49,974 nt of DNA from Candidatus Zixiibacteriota bacterium (GTDB lineage Bacteria; Zixibacteria; MSB-5A5; GN15; FEB-12), in the NCBI GenBank assembly GCA_034439475.1, contig JAWXAN010000071.1, positions 1 through 49,974 on the forward strand. The letters run 5' to 3'. The notes under the pieces are model-generated. The model searched no databases. It was not told the origin of the DNA and worked only from the letters and a program-made list of their open reading frames with translations. The position numbers were made by a program, and so were the translations under genes. This document shows positions 1 through 49,974 of the stretch, one piece after another (the first letter of the stretch is position 1; the number at the start of each line of letters is the position of its first letter).

Positions 1-80
1 AACTACACCTTGAAACGGGCAGGCTCAATTTATTTGATAACATAGTAACTTGGCTATTCCTGAGCCTATGCGAAGGAATA

Positions 81-248
81 GGTGTGACCTGACGGTCACT
101 GGTGCGCGACTAGGACATCCCCCACGAAGGACACAAACGTGCTGTCAGTTCGCCGCGGCAGAGTGTGGTACAGAATTCACCCTGTCACTTTTCACTTTTC
201 CGTCGGGTCTTGCCGACCTTCTTAGGGCGGTGTGACCTGACGGTCACT
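81..248. repeat. Direct repeat pair around a GTGACC-TGAC-GGTCAC palindrome
   Basis: The 20-base word GGTGTGACCTGACGGTCACT occurs at 81-100 and again, identically, at 229-248. The core is a 6-bp-arm palindrome. Both copies continue into a similar sequence ending in CGCGAC. After the second copy comes CGTCCCGCACGAAGAT; a related series is found in reverse orientation near 20110-20180. This looks like a dispersed intergenic repeat family. Confidence 0.75.
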
Positions 249-303
249 TGGTACGCGACTGGGGTAACGACCCCCGTCGGGGGCGTCCCGCACGAAGATT
301 AAT

Positions 304-330
304 CTGGATTCCAGCTTGTGCTGGAATGAC
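304..330. repeat. 27-bp palindromic repeat, variant of the GIY-YIG-flanking repeat
   Basis: This sequence matches the repeat at 19912-19938 at 22 of 27 positions. Two of the differences are paired: a C/G stem pair there is an A/T stem pair here (TTCCaGC...GCtGGAA against TTCCcGC...GCgGGAA), so the hairpin is preserved. Confidence 0.65.
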
Positions 331-395
331 ATTGGCGAGGAGTGAGGCGCAGCCGAACGACGCGGCAATCTCAATTCGTCTTCACACGGGCATAT

Positions 396-417
396 AAAAA
401 CCCACCCGTTGGGTGGG
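396..417 (-). terminator. Probable rho-independent terminator after the NarL-type regulator
   Basis: Read on the minus strand, CCCACCC and GGGTGGG arms (401-407 and 411-417) form a 7-bp GC stem with a 3-base loop, followed by five T residues (396-400). It lies about 115 bases beyond the stop of the minus-strand regulator gene. Confidence 0.6.
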
Positions 418-530
418 CTACAGGAATAAAAAATCACACCGTCCGCCGGTGACTGCCCGCCCCGCCACTGAGGGCCAGCGCGGGAATCGCAGTTCACTTA
501 CATTCGAGAAGCGATTGTGGGAATCCGCGC

Positions 531-1184
531 CTAATCTATGATCTTGTGTTTATTTGCGTAGGCCGCAAGCTCAAGCCGCGAATGTATACCCAATTTTTCC
601 ATCAGACGGTGCAGGTGGCTTTTCACTGTAAACGCCGAAATATTCAGCCGGTCGGCCATCTCCTTATTGCTCATACCAGCGACAATAAGTCCGATGATTT
701 CCTTCTCCCGTTTGCTGATTTTGGTGGCTGTCATCGTGCCTGCCGATGTCGACTGGGGATTGTATGTCGCAACCTGATCTATAAACGATCCGGCAAGACC
801 CGGGGGAAGAAATGTTGAACCATTGATGATAACGCGGATTGCCTCGACTAATTCAGTGAAACTGGCATCCTTGAGGACAAATCCATTGACGCCGGATTGA
901 ATAAATCTCACCAGTTCCGTTTCGAGAGGGGACAAATTCATCCCGATTATCTTTACATCAGGACAATTTTGCTTAATAGACGAAATGTGCTGGATGGATC
1001 GCTCACGGTGTAAGCTAATATCCATCAAGACGACCGAAGGGTTGACATCTTTTATCTCTGATATCAGACTCTCGCCCACGCCCATCGTATTAAAGGACAT
1101 CTCGGGCTGGTTGACAAATAGCATCGCAAGGCTTTCACGAAGGATTCTATTTTCCTCTACTAACAAAGCACGTATAAAAGGCAT
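531..1184 (-). CDS. NarL/FixJ-type response regulator (REC-LuxR HTH)
   Basis: Cytoplasmic transcription regulator of 217 residues, the usual length of the family. The receiver domain covers about residues 4-120, with the likely phospho-acceptor Asp55 in LMDISL and the conserved Lys in VLKDAS. The acidic pocket pair is Glu10-Glu11 instead of the usual Asp-Asp/Glu-Asp, which could alter magnesium binding. The C-terminal part (about 150-215) is a LuxR-type helix-turn-helix with ISKREKEIIGLI and the recognition helix region SAFTVKSHLHRLMEKLG. The start is supported by a very strong GGGAGGAGGG ribosome site directly upstream. No histidine kinase is adjacent, so partner and target genes cannot be told. 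Monocistronic, with a terminator at 396-417. Confidence 0.93.
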   Translation of the reverse strand: MPFIRALLVEENRILRESLAMLFVNQPEMSFNTMGVGESLISEIKDVNPSVVLMDISLHRERSIQHISSIKQNCPDVKIIGMNLSPLETELVRFIQSGVNGFVLKDASFTELVEAIRVIINGSTFLPPGLAGSFIDQVATYNPQSTSAGTMTATKISKREKEIIGLIVAGMSNKEMADRLNISAFTVKSHLHRLMEKLGIHSRLELAAYANKHKIID

Positions 1185-1535
1185 TTCCCTCCTCCCGCTT
1201 TCTCCGTCGAGTCTTCCTGTTGACTCTGATTCTCACTCCCACATTTGCAGTCATAAATACTCTATTTCACAGAGACAACCAATAGCATTTTGCTTCATTC
1301 CGTTGTCATCCGAGTTGTTATTGGCCTTTAATCTGACTCCTTCTCTCAAACGATAAGTTATATACAGTCCAAGATAAATCACACACATGCAACTTTGTAG
1401 CGAAGACTCGCCGATCACAAGTTGCTACTAGTTAGACCAAAGGAATAATCTATGCAAGGAATATATTTACCGACATAACATGGATTACGGTCTTTTGCTC
1501 TTTCGGTCTGGAGATACGAAGCGAACCAAGTGACA
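1185..1535. other. Spacer between regulator start and aconitase stop
   Basis: These 351 bases hold the upstream region of the regulator and the 3' side of the aconitase gene, both on the minus strand. I see no gene, no clear terminator and no convincing promoter. A short imperfect inverted repeat (CAACTT...AAGTTG) lies near 1389-1425. Confidence 0.5.
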
Positions 1536-3527
1536 TTACCTGTGATGTGAACGATCTGAGGGCACATTGCTGTAATTCCGGACGATATTCAGCAGTCCGC
1601 CCTGAAGAATCATCTCTCTCTGCCTGTTGGTCAGTGAGTGCGAAGCAATATAGCTCTCATTTTTGGTTCTATTAAGTACCACAACATGGTCTGCCTTATG
1701 AATCGCCTCTCGTATATGCGGCAACACAAGACAATCATCCCGATCTATCCGCCGCCAGTCGATAGGATCAAGAAATTGGAGGGGCAAAACGCCAAAGTTC
1801 ACAAGATTCTGCTTATGAATTCGCGCAAAGCTGATAGCAAGCACTGCAATCACACCCAGATAGCGGGGAACGATAGCGGCATGCTCACGGCTTGAGCCTT
1901 GGCCATAGTTACGACCAGCCACAATGAACGAGAATGAATCCTCTTTTTGAGCGGCCCTGGCGCGTTTATAAAACGTATCATCCACTCGTGAAAAGAGAAA
2001 TTTGCTGATTTCAGGTATATTGCTTCTAAACGGAAGAATTGCGGTTCCCGCCGGCATAATTTCATCGGTGGAGACATCGTCGTTGAGCTTTAGCAGCACT
2101 GGCCCTTGGACAATATCGTGAAGCGGCTCAAACGGTGGCAGTGGTTTTATATTTGACCCTTTTTCAAGCTGTTCGGTCTTGCGCTCCTCTTTTGAGAGCG
2201 GTCGTAAGAGCATGTCGTCATTGATGATAACCTCCTCAATGTCTGTCAGTTGAGGGTACGCCATATCCAGCGTTCGAGGATCGGTAATGACACCGGTCAA
2301 AGCCGAAGCCGCAGCGGTCTCAGGCGAACAAAGATACACAAGATCATTATCGGTACCTGACCGCCCCGGGAAATTTCGCGGAACTGTGCGGAGACTAATA
2401 CGTCCGGGGGAGGGCGCCTGTCCCATACCGATACAGCCATTGCATCCAGCCTGATGAATTCGCGCTCCGGCACGAATAAGCTTTTTGAGCAAACCTGTTT
2501 CTGTCAGGCTTTCGAGAATCTGACGCGAGGTCGGATTTATGTCGAAAGATACTCGCTCGTGAACTTGGTGTCCTTCGACTATGAGTGCCGCGACGGCAAA
2601 ATCCCTCAGTCCCGGGTTAGCCGATGAGCCAATCATGGACTGATAAATCTCGCGCCCCGCGACTTCCCGCACCGGCACCACATTATCGGGATTGCTCGGC
2701 AGAGCGATAAGTGGTTCAAGCTTGTCTAAGTCGATCTCTTCATATTCGTCGTATTCAGCCCCAGAATCTGCTGACATTTCTACGAATTCACCGCCGCGCT
2801 CCTGATTTTTGAGGAAGTGATGCACAGCATTGTCGGATGGAAATACACTTGTCGTTGCGCCAAGTTCCGCGCCCATATTTGCGATAACATGGCGATCCAT
2901 CGCAGACAGGAAATAAAGCCCATCGCCGTAGTATTCGATTATCTTGTTTAGACCCCAATCAACCCCTTTGCGTCTAAGCAATTCGAGGATAACATCTTTC
3001 GCGCTAACCCATTGCGGCAATTTACCAGTCAGTTTAACCCCGACAGTTTGCGGCATAGTTAAATAGAAAGGCTCTCCCGCTATAGCCAGCGCAACTTCGA
3101 GTCCCCCCGCTCCAATCGCCAGCATGCCCAAAGAACCTGCGGCGCAGGTGTGACTGTCCGCTCCAAGCAGTGTTTTGCCGGGGATGCCGAAACGTTCCAT
3201 GTGAACCGGATGGCTGACCCCATTTCCTGGCCTGCTGTACCAAATGCCAAACTTCCGACAGGCAGAGCGAAGAAAAATGTGGTCGTCGGCATTCCGAAAA
3301 TCGCTCTGCAACAGATTGTGATCCACATATTGAACAGAGACTTCGGTGCGGACTTCGTCGATGCCAAGAGCTTCAAGTTCAAGCATAACTATCGTACCGG
3401 TCGCGTCCTGAGTGAGCGTTTGATCTATCTTCAAACCTATTTCTTCGCCAATTTTCATATTTCCTGAAAGAAGGTGGCTCGCGATAAGTTTCTGGGTCAT
3501 ATTCATCGCTATCATACATCCATCCAT
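1536..3527 (-). CDS. Aconitate hydratase
   Basis: Interconverts citrate and isocitrate in the TCA cycle with a [4Fe-4S] cluster. About 656-663 residues, the size of the shorter bacterial aconitase group and not the ~890-residue AcnA type. Cluster ligands are visible as the Cys in GADSHTC (near residue 127) and the CNGC pair in HQAGCNGCIGMG (near 360). The C-terminal swivel domain has the KLNDDVSTDEIMPAG and GRNYGQGSSREHAA segments typical of aconitases. Start is uncertain: an ATG at 3527 follows a GGAAAG site, but alignment to the family would favour the ATG at 3506 (MNMTQKL), as the first seven residues look dispensable. It stands alone, without other TCA genes beside it. Confidence 0.93.
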   Translation of the reverse strand: MDGCMIAMNMTQKLIASHLLSGNMKIGEEIGLKIDQTLTQDATGTIVMLELEALGIDEVRTEVSVQYVDHNLLQSDFRNADDHIFLRSACRKFGIWYSRPGNGVSHPVHMERFGIPGKTLLGADSHTCAAGSLGMLAIGAGGLEVALAIAGEPFYLTMPQTVGVKLTGKLPQWVSAKDVILELLRRKGVDWGLNKIIEYYGDGLYFLSAMDRHVIANMGAELGATTSVFPSDNAVHHFLKNQERGGEFVEMSADSGAEYDEYEEIDLDKLEPLIALPSNPDNVVPVREVAGREIYQSMIGSSANPGLRDFAVAALIVEGHQVHERVSFDINPTSRQILESLTETGLLKKLIRAGARIHQAGCNGCIGMGQAPSPGRISLRTVPRNFPGRSGTDNDLVYLCSPETAAASALTGVITDPRTLDMAYPQLTDIEEVIINDDMLLRPLSKEERKTEQLEKGSNIKPLPPFEPLHDIVQGPVLLKLNDDVSTDEIMPAGTAILPFRSNIPEISKFLFSRVDDTFYKRARAAQKEDSFSFIVAGRNYGQGSSREHAAIVPRYLGVIAVLAISFARIHKQNLVNFGVLPLQFLDPIDWRRIDRDDCLVLPHIREAIHKADHVVVLNRTKNESYIASHSLTNRQREMILQGGLLNIVRNYSNVPSDRSHHR

Positions 3528-3670
3528 TTCTCGAACTTTCCAAGGAGCGTAGAGAGAAATATTCTTGCTCGTGCGTTCGAGAGCGCACTCGGCTCATATT
3601 CTGTGGGTAAATATCTCATCGTTATTTATACGCAAAGGGGCCGGAGATGTTCGGGTAATCAAAAGAAAGA

Positions 3671-3699
3671 CTGAGCGAACACTTTATTTGTTCGCTCAG
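3671..3699 (-). terminator. Rho-independent terminator of the DUF5916 gene
   Basis: A perfect 10-bp inverted repeat (CTGAGCGAAC at 3671-3680 with GTTCGCTCAG at 3690-3699) is followed on the minus strand by CTTTCTTTT. It sits about 50 bases after the stop of the minus-strand gene ending at 3748. Confidence 0.85.
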
Positions 3700-3747
3700 C
3701 CGAAAAATACTGCTGAGTCTTCGAATTGAAAAATCGCTATGTTCGCA

Positions 3748-6348
3748 TCACGAAATAGGTATCCAGTATGCCAGTTTCAGCGCCACAAAATCCTCACCGT
3801 CAGCGCCAAAAGCATCGAAGGCCGAGCCCGGGCGGACATGACGGGTGACTTCCTGTGTTTCTTCTTCGAGATTACGCTGCCAAACGAGAAAGAGTGTACT
3901 TCCCGGGCTGAATTCCCATCGAAGGACCATGTTGCTTCGGAACGAACGATATTTAAATCCAAAATTTGCCCCATCGTTGTAATGAAGCAAATTATGTCCG
4001 CGGGATTGCAGAAGCTCTCCAAGGTCATAGAATTTTGCGCCATCGGCGTACGGCTCGGCATAGGCTTCAAGGCTCAGATCTGGACTGAAGAAATAATTCA
4101 TCCGAACGCGAAGTCTCAATCTGCTTCGGTCAAGACGCGAAAAAACATATGTCGTTCCAAACGTCCCAGCTCCTCCCCCGGACAGAGCCTCGACGAATTG
4201 GCGCGGTTGATCCTCGCGGGTATATGATGGTTCAAAGGCGAGCCTCCACTTGGTGCCAAGTCGTCCCGAAATATGTCCTGTTGTGGTGTAGAGCCATCCA
4301 TCGAGCTCATCGATACCGTAGCGGGCATCGAGCCAAAATGATGTCGATGACGCGAAATTATTTTGAAAGCCAGCATTGAATGACCAACCGGCTTCATTTT
4401 GCATCGAAGGGCCGCCACGCGTGCGGGTATCGTCTTGTCCCGGCAATTGACGGGCGATGCGGGCCCAGCTTGTCCAGAAATTTTTCCATGTGACATCACT
4501 TACGATTCGAATTTCGCTCCATTGCCTGTCGCCTCCGAAATTCCAATTGGCATCGGACGCGAGCCGAATATCGTAATATCTGAAGATGTTCCCCACGACA
4601 GTCTCACGGTAGATGAGACGCCAGAAAAGATCAATATCATCGGCTCCGCCGAGCTGACCGGCATCATTGAGTTCAAGTCCCGGCGACTCTGCCGCGATAA
4701 ATACATCATAGAGCCAGTGTTTGCCAGAGGGCTTCCAGAAATTGAAAACGCCTTTGTATCCACTGAGCGCATTTCTGTTTGGATCAATTTCAACATAATC
4801 GGCATCGGGCCGTTGGAAGTACCGCTGAGGAGATAACTGAGCCGATGTGATAGCCGAAGTACTTCCTCTCACATCGCTAAAACCGGCTTCGGTAAAGATA
4901 TTATACTTGCCGCCATTAAAGCGTAAATGAGTACTCACAGCCCCGGCAATCGCTTGTTTTCGCAGTAACGTATCAAGACGGCCATCGCCGGAAAGGTCGC
5001 GCGACACACCGGTCAATTTTGCGCTGAATGTAGACTGCTCTTTTCCGAACGGTTGAATAAGCCCGAAAACTCCATAGAATGTACGAGGTTCGATTTTGGT
5101 GCGCGATGTAATCTTACTTGAACTATCATACAACTTAGCGAACTCATTGTCTGTGACGGCGGTCAGGAAACCGATTGAGGTACCAGATTTAAGCACTCCT
5201 GAGACCTTTGCCGCGCCAAGAATTGTCGAGTTCCGGGGCTGGTCGGCATAGTCAGGCATTTCAAAGCCTCGCAGTGAAGCTCGCGGAGATGCTCCAATCC
5301 TTCGCGAATAGAAGAATCCGCCGCCATTGAAAACAGAATTTCCTTCGGAGAAAAAAGGACGACGTTCATCGAAAAAAGTTTCGAAGGCGCTCAGATTCAC
5401 ATCGGCTGGATCGGCTTCGACTTGCCCGAAATCAGGATTAAAGGTTGCATCGAGAGTCAAATTCGGACCAAGTCCCATTTTGAGATCTCCGCCGACACGA
5501 CCTGTTATTTTGGAACCATCATTGAAAGGATCACTGCCAAAGTCACCGTCGATCTTGCTCCCTTCGCTTGCGGCATAAGGAGTCAACTCAAGTCGGCGGG
5601 ATGGCTGGACGCCTTCGATACCGACCAAATTGCCAAAACGGGAAGTCCAGCCACTCTCATTGCGTGGCGTGAAGACCCAGAATACATCTTCGTTTCTCTC
5701 CGGCACCCAGCGGTTGAAATTTATTCCCCATGTCTGCTTATCTATATTATTGAACCTAAGTTGAGAGAACGGAATTCGTATTTCCGCGTACCACGCTGAA
5801 GAATCACGCGAGGTTTTGGCTTCCCAAACGGGGTTGTATGAAAAGTCACGGTCAAACTCGTTATCGCTCTCAGTATAGCGGTCAAATCGCACCCCGGAAG
5901 TATTCACACCGAAACCATAGCACGTCCGGCGGTCGAGATATGAATCTATTGAGACGATAAACTGCTCGGTTGGGCCTTGGTTATCGCGCCGATCAAGAAA
6001 CATGCGTAGATTTTCGGGATGAACCGAGTGCATCCGCGCTCCGATATAAATGGCGGCATCGTCGAACACAATTGCCACTTCGGTTTTTTCGACCGGCTGG
6101 CCGCCTTCGACCGGATCTTTCTGCAAAAAGTCGGATATGAAAACGGCCGTCTTCCAAATCCCGTCATCGAGCCGGCCATCGACACTCGGCGACGTCCCCG
6201 TTACTTTGGTTGCGCGAAGTTCTTTCCTTGGGCGTTCAGATTGAGTTTCGACTAAAGAAGTTTGGGCTCCTGACGAAACCGTAAAAAGGAAAATGAAAAG
6301 AAGTGAGGTAAAGACCTCTTTCGGTTTAAGATAACGCACTGGTGTCAT
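3748..6348 (-). CDS. DUF5916 outer-membrane-type protein with N-terminal CBM9-like domain
   Basis: 866 residues with a Sec signal peptide (hydrophobic stretch about 12-27, cleavage near SSGAQ). Residues about 45-240 resemble the carbohydrate-binding family 9-like domain found at the N-terminus of these proteins (SVDGRLDDGIWKTA, VAIVFDDAAIYIGARM, WYAEIRIPFSQLRF). The rest fits DUF5916: DATFNPDFGQVEADPADVN followed by alternating aromatic beta-strand sequence to the C-terminus, suggesting a large outer-membrane barrel. The biochemical role of the family is not established; a sugar-related role is only inferred from the CBM9-like part. Start chosen from the GGAGGAGC ribosome site just upstream. 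Single gene with its own terminator at 3671. The 258-base gap to the next gene upstream has no supported gene. Confidence 0.88.
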   Translation of the reverse strand: MTPVRYLKPKEVFTSLLFIFLFTVSSGAQTSLVETQSERPRKELRATKVTGTSPSVDGRLDDGIWKTAVFISDFLQKDPVEGGQPVEKTEVAIVFDDAAIYIGARMHSVHPENLRMFLDRRDNQGPTEQFIVSIDSYLDRRTCYGFGVNTSGVRFDRYTESDNEFDRDFSYNPVWEAKTSRDSSAWYAEIRIPFSQLRFNNIDKQTWGINFNRWVPERNEDVFWVFTPRNESGWTSRFGNLVGIEGVQPSRRLELTPYAASEGSKIDGDFGSDPFNDGSKITGRVGGDLKMGLGPNLTLDATFNPDFGQVEADPADVNLSAFETFFDERRPFFSEGNSVFNGGGFFYSRRIGASPRASLRGFEMPDYADQPRNSTILGAAKVSGVLKSGTSIGFLTAVTDNEFAKLYDSSSKITSRTKIEPRTFYGVFGLIQPFGKEQSTFSAKLTGVSRDLSGDGRLDTLLRKQAIAGAVSTHLRFNGGKYNIFTEAGFSDVRGSTSAITSAQLSPQRYFQRPDADYVEIDPNRNALSGYKGVFNFWKPSGKHWLYDVFIAAESPGLELNDAGQLGGADDIDLFWRLIYRETVVGNIFRYYDIRLASDANWNFGGDRQWSEIRIVSDVTWKNFWTSWARIARQLPGQDDTRTRGGPSMQNEAGWSFNAGFQNNFASSTSFWLDARYGIDELDGWLYTTTGHISGRLGTKWRLAFEPSYTREDQPRQFVEALSGGGAGTFGTTYVFSRLDRSRLRLRVRMNYFFSPDLSLEAYAEPYADGAKFYDLGELLQSRGHNLLHYNDGANFGFKYRSFRSNMVLRWEFSPGSTLFLVWQRNLEEETQEVTRHVRPGSAFDAFGADGEDFVALKLAYWIPIS

Positions 6349-6606
6349 TCAAGCTCCTCCATTCACGATGTTTATGACGGCGTCCTCTGACAAACAGAAA
6401 GTCATTCAACGTATCAATCACCATTCGTGAACATATGACGAATGAAAACCGATGTTTGATACACTCTCTCCGGCAGTCAGAGACAGATACGTAAATGTTG
6501 CGCAGTTTGTTCAACTTTTTTTGAGCCAAGAAAAGATCATGAAAAAGTGGTTCTGAAAGACCGAATATTTTTCGGGGAAGGACTCTTTTGTTGTGTGGAG
6601 TCATGG

Positions 6607-7314
6607 TTACGGCTTGCTAAACCAGGATGCAATCAGACCAATATCCTGGTGAGCCTTTTGGTAGTCATCCGGCCGGCCAACATCCAGCCAATAACCAGTG
6701 TATGAATATGCGCAAATTTTCCCCCCGTCCAAGAGCATATCGGTCATCAGGGTATCGAATCCGTATGGTTTTCCTGCCGGGATGCGGTCGAGGATTGTGT
6801 GTGAAAAAATATACACACCCATCGAGACTTGGGCTGTGTAGTCCGGCTTCTCAGAAAACCTTACAACCCGGCCATTGGCGTCGGTCTCGAGCACGCCATA
6901 GTCAATTTTTTCCGTTCGTTGATGTGTCGCAACTGTCACCTCTGCTCCGGAACTAAGATGGTCTGCAAACAGTAATGCAATATCGAGGTCGGTCAGGATA
7001 TCGCCGTTGATGACAATAAAATCTTCAGGCAGCCCTTGAATGTTCGCCAATGGGCCAACGGTCGAAAGCGGAGATTCTTCGATTACGTATGACACCGCAA
7101 GTCCAAAACGGGTCCCGTCACCGATGACGTCCATTATAAGGTGAGCGAGGTGGTTCACGGCGATATGAACTTTGTTCACACCTGCCCGCTTTAATTGTAA
7201 AAGGACAATCTCAATAATCGGCTGGTCACCGATAGGCAAAAGCGGTTTGGGAATGTCCGATGTATGGGGATAGAGCCGAGTCCCTTTTCCACCGGCCAGT
7301 ATCACTGCTTCCAT
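6607..7314 (-). CDS. Sugar-phosphate nucleotidyltransferase
   Basis: Transfers a nucleotide from an NTP to a sugar-1-phosphate to make an NDP-sugar. 235 residues, a minimal catalytic domain without left-handed beta-helix or CBS domains. The signature AVILAGGKGTRLYPHTSDIPKP at residues 3-24 binds the nucleotide; VINGDIL near 100 carries the metal-binding Asp; the C-terminal GYWLDVGRPDDY is typical of mannose-1-phosphate guanylyltransferase-like and glucose-1-phosphate nucleotidyltransferase-like enzymes. Substrate cannot be assigned from sequence alone. It follows the LegB-like dehydratase by 24 bases, so the two are co-transcribed and may supply an activated amino sugar for a surface glycan. 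Confidence 0.9.
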   Translation of the reverse strand: MEAVILAGGKGTRLYPHTSDIPKPLLPIGDQPIIEIVLLQLKRAGVNKVHIAVNHLAHLIMDVIGDGTRFGLAVSYVIEESPLSTVGPLANIQGLPEDFIVINGDILTDLDIALLFADHLSSGAEVTVATHQRTEKIDYGVLETDANGRVVRFSEKPDYTAQVSMGVYIFSHTILDRIPAGKPYGFDTLMTDMLLDGGKICAYSYTGYWLDVGRPDDYQKAHQDIGLIASWFSKP

Positions 7315-7338
7315 TTAGCCGTACTTTTAATAGAAGTT

Positions 7339-8358
7339 TTATATGCCATATCGATCGGGTGCGTACAATTTAAGATTTTCAGGATTTGAAAACCATGCAA
7401 TAGTTTTAAGCAATCCGGACTCAAGACCAATGCACGGATGCCAATTAAGTAAACGCGATGCCTTGGCATGGTCGCACAGCAATCTATCGACCTCGCTTTG
7501 TTTTGGCCGTAACCTTTCGCTTGCTTCCGTGACTTTGACAGTCCGGTTCATTAGACGGGAGATGAGAGCCGCCAGTTGTCCGATTGAAATCACTTTGCCG
7601 CTGCCAATATGTATAACTTCACCGCCGGTATCTGTCGCCGTCGCACATTGAATGAAAGCGTCAATTGTGTCATCAATAAATAAAAAATCCCTCATAGGAT
7701 GCAATGCGCCCAACGATATCTCGGTTTTGCCCGCGGCAATTTGCGAAATTATTGTCGGGATAACAGCCCGTGATGACTGACGCGGGCCGTATGTATTGAA
7801 TGGCCTCAAAACGGTAAGCGATAAATCGTACGAGCGATAATACGACAAGGCAAGCTGGTCTGCGGCAATTTTTGTTGCCGCATAGGGAGATTGGGCCGAG
7901 AGTGGGTGCTCCTCATTCATCGGAGTCGTCTGCGCGCTTCCGTAGACTTCAGAGGTCGAGGTGTGAACGAATCGTGTGATCTTGTGTTCCCGTGACGCCT
8001 CAAGCAGATTCATTGTTCCCCGAATGTTCGTCTCGACATACGACTCGACAGCCTGATATGAGTAGGGTATGGCAATAAGGGACGCGAGGTGAAAAAGATA
8101 TTCAGTGCCAGAGACAAAGTCACGCATCTGTCTTGCATCCCGAATATCTCCGGCGACGATTTCTATTTTTTTCAGTGTCGCATCAGGACAATCGTCCAGC
8201 CAGCCGCGTCGGCCAAACGAGTTGTAGAAAACCATGGCCCGAACATGAGCGCCGTTTTCCACCAACCGTTCGACAAGATGAGAGCCGATAAAACCATCGG
8301 CTCCCGATACCGAGACACGTTTGCCAGAAAGAGAGTTTGGAGTCTTCGATGAAGTCAC
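7339..8358 (-). CDS. NAD-dependent sugar 4,6-dehydratase/epimerase, LegB-like SDR
   Basis: Extended short-chain dehydrogenase of 339 residues acting on an NDP-sugar. The Rossmann motif is SGADGFIGS (about 19-27, with Ser in place of the first Gly), followed by FHLASLIAIPYSYQA, the catalytic STSEVYG and SPYAATK Tyr-Lys pair, and RPFNTYGPRQS. This set of motifs is closest to LegB-type UDP/GDP-N-acetylglucosamine 4,6-dehydratases of the legionaminic acid route (recognised from memory). The remaining legionaminic genes are not in the window. Start is GTG at 8358; no internal Met lies before the nucleotide-binding motif. First gene of a two-gene operon with the nucleotidyltransferase. Confidence 0.85.
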   Translation of the reverse strand: MTSSKTPNSLSGKRVSVSGADGFIGSHLVERLVENGAHVRAMVFYNSFGRRGWLDDCPDATLKKIEIVAGDIRDARQMRDFVSGTEYLFHLASLIAIPYSYQAVESYVETNIRGTMNLLEASREHKITRFVHTSTSEVYGSAQTTPMNEEHPLSAQSPYAATKIAADQLALSYYRSYDLSLTVLRPFNTYGPRQSSRAVIPTIISQIAAGKTEISLGALHPMRDFLFIDDTIDAFIQCATATDTGGEVIHIGSGKVISIGQLAALISRLMNRTVKVTEASERLRPKQSEVDRLLCDHAKASRLLNWHPCIGLESGLLKTIAWFSNPENLKLYAPDRYGI

Positions 8359-8399
8359 ATGGGTAATATAGTGGCTGATTGCTATAAATGCCCGTTCAA

Positions 8400-8438
8400 T
8401 AAAAAGGCCGGCGCAAAAACAGAAATGAAGCGCCGGCC
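8400..8438 (-). terminator. Rho-independent terminator of the TPR lipoprotein gene
   Basis: A perfect 9-bp GC-rich stem, GGCCGGCGC at 8406-8414 with GCGCCGGCC at 8430-8438, is followed on the minus strand by TTTTTATTG. It lies about 50 bases beyond the stop at 8485. Confidence 0.88.
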
Positions 8439-8484
8439 CGAGATTTAGAAGCTATGAGTTCCTTTAGACGTTACACGCGGCCAT

Positions 8485-10680
8485 TTACGGCTTGTTGCTG
8501 TTTTTTATCATTTCTTCGGCAAGTGTTTTATGCTCTCCCTGCAGCCCAAGAAGCAATGACCGCTGTAAAACGGTTTCAGCCCCTTCCACTGTGTCTTTAA
8601 TCAGTGCCAGTCCCAGATAATAATACGGCTCGGCGCGGTCAGGAAAACGGCTGACGGCATTGTTCGCTTCTCCGCGTACGAGATCGAAGCGATTATCGAG
8701 CGCGTAGATCTCGCACAGATTAATCACGCTTTCAAACGACCCACGGCTGTAGAAACTTGCCTGTCGTGCCAAATTCCCGGCTTTGACTAAATCGGCTTTG
8801 TCCGAGGCCAGCGCCTGGGAGTAGTAGAAATTCGTCTGGGCGTCTCCATCAGAACGAAGCAGTAGTTCATCAAAGAGCACGACCGCGGCGGCCTTGTCCC
8901 CTGTGGCATATAACACTCTGGCCTTCACCGCACCCGCGAGTTGGTGGTCTTTTTCGATAGAAAGAGCCTTTTCGGCAAACTCTTTGGTTTTGGTAAAATC
9001 CTCATGGCCAAACGCTATTCGCGCCGCTTCGGCGAGTGCATCCGGATTTTCAGGATTGAGCGACACAAGACGCTCCATTACCTCCAATGCCGATTCGCCT
9101 TTGCCGAGACGATCACATTCGGCGGCAATGCTGACAAATGTCTCAGTCTTTCCAGATACTTTAGAGATATTCTCTCTGAATAGCGCCATGCCGTCTTCGA
9201 TCTGTTCGGTAATAATAAGAAGTAGCGATTTGCTCAGAGCAAGAGACGGATAGAGTTCTGCAAACGCTGGAAATTCATTAAAAAGCGCAAGCGCGCTATC
9301 CGAGTTGCCTGAGTTAAGAAAGACTGCAAGAATCCCCTCGAAGGCTCCCCGATTGTTGCCATTGAGAGCAAGGGCGCGCCGAAAGTACACCTTTGCCGTA
9401 TCGGGAAAAAAGAGCCGGGGGCTCGAATAAATTGAGCCAATGGCCGCGACCCAGTCAGATTCCTTACCATGATACCGATTGAAGATGCCTATTGTCTCAT
9501 CGAACAGTTCCTTCTGTCCGCTAATTCCCAGAAAATAGGCTTCGAGACTTTTATATTCGAGCTGGTCAGTTCTCCAACCTTGGGAGTTCCTCACTGATTG
9601 CACATCAGTGTCCGGCTCAAAAATCTTCGAGTAGGTTAAAACCAGTCTTCCCCGGAGATAATCCACAAAAACTTGCGGACTCGCCCGCCGCGACATATGA
9701 AAATTCAAAGCGTCAACGCCGCCAGTCGCGCTGACCACATCCGACATCATCCACCGGCTTTCCATATCGTAAAAGACGGCCGTAAGACTCATCGGGGCCC
9801 TATCGGCAAAATTGGCATTTGCGACATTTGCCTGGTGCGCATCCTGGGTTGCCCAGTGGTAGAACATGGAAAGGCCGTCGAGAACAATAGTGCTGTCGTC
9901 TTCCTTTTCCACATACTCCAGAACTTGCCGCGCGTCATAAAAATATCGAGCGCGAAGACAGCGCTGGAAGTGTGCCAGTAATCTCTCGTCGTTTTGTCTA
10001 TCCTTTTCCACAGCAAGATTGCTCATGGCAATCGATGAGTCCGTCAAATCGCGTACCTCAAGATAATTTGCGGCCTGTTCGTAGTAGTCAGCCGAGGTCT
10101 CTCCTGAGCCAAGGGCCCGTGAGGACGCGGCATCCGCCGAATCGATTTGATTTTCCAGGAAGTAAAGCCGAGCATCGACTAAATCCGCAACACCCGAAGG
10201 TGTTCCATGTTGGGTCGCAAGCTTCACGGCGCCATGCGCCGCTCTGAGCCGATTCGCAGAAGCGAGCGCAAGAGCCAAATCCAATCGGGCTTCGGTTAGA
10301 TCGTCTTCAGGCTTCATGGCTATATAATCAGACAGTACACGCCAGCTTTGATCGAAATCACCCAATTTCATGTAAAGTCGCGCAAGTTGAGGATACACAG
10401 CGCCAAAGGTAGGCTCCCCTTCTCGAATGGTCATATAGGCTTCGAGCGCGTCATAATAAAGAAGTTTTTGCTCTAAAACCTGTCCGCGCCCCAAAAGCCC
10501 GAAGTACGAGGTGGGATGATCCACCAAAAGCCGGCTAAAGGTCGTATCGGCTTGGTCATATTCATGGTTCGCCAGTTGCTTAAGCCCTGACTCATACTCG
10601 TCTTTGACCTGTTCTTCAGGAGATTTCGCGCATCCAGCTATTAATGACAGTATGAGTATCGTACAAAACAGATATTTCAT
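8485..10680 (-). CDS. Tetratricopeptide-repeat lipoprotein
   Basis: 731 residues. The N-terminus is a lipoprotein signal (MKYLFCTILILSLIAGC, lipobox LIAGC with Cys17), so the protein is expected to be anchored in a membrane with its body in the periplasm. The rest is helical TPR sequence: repeats such as YDQADTTFSRLLVDHPTSYFGLLGRG near 40 and several copies of ALEVMERLVSLNPENPDALAEAARIAF-type units in the last third. No catalytic domain is seen. It likely acts as a scaffold for protein complexes, but partner unknown. It is transcribed away from lptB with a 210-base divergent spacer and ends at a strong terminator. Confidence 0.85.
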   Translation of the reverse strand: MKYLFCTILILSLIAGCAKSPEEQVKDEYESGLKQLANHEYDQADTTFSRLLVDHPTSYFGLLGRGQVLEQKLLYYDALEAYMTIREGEPTFGAVYPQLARLYMKLGDFDQSWRVLSDYIAMKPEDDLTEARLDLALALASANRLRAAHGAVKLATQHGTPSGVADLVDARLYFLENQIDSADAASSRALGSGETSADYYEQAANYLEVRDLTDSSIAMSNLAVEKDRQNDERLLAHFQRCLRARYFYDARQVLEYVEKEDDSTIVLDGLSMFYHWATQDAHQANVANANFADRAPMSLTAVFYDMESRWMMSDVVSATGGVDALNFHMSRRASPQVFVDYLRGRLVLTYSKIFEPDTDVQSVRNSQGWRTDQLEYKSLEAYFLGISGQKELFDETIGIFNRYHGKESDWVAAIGSIYSSPRLFFPDTAKVYFRRALALNGNNRGAFEGILAVFLNSGNSDSALALFNEFPAFAELYPSLALSKSLLLIITEQIEDGMALFRENISKVSGKTETFVSIAAECDRLGKGESALEVMERLVSLNPENPDALAEAARIAFGHEDFTKTKEFAEKALSIEKDHQLAGAVKARVLYATGDKAAAVVLFDELLLRSDGDAQTNFYYSQALASDKADLVKAGNLARQASFYSRGSFESVINLCEIYALDNRFDLVRGEANNAVSRFPDRAEPYYYLGLALIKDTVEGAETVLQRSLLLGLQGEHKTLAEEMIKNSNKP

Positions 10681-10827
10681 CGGATTCCTTTGAGTTTTCT
10701 AAAATCGCAGATTCGTTTACTTTGCATTCAAATTCATGTCCCTATCCTGACAACAGCCATTCAACCGTTTGCCAGTAATAATCCCGACAAACATAGCAAA
10801 AAATGTGCGAAATATCGATAAATATAA

Positions 10828-10856
10828 TTGATAAAAAGGGTAAAAATCAGTATATT
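10828..10856 (+). promoter_or_regulatory. Candidate sigma-70-type promoter for lptB-rpoN
   Basis: TTGATA (10828-10833), a 17-base spacer and TATATT (10851-10856) stand in an AT-rich spacer. Transcription would begin near 10863, giving a short leader before the lptB ATG at 10891. Confidence 0.55.
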
Positions 10857-10890
10857 TTTAATGACAACGTAACTATCGGATAAGTTGAAA

Positions 10891-11664
10891 ATGCATGACA
10901 AAATGACAGATTTGAAGCCCTCTGAACCCGGCCGTTCGACCACCGTCCTGGAATCCCACAATCTGGTAAAATATTTCCGGCGCCGGGCGGTAGTCAATGG
11001 GGTTTCCATCCAAGTCAATCCCGGCGAAGTGGTCGGTCTGCTTGGTCCAAACGGAGCCGGCAAAACAACTACTTTCTATATGATAATTGGATTCATTCGT
11101 CCCGATGAGGGCCAGGTATTTCTTGGAAAAAGCAATATCGGCCGCTGGCCGATGTACCGTCGCGCTGGCCTTGGGATAGGCTATTTGGCGCAGGAAGCAT
11201 CGGTTTTTCGCAAACTTTCAGTCGAAGATAACATTATGGCTATCCTCCAATTCCGGAATTTGGGACGGAAAGCCCGAAAACAGCGGCTCGAGGAATTGCT
11301 CAATGAACTCGATATTGCCCATTTGCGAAAAAGCAAAGCCTACACGCTTTCAGGAGGTGAACGGCGAAGAGTCGAAATAACCCGCGCCTTGGTTATGGAG
11401 CCCAAATTTATCCTGCTTGATGAACCATTCGCCGGAATCGACCCGATTGCGGTCGAAGACATTCAAAAAATAATTCAAAGATTGGTAAGTAATGGCCTTG
11501 GGGTCCTTATAACCGATCACAACGTTCGTGAGACTCTCTCCATCTGTAACCGGGCGTATATAATGTTTGATGGAAAGATTCTCAAAGCCGGGACATCGGA
11601 ATATCTTGCGCAGGATCCTGAAGCCCGCAAGATATATCTGGGCGAAAAATTCCGGCTTCATTAA
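10891..11664 (+). CDS. lptB: LPS export ABC transporter ATP-binding protein LptB
   Basis: Cytoplasmic ATPase that drives LPS transport from the inner membrane through the Lpt bridge together with LptF/LptG. About 257 residues. Walker [10 protein letters not shown] near residue 48, Q-loop in GYLAQE, ABC signature [15 protein letters not shown] (the LptB form), Walker [14 protein letters not shown] and switch His in ITDHNVRE. The frame is open from a TTG at 10885, but the ATG at 10891 is the more likely start; the ATG at 10903 is also possible. An N-terminal extension of about 15 residues precedes the usual LptB start. Located directly upstream of rpoN, the conserved lptB-rpoN-hpf order. It implies an LPS-type outer membrane. 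Confidence 0.95.
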
Positions 11665-11781
11665 CGATTTATCAGGTAATGTTGAATAAATGAACGAACT
11701 ACAATTATACCATAAACCCGATGGTAACGAAACCCGATATAAGGGATACAAAGAAATCCCAAGCTACCAACGGAAACGATT

Positions 11782-13194
11782 ATGAAATTAGGTCTTCAAC
11801 TTCGATTAAAACAGAGTCTTGCCCCTCAGCTTATTCAGTCCCTGAAAATGCTGCAGATGCCGCTGCTTAAACTTGAGCAAACATTGCGGATGGAGCTTTC
11901 GACAAACCCCCTTCTGGAAGAGATCGAAGAACTGGATGAGGTTCAGGAATCGCCCGCCGATGAAATTGCAGCGGAAACTCCCCAAGAGGAGAAAAAAGAG
12001 GCGGTTGATTGGGATGACTATCTTTTCCAGGATGATGACGGCTATAAAGTCAAAGAATCCCATGAACAGGAGGAAGACCGGTTCGAAAGCTCGGCGACCA
12101 AAGCCGAATCCCTCTTTGTCCACTTGCACGACCAGCTTTCCTTTTTGAAATTGTCCGAAGAAGAACATCTCATCGGCGAATATGTCATTGGCAATATCAG
12201 CCCTGACGGTTATCTGACAATCAATCTTGCCGAGATGGCGGCTGAGTTGTTAATTCCTGAGTCGGTCATTGAGCCTATCTTGAAAATGATCCAAAAGTTC
12301 GATCCGACCGGAGTCGGCTCGCGTGATTTACGCGAATCATTGCTCACCCAGTTAAGGGAGCGTGGACAGGACGGCAGCCTGGCATATCGAATTGTTAGCG
12401 AACATATCCATGATTTAGAGCGTAAATCTATTCTGCAGGTCGCCAAATTAATCGGGGTGCCTGTGGAAAAAGTCCAGAAGGCGATGGAAGTCATAAAAGC
12501 TCTGTCACCTACCCCGGCCTATGGCCGTTTCGACAGCCCGGCAATGCCGATTGTACCCGACCTTATTGTCGACCGCTTCGGCGATGATTTCATGGTCTTT
12601 CATAATGACAAGAATGTCCCCCGGTTACGAATAAACGCCGGGTATAAAAACCTTATCAAACGCGGCAATGTAACCAACGAAGACACAAAGAATTATGTCC
12701 GACAGAAGCTCGAGCAGGCGCGGTGGCTGCTCAATGCCATCAACCAGCGACGCTCAACCATGATCCGCGTGATGGAAGCAATTGTGGAGGAGCAGAAAGA
12801 GTTTTTTGAAAAGGGCCCGGCATTTTTGAGACCGCTCATTATGGAAGACATCGCCCAAAAAGTCGAAATGAATGTTGCAACTATAAGCCGGGTATCGAGT
12901 GGGAAATATGTCCAAACACCGCTCGGTGTTTATGAAATAAAATATTTCTTCAATTCCGGCATCGCCATGGAAGAAGGCGAAGATATGTCAAAGCGGTCAG
13001 TCAAACAGCGTATTGAGGAGATTATCCGCGCTGAGAATCCCGAAGAGCCCCTTTCTGACCAGGAAATCTTCAAATGCTTGGGAGACGAAGGGATAAAGCT
13101 CGCCAGACGGACAGTTACGAAATATCGCGAAGAGCTCAAAATAAAACCTGCCCGCTTTAGAAAACGAGTCGGCCAGACACCGGCTACCGTGTAG
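11782..13194 (+). CDS. rpoN: RNA polymerase sigma-54 factor RpoN
   Basis: Alternative sigma factor recognising -24/-12 promoters and needing an AAA+ activator. 470 residues, normal length. Region I is the Gln/Leu-rich start (LRLKQSLAPQLIQSLKMLQ), region II is the acidic stretch around residues 50-100, then the core-binding domain (about 120-310) and the DNA-binding domain with helix-turn-helix near 370-390. The RpoN box reads ARRTVTKYREEL near residue 447, one change from the common ARRTVAKYRE. It lies between lptB and hpf. A matching activator of the NtrC type is encoded at 47958 in this window. Confidence 0.97.
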   Translation: MKLGLQLRLKQSLAPQLIQSLKMLQMPLLKLEQTLRMELSTNPLLEEIEELDEVQESPADEIAAETPQEEKKEAVDWDDYLFQDDDGYKVKESHEQEEDRFESSATKAESLFVHLHDQLSFLKLSEEEHLIGEYVIGNISPDGYLTINLAEMAAELLIPESVIEPILKMIQKFDPTGVGSRDLRESLLTQLRERGQDGSLAYRIVSEHIHDLERKSILQVAKLIGVPVEKVQKAMEVIKALSPTPAYGRFDSPAMPIVPDLIVDRFGDDFMVFHNDKNVPRLRINAGYKNLIKRGNVTNEDTKNYVRQKLEQARWLLNAINQRRSTMIRVMEAIVEEQKEFFEKGPAFLRPLIMEDIAQKVEMNVATISRVSSGKYVQTPLGVYEIKYFFNSGIAMEEGEDMSKRSVKQRIEEIIRAENPEEPLSDQEIFKCLGDEGIKLARRTVTKYREELKIKPARFRKRVGQTPATV

Positions 13195-13494
13195 GGATAA
13201 GGCGATTTGTCCGCTTCCCATTATTTCTCCACAAATTTAATTTTCGGTTGTTGTTGACCTTCTTTCCCCGCCGCAATTACTTACTATGCATCATTGTGAC
13301 GGCTCAAATGGTCGATTGCAAGATTTACCAGCAGTGTTTGGCTGTTTGGTCTGCATGACCATTTACGTATAAATAGTAGAACGAGGATTGGCATATAACT
13401 GAACATTTTGCCTGTCCGAAATTTTTATTTAACACGAGTGCAGCGAACACATTTTATTCGTCTTTGCACAAACCAGTTAGAGGACATTTCAGAA
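13195..13494. other. rpoN-hpf spacer, possible hpf promoter
   Basis: 300 bases without a gene. A weak promoter-like pair, TTGGTC (13346-13351), 16-base spacer, TATAAA (13368-13373), precedes hpf. No -24/-12 sigma-54 site with correct spacing was found. The frame open from 13408 is an upstream extension of hpf without family resemblance. Confidence 0.35.
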
Positions 13495-13854
13495 ATGAAG
13501 ACAAAAATCAGCGCGAAGCGATTTGATTTGACTCCTGAAATACGCGCCAAAGCCGAACACGAGCTTGAAGGTCTCAAACGTTTCTTTGACACAATTATTT
13601 CAGCCGAATTTGTTTTTGATGTTGAAAAACACCGGAATCTTGCCGAACTCCACGTCACGGTCGCAAAAGATGTTATTGCCGGGACCGCTGATACTGATGA
13701 CATGCATAAATCGATGCTTGCCGCGGTCGATAAGGTCAAAACCCAACTCAAAAAGCACAAAGCCAAGCTAAAAATGAAGGAGCCGCTCAAAGTCAACCGA
13801 ACTTCAGAGATGCTTACCCGCCCGCAAACAGACGCAGATGAGGTTGATGTTTAG
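13495..13854 (+). CDS. hpf: Ribosome hibernation promoting factor, short HPF/RaiA type
   Basis: Binds the 30S decoding region and inactivates ribosomes in slow growth. About 119 residues, a short HPF without the C-terminal dimerisation domain of long HPF. It begins MKTKISAKRFDLTPEIR, with the beta-alpha-beta fold sequence of RaiA proteins and the conserved segment DMHKSMLAAVDKVKTQLKKHKAK. The start at 13495 is chosen because TTAGAGGAC lies about nine bases upstream and the family begins there; the longer frame from 13408 adds 29 residues unlike the family. Its place after rpoN is conserved in many Gram-negative bacteria. Confidence 0.92.
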   Translation: MKTKISAKRFDLTPEIRAKAEHELEGLKRFFDTIISAEFVFDVEKHRNLAELHVTVAKDVIAGTADTDDMHKSMLAAVDKVKTQLKKHKAKLKMKEPLKVNRTSEMLTRPQTDADEVDV

Positions 13855-13888
13855 AACAACTTGCGCATAAAGCATATCGAATTGATGG

Positions 13889-13924
13889 CCGTGAATGATG
13901 AAAATTATCGTTCACGGTTTTTTT
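13889..13924 (+). terminator. Rho-independent terminator after hpf
   Basis: CCGTGAA (13889-13895) pairs with TTCACGG (13911-13917), extended inward by a T-G wobble and GAT/ATC, and is followed by seven or more T residues. It ends the lptB-rpoN-hpf transcript and overlaps the stop of the convergent gene. Confidence 0.88.
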
Positions 13925-14870
13925 ATTCTCCAGCCAGATATTCTTCCAATAACAACCTATTCATCTGTGCTTCATGGTTGAGTGTGTGAAATTGTGCTTC
14001 AGAGAGCCGATTGTTCTTAAGTTCAATGAAATCAAATTGTGTGAATTCGCGTTGAGAGGGATGTATGCTCTCAAGACGCCCACGCAGTTCATCTCTGGTT
14101 ACGCTACAGCGTATCAATGCAAATATCTGAGGTCTTTCCCCTCGAAATATCTCTCTGGCGTAGGCAAGCGGAGTAACGGAAAATTCATTGTCCTGCACAT
14201 TCATCTCCTCGCGAACTTCCTGCCCCAGTGATGATGCCAGCATCTGCAAAATATCAGTATGCTTGGGGGAAAACTCAACCGATCCAGCCACCGAAGGTCC
14301 AATTGACCCTCCAAGAGATGACAGAGTTTGTGACCGTACCACAGTGGTAAGATAATCGACCCCGTTTTCTTTTAAGAGCAGGAGACCGCAAACGCCGAAA
14401 CAGATTGCCAACGGATTTAATAGAACATCGTTCGATTGATATTTGCGCTTATAGTATTCTCGCAAAGTCATATCAGCGCCGAAAAGTTGATGCGTCAAAT
14501 CGAGAGCCAGACAACTGCCAGCTTGGTCACCGTAACGAGCTGGCTGGACTGTGAAGGTATAGTTATCGTTTACTTTCTCTACAGCATGAAGTTTTGCTAC
14601 TTTTGGGCCATCGTAGAGCCGTCCCTCGTCGATCATTTTTCTTTCGACTTCATAAGAGAACTGTTTTATGCGCGAATCACCGAAGGTGAACAGTTCATTT
14701 CTAAATTTTATTTCAATGGAATCAGGCTTGATCGCATTCGTCCCAAAAAACCGGATAATATCATAGTAGCCAGAATCGCGCCTTAGTGCCTGACCGACAA
14801 GACGCGCTTCTCTGTCTGGAAAATAAGTTGCGAGAAATTGGGGAAGTTTAGAATAGTCTAAATAGCGCAT
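13923..14870 (-). CDS. Uncharacterised protein with a degenerate Nudix-like box
   Basis: 315 residues from the ATG at 14870. I do not recognise a named family. A segment around residues 185-220 reads GSVEF ... SSLGQEVREEMNV, which resembles a Nudix box (REVxEExGV) with Gln in place of the first Arg and Asn in place of the Gly, so hydrolase activity is doubtful. The N-terminal half has no recognisable motif. No signal peptide or membrane segment in the preferred form. The frame is open to 14909, but the ATG at 14870 (MRYLDYSKLPQF) is the better start because the extra residues overlap the transporter gene more. The 5' end overlaps the end of the EamA transporter gene by about 23 bases, which implies translational coupling. 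Confidence 0.6.
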   Translation of the reverse strand: MRYLDYSKLPQFLATYFPDREARLVGQALRRDSGYYDIIRFFGTNAIKPDSIEIKFRNELFTFGDSRIKQFSYEVERKMIDEGRLYDGPKVAKLHAVEKVNDNYTFTVQPARYGDQAGSCLALDLTHQLFGADMTLREYYKRKYQSNDVLLNPLAICFGVCGLLLLKENGVDYLTTVVRSQTLSSLGGSIGPSVAGSVEFSPKHTDILQMLASSLGQEVREEMNVQDNEFSVTPLAYAREIFRGERPQIFALIRCSVTRDELRGRLESIHPSQREFTQFDFIELKNNRLSEAQFHTLNHEAQMNRLLLEEYLAGE

Positions 14871-15798
14871 CGCCGGTAAATAACAGCGCGACACCCAAAA
14901 CCGCAACAACTGCTCCGATAATCTCCCGAGGACTAACCTTCTCTTTGTAATAAAATATTACCACTGGTATGATGAGAATCGGGGTCATCGCGCTCAGGGT
15001 AGCGGCAATTCCGGCAGAAATATGTTTGAGCGCAACCAGCGACATCCAGACTCCGAGAAAGGGACCGAATATGACTCCGCCGACTGTGTGTAACATCGCT
15101 TTAGGGTTTTTGAGACTTTGCAGAGTCGCTGCTGCTTCCCCTTTGAAAACGGCGAAGAGCCAAATGACCGCCGTGGCGAAAATTAGACGAACCATTGAGG
15201 CCGGCAGAGGTTCAACTATCCCGCCTGAATACAACATCCCCTGTTTGGACAAAACCATTCCCGTCGCCTGACATGCTGCCGCTACCAGCGCCAGAAGAAT
15301 CCCCTTTAATGTTGTGCCGGAATCGGGGTGGTTATCGGCCAATGCGAAGTGGGTAATTATCCTCTCTTTCTTCTCCAATATGACCCAGAGAACACCAGTC
15401 AGCGTTACCCCAATTCCGAATAGTTCAATGGCCGTAAGCCTTTCATCGAGAAATAGCCAGGCAATTATTGTCGCTATGACGGGGCTGGTTGAAAAGATTA
15501 AGGTTTTGGTGCGCGGACCAAGAATCACCATTGCTTTTAGACCCGCGCTGTCGCCAATAACAAAACCGATTATTCCGGAAATGCCAAGCCAACTCATCTG
15601 GGAGACATTGATATTTTGCGGAAGAGGAAATCCGGCCGTTATCAAAAGTATCAAAGCATAAAGAGCAACAGCGATGGCCAGGCAGATATTGTTGACCCGA
15701 AATGAGCCAATCAACCGCCCGGCTTCGGTAAAAAAGATTGCAGTGAACGACCAGCAAAAGGCTGTGGCAAGCGCGGCTAATTCCCCGATGTAGAGCAT
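14848..15798 (-). CDS. EamA/DMT-family transporter
   Basis: Inner-membrane protein of 316 residues with about ten hydrophobic segments in two EamA repeats (about 5-140 and 165-310). The first repeat begins GELAALATAFCWSFTAIFFTEAG; each repeat ends in a conserved segment of the type AIELFGIGVTLTGVLWVILEK and PREIIGAVVAVLGVALLFTGD. The family exports metabolites or amino acids; the substrate cannot be predicted. First gene of a pair with the overlapping Nudix-like gene. Confidence 0.9.
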   Translation of the reverse strand: MLYIGELAALATAFCWSFTAIFFTEAGRLIGSFRVNNICLAIAVALYALILLITAGFPLPQNINVSQMSWLGISGIIGFVIGDSAGLKAMVILGPRTKTLIFSTSPVIATIIAWLFLDERLTAIELFGIGVTLTGVLWVILEKKERIITHFALADNHPDSGTTLKGILLALVAAACQATGMVLSKQGMLYSGGIVEPLPASMVRLIFATAVIWLFAVFKGEAAATLQSLKNPKAMLHTVGGVIFGPFLGVWMSLVALKHISAGIAATLSAMTPILIIPVVIFYYKEKVSPREIIGAVVAVLGVALLFTGDALFRLF

Positions 15799-15907
15799 GG
15801 GTCGGAAAGTACGCGATGGATGTTTTAAAACAAGTTGGAATTAGGGTAAAATCAGGAAGCGAATCTAATTCTGTATGAAAAGCATGTACAAAATTGTAAG
15901 AGCCGCC

Positions 15908-16825
15908 CTATCCTGTGAACTTGATCCAGCCTTTGCCCTCAAAGCCAAAATAAAACCCGTCAGGGAAAAAGCACTCAGCGAGAATCTCAAGTGATTCGGC
16001 TACCCTCGGGCCGGGGCGATTAAAATACTGATTGCCGTCTCCAATGTATACCCGTCCGTTTTTAACCGCGTTGACATCTGACCAGCCCATAAGCGATGTC
16101 ATCTTGGGCATCTCTTGGAGTGTCCGGGCAATATCAAATCCGCATGGCGAAATAAATAGTATCTCTGGGTTTCTCTGATAGAGTTGCTCCCAGGTCATAA
16201 CCGGCGAATGTTTGCCAGCCTCGCCGAATAGATTTTCCCCGCCAGCCATCTCAACAAGGGTGGGCATCCAGTTTCCAGCCGCCATCAGCGGCTCAATCCA
16301 TTCGATGCAGGCGACAGCCGGACGACGGGTTATGCTTTGGGTTTTGACGCTTATATTCTTCATCTTCCCTTCCATCCCGCCAACCAGCATCTCACCGGTG
16401 GTTTTGCAATCAAGGGCAAGAGCTACTTTACGGATATCGGCAAAGATATCCTCAAGGCTGTTTGGTTCAAGCGAGACGACCTTTGGAAATGTCCCGACAA
16501 TCTGCGAGACTGCGGCCTCGACATCGGCCAGACTCACCGCACAGACGTCGCAATGGGCTTGGGTGATGATAATATCCGGTTTGAGTTCCTGAAGTTTGCC
16601 AGCATCGACCCGGTAGACCGAAAGTCCTTCTTGAAGAATAGCTTTGACGCGTTCGTCGATCTGGTAGCTTGTGCCGTCGAGTTGAAATTTCGGCTCGGTA
16701 CATATTGGAAGTTTACTCACCGACTCGGGATAATCGCACTCGTGCGACCGTCCGACGAGGTGGCTTTCGAAACCAAGGGCGCAGACAATTTCAGTACTAC
16801 TGGCAATGAGTGATATAACTTTCAT
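15908..16825 (-). CDS. Cobalamin-binding-type protein (BtuF-like), no signal peptide
   Basis: 305 residues of the periplasmic-binding-protein fold of iron/B12 binding proteins. MKVISLIASSTEIVCALG at the N-terminus starts straight in the first beta strand, without a signal peptide, so the protein is probably cytoplasmic. The segment ITQAHCDVCAVS is typical of the family annotated as cobalamin-binding protein. Other family features are VVSLEPNSLEDIF and the C-terminal GDGNQYFNRPGPRVAESLEIL. It diverges from a TonB receptor gene, which suggests but does not prove a link to corrinoid uptake. No BtuC/BtuD genes and no B12 riboswitch were seen nearby. Confidence 0.85.
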   Translation of the reverse strand: MKVISLIASSTEIVCALGFESHLVGRSHECDYPESVSKLPICTEPKFQLDGTSYQIDERVKAILQEGLSVYRVDAGKLQELKPDIIITQAHCDVCAVSLADVEAAVSQIVGTFPKVVSLEPNSLEDIFADIRKVALALDCKTTGEMLVGGMEGKMKNISVKTQSITRRPAVACIEWIEPLMAAGNWMPTLVEMAGGENLFGEAGKHSPVMTWEQLYQRNPEILFISPCGFDIARTLQEMPKMTSLMGWSDVNAVKNGRVYIGDGNQYFNRPGPRVAESLEILAECFFPDGFYFGFEGKGWIKFTG

Positions 16826-17153
16826 GATTTATTACCTGTATCCATCCACTATCAATCCACTTTTTTAATGGGCATCCTGCCTTTTAATCGGCCTGAACTA
16901 CTACTATCGGCTGTTCCGGTGTGTAGAATATACGAATCATTGCACGTATGGGCAACCGCCTATATTCGCTTCGTGTCTGACTGACGTTCCCTTTCGTATT
17001 CATGCCTCTGCTTTTGCATAGTCATTATTCGAGAGCGTGAGCACAAATCGAAGATTGTCTCTCTAAACGGTTGTCTCAGTTCAACATTTCGAATGTCCGC
17101 GGCCTTTCGTTCTTCGGCATGCCGTTTGAGCATGACAGATACGGAGATAAACA
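16826..17153. other. Divergent spacer between BtuF-like gene and TonB receptor gene
   Basis: 328 bases that must hold both promoters. A 64-codon minus-strand frame (16960-17154) has no recognisable product. I looked for cobalamin riboswitch landmarks (B12 box, conserved GCCACTG) and did not find them. Confidence 0.5.
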
Positions 17154-19484
17154 ATGAAATTAGCGCTTACTTTTTTTCAACTGCTTTTTTTTGTCGGATT
17201 GTCGGCCACGTATGCTGAGAATTCGGCTCCCGAATCTAACTACATCATTAGCGGTGTCATTACCGATTCAGACGCCCAGCCAATTATCGGCGCGACAGTA
17301 GTTCTGTTTAGAGGCGATTCTATTGTTGGCGGGACCAATGCCGATGTCGATGGCCGGTACAGGATTCTCTTTTCGTCTAATATGTCAAGAACCCTTTCTC
17401 TCAGATGCAGTGCCGTTGGCTTTGCGGCGTTGTCGTGCCCGGTTTCAGTTGACAAAAACAGCAGCAGTCTGGGCGAACTTATAAAAATGAATTATGCCCT
17501 TAAAACCGAAGTTGTCGAAATTGGCCAGATAAATGTCTATCCTGATAAGAACAAACAAGTATCAGAACAATCCTTTGGGTCAGATTTAATCGCAATCCGC
17601 GCCCGGCATTCGCTTATGCCCACCAATCTAACGGCGGCTATAAAATCCCCAGATGTTATTCGCAATGGATCCATGCACTCATCGCAGATTCGAGTCAATG
17701 GCACCAATCCGCACTATCTGCTCAACGGGACATCGATTGGAGCCGACCCCGATCATTACGGTATGTTCAGTCTGATTCCGAGCACGGTTGTTCAGAATGT
17801 CAATCTTTCGACTACAGGGAGCAATATCTCCCACAACCAGCCGTCGACTGTCGCAATAGAGAGCATGGCTCCGTTCGTGTCACACCGCAAGACGACTCTT
17901 AACCTCAGCACGGTCGAAGCAACAGGCACGGCATCGATCGGCACACAGAAGGCCTTTGTGGTGGGCGCGGCGCGTCATTCGGTGCTCGATGAGCTAATCA
18001 GACAATTAGACATCGATTCGGAACGAAGAACCATCCCGCCAACAAATTTCAAAGATGTATTCCTCACCGCGGGGCTAAAATTATCGCCAAATTCCAACCT
18101 TGTGCTGGATCAGTTTTTCAGCAAAGATTATTTACGGTACAACACTGGCGATGCCATTATCGGCGCGCCGGCGACAAATACATCGCAAAATTCGCAGGAC
18201 TACTATGCCGGGCTTCGATATCGCGCTCTGGTCAGTACATACCTCATCCGCGGATCGTTTGCCATCCGCCAGTCAGAAAAGAATTACTTTGCCGCGCTCG
18301 ATAACCAAGCTGTCACTTCGGGTGTCAGACTCGATCTCAAGGATTCCCAGCGCCGCTATCTTGGCAACCTTGAAGTCGTTTCTGACAATAACAGGTATTG
18401 CTTCACGGTCGGAAATCAGTTCGAATATGTTTCTAAGCGCACAATGTCCCTTTCCCAGCAGAACTGGAATTTCCTACCGCCGTTTGCAAATAGTGACAAC
18501 CCCTACATCTACCAGCACGCTCTGAATCACCTGTATAATACTAGTGATTTTGTCGACACGGAATTCAACAATGCCCTCTATGTTTCTGTCAAACGCTATC
18601 TCGGAGAGAGCTTTAATGCTCATATTGAGACTGGAATTCGCCTTGAGCATTTCTCGGCTTTGAGGGAAAAGAACGCGCCGGTATTTCGGGCTTCGGTTCA
18701 TCTGCCTGTGGGAGAGAACAAGAGTGTCGAGGCAAGTTTCGGGACATTTGCGGAGAACCCGGCCGGGAATATTCTTGAGCCGTATCAGCCGATTGTGCGT
18801 GCTTTTCTCTCTGAATTGAGTCCGTCCTATTCACAACAGGCTTCGATAGGTTTTGCATCAAGTTCGCTCAAAATAGGCTTCTTTCATAAAGCCTTCTCTG
18901 ACTTACCAGTCATCTCGCCGGATTTTGAGAATGGATTCAATACCGATGGCTCGCCTAACAGCTCGTTCTTGAAAATGCAGTCGGTTGGCAAAGCGACTTT
19001 CTATGGCGGTTCGGTTGCCTATGAGCGCGACAAATTTCTCTCGCCCAAAGTCTCGCTCTATGGCTCGTACGCCTACAGCCATGCCGAGAAATCAGACCTG
19101 TATGCGACGATATCGCATGAGCAAAACGCCCCGCACCGGTTTATGACCGAATTAAATTATAAATTGAGCCGCAAATTTACCGTAGGAAGCGAGCTTCAGA
19201 TTCGCTCCGGTTATTCGTATACCCCAGTGCGCTATGCCTATTCGGATGAATTAGCGAATTATAATCCAGATTATTTTTCGGCGCTATCGCAATATGAGAA
19301 CTCTTCGCGCTTTGCTACCCATGCCTTTTTGAATCTGTCGGGCGAATATGAATTTGGAGGCGGGACACTTTTCATGTCGGTCTCAAATATCACTAACCGC
19401 GCCAACTCGATGATAAGCTCGGCCTCGGGGGTCGTCTACGATGCCGGGATCGTCCCGATGATAGGGGTTAAGTGGCGGTTGTGA
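17154..19484 (+). CDS. TonB-dependent receptor with CarboxypepD_reg-like domain
   Basis: Outer-membrane receptor of 776 residues, imported through an N-terminal signal peptide (MKLALTFFQLLFFVGLSATYA). Residues about 30-110 are a carboxypeptidase-regulatory-like beta-sandwich (ISGVITDSDAQPIIGATVVLF, DVDGRYRILF), common in Bacteroidota and related phyla. A plug-like region follows (about 130-240, QIRVNGTNPHYLLNGTSIG), then a barrel rich in aromatic alternating strands ending in MIGVKWRL with the hydrophobic C-terminal residues of barrel proteins. Ligand unknown; no SusD partner follows. The start is supported by GGAGATAAACA just upstream. Confidence 0.88.
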   Translation: MKLALTFFQLLFFVGLSATYAENSAPESNYIISGVITDSDAQPIIGATVVLFRGDSIVGGTNADVDGRYRILFSSNMSRTLSLRCSAVGFAALSCPVSVDKNSSSLGELIKMNYALKTEVVEIGQINVYPDKNKQVSEQSFGSDLIAIRARHSLMPTNLTAAIKSPDVIRNGSMHSSQIRVNGTNPHYLLNGTSIGADPDHYGMFSLIPSTVVQNVNLSTTGSNISHNQPSTVAIESMAPFVSHRKTTLNLSTVEATGTASIGTQKAFVVGAARHSVLDELIRQLDIDSERRTIPPTNFKDVFLTAGLKLSPNSNLVLDQFFSKDYLRYNTGDAIIGAPATNTSQNSQDYYAGLRYRALVSTYLIRGSFAIRQSEKNYFAALDNQAVTSGVRLDLKDSQRRYLGNLEVVSDNNRYCFTVGNQFEYVSKRTMSLSQQNWNFLPPFANSDNPYIYQHALNHLYNTSDFVDTEFNNALYVSVKRYLGESFNAHIETGIRLEHFSALREKNAPVFRASVHLPVGENKSVEASFGTFAENPAGNILEPYQPIVRAFLSELSPSYSQQASIGFASSSLKIGFFHKAFSDLPVISPDFENGFNTDGSPNSSFLKMQSVGKATFYGGSVAYERDKFLSPKVSLYGSYAYSHAEKSDLYATISHEQNAPHRFMTELNYKLSRKFTVGSELQIRSGYSYTPVRYAYSDELANYNPDYFSALSQYENSSRFATHAFLNLSGEYEFGGGTLFMSVSNITNRANSMISSASGVVYDAGIVPMIGVKWRL

Positions 19485-19563
19485 TGATGGGGGGGGACTG
19501 AGATTGCCGTGAGCCTTTGGCGGGCGTCTTGGAAGTCACTCGTTGCATCGTCTCATTCGCAAT

Positions 19564-19590
19564 GTCATTCCCGCAAAAGCGGGAAACCAG
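19564..19590. repeat. Left arm of 27-bp inverted repeat flanking the GIY-YIG gene
   Basis: This begins GTCATTCCCGC and ends GCGGGAAACCAG and is itself a hairpin. It matches the reverse complement of 19912-19938 at 26 of 27 positions, in inverted orientation around the small gene. Confidence 0.9.
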
Positions 19591-19627
19591 GGTTTCTTTT
19601 CCTTGAAACCAAAGGCAGCCAGCTTTA

Positions 19628-19909
19628 ACGTACTTTATCTATATTCTTGCCAGCCGTCGGAATGGCACCCTCTACGTCGGTATGACCAACAATTTGCTTA
19701 AGCGAGTAACTGAACACAGAAGTAATTTTGTAGATGGCTTCACAAAGAGGCATGGCATCCATACGTTGGTCTACTTTGAGCAGACAGACGATGTCACCTC
19801 GGCATTAAATCGAGAAAAACAGATTAAAAAATGGAACAGAAAGTGGAAATTAAGACTCATAGAGGAGAACAATCCTCATTGGAGGGATCTGTTCGATGAA
19901 ATAATATAA
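19628..19909 (+). CDS. Small GIY-YIG domain nuclease-like protein (COG2827 type)
   Basis: About 93 residues when read from 19628. The GIY-YIG motif is present as YFIYILASRRNGTLYVGMTN, followed by the conserved Arg in LLKRVTEHR and a basic NREKQIKKWNRKWKLRLIEE segment; NPHWRDLFDEI at the end is typical of this small family. The first ATG (19682) falls after the two halves of the motif, so a protein from it would lack the active-site strands. The frame is open back to a stop at 19604-19606. At the expected start position there is ACG (19628), one base from ATG; ATC 19637 or ATT 19643 could also serve. The gene may be slightly decayed or use an unusual start. It is bracketed by 27-bp inverted repeats. 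Confidence 0.75.
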   Translation, partial: TYFIYILASRRNGTLYVGMTNNLLKRVTEHRSNFVDGFTKRHGIHTLVYFEQTDDVTSALNREKQIKKWNRKWKLRLIEENNPHWRDLFDEII

Positions 19910-19911
19910 TA

Positions 19912-19938
19912 CTGGTTTCCCGCTTTCGCGGGAATGAC
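19912..19938. repeat. Right arm of 27-bp inverted repeat flanking the GIY-YIG gene
   Basis: CTGGTTTCCCGC...GCGGGAATGAC starts three bases after the GIY-YIG stop. It is the inverted partner of 19564-19590, with one mismatch, and a relative of 304-330. Confidence 0.9.
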
Positions 19939-20315
19939 AAAGCGATGGATTTTCGAAATAACTAAAGAAAGTGAAACTGAGATTGCCGCGTCGTGTCTAA
20001 TCCGCCGCGGCGGACTCACGACGACGTGCCGGAGGGTAAGCTGGTGCACGGGGCTTTCAAGTCCACCCCGCCACAGCAGGCGTGGCGGGACGTACACCAG
20101 CCATGATAATCCAGTTTTCATCTTCGTGCGGGACGTCCCGGTCGCGCACAGTGTGGCCGTCAGGTCATCCACCTGAGGCGGACTTCGGAAGCCTTAGCAC
20201 CCACATCTTCGATGTGTGCAAGACCTGCTGGAAGATCAACTGAGATTGCCACGTCCCGCTTAGGAAAGCGGAACTCGCAATGACGCGGTGGGGATGTCTG
20301 CTTGATTGCTCCCCT
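19939..20315. other. Repeat-rich spacer between the GIY-YIG gene and gyrA
   Basis: No gene is supported. It contains TCCGCCGCGGCGGA palindromes near 20000, the interrupted hairpin at 20040-20103, and a reverse-orientation copy of the repeat series seen at 229-300 (CGTGCGGGACGTCC...GCCGTCAGGTCA, 20125-20167). Confidence 0.7.
20040..20103. repeat. GCTGGTG/CACCAGC hairpin interrupted by a second palindrome
   Basis: The outer parts (20040-20053 and 20090-20103) match the continuous 27-base hairpin at 22928-22954. Between them lie 36 extra bases (20054-20089) that contain another palindrome, CCCCGCCAC...GTGGCGGG. A relative of that inner palindrome also occurs alone near 23034-23060. Confidence 0.8.
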
Positions 20316-22745
20316 CTACTCTTCCTTCACGACTCTCGCCACATCGGTCACCAAGTCGCCTTTACCAAGCGTGATCAGGCGCACACCTTGTGTGTTGCGG
20401 CCAATCACATTTATCGATGAGACCGGCTGGCGGTTGGCTATCCCCTGTTTGGTGATAAGTATTAATTCGTCCGAATCAAGCACTTCCTTTATCGCCACTA
20501 CCTCGCCGTTGCGGTCGGAGGTTTTGACATTGATAATCCCCTTACCGCCTCGATTGGTGATGCGGTAATCTTCGATCGAAGTCCGTTTGCCGTAGCCGTT
20601 CTCGGTGACCACAAGCAGAGTCGAGTCGCGTTTGACTACCACCATACCGATGACGTAGTCTTCATCTTTGAGTTCGATTCCTTTGACGCCGTACGCGGTG
20701 CGTCCCATTGGGCGGACTTTGGATTCAGAGAATCGAATGGCCATTCCTTTGCGAGTGGCAAGCACAATTTCGTAGGTTCCATCAGAGATTGAGGCTTCGA
20801 TAAGCTCATCGGCCTTATCAGCGATGTCGATGGCGTTGACACCAGCTTTGCGTGGATTGGAGAAGGCATCAAGGGCAGTCTTTTTGATTGTGCCGCTCTT
20901 GGTCGCAAGGACGATAAATTTCTCAGCGGAGAATTCGCGCACTTTGCAGAAGGCGGTCATATATTCTGCTTTGTCCATCTGGCAGAGATTGATGATCGGT
21001 TTCCCTTTAGCCAATTTTCCGCCGGTGGGAATCTCATGTACTTTGACCCAGTAACAACGCCCTCTATTTGAGAAAAACAGAATGTAGTCATGGGTGCTGG
21101 CCACAAAGAGGTGCTCGGCGAAATCCTCTTCTTTGGTTTCGATTCCGATCACGCCTTTGCCGCCACGCTGTTGCTGGCGGTACATGGTAACCGAGAGGCG
21201 TTTGACATAACCCAAATGCGAAATGGTGATGACCATCTCCTCTTCGGCGATAAGGTCTTCGATGGAGAGTTCCTCGGCGGCGTCCTGAATTTCGGTTCGG
21301 CGGGCATCGCCAAATCGTTTTTCGATATCGCGTGTTTCGTCTTTGACAATTTTCATGCGAAGTTCTTTGGAATCAAGAATCGCTTTGTATTCGCTGATCT
21401 TCTGGATGACTTCAAGATATTCATCTTCAATTTTTTGCCGTTCGAGCCCGGTCAGGCGCTGGAGGCGCATGTCGAGAATGGCATTGGCCTGAATCTCGGA
21501 GAGTTTGAACTGCTTCATGAGTCCGCCACGCGCGGCCGGGGTATCTTTTGAGGCGCGGATGAGGGCGATCACGGCATCGATATTATCCAGCGCGATACGA
21601 TAGCCTTCGAGAATATGGGCGCGCTCTTCGGCCTTGCGGAGATCAAATTTTGTCCGACGGACGATGACTTCATGGCGGTGATTTATAAAGGCATCGATAA
21701 GCTGTCTCAAGGTGAGCATTTTGGGCACACCGTGATCGAGCCCGAGCATAATAACCGAGAAGGTAATCTGCATTGTCGTGTGGGTGTAGAGCTGGTTCAG
21801 GATAATATCGGCCTGGGCATCGCGTTTGAGTTCGATAACCATACGCATTCCATCGCGGTCGGATTCATCGCGAAGATCGGAGATGCCTTCGATTCTTTTA
21901 TCGCGCACAAGGTCGGCGATTTTCTCGATGAGATTGGCCTTGTTGACCTGGTAGGGGAGTTCGTTGACGATAATAGCCTCTTTGCCGTTTCGCATATGCT
22001 CAACGACAACTTTGGCTCTGACCGGAATATGTCCGCGGCCGGTTTCATAAGCGGACTTTATCCCTTCGCGGCCATTGATAATACCGCCGGTGGGAAAATC
22101 CGGTCCGGGGACAAGCTTAATGAGGTCGGCATTGGATGTTTCTGGCTCATCGATAACTTTTATGATCGCTTTTGTAATTTCGCTCAGATTATGAGGCGGA
22201 ATTGATGTCGCCATTCCGACCGCGATACCAGTGGTTCCATTGCAGAGTAGGTCAGGGAATTTGGCGGGAAGTACTCTTGGCTCCTGAAGCGTGCCGTCGT
22301 AATTGGCCATAAAATCGACAGTCTCTTTGTCGATATCAGCAAGCATTTCAACTGCGATGGGTGTGAGACGGGCTTCAGTGTACCGCATTGCGGCGGCATC
22401 GTCGCCGTCGATAGATCCGAAGTTGCCCTGCCCGTCAATAAGCGGATAGCGCATGTTAAAATCCTGCGCCATACGTACAAGGGTTGGGTAGACAACCTGC
22501 TCGCCGTGGGGGTGATAGTTACCCGATGTGTCTCCGGCGATCTTGGCGCATTTACGGTGCGGCCGTCCGGGTTGGAGGTTGAGGTCGTGCATGGCAACCA
22601 GAATGCGCCTGTTGGATGGTTTTAGGCCATCGCGAATATCCGGGAGCGCTCGGTTGGTGATGACCGACATGGAGTAGTCAAGGTAAGAGGATTTCATTTC
22701 CTCTTCGAGAAATATAGTCTCTATTTTTTGCCGTTCAATAGCCAT
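20316..22745 (-). CDS. gyrA: DNA gyrase subunit A
   Basis: Type II topoisomerase subunit that cuts and rejoins DNA and, with GyrB, introduces negative supercoils. 809 residues. The catalytic Tyr122 is in RYTEARLT, the same number as in E. coli. The C-terminal beta-pinwheel carries the GyrA box QQRGGKG near residue 520, which supports gyrase and not topoisomerase IV. The quinolone-determining region reads HGEQVVYPT, with Gln83 and Pro87 where E. coli has Ser83 and Asp87. Start is supported by an AAGGAAG ribosome site. gyrB is not in the window. Confidence 0.97.
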   Translation of the reverse strand: MAIERQKIETIFLEEEMKSSYLDYSMSVITNRALPDIRDGLKPSNRRILVAMHDLNLQPGRPHRKCAKIAGDTSGNYHPHGEQVVYPTLVRMAQDFNMRYPLIDGQGNFGSIDGDDAAAMRYTEARLTPIAVEMLADIDKETVDFMANYDGTLQEPRVLPAKFPDLLCNGTTGIAVGMATSIPPHNLSEITKAIIKVIDEPETSNADLIKLVPGPDFPTGGIINGREGIKSAYETGRGHIPVRAKVVVEHMRNGKEAIIVNELPYQVNKANLIEKIADLVRDKRIEGISDLRDESDRDGMRMVIELKRDAQADIILNQLYTHTTMQITFSVIMLGLDHGVPKMLTLRQLIDAFINHRHEVIVRRTKFDLRKAEERAHILEGYRIALDNIDAVIALIRASKDTPAARGGLMKQFKLSEIQANAILDMRLQRLTGLERQKIEDEYLEVIQKISEYKAILDSKELRMKIVKDETRDIEKRFGDARRTEIQDAAEELSIEDLIAEEEMVITISHLGYVKRLSVTMYRQQQRGGKGVIGIETKEEDFAEHLFVASTHDYILFFSNRGRCYWVKVHEIPTGGKLAKGKPIINLCQMDKAEYMTAFCKVREFSAEKFIVLATKSGTIKKTALDAFSNPRKAGVNAIDIADKADELIEASISDGTYEIVLATRKGMAIRFSESKVRPMGRTAYGVKGIELKDEDYVIGMVVVKRDSTLLVVTENGYGKRTSIEDYRITNRGGKGIINVKTSDRNGEVVAIKEVLDSDELILITKQGIANRQPVSSINVIGRNTQGVRLITLGKGDLVTDVARVVKEE

Positions 22746-23177
22746 GTATGGGGCTTCCTTCTTGCTTATTTACCAGATAATTAATAGCAGAAAATAGAGT
22801 CTTTTGTGCGTAAAAACAAGCTAAAGTCGAGGGGAAATAATATTTCTAAGTAGATGGAAAATATCGGGGTTAGAGGGACATTTTGGGAGTAATGGCCGGC
22901 GTGGGACGGAACAGCTTTCCAGAATGTGCTGGTGCACGGGGACGTACACCAGCCACGGCAATGTTTGTGCAGGCCAGAAATTTTCGAATCCGCCAATTGA
23001 GGACGACCTGCACGAAGATGAAGATGGATTCTCCGCCCCGCCACAGCGGGCAGGCGTGGGGGACTGGAATGACAATAGGAAGACTGAGCATGAGATTGCC
23101 AGGGTCTGCCCGCTGTGACCGGGCGGACTGGCCTACAACTGAGAGGCTCTCCTCAAATTTCTCCTTTACTCTTTCGT
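22746..23177. other. Repeat-bearing spacer upstream of gyrA
   Basis: 432 bases without a supported gene. Contains the uninterrupted hairpin repeat at 22928-22954, a CCCCGCCACAGCGGGCAGGC palindrome series near 23036, and a CACGAAGATGAAGATGGATT series also seen in other spacers. The gyrA promoter must lie at its left end. Confidence 0.65.
22928..22954. repeat. Uninterrupted GCTGGTG/CACCAGC hairpin repeat
   Basis: GCTGGTG (22928-22934) pairs with CACCAGC (22947-22953) around a 12-base loop. The same sequence at 20040-20103 is split by a 36-base insertion. Confidence 0.8.
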
Positions 23178-23477
23178 TTACTCTTTTCGTAAATCCACCA
23201 CCGTCGCGCCCCAGCCGCCGCCTGTGCCGGATTCATGCCAAAAGCGTATCACCGCAGGATGGGACTCTAAGACGCTCTTCACAATTTCGCGCTGGACACC
23301 GATTCCTTTGCCGTGAACTATCCTCAGTGCAAATATTCTCTTCTCAAGGCAGACATTGATGTAAGCCAATACCACTTCTTTGGTCTCTTTTGGTGAGAAT
23401 TGGTGCAAGTCGAGCGTACCGTCTATCGGTAGTTCATAGGCCTCGCCATTCCCTTTATCTGGCGTCTTATTAGTCAT
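23178..23477 (-). CDS. Smr-domain protein
   Basis: 99 residues made almost entirely of an Smr domain, the nuclease-like fold at the C-terminus of MutS2. Visible motifs are LDLHQF (about 22-27), VHGKGIG (about 54-60) and GGGWGATVVDL at the end. Stand-alone Smr proteins can nick DNA or cleave RNA, but activity here is not shown. The ATG at 23477 follows GAGG with good spacing. It diverges from the oligoendopeptidase gene with a 129-base spacer. Confidence 0.92.
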   Translation of the reverse strand: MTNKTPDKGNGEAYELPIDGTLDLHQFSPKETKEVVLAYINVCLEKRIFALRIVHGKGIGVQREIVKSVLESHPAVIRFWHESGTGGGWGATVVDLRKE

Positions 23478-23606
23478 ATGTACACCTCTGCTTCTCCTAA
23501 AACATTCACGATGCCCGCGGTGTCATTAGACTCTTGATTGTCGGCCAGCTTATTATTATCATAACAGACTTGATAATCGGGCAATATACAAAAGGAGCCA
23601 TAGATA

Positions 23607-25418
23607 ATGACAACCGCAACACAGACTCCGGCGGCCCCAAAATGGGACCTCGATTCAATTTTTCAGGGTGGTAGCGCATCCACCGAATTTAAGCAATTTA
23701 GGGGAGATGTCAAAAATGAACTGATGCGAGCCGCAACTTCTCTTGCTTCGCTCCCGAAAACACTCGATCCTGCCAATAGCGTGGCCTGGACTGAGTTTGT
23801 TCTCTCATTGCAGTCTTTGTATGAGAACACAGAGCTTATTGTCTCATTCTCCCACTGTCTCGTCTCGGAAAATGTTACAGACAACGAAGCCCAGGCCCAG
23901 CACAGTGAATCAGATACTTATGTCTCAGATGTCCTGAAGCTCAAAAGCGGGTTCGAGCAGTTTGCGCTTGCGCAAAACGACGCCGACTGGGAGAAATTTG
24001 TGTCGTCTGAAAAACTGAAATCGGTCAAATTTTTTCTCGATGAAGTCAGACATTTGGCCAAACAAAAACTACCGCTTGAACAAGAATCATTGGTGCTTGA
24101 ACTGTCTGTGAATGGCTATCATGCCTGGAATAGACTCTATGACAAAATGGCCGGAGAACTGAAAGCCGAGTTTGTCGAGGACGATTCAGTTTCCACTTTG
24201 TCGATCGGCCAATTAGCCTCGAAAATGTCGGATCCGAAACGAGATATCCGCAAACAGGCTTTTGACAAGACAACCGAGGCTTGGGAATCGCGGGCCGACC
24301 TTGCGGCCATGACTCTCAATTCACTGGCCGGATTTCGGCTGTCAATGTATAAGTCTCGCAAATGGAAATCTGTCGTCTACGAGCCGCTCACACTGGCGCG
24401 ATTGGAAGAGAAGTCACTCGATGCCATGTGGCGCGTGATAAGCCGCGAGTCGGCACGGCTCAAGCCATATATCGAGGCCAAGAAGAAGCTTCTGAAAATA
24501 GACAAATTCAGTTGGTGGGATGAGTTTGCTCCATGTGGCGCGGCGAATAAGTCCTATTCGTATGACGATGCCAGCAAGTTTATCATTAACAATGTGGGCG
24601 GATTTTCGCCTCATTTCTCGGACTATTGCCGTACGGCGATAGAGCGGCGGTGGATTGAAGCCGAAGATCGCCCCAATAAAGCGGGCGGAGGGTACTGCAC
24701 AGGACTCGGGCCGCGTAAAGAGAGCCGCATCTTTATGACCTATGCCGGCAACTACGAAAACCTGCTGACTTTGGCGCATGAGCTTGGTCATGCCTATCAC
24801 AGTTATGTCCTGAACAACCACCAGTATTTTGCGACACAGTATCCGATGACACTTGCGGAAACAGCATCCATTTTCTCGGAAATGCTAGTAACCGATGCCG
24901 CGCTTGAAGCGTCGGAAAACAAAGACGAAAAACTCATGCTTCTGGATCAGAAAATTCAGCAGGCCTATGTTTTCTTTTGCAACCTGCAGTCGCGCTATCT
25001 TTTTGAGCGGTCATTCTATGAAGAGCGTTCAGCGGGGATTGTTGGCCGCGACCGACTCTGTGAGCTTATGATTGCGGCGCAGAAGAAAGCCTACGGCGAT
25101 TTATTGGATCCGAGCGGTTATCATCCGTATTTCTGGTGTTCCAAACTTCATTTTTATATCAGCGATGTGCCTTTCTACAATTTCCCGTATACGTTCGGCT
25201 TTTTGTTTGCCGGCGGAGTCTATGACCGGGCGAAGAAGGGCGGGCGGACGTTTGCCGAAAAATATCAAGCCCTTCTTGCAGATACAGGCAGTATGACGAC
25301 TGAGGAGGTTGCCCAGAAACACCTTGGGGTTGATTTGACATCTGACTCGTTTTGGACCGATGCCGTCAACCGCTCACTGGCTGATATTCCGCAATTTGTT
25401 GAACTGGCGAGTGAGTAG
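23607..25418 (+). CDS. pepF: Oligoendopeptidase F family metallopeptidase (M3)
   Basis: Cytoplasmic zinc peptidase cutting oligopeptides, 603 residues, family length. The zinc site is HELGH (His391, Glu392, His395), with the third ligand expected in the downstream LAETASIFSEM segment. N-terminal residues 10-200 are the helical lid domain of the family. The C-terminal YTFGFLFAGGVYDRAK and HLGVDLTSDSFW segments are conserved in M3B enzymes. No signal peptide. Start supported by AAAAGGAGCC eight bases upstream of the ATG. Single gene. Confidence 0.95.
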   Translation: MTTATQTPAAPKWDLDSIFQGGSASTEFKQFRGDVKNELMRAATSLASLPKTLDPANSVAWTEFVLSLQSLYENTELIVSFSHCLVSENVTDNEAQAQHSESDTYVSDVLKLKSGFEQFALAQNDADWEKFVSSEKLKSVKFFLDEVRHLAKQKLPLEQESLVLELSVNGYHAWNRLYDKMAGELKAEFVEDDSVSTLSIGQLASKMSDPKRDIRKQAFDKTTEAWESRADLAAMTLNSLAGFRLSMYKSRKWKSVVYEPLTLARLEEKSLDAMWRVISRESARLKPYIEAKKKLLKIDKFSWWDEFAPCGAANKSYSYDDASKFIINNVGGFSPHFSDYCRTAIERRWIEAEDRPNKAGGGYCTGLGPRKESRIFMTYAGNYENLLTLAHELGHAYHSYVLNNHQYFATQYPMTLAETASIFSEMLVTDAALEASENKDEKLMLLDQKIQQAYVFFCNLQSRYLFERSFYEERSAGIVGRDRLCELMIAAQKKAYGDLLDPSGYHPYFWCSKLHFYISDVPFYNFPYTFGFLFAGGVYDRAKKGGRTFAEKYQALLADTGSMTTEEVAQKHLGVDLTSDSFWTDAVNRSLADIPQFVELASE

Positions 25419-25455
25419 GCTCGGAGCGCGACGGCAAAGAAAATGTGATAATCCC

Positions 25456-25528
25456 GTAGGGGCAGGTCCCTGTGCCTGCCCTCTAATCAATCAAATATAA
25501 TCGGGCAACCACGGGGGGTTGCCCCTAC
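25456..25528. repeat. 73-bp inverted repeat with two internal hairpins
   Basis: GTAGGGGCA (25456-25464) and TGCCCCTAC (25520-25528) form the outer arms. Inside are two more hairpins, GGCAGG...CCTGCC and GGGCAACC...GGTTGCCC. The layout is that of a small palindromic mobile or structural repeat, in the spacer after the peptidase gene. Confidence 0.7.
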
Positions 25529-25634
25529 AAAATAAACATAAAACAAAACACGTTGCCATAACCCGCTGTTTGCCTTAACTTACACATCACAAAGCCAAAA
25601 AAAATCGTCTGACGATGTACACTAAGGAGCGCGA

Positions 25635-25712
25635 GTGTTTGAGCAAACCTTCAAAAGTATCGATGACATCCTCGGCAAAGAAGCCGGATGCGCGGGTAGT
25701 GGGTCAGTTTGA
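25635..25712 (+). pseudogene. 5' remnant of a type I restriction-modification methyltransferase gene
   Basis: A GTG codon at 25635 preceded by a perfect AAGGAG site (25624-25629) begins FEQTFKSIDDILGKEAGCA. This is the characteristic N-terminus of the HsdM N-6 adenine methylase subunit of a type I restriction system (recognised from memory). After 20 codons the sequence runs into an 18-bp IS end at 25695 and stops at TGA 25710-25712 inside it. The rest of hsdM, and hsdS and hsdR, are not found on the other side of the island. So the gene was destroyed by insertion followed by deletion or rearrangement. Confidence 0.75.
25695..25712 (+). repeat. IS terminal inverted repeat, left
   Basis: 18 bp, outer tip to the left. 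It supplies the stop of the hsdM remnant on the plus strand and of the transposase fragment on the minus strand. Confidence 0.88.
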
Positions 25713-26081
25713 TTCTTTTTCCTCTAACAATTTCACTATATCAGATATTTCCCACAGGTGATTAGTCACGCCAGCGGCCATTGCAGGTGACATACGCAAA
25801 GTCTGATGTAACCGACAGAAGTTATAATACATGAAGTGAAGGGCAACCGCATGTTCAAGGTTTTCTACCTTCTTTGAAAAGCCATTAGTCAGACGGGTAA
25901 ATCGGCGCATACTCATACGCATAGTCAAATTCTGTCGCTCAACTAACGAAGTGGATATGTCACGTCGAGAAGGCTTTCCGACAATCGAACGGCGACGGCA
26001 ACCGATACAAGCAGGGCGGACTGTAACGAGCTTCACCGGTCGAGCTTTTTCTTTTTGCGTGACCGCTTTTGCATGGGGCAA
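25704..26081 (-). pseudogene. 3' part of an IS1-like transposase gene
   Basis: The frame encodes the C-terminal part of a DDE transposase of the IS1-like group. Recognisable is STSLVERQNLTMRMSMRRF, which contains the final catalytic Glu (VERQN), followed by the family's TRLTNGFSKKVENLEHAVAL and HFMYYNFCRLHQTL. Both catalytic Asp residues are missing with the N-terminal two thirds. The upstream end of the frame (about 26033-26081) is not transposase: it is the start of the small companion gene read out of frame, fused by an internal deletion. The stop TGA lies inside the left inverted repeat. Confidence 0.82.
26033..26074 (-). pseudogene. First 13 codons of the IS companion gene (second copy)
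   Basis: From ATG 26074 the minus strand reads MQKRSRKKKKLDR then TGA. The same start, MQKRLSKKKKLD, opens the intact small gene at 27696, and about 32 of the first 36 bases agree. After codon 12 the sequences part and transposase sequence begins. This marks the deletion junction and shows that both fragments came from the same IS type. Confidence 0.75.
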
Positions 26082-26129
26082 TAAAACTAATAGTTCTGAA
26101 GTATGTCAAGACAAATGACAAGAAAGGGG

Positions 26130-26157
26130 TTGACAATTGTTTTAGATAGGCTATATT
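26130..26157 (+). promoter_or_regulatory. Candidate promoter of the Panacea gene pair
   Basis: TTGACA (26130-26135), 16-base spacer, TATATT (26152-26157), on the same strand as the two cassette genes and about 235 bases upstream of the first ATG. Confidence 0.5.
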
Positions 26158-26393
26158 CATGCCAGACAAGTAACTCCGTGTGGTGGTGGGAGGCTGTATT
26201 TATGTCCTTTTGTACCTTCAGTTTATGCTGAACTCTTCCGATAATTGTATAAAGTTATAGTCAAGGTCAACTCGGTGGTATCTTCCACAGGAGAATGTTC
26301 GTTGGTTGCTTTGCCACCCTTTGGACTGAAAGGTAGTTGGTCGAAAGCCCACATTGAACTGGTTGTCGTTTTCGAGATGAGCGAGAAATTACT
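26158..26393. other. Leader region upstream of the Panacea gene
   Basis: About 236 bases between the candidate promoter and the first cassette gene. No frame, hairpin or repeat stands out. The cassette probably entered the IS with its own leader. Confidence 0.4.
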
Positions 26394-26975
26394 ATGAACG
26401 ACAAGGATAGCAAGATTAGATTCACGTTCGATGAGGATAAGTTCTACGCCGTCATGCTGATATTGGCGAAAAAAACGTCGCGATTGGACGCGCTGAAGGC
26501 CGCCAAGCTATTATACTTGGCCGATCGTGACCATCTCCGGGCACATGGCAAACCGATTCTTGGGGACTCTTATGTTGCAATGGAGTATGGCCCTGTCCCG
26601 TCGCTCTCTTACGACATCCTTAAAAATATTCGGAGTGGGATTGTGACAAATGCCCTGTTACGGGTAGAAAGGCAGTCGGGACATCAATACCCTGTTTTTG
26701 TTGCGATTGTAGAGCCGGAATTGGATTACCTTTCCCAGACAGAGATGGAGTCGATTGACAAAATAATTGATGAATATGGCAATAATCTGGGCACCGATTT
26801 GGTAAATATAACACATAAGCATAAAACGTGGACGGAATCAAAAGAAAATCTTTTAGAAGGAGCAGACCCGATTGATTATAGACTGTTCTTTAGCGAGCAA
26901 TCTGAGGACTGCCAACAAGCTTTTGACGTAATGATTATGGAGCAGGAAGACCGGGACTTCGCAACTGGACTATAA
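26394..26975 (+). CDS. Panacea-domain protein (SocA-like, DUF4065), probable antitoxin
   Basis: 193 residues with the Panacea domain in the first half: TSRLDALKAAKLLYLADRDH (about 32-51), GKPILGDSYVAMEYGPVPS (about 56-74) and a following helix. Proteins with this domain act as antitoxins against many unrelated toxins and may work with proteases, as SocA does with ClpXP. The C-terminal half is a variable acidic region, perhaps toxin-specific. No strong ribosome site, GAGCGAGAAA only. The next gene begins at the base after its stop, so the two are translated together. It lies between IS inverted repeats. Confidence 0.82.
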   Translation: MNDKDSKIRFTFDEDKFYAVMLILAKKTSRLDALKAAKLLYLADRDHLRAHGKPILGDSYVAMEYGPVPSLSYDILKNIRSGIVTNALLRVERQSGHQYPVFVAIVEPELDYLSQTEMESIDKIIDEYGNNLGTDLVNITHKHKTWTESKENLLEGADPIDYRLFFSEQSEDCQQAFDVMIMEQEDRDFATGL

Positions 26976-27443
26976 GTGGTTGATTTTTCGATTGAAAGTC
27001 TCCAACAAAATATCAGAGCCCTATTTGTCCATGGGGCTCTTTTTCATTGTGAGTCTCACGGCTTCGAAGATGGTTCAAGTCGTGACAAGTTCCTACTGGT
27101 AATGAGGGGGCGCAAAGAGGATGCACAATGTTACTATTACCTGCCAACCTCGAAAGTAACGAGGTTGCAAGCAAACGTACTATATAGGAATGCTCTGTAT
27201 ATATTCCCTCTTGGTTCCGTAAGCAATTTCACAGTCGAGACAGCAATAAACATCAATGACCACAAGAAGTGTAATTTCCAAAAGTTCGAAAGCCGTTACG
27301 TAAGCCCGCCAAAAGATAGAAAATTGGACTTTCTCTGCAATATTGGTGACGATAGAATGGCTGCCATTTGTCGGCTCATTAAAGCGTCACCCAAAATCTC
27401 ATCGTTTGATAAAGGCCAAATGATCCCCCCAATTTCAAACTGA
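26976..27443 (+). CDS. Uncharacterised protein, candidate toxin partner of the Panacea protein
   Basis: 155 residues starting with GTG directly after the Panacea TAA. I do not recognise the family with confidence. Features seen: LFVHGALFHCESHGFED, SRDKFLLVMRGR, YYYLPTSKV and FPLGSVSNFTVETAI. This order of short beta-strand blocks is reminiscent of PemK/MazF-like proteins, but that is a weak impression. No signal peptide or membrane segment. The last three codons and stop (Ile-Ser-Asn-TGA) are made of the sequence next to and inside the IS inverted repeat at 27435-27452, so the natural C-terminus may have been trimmed. Its position makes toxin the most economical guess. Confidence 0.6.
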   Translation: MVDFSIESLQQNIRALFVHGALFHCESHGFEDGSSRDKFLLVMRGRKEDAQCYYYLPTSKVTRLQANVLYRNALYIFPLGSVSNFTVETAININDHKKCNFQKFESRYVSPPKDRKLDFLCNIGDDRMAAICRLIKASPKISSFDKGQMIPPISN

Positions 27444-27452
27444 CCCACTACC
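27435..27452 (-). repeat. IS terminal inverted repeat, first right copy
   Basis: Exact reverse complement of 25695-25712, outer tip to the right. Flanking identity with the copy at 27751 extends to 23 bases (27431-27453 and 27747-27769). Two genes end inside it, from opposite sides. Confidence 0.88.
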
Positions 27453-27696
27453 TTTTTTTCCATCTTGCTTGTGCGGCTTTGCGTGCGGCTTGGCTTCTTT
27501 GCTCTTTAGTCATGTTCTTAGCTCTGACCTTGCCACCCTTTAGACCGCCGAGCCTTCCCAAAGCAACAGCCGCCGGATTCTTATCGGGATCGACTGGTTC
27601 AACTTCTTCGGGCTGGTCTGAAGTGGCTTGCTCTGTGATAGAGGAAGCCAGTTCGTTCAGATCGAGCTTCTTCTTTTTGCTTAACCGCTTTTGCAT
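27448..27696 (-). CDS. Small basic-tailed protein, companion gene of the IS1-like element
   Basis: 82 residues from ATG 27696 (the frame is open from a GTG at 27711). Lys-rich start MQKRLSKKKKLD, a short acidic middle, then AAVALGRLGGLKGGKVRAKN and AARKAAQARWKKR. Proteins with the GRLGGLKGGK...AARKAA..RW pattern are widespread near mobile elements, function unknown to me; the tail could bind nucleic acid. It stops at TAG inside the IS repeat at 27435-27452. A TTGACA/TACAAT promoter lies so close that the transcript may be leaderless. Another copy of its first codons lies at 26033-26074. Confidence 0.65.
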   Translation of the reverse strand: MQKRLSKKKKLDLNELASSITEQATSDQPEEVEPVDPDKNPAAVALGRLGGLKGGKVRAKNMTKEQRSQAARKAAQARWKKR

Positions 27697-27702
27697 ACCA
27701 GA

Positions 27703-27730
27703 ATTGTACACATAAAACGAGAATTGTCAA
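27703..27730 (-). promoter_or_regulatory. Promoter of the IS companion gene
   Basis: On the minus strand TTGACA (27730-27725), 16-base spacer, TACAAT (27708-27703). The predicted transcription start falls at about 27696, on the ATG itself. Confidence 0.6.
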
Positions 27731-27750
27731 CGGTCAATCAATCGATAATT

Positions 27751-27768
27751 TCAAACTGACCCACTACC
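27751..27768 (-). repeat. IS terminal inverted repeat, second right copy
   Basis: Third exact copy of the 18-bp end, outer tip to the right. It closes a second, 3'-deleted remnant of the IS that keeps the companion gene and its promoter. Confidence 0.88.
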
Positions 27769-27795
27769 TGTTTCTGTCAAGACGATACTATCCCC

Positions 27796-29013
27796 TCACT
27801 CTACCACGCCGATCTGTTTAAAACGATGAATTTTCCCATCGAAGGCGGTCATGTACAATTCATTGTTTATGTCTGTCCCAAACGAAGAAATCCCCAAGTC
27901 GGTTTTTATCAACTCGCGTATATTTGACGCGGTAGTTCCATCAGTGTCGGCTGACCATATTCTACCGGTCATGAAATCAGCATAGATATATTTCCCCTGA
28001 AGTCCGGGCACACGCGCGCCCCCATAGACATACCCGCCGGTCACCGATGCTCCAATTGGCTGGGGATATTCTATCACCGGAAGCATGAGACCGCTTTGGT
28101 TGCATCCCGACGATGGATTATAGCAATGCATCCCTTCCATAATTCTCCAGCCGTAGTTGCCGCCATTCTTGATAATATCAATTTCTTCATATTTCCCCTG
28201 TCCGACATCGCCAGCCCAGAGATTGCCACTGCTATCGAAACTGAAGCGCCACGGATTGCGCATGCCATACGCAAAAATCTCTTCGCGCCAGCCTGAGTCA
28301 TTGCCGACGAATGGATTGTCAACAGGTATGCTGTAGTTTTTCCCCGGAGATGTTGCGTTGACATTAATGCGCAGGAACTTTCCAAGCAATGCTTTTCGGT
28401 TTTGGCCGTTATTGTTCGGATCGCCTTTAGAGCCGCCATCGCCGGTGCCAATATAGAGAAATCCGTCGGGGCCAAAGGCAAGTCCTCCGCCGTTGTGATT
28501 TTCAAAGGGCTGTTCAAAGGTAAGGATGATGGTTTCAGTCCCATTGTTGGCTTGGTTACTCTGGCTTGGGCTTACCAGAAATCGACTTATAACAGTTCGG
28601 TCCGGATTTGCGGCAGTATAATTGACATAAAAATATCCATTGGTCTGAAAATCAGGATCGAAGGCGAGCCCCAATAGTCCTTCCTCCCAGCCGATTTTTT
28701 TGACCCGGTCGGTGATATCCAGAAAAAGAGATGCAGTGTCAGTCAAAGAGTCATTGGCAAAAACACGTATCTTGCCTGCCTGCTCAACAACGAAAAGCCT
28801 ATTTGTTGTGTCTGGCGTATGTTGTAAATCTACTGGAAGCTCAAAGGTAAGGGCGGGAAAGGCGACCTCGACATCTACAAGGGGTTTAGGTGGATTGTTG
28901 TTTCCATTCACCGTCTTTTCGTCGCCTGAGCCACAGCTTGACAACAAAACGACAACAAGTGACGTGACGGTAATGATAGAGACGCCGCGCTTCCCGTATA
29001 TACTTGCATTCAT
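27796..29013 (-). CDS. PQQ-type glucose/sorbosone dehydrogenase family lipoprotein
   Basis: Six-bladed beta-propeller of the soluble glucose dehydrogenase (GSDH) family, 405 residues. The N-terminus is a lipoprotein signal ending in lipobox LLSSC (Cys near 27), then a linker rich in Asn and Pro. Family motifs include EGLLGLAFDPDFQTNGYFYVNY, HNGGGLAFGPDGFLYIGTGDGG (catalytic His in HNGG), YGMRNPWRFSFD and GDVGQGKYEEID. Members oxidise sugars or alditols in the periplasm with PQQ; many have unknown substrates. No PQQ synthesis genes in the window. Single gene. Confidence 0.9.
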   Translation of the reverse strand: MNASIYGKRGVSIITVTSLVVVLLSSCGSGDEKTVNGNNNPPKPLVDVEVAFPALTFELPVDLQHTPDTTNRLFVVEQAGKIRVFANDSLTDTASLFLDITDRVKKIGWEEGLLGLAFDPDFQTNGYFYVNYTAANPDRTVISRFLVSPSQSNQANNGTETIILTFEQPFENHNGGGLAFGPDGFLYIGTGDGGSKGDPNNNGQNRKALLGKFLRINVNATSPGKNYSIPVDNPFVGNDSGWREEIFAYGMRNPWRFSFDSSGNLWAGDVGQGKYEEIDIIKNGGNYGWRIMEGMHCYNPSSGCNQSGLMLPVIEYPQPIGASVTGGYVYGGARVPGLQGKYIYADFMTGRIWSADTDGTTASNIRELIKTDLGISSFGTDINNELYMTAFDGKIHRFKQIGVVE

Positions 29014-29261
29014 ATCCGACTCATCCTCATGTTGCGGGTATAAATCAACTCTATTGTAGAACGATTAGCAAGATTCTTCTCATACTGACGAGGGAACACC
29101 AACCCATGCTTAGACCGTTATACACATAGGGATAGCTCATAGACAGGATTGCCAAAAGTCGATTTCTACTTTTCGCGTCGGCGGGTATGGAGAAGGTGAA
29201 TTGACATTCCGATAAAGCATAGTAGATTATCACTACAGACCGAATGCAAACCGCTACACAA

Positions 29262-31271
29262 ATGAAATATACTTTTCTAACTCTTACCCTTTTCTTTTTC
29301 GCTTCGCTTTCGGCGAGCGCCGCAGAATACCGCCGTGAGGTCGATCCATTTCCCATGGTTGTTTCTGGGCAACCCGTGCTTTATCCCTTTCTGGGAGGGA
29401 TAAATAATCCGAAACCGACACTGATAGATTTTGATAACGATGGCTTGTTCGATCTTTTTTATGGCGACGCTCAGGGGAAGCTTGCGTGGTTCAAAAATCA
29501 AGGGACTCTGACGGATCCAAATTTTATCGTCGTGAGCCAGCGCTTTGCCGGGATAGATATAGGCAGTTGGCATCGCTTTTGTGATATCGACGGCGACACT
29601 GACTTGGATCTGTTCTGCGACTCCCGTTTCGGGACAGCCATCTTTTACCGCAATGAGTCAGTGGGAGACTCGCTGATATTTATGCTCAAAGATTCGACAT
29701 TTGGGGATTTTGTAACCGGCTCAAATAACACACCTGCCTTCGCCGATTTGGACGGCGATGACGATATTGATTTTTTCTTTGGGGACATTGGCGGAAATCT
29801 CGAATTTTATCGCAACGATGGGGACAAATTTTTCCCAAGCTTCGTATTTATCACCGACAACTATGACAGTGTGTATGCCTTTCCGGGCGCGGGCGGCTCA
29901 CGCTCCCCGGCTGAGGCACTGCATGGATTCAGCACAATTAACTTCGCTGATTTGGATTCAGACGACGACGAGGATCTCTTTTGGGGAGATATCAACAACG
30001 GCAGTTTGTATGAGTTCATCAACCATGGCTCGCCAAGTTTATCTGAGCTTCGCCTGCTGACAGAGACATTGCTTCCGACCTCGACTGTCGGTCATAACCA
30101 CTCTGCGTTTGCTGATTTCGATAACGACAATGATCTGGATATTCTGGTTGGGGCGGCCAATGGCTCAGATATCGACAACCTTCTGTTTTTTCGAAATTCG
30201 GGCAGTCCGATCCTTCCGGTATTGATGCTTGAGAGTACAAATTTCCTGTCTACGATTGATTTGGGAAGCGACGCCATGCCGGCAATGGAGGATTTGGATA
30301 ACGATGGCGATATGGACCTTCTCATCGGGGGGCTTCAGGGTCAATTGAATTACTTTGAGAATACTGGTTCCGTATTTGCGCCGATTTTTGAGCTAAGATC
30401 CAACCAATTTCAAGGAATCAACGCCGGATTTAATCTCGCTCCTGAGCTTGTCGATATCGATGGCGACGAAGACCTTGACTTGCTGATTGGCAATCTCGAG
30501 GGTAAAATCCAGTTTTGGCGGAATGTAGGCACAAAGCAGAGTTTCACAGCGTCCCTTGTCACCGCTCAGCTTTCTGGGATCAAAGTTGACCAGGTCGCAA
30601 GTGTGCGGGCGGTTGATTTGAATAATGATAATCTGCTCGATTTGGTTATCGGTGAATGGGACTTTAACGGATTTGCTAATGTCCTGCTTTACCAGAATAC
30701 CGGATCTCGGTCAAATCCAACATTCACACTTGTCACTAAAGGTTTAATTAAACGGACTTTGCGCGAACTGACCCTTCCTCAGCCGTATGATTACGACCAA
30801 GACGGCAAAATGGATTTGGTCCTCGGCGCGCGAATTTCCGGTTTGCAGTGGTTTAAGAATTCATCGCCTGTCGGTCAATTCCCTGATTCAATGACGCTCG
30901 TCTTCCAGCCAGACACAGTGGCCGGTTCTGATGATGGCACACGGCTGACTGCGCTCTTTGTCGATTTGGACCGGGATGGGGACGACGATATAATTACCGG
31001 AGAAGAAGATGGCGGACTCAACTTCCACCGCCGCCTCGGGCGCTGCTGCGCTAATTCGGTCGGCAATGTCGATGGAGACGCATTTGATCAGGTCGACATT
31101 GGCGATTTAAGTCTGCTTATCGATTATCTTTTTATCACTCTTGTGCCGCCAGTGTGCACAGACGAGGCCGATATTATGGACGATGGAAGTGGATCTGTCG
31201 ATATCTCCGATCTGACTGCACTTATCGATTTCTTATTCATAAGCAATCAGCCGCTTGGACTCTGTCGATAA
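29262..31271 (+). CDS. Secreted FG-GAP/VCBS-repeat protein with dockerin-like C-terminus
   Basis: About 669 residues with a signal peptide (MKYTFLTLTLFFFASLSASAA). The frame is open from ATG 29244, but the signal peptide starts at 29262. The body is a series of FG-GAP-like blades with calcium-type Asp loops (DFDNDGLFDLFYGD, DLDGDDDIDFFFGD, DFDNDNDLDILVG, DLDNDGDMDLLIGG, DIDGDEDLDLLIGN), likely a beta-propeller for binding. The last 75 residues, from the CCANSVGNVDGD segment on, are two dockerin-type I-like EF-hand motifs (VDIGDLSLLIDYLFI, VDISDLTALIDFLFI). Such tails may anchor secreted proteins to the surface in this lineage, though no cohesin is seen here. No clear ribosome site. Confidence 0.87.
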   Translation: MKYTFLTLTLFFFASLSASAAEYRREVDPFPMVVSGQPVLYPFLGGINNPKPTLIDFDNDGLFDLFYGDAQGKLAWFKNQGTLTDPNFIVVSQRFAGIDIGSWHRFCDIDGDTDLDLFCDSRFGTAIFYRNESVGDSLIFMLKDSTFGDFVTGSNNTPAFADLDGDDDIDFFFGDIGGNLEFYRNDGDKFFPSFVFITDNYDSVYAFPGAGGSRSPAEALHGFSTINFADLDSDDDEDLFWGDINNGSLYEFINHGSPSLSELRLLTETLLPTSTVGHNHSAFADFDNDNDLDILVGAANGSDIDNLLFFRNSGSPILPVLMLESTNFLSTIDLGSDAMPAMEDLDNDGDMDLLIGGLQGQLNYFENTGSVFAPIFELRSNQFQGINAGFNLAPELVDIDGDEDLDLLIGNLEGKIQFWRNVGTKQSFTASLVTAQLSGIKVDQVASVRAVDLNNDNLLDLVIGEWDFNGFANVLLYQNTGSRSNPTFTLVTKGLIKRTLRELTLPQPYDYDQDGKMDLVLGARISGLQWFKNSSPVGQFPDSMTLVFQPDTVAGSDDGTRLTALFVDLDRDGDDDIITGEEDGGLNFHRRLGRCCANSVGNVDGDAFDQVDIGDLSLLIDYLFITLVPPVCTDEADIMDDGSGSVDISDLTALIDFLFISNQPLGLCR

Positions 31272-31308
31272 CAAACTGCGTGACAACAAGAAGCGGGCCT
31301 GAGCTGCT

Positions 31309-31965
31309 TTACCCGAGCCGATGCCGCACAATTTCCCCTTGTATCATATAGAGAACATCTTCGGCGATATTTGTCGTATGGTCAGCCACCCGTTCGAGGT
31401 TTCTGGATAGGGCCAAAGAGCTAATCAACAAATCCATTTGTTTGGGGTTTGTTTTTATTGCTTCCTCTATGAGTCCGTACGAAAGCCGGTGCATTGCATC
31501 GATTTCATCATCAGTTTTGCAGACTTCTTGAGCTAAATGCCGGTCAAGATTGACGAGGGCATCGAGACTGTTACGAAGCATCGACTGGGCAAGCTCGGCC
31601 ATCCGGCTCAGATCAAAGGGGAGCTTGAGCGGTTCTCGAGTGGAAAGAAAAACCGAGCGTTCGGCTAAATTCACCGCCAAATCGCCGATGCGCTCCAAAT
31701 CGCTGTTAATTTTCAGGACGGCAATGATAAAGCGAAGGTCTATCGCCACAGGCTGGTGGAGAGCCAGGATTTTCAGACAATCTTCTTCAACTTCCACTTC
31801 CATATCATCGATAGCGGTATCGTTCTCAATAGCCTGTTGGGCAAGGACGGTGTCCCGTGTTTGAATCGATTTGACCGCGCGTCGAAGGTTCTCCTCGACA
31901 AGCGCGCCGAGTGTGAGAATCTTCTTTTTGAGGAGCTCAATTTCTCGCTGAAAGTACATAGTCAT
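31309..31965 (-). CDS. phoU: Phosphate transport system regulator PhoU
   Basis: All-helical cytoplasmic protein that connects the PstSCAB transporter to PhoR and represses the Pho response at high phosphate. About 218 residues in two three-helix repeats. Metal-binding-type motifs are ENDTAIDDMEVEVEE in the first repeat and the KTDDEIDAMHRLSYG segment in the second; LERIGDLAVNLAE and LERVADHTTNIAEDVLY are the classical PhoU signatures. The frame is open to a TTG at 31992, overlapping pstB, but ATG 31965 (MTMYFQREI) or 31959 matches the family start. Last gene of the operon. Confidence 0.95.
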   Translation of the reverse strand: MTMYFQREIELLKKKILTLGALVEENLRRAVKSIQTRDTVLAQQAIENDTAIDDMEVEVEEDCLKILALHQPVAIDLRFIIAVLKINSDLERIGDLAVNLAERSVFLSTREPLKLPFDLSRMAELAQSMLRNSLDALVNLDRHLAQEVCKTDDEIDAMHRLSYGLIEEAIKTNPKQMDLLISSLALSRNLERVADHTTNIAEDVLYMIQGEIVRHRLG

Positions 31966-31984
31966 AATGAGGTCAACGGCAATT

Positions 31985-32770
31985 TCATCCAAATCGGCCG
32001 GTGATGTAATCCTCCGTTCTTTTTTCTATCGGCTTCGTAAATATCTGCTTCGTCGGCCCGCTCTCGATCATTTTGCCTTCGTAAAAGAAGGCGGTCGTAT
32101 CGGAGACACGCGCGGCCTGCTGCATGTTATGGGTCACAATAACTATAGTATAATTATTCCTCAGTTCCGCAATCAAGTCTTCAATTTTTGACGTTGAAAT
32201 CGGATCCAGAGCCGAAGCCGGCTCATCCATGAGAATAACCTCAGGTCTGATAGCAAGCGCTCGGGCGATACAGAGTCTCTGCTGCTGCCCTCCGGAGAGC
32301 ATATAGGCGCTTTGAGCAAGCTTGTCTTTGACCTCATCCCAGAGGAATGCTTTCTTCAGCGTCTGCTCAACAGCTTCCGTTATTTCATATTTATCATCTA
32401 TGCCGTTCACCCTTAGGCCATAGGCGACATTCTCAAAAATGGATTTGGGAAACGGATTTGATTTCTGAAAAACCATCCCCACCCGGGTGCGAACACTGGA
32501 GACATCCTTGTAACTTCGATAAATGTCGATACCATCGAGCAGTACCGTGCCGGTCAATCGTGTTCCGGGAATGGTTTCGTTCATTCTGTTAAATGTGCGG
32601 AGAAAAGTCGACTTGCCACAGCCCGACGGCCCGATCAGGGCGGTGACGCGGTTAATGCGGATATCAAGCGAGACATCGATCAAAGCCTGATGGCTGCCAT
32701 AGAAAAAGTTCAGTTTCAGCGCGGAGAGCTTTATCGGTCTTGTTGTAGTGGTCGTTGCGTTAGCGGGCAT
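31985..32770 (-). CDS. pstB: Phosphate ABC transporter ATP-binding protein PstB
   Basis: ATPase of the high-affinity phosphate importer. 261 residues. Walker [10 protein letters not shown] (about 47-55), the PstB-typical [15 protein letters not shown]-loop [13 protein letters not shown], signature [16 protein letters not shown], Walker [14 protein letters not shown] and His switch VTHNMQQA. An Ala- and Thr-rich N-terminal tail of ten residues precedes the domain. It follows pstA by 29 bases and is followed by phoU. Confidence 0.97.
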
Positions 32771-32799
32771 AATATCTCTGGCGTGAAATAGACACTTTT

Positions 32800-33789
32800 T
32801 TAATTGCTGGCCCGGCGGCGTCGCATTCGTGACCTGATAAACACAGCAGTGAAGTTAAGCAGGAAAGTCAGAACCAGCAAGACAAGAACAGTGCCGAACA
32901 GAATCGGTTTGGTTTTTTCGACATTGGGTGATTGGGTGGCCATGACAAAGATATGGTAACCCATCTCCATGAACTGATCGTTTAGGCTTGTGGGCAGATA
33001 AGGAAGATAGTAGGCCGCGCCAGTGAACATTATTGGGGCCACTTCTCCCGCGCCGCGGCTCACGGCCAGGATTGCCCCGGTCAATATCCCGGGCATGGCT
33101 TGCGGAATTATCACGCGAATAATAGTCTGGAGTCTGGTTGCGCCGAGCGCGTAACTGGCTTCTTTCAGTTCCCGTGGTATCGTGCGAAGCGCCTCCTCGG
33201 TTGCGACAATCACAACCGGCAAGGTCAAAAGCGATAGAGTCAAGGCCGCCCAAATAATCGCTGGCTGACCCCATACTGGCTGACTTGAGTTATAAAACAG
33301 GGAGTCCAATCCTCCGCCAACAAAACTGATAAAGAAGCCGAGGCCGAAGAGACCGAAAACTATTGAGGGTACACCTGCAAGGTTATTAATTGACAGGCGG
33401 ATAATTCGCGTCCATACCGATGTCGAACTCGTAAACTCCTGAAGGTAAACAGCCGTCAGCACCCCGATCGGAACCACAGCAAGAACCATGAGGATAACCA
33501 GCGCGACTGTGCCAAATATGGCCGGGAAAATGCCGCCTTCCTCCATTCCGTTCTCGGGTGGACTGGTGAGAAAATCGATGCTAACTGTGGAAACCCCGCC
33601 AAAAAATATGACTCCGAGAATAGTAAAGAGCATGAGAACAATTAAAACAACCGCGGTAAAGGTGAGACCGCGTGGAAGGACGCCGCTGTCCTTGATTTTC
33701 CTTACATATCTCTTTTCTGAATCTGCAGTCATAGTCGGTCTCGAAACAACGTTGTGCATATCTGTTTTGCTGGCATCCTCTGCGATCAT
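32800..33789 (-). CDS. pstA: Phosphate ABC transporter permease PstA
   Basis: Inner-membrane subunit with six main hydrophobic segments, 329 residues. An N-terminal cytoplasmic tail of about 40 residues precedes TM1. The permease domain carries [20 protein letters not shown] and the EAA loop region [19 protein letters not shown] that contacts PstB. Its first codons overlap the end of pstC by four bases (33786-33789), so the two are translationally coupled and form the heterodimeric pore. Confidence 0.95.
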
Positions 33790-34766
33790 GCCATCTTTCC
33801 CTGAAGGCGATCTTTTAGCTTCGCCAAAACGACCTCACCGCTAAGATTTATTATGAAAGTGAAGATAAATAAGAGCGTTCCAATTAGAAAAAGCACATTG
33901 TAGTGCGGACTGCCGAAAACCACTTCGCCAAGTTCTGAGGCAATGGTTACCGACATCGTGCGTATTGAATCGGTAAGACTCGCCGACATAATTGCGGCGT
34001 TGCCTGAGGCCATAAGCACAATCATCGTCTCACCCACTGCGCGGCCAAATCCGAGTACTATCCCTGCCGCAATTCCGGGCAGAGCCGCAGGCAATACCAT
34101 AGTAAATGAGACCTGCCATGGATTTGCTCCCAGCGCCAGGGCGGCCTCACGAAGCGAGCGAGGAACCGCCGTCATGGCATCCTCGGCTACCGTAAAAATT
34201 ATGGGAATGACGGCAACACCGAGGGCGATACCGGCATTGACGGCGTTCAATCGATACGTGAATCCGAAAAGTGTTTGCAGGGCGGAGGCCATAATGAGCA
34301 GGGCAAAAAATCCAAGCACAACCGATGGGATGCCCGCGAGAATCTCCACGACCGGTTTGATTATCTCCCGCATCCGTTTCGATGCAAATTCCGATGAATA
34401 TATCGCCGCTCCAACAGCGAATGGAACTGCAAAGAGCATGGCGATGAAGGCGGCCTTAATTGTTCCGAGAAAAAGTGGAAGAAGCGAATATTTGGGATGA
34501 TCTGAATTTGGTTGCCACGACCATTTTGCCTCCTGGCCTTTGACAAATTCTTGTTTGAAAAGCAGTTTATCAATGGAGGCTTCTTCCTGTGTGATCTCAT
34601 CGATAAAAATCGGGATTGATTCCTTGAAAATAAAAACGAAGATGAGCAGGATCGCCCCAAGGGCTGAAAAAGCGGAGAGTGAAATAATCTTTTCGCCGAT
34701 GAATTCGCGTATTTTCGACTTGGGTTTAAATCGTAATGGTTCCATGAATTGCTTTGTGTCCCTCAC
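33786..34766 (-). CDS. pstC: Phosphate ABC transporter permease PstC
   Basis: Inner-membrane partner of PstA, 326 residues. After TM1 a periplasmic loop of about 50 residues follows, then the permease domain with VEILAGIPSVVLGFFALLIM and the EAA loop AMTAVPRSLREAALALGANPW. RAVGETMIVLMASGNAA near residue 240 is strongly conserved in PstC. Encoded 24 bases after pstS, overlapping pstA at its end. Confidence 0.95.
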   Translation of the reverse strand: MRDTKQFMEPLRFKPKSKIREFIGEKIISLSAFSALGAILLIFVFIFKESIPIFIDEITQEEASIDKLLFKQEFVKGQEAKWSWQPNSDHPKYSLLPLFLGTIKAAFIAMLFAVPFAVGAAIYSSEFASKRMREIIKPVVEILAGIPSVVLGFFALLIMASALQTLFGFTYRLNAVNAGIALGVAVIPIIFTVAEDAMTAVPRSLREAALALGANPWQVSFTMVLPAALPGIAAGIVLGFGRAVGETMIVLMASGNAAIMSASLTDSIRTMSVTIASELGEVVFGSPHYNVLFLIGTLLFIFTFIINLSGEVVLAKLKDRLQGKMA

Positions 34767-34790
34767 CTGTTCGATTCAATGCGCGTGTCG

Positions 34791-35648
34791 CTATTGAATC
34801 ACATTATTCAACGCATCGTCCTCTTTCAACGGAACGTACTCCGTCTCAAGAGCAATTTTCTGCCCCTCCGGAGATAGGGCAAAGTTCGCAAAGTCCTTGA
34901 TCAAACCTGTGGGTGTGCCGTCGAAAAACCAATAGAGTTCGCGTGAAATGGGATAAACCCCCGCTGAAATTGTTTCCGGGTTGGGACTGATTGCTTCACT
35001 TGAATCAGAATACCTTACCATGGCATGTTTGACGCCTGTCGCCCATGCGATGCCGCCATAACCGATGCCATTGACGTCGTGGGCAACGGCATTGACAACG
35101 GCCGATGTCCCAGGCAACGTCTGTGTCTGCTCGGCAAAATCTTCCTCGTCTAATACATGCTCTTTAAAAAATGAATATGTGCCGGAGTTATTTTCTCGTC
35201 CATAGACGATAATGGTGGCGTCCGGGCCGCCTAAAGCTTTCCAGTTTGTTATTTGCCCTGTGTATATAGACTTCAACTGAGGCAGACTGAAAGTGGAAAT
35301 GGGATTGCTTTCATGGACAAATACAGCAATGCCGTCGAGCGCTACAGCCACTCGATAGGGATTGATGTTTTTAGCGGTAGCCTGTGCGGTTTCCTGGGAT
35401 TTTATGTCGCGTGATGCCTGACAGATATCAGTCGTACCGTTGAGGAGCGCGGCAAATCCGGTTCCGGTGCCGCCGCCTGCGACCTGAATTACTGCGTCCC
35501 GGTTTTTCTTCATATACTCTTCAGCCCAGCGTTGGCCGAGACGAACCAGCGTGTCGGATCCCTTCACTGTGACTGTTTGTTTTGATTTGGCACAGCCGAA
35601 CAGTGCGGCTATGAAAAAGATAGAAACAAAGGCGAGAGTTCTTTTCAT
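34791..35648 (-). CDS. pstS: Phosphate-binding lipoprotein PstS
   Basis: Captures phosphate in the periplasm for PstCAB. 285 residues with a lipoprotein signal ending in ALFGC (Cys19). Ligand-binding segments GSDTLVRLGQRWAEEY, VAGGGTGTGFAALLNGTTDICQASR and YGRENNSGTYSFF match the PBP-like PstS family. The start is supported by an AGGAG site on the minus strand. First transporter gene, 192 bases after phoR; that spacer probably has its own promoter, but no full PHO box could be made out. Confidence 0.95.
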   Translation of the reverse strand: MKRTLAFVSIFFIAALFGCAKSKQTVTVKGSDTLVRLGQRWAEEYMKKNRDAVIQVAGGGTGTGFAALLNGTTDICQASRDIKSQETAQATAKNINPYRVAVALDGIAVFVHESNPISTFSLPQLKSIYTGQITNWKALGGPDATIIVYGRENNSGTYSFFKEHVLDEEDFAEQTQTLPGTSAVVNAVAHDVNGIGYGGIAWATGVKHAMVRYSDSSEAISPNPETISAGVYPISRELYWFFDGTPTGLIKDFANFALSPEGQKIALETEYVPLKEDDALNNVIQ

Positions 35649-35840
35649 TATTCTGCTCCTGATATTATTGCCGCACAGCGGCCTAAATGACTATTCATTA
35701 ATCCCATACTCCTGTGTACAAGTAATGGTTCTAATGTTAGAATCTCGTTAGGGAATTGCAATAAAGCTCGGAAAGAATAGCACTGTTTTTCTATTCTGTG
35801 CTTGACTCTCATCTTTAGCATCTTATTGAATGACAGTCGG

Positions 35841-37637
35841 TTAATTAAAATCGTCGGCAACTTTGGGCAGTTTTATTATGAAGCTGCTGCCCACGCCAAT
35901 TTGGCTTTCCACCTCGACCGTGCCGCCATGCGCGAGTGCGATATGCTTCACAATAGCGAGTCCTAAACCTGTCCCGCCGCTCTCGCGTCCACGACCCTTA
36001 TCGACCCGATAAAAGCGCTCGAAGATTCGAGGCAGGTGCTCAGCGGAGATCCCGGGACCGTTATCTGAGACGGTAATCAAAATAGTATTATCGTTTTGTA
36101 CTGAATCAATGTTGACCGTGCTTCCTTCATTGCAGAATTTGATCGCGTTATCCATCAGATTGACAATGGCCTGTTCCAGCAGTGAGGGATTGACCTTTCC
36201 TTTTAAAGTCGGGTCGCATGAGACTTTAACAGAAATATTTTTCGTGTCGGCAGACTCTGTGGTCTGATCTACCGCCTGACTAATAATTTCGAGTATTTTA
36301 TTCGATTCAAGCTGGATACCTGATTTTTCTGTCAATTGCTCAATTCGAGATAAACTCAGCAAGTCTTCGATGATGGCATTTAGTCTGTCGACCTGACGCA
36401 GAATGATATCGAGAAAGCGCTGCTGCTCAGCATGATTTTCGAGTTCTCCGTCTATCATCGTCTCAACATAGCCTTTAATCGATGTTAATGGAGTACGGAG
36501 TTCATGCGAGACATTGGCCACAAACTCGCGCCGTACATTTTCCAGTTTCCTAATACGCGTGACATCGTTGAGCACAATAAGCACACCGATACCCCGGCCC
36601 TGAGCATTCCGAAGTATTGTGCCATGCGCCTGGAGTATTCGCTCGGGTCGAAATCCATCGCTGATAGCGATCTCGTCTTCAACTGGAAGAGTCCCCCCTC
36701 GTGCGCGAGACACTAAATTCAGCAACTGGCTGTTTCTGATTATTTCCTGTATACTTCGCCCGAGCGCATTGGCTGGGTCAACGCCAATAAGTTGTCCGGC
36801 GGTTCGATTGAGATTGATAAGCCGGTCATCGCTGTCAATGGCGAGCACCCCTTCGACCATGCTTGAAAGGATGGCATCCTGTTCATTTCTCTGCTGTGTC
36901 ATCACGCCCATTCGTTCATTCAATTGCGATGACATCGTATTGAGAACTTCGGCCAGCCCGCCGATTTCCTCGGAGTCTGGAACAGGAAGGCGAAGGTTCA
37001 GTTCGCCGCTTGAAAACCTCTCTGCGCCGCGTTTGATAAGTTCAATCGGACGGCTAATTCGACGCGCGACATAGAGACTTGCCGCCCCGACAATAAGCGC
37101 CAGCAAAATACATCCAAAGCCAAGCTGGATATACATTTCCCTCAATGTCTTATCAATGGCTGTGGTCGGGATGGCGCTTCGCACAACTGCAATGACCTTG
37201 CCGTCACTGTTTTTTACCGGAATGGCCACATACAGCAGAGGCTTGCCGACTGTCACGCTATGCCGCCGGATTGTGCCGACTTTGCCCGTGAGGGCTTGAA
37301 TTACCTCAGGGCGGGTCGCGTGATTATCCATTGCGGCGGGGTTCTCATGGGAATCCCCGATGACCACTCCATCAGAAAGAATGACCGTCAGACGTGACTG
37401 TGATATTTCTCCAATCGCCTTGCACACGCTATCCACATAGGCGCTATCTTCAAGGCCGAAATGGTCATTCAACTGCTGGCGGGCGAGCATCGCTTGTCTT
37501 TCAAGCCCTTCAGTCGTTTGCTCGATATAAAAAGTCCGGAGCGATCCAATAGCATAGAGCCCTATTATAATTAGACATACGAGGGTGATTACGAGGTACG
37601 AGGGATAAAGCTGCCAAAAAAAACGGCGACGAGACAT
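35841..37637 (-). CDS. phoR: Phosphate-regulon sensor histidine kinase PhoR
   Basis: Membrane kinase of 598 residues. TM1 at about 14-33, an extracytoplasmic domain of about 135 residues (larger than in E. coli PhoR, and similar to the Bacillus type), TM2 at about 172-192, HAMP (about 193-245), PAS (about 255-365), HisKA with the phospho-acceptor in FVANVSHELRTPLTSIKGY, and an ATPase domain with N box NLMDNAIKF, G1 VSDNGPGIS, F box IFERFYRV and G2 GGTGLGLAIVKHI. Encoded three bases after phoB, so both are co-transcribed. Confidence 0.95.
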   Translation of the reverse strand: MSRRRFFWQLYPSYLVITLVCLIIIGLYAIGSLRTFYIEQTTEGLERQAMLARQQLNDHFGLEDSAYVDSVCKAIGEISQSRLTVILSDGVVIGDSHENPAAMDNHATRPEVIQALTGKVGTIRRHSVTVGKPLLYVAIPVKNSDGKVIAVVRSAIPTTAIDKTLREMYIQLGFGCILLALIVGAASLYVARRISRPIELIKRGAERFSSGELNLRLPVPDSEEIGGLAEVLNTMSSQLNERMGVMTQQRNEQDAILSSMVEGVLAIDSDDRLINLNRTAGQLIGVDPANALGRSIQEIIRNSQLLNLVSRARGGTLPVEDEIAISDGFRPERILQAHGTILRNAQGRGIGVLIVLNDVTRIRKLENVRREFVANVSHELRTPLTSIKGYVETMIDGELENHAEQQRFLDIILRQVDRLNAIIEDLLSLSRIEQLTEKSGIQLESNKILEIISQAVDQTTESADTKNISVKVSCDPTLKGKVNPSLLEQAIVNLMDNAIKFCNEGSTVNIDSVQNDNTILITVSDNGPGISAEHLPRIFERFYRVDKGRGRESGGTGLGLAIVKHIALAHGGTVEVESQIGVGSSFIIKLPKVADDFN

Positions 37638-37640
37638 AGG

Positions 37641-38327
37641 CTATTCCCTAAAACGGTATCCGACGCCGCGAACAGTTTCGATATGCTTTCCGGATTTACC
37701 GAGCTTCTTTCTCAGCCCGACAATTTGAACATCGACCGAGCGGTCGGTTACAATAACATCGGATCCCCGCACGGCGTTGACAATCTGGTAGCGGGTGAAG
37801 ACCCACCCGGGGCGGGTAGCCAGCGCATGGAGAAGCCTGAATTCAGTGTTTGTAAGGCTTACAAGTTCGGCATTTGCGATGACCTCGCGCCGCCCCGGTG
37901 CAATGGTCAGATCGTCAAATGTAAGAATGTCATCGATACCAGCCAGAACGGTTGATTTTCGTCTGAGCACTGCTTTCAGGCGGGCGAGGACGACCCTGGG
38001 GCTGAATGGTTTGGTGATATAGTCATCGGCCCCCAATTCCAGACCGGAGACGATATCGGCCTCCTCCCCTTTGGCTGAAAGCATCACAATTGCGGCCTGT
38101 TTTGTTGTTTGGTCATTTTTAAGGATTTTGCAGACTTCCAGACCATCGATTCCAGGAAGCATAAGATCAAGCAGGATAATTTGAGGCGGGTTGGCTCGGG
38201 CGGCCTCAAGTCCCGCTTCGCCAGAGGGTGCGACAGACACTGCATAGCCTTCGCGTTCAAGATTAAACCTGATAAGCTCACGAATGTCAGCTTCGTCTTC
38301 TATGACAAGGATTCGTTCTTTGGCCAT
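37641..38327 (-). CDS. phoB: Phosphate-regulon response regulator PhoB
   Basis: OmpR/PhoB-type regulator of 228 residues. Receiver domain with the acidic pair in VIEDEADIR, phospho-acceptor Asp near 55 (IILLDLMLPGIDGLEV) and Lys in DYITKPFSPR. The C-terminal winged helix (about 130-228) has LVSLTNTEFRLLHALATRPGWV and ends in VRGVGYRF. First gene of the phoB-phoR-pst-phoU set. It diverges from livK through a 160-base spacer. Confidence 0.95.
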   Translation of the reverse strand: MAKERILVIEDEADIRELIRFNLEREGYAVSVAPSGEAGLEAARANPPQIILLDLMLPGIDGLEVCKILKNDQTTKQAAIVMLSAKGEEADIVSGLELGADDYITKPFSPRVVLARLKAVLRRKSTVLAGIDDILTFDDLTIAPGRREVIANAELVSLTNTEFRLLHALATRPGWVFTRYQIVNAVRGSDVIVTDRSVDVQIVGLRKKLGKSGKHIETVRGVGYRFRE

Positions 38328-38487
38328 ATCATATCCAGAAACAAGGGAGCCTTCATATTTAAGGGCTCAGTATACCAGAGGAGGGAGATACTTGTCAAAG
38401 GAGAAGAAATGCCTTCTTGACAGAGGGCAAAAGTGATAGCTATCTTCACGTTTTACAGATTAACCGTTAACGATCGGGAATGGATTC

Positions 38488-39657
38488 ATGAACGTACGTT
38501 TTTTAACTGTCTCATTGGTAATTTTAGGACTGGCTCTTGCCGGATGCAACAAGGATGACAAATCCGACGCTCAGACCGAGGGCCAGACGACCGCGCAGGA
38601 TGAAATCCTGATCGGCGCTTATCTCTCTTTAACGGGAACAACGGCCACATTTGGGCTGTCCACTCAAAAAGGGGTTGAAATTGCTGTCGATGAAGTAAAT
38701 CAGGCTGGCGGTGTGCTGGGCAAAAAGATTCGACTCCTAACTGAAGACACTCAGTCGAAACCCGAAGAAGCCGCGCTTGCTACAACCAAACTTATCACCC
38801 GCGACCATGTAAAGGCGTTAATTGGTGAGATTGCCTCATCGCGGACTCTGGCCGCCGCACCAATCGCACAGGCGAATAAAATACCGATGATTACCCCCGG
38901 TTCGACCAATCCCGAAGTCACCAAAAAAGGGGATTATATTTTCCGTGTCTGCTATATCGACTCCTTTCAGGGAGAGGTCCTTGCCAAGTTTGCCTATAAT
39001 TCACTGAACGCAGGAAAAGTGGCGATTCTCGAAGATGTGAAAAATGATTACAGCATCGGGCTTGCCCAATTCTTCGCCGACAAATTTAAAGAACTCGGCG
39101 GGACAATTATTGCTACCCAGGCATACAGTGAGGGTGACGCTGATTTCAATGCGCAATTGACATCGCTCAAGAGCTCGACGCCTGATCTTATTTTTGTGCC
39201 CGGCTACTACCAGGAGGCGGCTTTGATAGTCAAACAAGCTCGCGGGTTGAACATGACGATGCCCTTCCTCGGCGGCGATGGATGGGATTCCAATGAGCTG
39301 GTTGAGATCGGCGGCGAGGCCATGAACAACACCTATTTCGGCAATCATTATGCCCAGGATGACACCAGCAAAGTTGTTCAGGAGTTTGTCGCCAAATTCA
39401 GAGGCCGGTATCAAAATGAAACTCCCGATGCAATGGCGGTGCTTGGATACGATGCCGCAAATATACTTTTCGATGCGATTAAGCGGGCGGGCAGTGATGA
39501 AAGCACCAAAATTCGCGATGCTTTGGCAACAACCACCGATTACCCCGGAGTTGCTGGCCGCACGACTATCGACAGCGATAGAAACGCCAAGAAATCACTG
39601 GTGATTATCGCGATAAACGATGGCCAGCTTCGTTTCTACGAATCGGTACAACCGTAA
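38488..39657 (+). CDS. livK: Branched-chain amino-acid ABC transporter substrate-binding lipoprotein
   Basis: 389 residues. Lipoprotein signal MNVRFLTVSLVILGLALAGC (Cys20), then a short polar linker and the type I periplasmic binding fold: ILIGAYLSLTGTTATFG, AVDEVNQAGGVLGKKIRL, IGEIASSRTLAAAPIAQ, and the hinge segment RVCYIDSFQG. The family binds Leu/Ile/Val or related compounds; specificity cannot be read. It is separated from the permease genes by a strong terminator at 39730, so it is probably made in excess of them. Confidence 0.92.
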   Translation: MNVRFLTVSLVILGLALAGCNKDDKSDAQTEGQTTAQDEILIGAYLSLTGTTATFGLSTQKGVEIAVDEVNQAGGVLGKKIRLLTEDTQSKPEEAALATTKLITRDHVKALIGEIASSRTLAAAPIAQANKIPMITPGSTNPEVTKKGDYIFRVCYIDSFQGEVLAKFAYNSLNAGKVAILEDVKNDYSIGLAQFFADKFKELGGTIIATQAYSEGDADFNAQLTSLKSSTPDLIFVPGYYQEAALIVKQARGLNMTMPFLGGDGWDSNELVEIGGEAMNNTYFGNHYAQDDTSKVVQEFVAKFRGRYQNETPDAMAVLGYDAANILFDAIKRAGSDESTKIRDALATTTDYPGVAGRTTIDSDRNAKKSLVIIAINDGQLRFYESVQP

Positions 39658-39729
39658 GCCTTTACAAAATCATTGGCGCTTGAAACTGAAATAATACGGT
39701 CATGTTTTTGGCCGGAGAAAGACTATACG

Positions 39730-39761
39730 GAACCGGCGGCTTCGAGGCCGCCGGTTCTTTT
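39730..39761 (+). terminator. Terminator/attenuator between livK and livH
   Basis: A perfect 11-bp stem (GAACCGGCGGC at 39730-39740 with GCCGCCGGTTC at 39747-39757, six-base loop) is followed by TTTTG. It lies between the binding-protein gene and the permease genes. Confidence 0.85.
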
Positions 39762-39849
39762 GCGTCCTAACCAGTTGACACCGCCAGCAGGATCTATACT
39801 CTGATGTATCCCAGATTTAACTTTCGGCCATATTACTTCATAGGTCTTC

Positions 39850-40755
39850 ATGAGTGAACTGCTGCAACAGATAGTCAATGGCATCTCGCTCGGCAGCATT
39901 TATGCTCTGATAGCCCTTGGGTACACCATGGTCTATGGCATCCTGCGCTTTATCAATTTTGCGCACAGCGATATTTTCATGATTGGGGCTTTCACCGGAT
40001 ACTATCTCGGGCCGCATATTGTCGAGATCTGTGGTGGAAATCTCCTCTTTGCGGGACCGCTGACATTGGTTGCGGCAATGATAATCTGCTCGCTTCTCGG
40101 TGTCATCATTGAAAAGCTTGCCTACAAACCCCTTCGAGGCCGGCCCACGATAACCGTTCTCATCACAGCGATTGGTGTTTCATTTTTTCTGGAATACGGC
40201 GGCCAGCTTGTATTTGGCCCTGACCCAAAACCTTTTCCAGATCTTATTCCCAAGACCACGCTCATTGATTCAAACAATATCGTTATCGGCAGCACCCCCA
40301 TTGTTGTCATCGGCACCGCCATTGGATTGATGCTTCTGCTTCGCTTCATTGTCTTGCGTACCCGCATCGGAACAGCGATGCGGGCGTTGTCGTATAACCT
40401 TCAAGCCGCGCGGCTGATGGGAATAAATATCAATCGGGTTGTCACCTTTACTTTTATCCTCGGGTCATCGCTTGCCGCGGCGGCGGCCATTTTGTACGCT
40501 TCGGTTTACCCAAGTATCAATCCGCTTATGGGAATATTCCCGGGGCTTAAAGCCTTTGTTGCCGCGGTACTGGGCGGCATCGGCAATCTGGTCGGCGCGG
40601 CTTTGGGCGGACTTATTATCGGTCTGACCGAAACGATGGTCACCGGGTACATTTCTTCAACCTACCGTGATGCCATTGCATTCGGCATTCTCATCCTCAT
40701 CCTTCTTTTCAAACCAGCCGGTCTCCTTGGTCGGAACGAGTCGGAGAAAGTCTGA
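39850..40755 (+). CDS. livH: Branched-chain amino-acid ABC transporter permease LivH
   Basis: Inner-membrane permease of 301 residues with about eight hydrophobic segments. Family motifs: NGISLGSIYALIALGYTMVYGILRFINFAHSD at the start, RPTITVLITAIGVSFFLEY, TRIGTAMRALSYNLQAARLMGIN (coupling helix region) and GLKAFVAAVLGGIGNLVGA. The stop codon overlaps the livM start by one base (TGATG). Confidence 0.94.
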   Translation: MSELLQQIVNGISLGSIYALIALGYTMVYGILRFINFAHSDIFMIGAFTGYYLGPHIVEICGGNLLFAGPLTLVAAMIICSLLGVIIEKLAYKPLRGRPTITVLITAIGVSFFLEYGGQLVFGPDPKPFPDLIPKTTLIDSNNIVIGSTPIVVIGTAIGLMLLLRFIVLRTRIGTAMRALSYNLQAARLMGININRVVTFTFILGSSLAAAAAILYASVYPSINPLMGIFPGLKAFVAAVLGGIGNLVGAALGGLIIGLTETMVTGYISSTYRDAIAFGILILILLFKPAGLLGRNESEKV

Positions 40756-41735
40756 TGTCAAAAGGGAAAAGCTCGGCGATCATCCTCGGGATTACCCTTC
40801 TCCTGGCGCTGATTCTGTCACAATTTGAATCATCTTTTAATGGTTATTATTTCCAGATAATTATATATGCGGGTGTCAATATCATCCTGGCCGTTTCGCT
40901 GAATCTGGTCAATGGCTTTACCGGGCAATTTTCATTGGGACATGCGGGATTCATGGCAATCGGCGCCTATACAACGGCGGTAGTGACTTCGCAGATGGGA
41001 GCAGCGGCAGGAGGCGACACGTCAGCGATGTTTATTTTTCCGATCGCCCTTGCATGCGGAGGATTGACGGCCGCGTTTTTTGGCCTGCTTGTGGGGATTC
41101 CGAGTCTTCGACTGCGGGGCGACTATTTGGCGATTGTCACACTCGGGTTTGGCGAGATCATTCGGGTAGTCATTCAAAACATTGATTTTCTCGGTGGAGC
41201 GCGGGGTTTTACGGGGATTGCGAAACTGACAAGTTTCTTTTGGGTCTTCGCTGTGGTGGCTGTAGTCATCTTTGTGATTTCAAATCTCATCCACTCAACC
41301 TACGGCAAAGGTTTTCTTGCGGTGCGCGACGATGAAATAGCCGCCGAAGCGATGGGCATAAATACCACGCGCTACAAAGTAATCGCCTTCGTGACTGGCG
41401 CTTTCTTTGCCGGGGTTGCCGGCGGACTGTACGCGCATTTTGTGACATATATAAATCCATCACAGTTTAGTTTTGTGAAATCGATCGAGATTGTAGTCAT
41501 GGTGATTGTCGGCGGGATGGGACATAATATCGGGGTTATGATCTCTGCGATTATTCTCACAGTATTGCCTGAAGCGCTCAGACCCATTGCGGAATACCGC
41601 ATGGTTATTTATTCGCTTGCTCTGGTTTTTCTGATGATACTTCGCCCGCAGGGGCTTTTCGGCGAAATAAAGTGGCTAACAGCGTTAATAGAAAAGCGCA
41701 AACTTCGCGCTGAAGCTCAGCGAGCAAAGTCCTGA
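40755..41735 (+). CDS. livM: Branched-chain amino-acid ABC transporter permease LivM
   Basis: 326 residues, second permease of the importer. Conserved segments are VNGFTGQFSLGHAGFMAIGAY, RGDYLAIVTLGFGEIIRVV, GKGFLAVRDDEIAAEAMGIN (coupling region) and VMVIVGGMGHNIGV. A hydrophilic Lys/Arg-rich C-terminal tail follows the last membrane segment. Translationally coupled to livH and one base before livG. Confidence 0.94.
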   Translation: MSKGKSSAIILGITLLLALILSQFESSFNGYYFQIIIYAGVNIILAVSLNLVNGFTGQFSLGHAGFMAIGAYTTAVVTSQMGAAAGGDTSAMFIFPIALACGGLTAAFFGLLVGIPSLRLRGDYLAIVTLGFGEIIRVVIQNIDFLGGARGFTGIAKLTSFFWVFAVVAVVIFVISNLIHSTYGKGFLAVRDDEIAAEAMGINTTRYKVIAFVTGAFFAGVAGGLYAHFVTYINPSQFSFVKSIEIVVMVIVGGMGHNIGVMISAIILTVLPEALRPIAEYRMVIYSLALVFLMILRPQGLFGEIKWLTALIEKRKLRAEAQRAKS

Positions 41736-41736
41736 A

Positions 41737-42507
41737 ATGAAATCCGACATACTTACCATTTCAAACTGTTCGATGCGTTTCGGCGGACTGACGGCCGTAT
41801 CAAGCCTCGAGTTGGCGATACCGTCCGATGGTCTTGTCGGCCTTATCGGCCCAAACGGCGCCGGCAAAACGACTGTTTTTAACATGATAACCGGTGTCTA
41901 TCGTCCGACAAGCGGCGAAATTGTCCTTGACGGCTCTTCTATTGTCGGTGAAAAACCGCATCGGATTTGCCGTAAAGGTATCGCACGCACCTTTCAAAAT
42001 ATCCGCCTCTGTTCCTCACTGACAGTCTACCAAAGCGTCCAGATGGCGCTTATCAAGAGTTTGGAATATGGCTTTGGACGGGCTGCGCTCCATGTCGGCC
42101 TCTTTGCTTCGGAAGAAAAACGGGTGCGGCAGACGATCATGGAGACTTTGGATATTTTTAATCTTGTCCACCTCTCTGAAGAACTCGCGGTCTCGCTGCC
42201 TTACGGGGACCAGCGGCGGCTTGAGATTGTACGCGCGCTCGCGACCAAACCGCGCCTTCTTTTGCTCGATGAACCCGCGGCGGGAATGAATCCCTCCGAG
42301 AAGGTCGCGCTGATGTCCCTCATAAAAGAAGTCAAAGAGAAATTCAAAGTCGCTATTCTTCTAATCGAGCATGATATGAAAGTTGTCATGGGTATTTGTG
42401 AGCGGATTACCGTGTTGGATTATGGGGCGAAAATAGCTGAAGGCACTCCGGCGCAGATACAACGAGACCCAAAAGTAATCGAGGCCTACCTTGGCGAAAC
42501 AGTCTGA
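41737..42507 (+). CDS. livG: Branched-chain amino-acid ABC transporter ATP-binding protein LivG
   Basis: 256 residues. Walker [10 protein letters not shown] (about 36-44), Q-loop and LivG-typical RKGIARTFQNIRLCSSLTV, signature SLPYGDQRRLEIVRALA (LPYG variant usual for LivG), Walker B LLLLDEPAAGMNP, His switch IEHDMKVVMG and the BCA_ABC_TP_C end IEAYLGE. One of two ATPases of the importer. Confidence 0.95.
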   Translation: MKSDILTISNCSMRFGGLTAVSSLELAIPSDGLVGLIGPNGAGKTTVFNMITGVYRPTSGEIVLDGSSIVGEKPHRICRKGIARTFQNIRLCSSLTVYQSVQMALIKSLEYGFGRAALHVGLFASEEKRVRQTIMETLDIFNLVHLSEELAVSLPYGDQRRLEIVRALATKPRLLLLDEPAAGMNPSEKVALMSLIKEVKEKFKVAILLIEHDMKVVMGICERITVLDYGAKIAEGTPAQIQRDPKVIEAYLGETV

Positions 42508-42518
42508 GGCGTTTTAGA

Positions 42519-43229
42519 ATGCTTGTACTTAGCAACCTCGAAGTCTGCTACGGCGCTATATCGGCGTTGCGCGGGGTCTCGCTTGCTGTTTCCAAAGGCC
42601 AGATTGTCACCCTCATCGGAGCCAACGGCGCAGGAAAGACCACCACCCTACGCGCAATTTCCGGGCTTGTAAAAACTAAGAGCGGGTCGATTACTTTTAC
42701 TGAGAAAGAAATTGGAAACAGACCGCCCCATGAAATAGTCGCCGCGGGGATTTCGCATTCGCCCGAAGGACGCATGATCTTTGCCAATTTAACAGTCAAA
42801 GAAAATCTCAATATGGGCGCATACCTTCGCCGTGATAAAGTCGAAATCAAAAAAGATTTGGATTATGTCTTTACTATTTTCCCTCGATTGAGCGAACGTC
42901 TCAAGCAGGCTGGAGGCACCCTTTCAGGTGGTGAACAGCAAATGCTTGCCATTGGCCGCGCTCTAATGGCGCGTCCCAAAATGCTTCTGCTGGATGAACC
43001 CTCGCTTGGGATTGCGCCACTGCTGGTGAAATTAATTTTTGAGAAGATCGTCGAAATAAACAAAGAGCTCGGCATGACGATTTTATTGGTTGAGCAAAAC
43101 GCCCACCTGGCCCTTAAAGTCGCCAATTATGGTTATGTAATGGAGACCGGAGAGATAACCCTCCATGGCCCCGCCGCTGAGATAGAGCAGAACGAAGCTG
43201 TTCGCAAAGCGTATCTTGGCGAGATGTAA
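42519..43229 (+). CDS. livF: Branched-chain amino-acid ABC transporter ATP-binding protein LivF
   Basis: 236 residues. Walker A GANGAGKTT, SPEGRMIFANLTVKENL (LivF hallmark), signature LSGGEQQMLAIGRALM, Walker B MLLLDEPSLGIAP and switch VEQNAHLAL. Eleven bases after livG. Completes a full livKHMGF set; no terminator is visible before the following unrelated gene at 43293. Confidence 0.95.
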   Translation: MLVLSNLEVCYGAISALRGVSLAVSKGQIVTLIGANGAGKTTTLRAISGLVKTKSGSITFTEKEIGNRPPHEIVAAGISHSPEGRMIFANLTVKENLNMGAYLRRDKVEIKKDLDYVFTIFPRLSERLKQAGGTLSGGEQQMLAIGRALMARPKMLLLDEPSLGIAPLLVKLIFEKIVEINKELGMTILLVEQNAHLALKVANYGYVMETGEITLHGPAAEIEQNEAVRKAYLGEM

Positions 43230-43292
43230 ATTGTCAGCGCCGAATTATTTTAGGCAATATTTCCTCCAATAAATAAAAGACCAGCAAAATCT

Positions 43293-45029
43293 ATGGCAGA
43301 TAAAAGAACAAAGGAAAGCAAATCGGTGTCCGTTTCTCTTGCCGCACTGGATGCCATAAAAACTCTCTTTACTAAGGGCACGGACAAACAGAAGTTAGAG
43401 TTGCTGAAACGGCTTAGGGCTTCAACTATTACCGACCCTGAAGAAATTCAGCATTACCATGACTTGCTCTGCTTCCTCAGGGTCTACGCTGGTAATTCAA
43501 CTCTTTTAAAAGAAAGTGAGAAGCAACTCAAGCATTTCGGTGCGCGCGTAGAGCTGTATCAAGCGGCAACCCGCGACCGCAAGGCGAAAAAGCTTGTCGA
43601 TTCGGGGATTGAGGGCACAACAGTCGAAGGTCTGTTCAGCTATGAGTTGACACGTTTTCTGTGCCGTCGATATGGAGAAGCGTTGACAATAGACTGGAAA
43701 CGGTATGACAAGGAAGGGGCTGACCCATTGGTGACTGTGCTACCTCAGTTAGTAGCTTGGCCGGAACTCGACACATTCGACAATGACAAGGAGCTTGATA
43801 CGCGAAAGTGGCTTCAATCAGCGCAAGGCAAGACGAGCCAGAATGAGCTGGGTGCGCTTCTTCTATTATTTGAAAATTCCAAGCTGAGCCGTGAGATGCA
43901 ACGCTATTTGTTTGACCAGCTTGATTTGGGAATCCTATGGACATTGACCAATTCTCCCGCTTCGCGAACATTGAAACGCGTTGCAGGGCCGGGGACGCAC
44001 TATCAGAAAGAGGGACTGAAGGGACGGTCTGCAGATTTACGAGCAGAACTTGATAAAGCGCCGACAGATCTCACATTGGTTTCAGCCAAAGTCGGTCAGC
44101 AATATGTTGACGACATCAAAGAGGCGCTTGGTGTTCGAATCCGGGAGCTCTTTTCATTGACCGGCGCGAATCCCAACGAAGTCTACATAAACGATCCGGG
44201 GCGGGGTTTGCGAATTGTGATATATGGAAGCAATCCGGGTATTCGCCTGCCCCTCGAAAGCAACTTTGGGGCAATGCTCATTCGCAATAATATTCCCATC
44301 GGTTACGGCGTGTGCGCAACGCTTTTTGATCGCGCAGAGATAGCTATCAATGTCTTTCCGGCATTCCGGAGTGGCGAATCGGCATTTATAATCGAGCAGT
44401 TTTTTCGGCTCTTTCATCATCATTTTGGCGCACAAACGCTTTTCGTGCGAAGCTATCAGATTGGCGACAATAACGATGAGGCGCTCGAATCAGGTTCTTT
44501 CTGGTTTTATTACAAACTTGGATTCCGATCAGTTCAGCCAAATGTTAGACTTTTGGCAGAGAAAGAATATAAGAGGATTATAGAAGGAAAAGGCTACCGT
44601 TCACCGATCCGAATGCTGAAGAGACTCGCTATCAGCGACATGTTTTTTTCGATCGATCCCCAGCAGATGTCATCGTACCAAGAACTTCTTGTGTCAAACC
44701 TCGGCAAAGCCGTCACTCGCCACATTTCAGAACATTACGAGGGGAATCGACAACGAATGATTTCTGAGTCCGTAAAAATACTCGCCCAACTGCTTGCTTT
44801 ACGAAATATATCGCGCTGGAGCGCAGATGAAAAAGTTGGGTTCGAACGAATTGCGCCGCTTATCTCTTCGATTCCAGAACTTGGCAACTGGAGTCCTGCA
44901 GATAAAAAGCTTCTGGCCAAAATTATTCGGGCCAAAGGCGGATTATCCGAAAGAGAGTTTGTGCTTCTCTGCAATCGACATGAACGGCTTAAATCATCCT
45001 TGACAAAATTAGCAGAAGCATCGGCATAA
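43293..45029 (+). CDS. Uncharacterised 578-residue protein with GNAT-like segment
   Basis: I do not recognise a named family. Residues 1-100 are charged and helical. Around 325-415 there is a segment that looks like part of an acetyltransferase (GNAT) fold: PIGYGVCATLFDRAEIAINV, then FRSGESAFIIEQFFRLF and SGSFWFYYKLGFRS, the last resembling the FYxKLGF strand-helix end of GNAT proteins. The remaining C-terminal 150 residues are helical. No signal peptide or membrane segment. It follows livF by 63 bases on the same strand and may be read through from the liv operon, but a functional link is not evident. Confidence 0.65.
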   Translation: MADKRTKESKSVSVSLAALDAIKTLFTKGTDKQKLELLKRLRASTITDPEEIQHYHDLLCFLRVYAGNSTLLKESEKQLKHFGARVELYQAATRDRKAKKLVDSGIEGTTVEGLFSYELTRFLCRRYGEALTIDWKRYDKEGADPLVTVLPQLVAWPELDTFDNDKELDTRKWLQSAQGKTSQNELGALLLLFENSKLSREMQRYLFDQLDLGILWTLTNSPASRTLKRVAGPGTHYQKEGLKGRSADLRAELDKAPTDLTLVSAKVGQQYVDDIKEALGVRIRELFSLTGANPNEVYINDPGRGLRIVIYGSNPGIRLPLESNFGAMLIRNNIPIGYGVCATLFDRAEIAINVFPAFRSGESAFIIEQFFRLFHHHFGAQTLFVRSYQIGDNNDEALESGSFWFYYKLGFRSVQPNVRLLAEKEYKRIIEGKGYRSPIRMLKRLAISDMFFSIDPQQMSSYQELLVSNLGKAVTRHISEHYEGNRQRMISESVKILAQLLALRNISRWSADEKVGFERIAPLISSIPELGNWSPADKKLLAKIIRAKGGLSEREFVLLCNRHERLKSSLTKLAEASA

Positions 45030-45037
45030 ATAAAAAA

Positions 45038-45068
45038 CCTGCCGCGAGTGTGTGCTTCTCGCGGCAGG
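45038..45068. terminator. Terminator between two convergent genes
   Basis: CCTGCCGCGAG (45038-45048) pairs perfectly with CTCGCGGCAGG (45058-45068). On the minus strand it is followed by TTTTTTATTTA, a strong terminator for the TPR gene ending at 45118. On the plus strand the T-run is weak, so it may only partly serve the gene ending at 45029. Confidence 0.85.
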
Positions 45069-45117
45069 GTATTATCTCTAAACACGACTATTGCTGTCGT
45101 GATTTCTTTTAAGTCTC

Positions 45118-46377
45118 TTATTTGGAAGCGGATTTAGCGGCGAACGATTCGCCAAACTGAGTTGGATTGAGTTTGGCAAGCATCGCCCTGCACTCATCGG
45201 CCTTGCTGGGCAGATTGGCGCTCTCGTAAATCTGAACGGCATATTTGTACAGATGGGGTTCGTAGCTTCCGAAACGCAGTGCGCGGTCGGCATACTTAAC
45301 AGCCTCACCAATGTTGCCATTGACGAAAAGAGCACGAGCCATCAACATATCTGTTTCAATGTCGCCCCTGTCTGCGGCTTCGGCTTTTGCAAGCATCCAA
45401 GCTTCGTGCTTTCTGTCCGAAAACTTAAGCAAGTATTCTGCTAGAACTCGGCGGTGGCCGACATCGCCAGCAGCAATTTCACTGCTGAGAAGGGCATGGG
45501 CGCTATCTCGAAGCCGAGCGGCATGGACTTTGTCCCCCATTCTCTCGCTGATATCGGCGCGGCGAAAAATAAGGTCATGATGGATGATTTGCGACAAAGC
45601 TGAGTCCAAAAGAGGGGCCGCACTCTTATCATCCCCTTCAATTTCGTATGTCTCAGCTAAGTGTTCAAGGGCGATTGGATATCCGGGGAGAATTTCAAGC
45701 GATTTCAGGAAATGTGCGCGAGCTTGGGGTACCTCTCCTTTACGAAGATAGAGATCACCGTACATGACCGACGCCCACGCCGATGGCTCGGGATTTGATC
45801 CGACCGGAAGTTTGACGCATTTATTCCAGAGCGCGTCGGCTTCGTCCCATCGGCCATGAAGTAGGTGCACCTTTGCCAGACGGCTCCAGGCGGCCATGCC
45901 GGGTTTTTCTACCGCGAACTTTGCGTAGCTCTCTTCGGCTGTCATGTAATCGCCAAGTTCGTATGCAACGTCTCCCAAAACCGCGGTGATGGTAGGATTA
46001 ACAGCGGCTTCGCTGAGAACAGTCACGAGGACACCTTTGGCTTCCTTAAATTTATGCTGGGAGCTTAAAGTGGTTGCAAGACCAAAAACGGCATCGCTGT
46101 TATGCTCCGGCTGAATCTTGAGGGATTGCCGAAAGGCCCCTTCGGCGAGACGATAATCAGCAAGTGAACCAGTAAGGCGGGCTTTAGAATTATAAGCCGC
46201 CCCGAGTTCCTTGGCCATCATAAAGCTCTTCGGATCTGTCACAAGCTTGTGAGTAAAGAAAGATATCTCCAGATCGAGTCTGCCCACAGCCGCAGTATTG
46301 GATTCTGCGGCGTGGGTAGAGGTAAACAGGGCGGCGACGGCAAGCAGGTTCATAAAAATTCGTTGTGCTCTTTTCAT
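45118..46377 (-). CDS. Exported TPR-repeat protein of the DUF4331 operon
   Basis: About 419 residues from ATG 46377, which follows CCGGAGAATTAAA and opens a signal peptide (MKRAQRIFMNLLAVAALFTSTHAA). The frame is open upstream to 46515 but that part overlaps the preceding gene. The body is TPR-like helices: LAEGAFRQSLKIQPEHNSDAVFGL, GDYMTAEESYAKFAVEKPGMAAWSRLA, ARAHFLKSLEILPGYPIALEHLAE. Probably periplasmic. One base separates it from the DUF4331 C-half gene, so the two are tightly coupled and likely work together. Confidence 0.87.
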   Translation of the reverse strand: MKRAQRIFMNLLAVAALFTSTHAAESNTAAVGRLDLEISFFTHKLVTDPKSFMMAKELGAAYNSKARLTGSLADYRLAEGAFRQSLKIQPEHNSDAVFGLATTLSSQHKFKEAKGVLVTVLSEAAVNPTITAVLGDVAYELGDYMTAEESYAKFAVEKPGMAAWSRLAKVHLLHGRWDEADALWNKCVKLPVGSNPEPSAWASVMYGDLYLRKGEVPQARAHFLKSLEILPGYPIALEHLAETYEIEGDDKSAAPLLDSALSQIIHHDLIFRRADISERMGDKVHAARLRDSAHALLSSEIAAGDVGHRRVLAEYLLKFSDRKHEAWMLAKAEAADRGDIETDMLMARALFVNGNIGEAVKYADRALRFGSYEPHLYKYAVQIYESANLPSKADECRAMLAKLNPTQFGESFAAKSASK

Positions 46378-46378
46378 T

Positions 46379-46906
46379 TTAATTCTCCGGGGCGAGAAAC
46401 GGAAATGTTCCGAGGAAGGTGGCATCGTTGCTATTGATGGCATCGCCAACTCCGGCGCCGCCAAGGGCGTTGCCGCGATTAAGAACAAGACCCACTGCAG
46501 CATCGATGACATCATCGGTCAAGCGGCGACCATTGGGAAACTGAACCGGGTTTGCAAAATTAATTGTGACAACATCCGGAATCAGAGCGGTTGCCACTTG
46601 TGTTGGCGTCAGGCCGGGGGCGTCCTCGGCAGGAAAACCGGAAACAGCATTAACCGCGGCGCGGATATTAGTTATCGTTGTGGTGGCAACCGGACGAAAA
46701 TTAGCCTCATCATTGACCGGCGCTGCGACGTTGAAAGCGTCTTTCTGAACAGACGTCGGAATGAGAGCGGTATTTATAGCCGGGATGGCCATTCTGTCGG
46801 TTTGAACGTAAGTCACACCCGGATCCATGGTGGTGTTGTCGTTATCGCAACCGGGCAAACCCGCCATGGCTATGGTTGCTGTCAGTAAAATAATCTTCAA
46901 TTTCAT
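46379..46906 (-). CDS. DUF4331 C-terminal half as separate lipoprotein
   Basis: 175 residues with its own lipoprotein signal (MKLKIILLTATIAMAGLPGC, Cys20). The body matches the C-terminal part of DUF4331 proteins: YVQTDRMAIPAINTALIP near residue 32 and FPNGRRLTDDVIDAAVGLVL near 123, ending in FLGTFPFLAPEN. Normal DUF4331 proteins carry this together with the N-terminal half in one chain; here the two are separate genes, each with an export signal, so this is not a simple frameshift. Function of DUF4331 is unknown. 58 bases after the N-half gene. Confidence 0.8.
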   Translation of the reverse strand: MKLKIILLTATIAMAGLPGCDNDNTTMDPGVTYVQTDRMAIPAINTALIPTSVQKDAFNVAAPVNDEANFRPVATTTITNIRAAVNAVSGFPAEDAPGLTPTQVATALIPDVVTINFANPVQFPNGRRLTDDVIDAAVGLVLNRGNALGGAGVGDAINSNDATFLGTFPFLAPEN

Positions 46907-46964
46907 ATTTCTATACTTTCTTTCTTCATTATCGAATTCATGTTTTCGATACGGTGTTAATCAT

Positions 46965-47630
46965 TTAGTTGGTTTGCGGTTCGGTGATACTGGTCCATGC
47001 CCGTATTGTGCCGGTATTGGCGTTTGCCGCGCCTGTAAGAGCAACAATGGGGAGTTCAATAACGATCGAACCAACATTTCGTCCGGCAAAGAAGTCGACC
47101 GGCGAGCCTGCGCCCGAAGCGCGGTATCCGGCGGCGGGAATATACGGTGCGGCAACAAAGGCTTTGAAGCCATCGAGGTCAAAAAAGAATGGATCTTCGC
47201 GGGGGCCAACAAATATTTTTATGGGTCCAGATGTCGTAATTATCGGAGCAGAACCCGCAGGGGTTACCTGCCCGGTGATTGGCGTGGCGCCAAGTCCCGC
47301 GACGCTGAATGTCTGGGTTGTATTTCCCGTAAAAGTAACCGTAACTACGGCATCGGCCAACAAGTCGCCAGTGTTGTCGACATGGATATTGTAGCGGGCG
47401 GCTTGTGAGAAAAGCGGAACCGGCGCTGCGCCTGGAACATGCGATGATACATTCATCGCCACAACCAAATTATTGGCATTGGTCGGACTGCGGAAAGCAT
47501 AGACATCAGTCACGTCTGTCCGTACATCACGATTGGCCAGCGGTGAGTCGAAGTGATCGGCGGCGATAGCTATACCTGCGATAGCCATGAGTCCGGCGAC
47601 AGTGAGCGAGAGCGTTTTTCTGAGCTTCAT
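46965..47630 (-). CDS. DUF4331 N-terminal half, exported
   Basis: About 221 residues from ATG 47630 with a signal peptide (MKLRKTLSLTVAGLMAIAGIAIAA). It continues DHFDSPLANRDVRTDVTDVYAFRSP, the classical DUF4331 start, then ARYNIHVDNTGDLLADAVV and GPREDPFFFDLDGFKAF, and ends shortly after DFFAGRNVGSIVIELPI with a TGTIRAWTSITEPQTN end. The frame is open to 47699, but the signal peptide begins at 47630, after an AAAGGG site. First gene of a three-gene operon with the C-half lipoprotein and the TPR protein. It diverges from the sigma-54 activator gene. Confidence 0.82.
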   Translation of the reverse strand: MKLRKTLSLTVAGLMAIAGIAIAADHFDSPLANRDVRTDVTDVYAFRSPTNANNLVVAMNVSSHVPGAAPVPLFSQAARYNIHVDNTGDLLADAVVTVTFTGNTTQTFSVAGLGATPITGQVTPAGSAPIITTSGPIKIFVGPREDPFFFDLDGFKAFVAAPYIPAAGYRASGAGSPVDFFAGRNVGSIVIELPIVALTGAANANTGTIRAWTSITEPQTN

Positions 47631-47699
47631 TTCTGGGAGCCCTTTCTGTGTTGTCCCCGAACTTTCAGTTTCGCGGGACCGTGTGTGTTTCCTTCTCAA

Positions 47700-47957
47700 T
47701 CATCACAGTCTATTTTAATAGGTCTGTGGATCGTCTTCTGTCTCGGCTGAGTATATCATTTCGCATGCCAAGTCGTACTGAATATAATTTTTGATCGTAA
47801 GCCATTGATTGCAAAACATTTAGATGATTTACGGAAGGAATAGCGCCCTTGAGATGAATCATGAAATTTCATTATTATGTATATTTATCATGAATAATCG
47901 TGGAATATTCTAAAATTGTCATGTCAATCATGATCTTTCAAGCAGTATATTAGTGAT
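47700..47957. other. Divergent AT-rich spacer with three ATCATGA words
   Basis: ATCATGA occurs at 47858-47864, 47887-47893 and 47927-47933, each containing the palindrome TCATGA, just before the activator gene. They may be operator sites, though AT-rich sequence makes chance copies possible. Confidence 0.3.
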
Positions 47958-49640
47958 GTGAGTGAAAGTGAGAAACAGCACCAAACCGATAAGTTAATCG
48001 ACGAATCTGGTCTAGCGAGAAAGTCTGCCGAAGCCGCGCTTCGTGACAGCCAGGAGCGCTATCGCGCCCTTGCGGAAAACTCCTCTGATATTATTATCCG
48101 TTTTGACAGACAGTACAGGCATGTGTATGTCAACAAAGCTGTAATTGAATTAGCTGGATTTCCTCCTGAATTTGCGATTGGAAAAACCCACGAAGAACTT
48201 GGCTATCCGACCGAAATCGCTCAGGCCATTGAATACAATATCCAGAAAGTCTTTGATTCCGGCCAACCGTTGCTCATTCAGGGAGAATTGCAGACACTCA
48301 AAGGTCTAAGATTTTTTGATGCGCGGCTTCTGCCGGAATTCTCTGCTGACGGAACGGTTGAATCTGTCCTCACGACTACTCGAGACATCACGCCGCTTCG
48401 CGATGCCCAGAAAGAGCTTGAGGAAGCAAACACATCCCTTGAGCAGCGAGTCACAGACCGCACGGCGAAACTTGTCGACATAAATGCCAAACTTGAACAT
48501 GAAGTCAAAATTCGAACTCAGGTCGAAGCAAATCTCTATGTCGCCAATAGGGAACTTGAATTGAGACTTCAGGAAATTAGCCGACTTCGAGAACAGCTGG
48601 AGTTTGAAAATGAATATCTTCGAGAAGAGGTCGAGGCCGAACATTCGTTTGGAGAGATGATCGGCACCAGTCAGGCTCTCAAACATGTGGTGGCGCAAAT
48701 CGAGATGGTAGCTCCGACCGAAGCCAGTGTGCTTATCCTTGGAGAATCGGGAACCGGAAAGGAAATGGTCGCGCGCGGGATTCACCAGCGAAGCGGCAGG
48801 AGCGGCCGTCCGATGGTTAAAGTGAATTGCGCAGCCGTTCCACGTGAACTGTTTGAAAGCGAGTTTTTTGGGCATGTCCGGGGGTCATTCACCGGAGCTG
48901 TTAAGGACAGAATCGGCCGTTTCCAACTTGCCCATGGCGGCACACTCTTTCTTGACGAACTGGCTGAGATCCCTTTGGAGTTGCAAAGCAAACTTCTTCG
49001 CGTTCTTCAGGAAGGACAATTCGAGAGGGTAGGCGAAGATGTCACACGGACTGTCGATGTTCGTATCATCGCCGCAACAAACCGAGATCTAAAAAAAGAG
49101 ACGCAGGAAGGTAGATTTCGACAAGACCTATTTTATCGGTTGTCGGTCTTTCCAATTGAAGTCCCCTCCTTGCGAGACAGGCAAGACGATATTCCCCTGC
49201 TTGCGGCGCATTTTATCGATAAAGTCTGCGGCAGGCTGAACCGGCCGAGTGTAAAGCTTTCAAAAAGGGTCGTTCATGATCTTCAAGGGTATGATTGGCC
49301 GGGCAACATTCGCGAACTTCAAAATGTCGTGGAGCGGGCCTGTATAGTTTCTCGGGACGGGGCGTTCCGCGCTGACCTCGGACAGGATGACTCCGATAGG
49401 AAGGCGCCAAGCAGGTTCAAACCCCCGCCAGCCCAAACCTTCAGCGCGCCAATCGAACATGAAAGCTTTGTTTCGCTTCAGGAACTGCGCGCACGGGAGC
49501 GTGAGAGTATTGAGGCGGCGTTAAAAAAGACCGATGGAAAACTCTATGGCAAAGGGGGAGCCGCGGAACTATTGGGAATCAATCCGACCACATTGGCATC
49601 GCGGTTAAAGAAGATGGGTATAGCTCGTGGTGGTCAATAA
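47958..49640 (+). CDS. PAS-domain sigma-54-dependent transcriptional activator (NtrC family)
   Basis: 560 residues, GTG start. PAS domain at about 30-150 ([28 protein letters not shown]), a coiled-coil linker (about 150-230), then the AAA+ domain: Walker A GESGTGKE, the sigma-54 contact loop GSFTGA (common form GAFTGA), Walker [13 protein letters not shown], sensor motifs ATNRDL and [20 protein letters not shown]. The C-terminal Fis-type helix-turn-helix is at about 520-555 ([22 protein letters not shown]). It senses a signal through PAS instead of a receiver domain. Divergent from the DUF4331 operon, a plausible target. No obvious ribosome site before the GTG. Confidence 0.93.
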
Positions 49641-49655
49641 CTGACCGATACACGT

Positions 49656-49850
49656 CTATTGTGAGGCGATCCCGGTTACCGCAACGGCCGCCGGTTCGGT
49701 GCACACTAATGGCTCACCAGATATGAAAACATATTCAATCATGCTACTTAAGTCGGATATATCTATGACTTGATCTGCTGATCCATCGACATTGGCGGCG
49801 ACAAGGGTCTGCTCGGCTTCGATGTCGGCGCTGAGTAAGTGACAGGCGAA
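49656..49850 (-). pseudogene. Fragment: C-terminal dockerin-like tail of a secreted protein
   Basis: On the minus strand an open stretch of 64 codons between stops at 49851-49853 and 49656-49658 encodes ANVDGSADQVIDISDLSSM followed by IEYVFISGEPLVCTEPAAVA. This is the same dockerin-like tail as at the end of the FG-GAP protein at 29262. It has no start codon of its own and an in-frame stop lies just upstream, at the border with the tandem repeat. So it is the end of a broken or frameshifted gene extending beyond the window. Confidence 0.65.
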
Positions 49851-49854
49851 TTAG

Positions 49855-49974
49855 CTGGGACTTGCGGAAAACCGTCGATTAAGTACATTGCGGTGATGAA
49901 AAATAGCAAACGCCAGAGTGCTGGGACTTGCGGAAAACCGCCGATTAAGTACATTGCGGTGATGAAAAATAGCA
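49855..49974. repeat. 66-bp tandem repeat at the window edge
   Basis: 54 bases starting CTGGGACTTGCGGAAAACCG at 49855-49908 recur at 49921-49974 with one mismatch, period 66, cut by the end of the window. The period is a multiple of three, and one minus-strand frame reads a 22-residue hydrophobic repeat (RLLFFITAMYLI.GFPQVP). More copies may lie beyond the window. Confidence 0.85.

Follow-up and report, generated by a model that had tools for sequence, protein, structure and literature searches.

A two-gene form of DUF4331 with a predicted lipoprotein half and a TPR neighbor recurs in unrelated bacterial phyla and may handle metal in the envelope

Introduction

A histidine in the third position of a free amino end (X-X-His) constitutes the ATCUN copper/nickel motif (PMC7701195), and ATCUN-like motifs are described for PcoB (PMC12509749). 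The portions of these two accounts available to us do not treat DUF4331. For one protein of the locus reported here, the predicted mature end, Ala-Asp-His, would match the ATCUN motif (NH2-X-X-His); its metal binding is putative.

DUF4331 (Pfam PF14224) is widespread in bacteria. Our searches found no literature naming DUF4331 or PF14224, and among the matches listed for "domain of unknown function" 4331 none was evidently on this family. Nothing on a DUF4331–TPR operon was found among the matches listed for ATCUN motifs and bacterial signal peptides, or in the portion of the literature returned for HupE, TPR, and nickel. The split form described below is repeated but, as far as literature searches tell, undescribed.

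We analyzed a stretch of 49,974 nucleotides (the window), in which DUF4331 is encoded by two genes, termed here N-half and C-half. Their nearest relatives are single-chain proteins with a TPR gene, L004 (WHTK01000034.1, a Dehalococcoidia MAG and the single match in a search of genome contigs) and L051 (another genome). The L004 chain is 48% identical to the window's N-half and 59% to its C-half, and L051 is as close (50% and 60%). Like the window, L004 carries the TPR gene next (29% identity); unlike the window, it encodes a single chain of 465 aa that has a hydrophobic anchor at its C terminus and lacks a lipoprotein signal, and it possesses divergent sigma and anti-sigma genes. Split loci from the phyla of genomes G546, G598, G716, G666, and G785 share the three genes, their order, and the cut with the window, whereas many of them (phylum of G666) adjoin a NicO gene and one (G785) adjoins HupE_UreJ_2. 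NicO and HupE_UreJ_2 adjoin DUF4331–TPR in many relatives; the genome of the window is without either.

The split DUF4331–TPR operon of the window

The N-half (46965..47630, minus strand, 221 aa) runs from ATG 47630 to the stop codon at 46965 and scores 100.8 bits against PF14224 (hmmscan, cut-off 27), corresponding to profile positions 2–242 of 421 in the genome profile search. The C-half (46379..46906, minus strand, 175 aa) runs from ATG 46906 to the stop codon at 46379, scores 57.6 bits against the same cut-off of 27, and corresponds to positions 246–419 of 421. Together, the two halves exceed the score cut-off and cover the full profile, which places them in PF14224. Instead of the usual single chain, which lies outside the Pfam definition, the window holds two genes in differing frames with a start-to-start distance of 724 bases. 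The gap of 58 bases between them (46907..46964) contains a purine-rich stretch (GAAGAAAGAAAG) and no clear Shine-Dalgarno sequence. A single base (46378) separates the C-half stop from the start codon (ATG 46377) of the TPR gene (45118..46377, minus strand), the last gene of the operon in the order N-half, C-half, TPR. This gene has a GGAG ribosome site; its 419-aa product has a signal-like N terminus and, with 67.4 bits against TPR_2 (cut-off 27), belongs to the TPR proteins. The initial annotation of this DNA had described two DUF4331 halves, cut where the conserved halves of the family meet and followed one base later by a TPR protein; the ORFs, hmmscan scores, and profile positions bear this out in full.

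A Sec signal is predicted for the N-half, with cleavage between MKLRKTLSLTVAGLMAIAGIAIA and ADHFDSP, and the product is predicted to be soluble and periplasmic. The –3/–1 rule fits cleavage between AIA and ADH, which gives Ala24-Asp25-His26 (47553..47561, minus strand) as the predicted mature amino end. The C-half carries a predicted lipoprotein signal, with cleavage between MKLKIILLTATIAMAGLPG and Cys. Its lipobox, Leu17-Pro-Gly-Cys20 (46847..46858, minus strand), has a proline at position –2, failed the strict pattern, and passed the relaxed one. The C-half is thus a predicted lipoprotein that is apparently fixed to the membrane, and both export signals of the initial annotation were recovered, the lipobox by the relaxed rule only. 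We define a split DUF4331–TPR operon as an N-half with a Sec-like signal, a C-half with a lipobox, and a TPR gene next on the strand; the window falls under this definition with the same reservation on its lipobox.

The G+C content of the three operon genes (0.52–0.54) is near that of five neighboring genes (0.47–0.51), which makes a foreign piece in the contig unlikely. A divergent gene for a sigma-54 activator with a PAS fold (47958..49640, plus strand) is tied to the operon by position only, and no convincing sigma-54 promoter (–24/–12) was found upstream of the N-half in the window.

Split loci in other phyla

Besides the window, 43 further split loci were found in four other phyla, and loci with N-half, lipoprotein C-half, and TPR gene occur in G546, G598, G716, G666, and G785 and their phyla. 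A unique invention of the window's genome is ruled out by these loci. We take it that split DUF4331 genes also exist in Bacteroidota. In the window's own phylum, DUF4331 was detected in 1 of 132 genomes, namely that of the window, so that the operon was probably either gained from outside or widely lost in the phylum. Carriers amount to 81 of 400 sampled genomes in the phylum of the Dehalococcoidia MAG, 72 of 268 in that of G785, 68 of 149 in that of G666, 2 of 10 in that of G546, and 1 of 5 in that of G716. The 38 regions fetched from the phylum of L004 (one being the L004 record again) are nearly all single-chain. The 40 loci each from the phyla of G785 and G666 were chosen because they looked split or short, and the counts below are therefore not frequencies.

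The first set comprised 88 sources, 87 loci chosen for DUF4331 matches and the window, and contained 44 split pairs (window included), 39 fused genes, and five cases that were neither (L044, L073, L100, L167, and L179). L050 was counted as fused; its frame is broken and it was left out of the tree. A held-out set from the phylum of G666, analyzed with unchanged profiles, lipobox, and cleavage rules and a new pattern for the motif histidine, yielded 39 split pairs in 38 of 40 loci (none in L238 and L250, two in L244). The DUF4331 genes at L044:4815-5992 and L050:5049-6042 are broken by frame shifts and, unlike true splits, lack another export signal.

The C-half lipobox was found by the strict pattern in 38 of 44 first-set pairs (the window is among the failures) and by the relaxed pattern in 41, with a doubtful-looking match in L171; all 39 held-out C-halves have one (relaxed). 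Of the 44 first-set split loci, 35 are followed by a TPR gene on the same strand and no more than 2.5 kb away; 25 of 39 held-out pairs also have one next, and 6 of the 14 held-out pairs without it had less than 1.5 kb of sequence left. No neighbor other than TPR is common to the 44 split loci of the first set. The N–C–TPR order, which the initial annotation had suggested looking for in relatives, thus recurs. So does the cut: it is shared by the 43 + 39 other split pairs and always falls around profile position 240–250 (242/246 in the window), in what the sequences show to be a short linker between two conserved halves. This recurrence, like the full profile coverage by the window's two halves, goes beyond chance. 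Among the 43 split loci compared, none exceeds 40% identity to the window's N-half or 39% to its C-half. Because the same arrangement is present in unrelated bacterial phyla, the two-part form is, as judged from these sequences, a real and repeated design and not an error. No relatives were found on viral contigs; plasmid matches comprised six records for P0001 and one for P0002, all below 60% identity.

The amino terminus of the N-half

Whether a member is exported or signal-less, the conserved histidine of the family is the third residue from the predicted mature amino end ([AS]-X-His). A signal-like stretch is present in 60 short-form rows; in 56 of them the –3/–1 rule is satisfied two residues before the motif histidine, compared with 2–29 rows at the other offsets from 0 to 12 and 32 rows at offset –4, past the motif. 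All 44 split N-halves show the same spacing, although only 41 have the histidine itself (L170, L176, and L178 carry Arg or Ser in this column); it is also seen in 34 of 34 held-out rows with the motif, versus 0–19 at other offsets. Methionine is removed before alanine or serine, and in all 22 short members that lack a signal (19 ATG, 3 GTG) the start codon lies where this removal would leave [Ala/Ser]-X-His; each has a Shine-Dalgarno-like word before the start. L071 has Gln in the histidine column and His one position earlier.

Of the usable long forms without a signal-like stretch, 18 of 20 begin Met-Ser-Ser-His. For long forms, the cleavage rule fits offset 2 in 34 of 35 rows but offset 0 in all 35, and the rule therefore does not single out a site there. 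The motif search in long forms gave no motif in L118, L139, and L140 and spurious matches in L120 and L132.

The free end of the N-half hints at a metal-binding role. A domain that merely begins at its own N terminus would show identical spacing, which counts against the metal reading. Residues kept in at least 86% of 83 aligned rows are (window numbering) Asp25, His26, Asp39, Asp42, Tyr80, Gly142, Asp146, Asp179, and Trp212 in the N-half and Asp37, Asn59, Asp111, and Asp135 in the C-half, where Gly126-Arg127 and Pro169 are fully invariant and Asp131 is kept at 81%. The presence of conserved acidic residues on both halves fits one shared site, which would be formed by the two together.

NicO neighbors and the link between motif histidine and TPR gene

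In the first set, a NicO gene (PF03824) lies near 7 of 14 fused loci with TPR and at 1 of 44 split loci (L098), and HupE_UreJ_2 (PF13795) lies beside another (L099). Of the 39 held-out pairs, 27 have a NicO gene no more than 3 kb away on their own strand. The predicted mature NicO protein starts with histidine, through cleavage between Ala and HPLGNF or HPMGNF, in 8 of 8 first-set chains and in 23 of 30 held-out matches, the rest being mostly cut or late-start ORFs. In G132 and G437, the nearest kin of the window, NicO pieces of the same type are located at contig ends, and the DUF4331–TPR contigs of these genomes stop shortly past the TPR gene; we infer that the pieces belong to one operon. 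Neither NicO nor HupE was found near the operon in any of the 40 G785-phylum loci, the HupE profile having been built from one sequence and having a short reach. The window's genome (G000, 98.72% complete) gave no match to NicO or HupE_UreJ_2, which sets its operon apart from the DUF4331–TPR–NicO/HupE type; this absence weakens the metal reading for the window.

The motif histidine is associated with a downstream TPR gene. Among 82 split pairs (L233 was dropped because its N-half is cut by the contig end), 59 of those with the histidine are followed by TPR and 16 are not, versus 0 and 7 for those lacking it (Fisher p = 6e-5, uncorrected for kinship). For pairs with 1.5 kb or more of room, the numbers are 59 versus 11 and 0 versus 4 (p = 0.001); two of the seven pairs without histidine and TPR have less than 600 bases of room. 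As kinship is uncorrected, we regard the association as a hint. The seven pairs (L170, L176, L178, L243, the second pair of L244, L248, and L249) may be degenerate or changed paralogues.

A model for the complex

Our preferred reading is a complex that handles metal in the envelope, though our confidence in the metal part is low. Specifically, we lean slightly toward a two-gene DUF4331 whose halves, one of them lipid-tethered, rejoin and take the TPR protein as a partner, and we are less sure of metal handling by the N terminus. The soluble N-half would reassemble with the lipid-anchored C-half at the membrane, where the C-half anchor would tether what the closest relatives make as one chain, and the TPR protein would serve as scaffold or docking partner. 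With less confidence, the free Ala-Asp-His end of the N-half, perhaps together with conserved acidic residues, may bind Ni(II), Cu(II), or Co(II). In the envelope, the complex would then handle a transition metal, often with NicO encoded next to it, and the window's genome would retain the complex without that transporter.

A considerable minority of our confidence goes to a purely structural role of the fixed amino terminus. The halves would be functional and might join, the first strand would pack at the chain end, and the complex would serve, for example, in envelope sensing or adhesion tied to sigma and anti-sigma factors, with no metal role. The sigma and anti-sigma genes that adjoin several relatives, the divergent sigma-54 activator in the window, and the missing transporter in the window's genome agree with this reading, whereas the start codon two residues before X-His in 22 of 22 signal-less members, the NicO linkage (27 of 39), and the presence of TPR in 0 of 7 pairs without histidine versus 59 of 75 with it (kinship uncorrected) speak against it.

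The metal-handling complex can also be taken further, to a tentative and rather doubtful proposal: DUF4331 as a whole might be an N-terminal metal-binding family with an ATCUN-type nickel/copper site. In cytosolic and exported members, start or cleavage would be set so that the mature chain begins with [Ala/Ser]-X-His. Several phyla would have the chain in two parts separated at an identical linker, a soluble half with the metal end and a lipid-anchored half, which would rejoin with the TPR scaffold, often beside a NicO protein whose predicted mature chain starts with histidine. With the locked X-X-His end and the NicO neighbors, a metal role for this uncharacterized family becomes a hypothesis that can be tested.

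Single-sequence searches against solved structures (E up to 1) gave no match, and profile searches gave only weak, chance-like ones. AlphaFold models built from few sequences were poor (mean pLDDT 42.0 for the L004 single chain and 57.6 for the N-half), and their fold matches were uninformative (best Foldseek E of 0.05; best VIA-align Z of 6.3, to antibody domains). With such models, the joining of the halves stays an inference.

Co-divergence and origin of the split

Distances of N-half and C-half correlate almost as strongly in split pairs (r = 0.861) as in fused chains (r = 0.897), the best of 1000 permutations reaching 0.258 and 0.388, respectively. Physical joining of the two halves is likely. 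That they instead work apart, as a free periplasmic N-half and a separate lipoprotein C-half that are partners no more, is improbable. The different export routes in the window and its relatives and the poor AlphaFold models would leave room for such a separation; against it stand the adjacency of the pairs in 44 and 39 cases (adjacency being part of the selection), their divergence as if fused, the constant cut position, and the fused loci L059 and L064 within a split clade.

The tree built from 83 rows, of which 44 are split and 39 fused, places the window with two fused rows, L074 (the L004 record) and L051 (support 100/99), away from two large split groups. The split label requires six changes on this tree, at least four of them forced by starred branches. 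A test with 81 rows, leaving out the long-branch rows L070 and L098, rejected the best tree that keeps all split rows together (AU p = 1e-10), with at least three changes forced. One origin of all split forms is thereby ruled out, which implies that fission or fusion occurred several times at the same cut; fusion occurs too, L059 and L064 being fused members of a split group. For the window, the change was either a fission in its own line or a fusion in that of L004 and L051. The functional fission proposed in the initial annotation is supported in part: the split is functional, with signals and gene order recurring across phyla and the halves co-diverging, and fission as the direction of change, binding between the halves, and a three-protein complex with TPR remain proposals. 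The initial annotation missed that the split is common in other phyla and arose through several changes, as well as the NicO link and the position-locked amino terminus. Repeated fission or fusion at one site combined with a lipid anchor makes for a natural split protein for study, and the split names the linker at which DUF4331 halves can be made apart.

Misassembly of the window's locus or its decay into a pseudogene, to which the differing frames and the uninterrupted genes of L004 and L051 might point, is ruled out for practical purposes: an error cannot supply the start codon and lipoprotein signal that the C-half has and the fused chain lacks, the conserved motifs are intact, the arrangement recurs elsewhere, and nothing suggests the error that the initial annotation had considered alongside uninterrupted relatives.

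Other observations

A 578-aa protein without Pfam match at E 0.001 is encoded convergently with the operon (window 43293-45029). A 55-base repeat occurs twice at positions 49854-49974, up to the very end of the window, with a spacing of 66 and 98% likeness between the copies. Twelve loci whose fused DUF4331 has neither a signal nor a TPR gene (L038, L039, L041, L045, L048, L049, L050, L053, L054, L055, L056, and L073; L073 a fragment only and L050 frame-broken) share a neighbor with a twin-arginine-like signal, which comprises 171 aa in L073:4407-4922.
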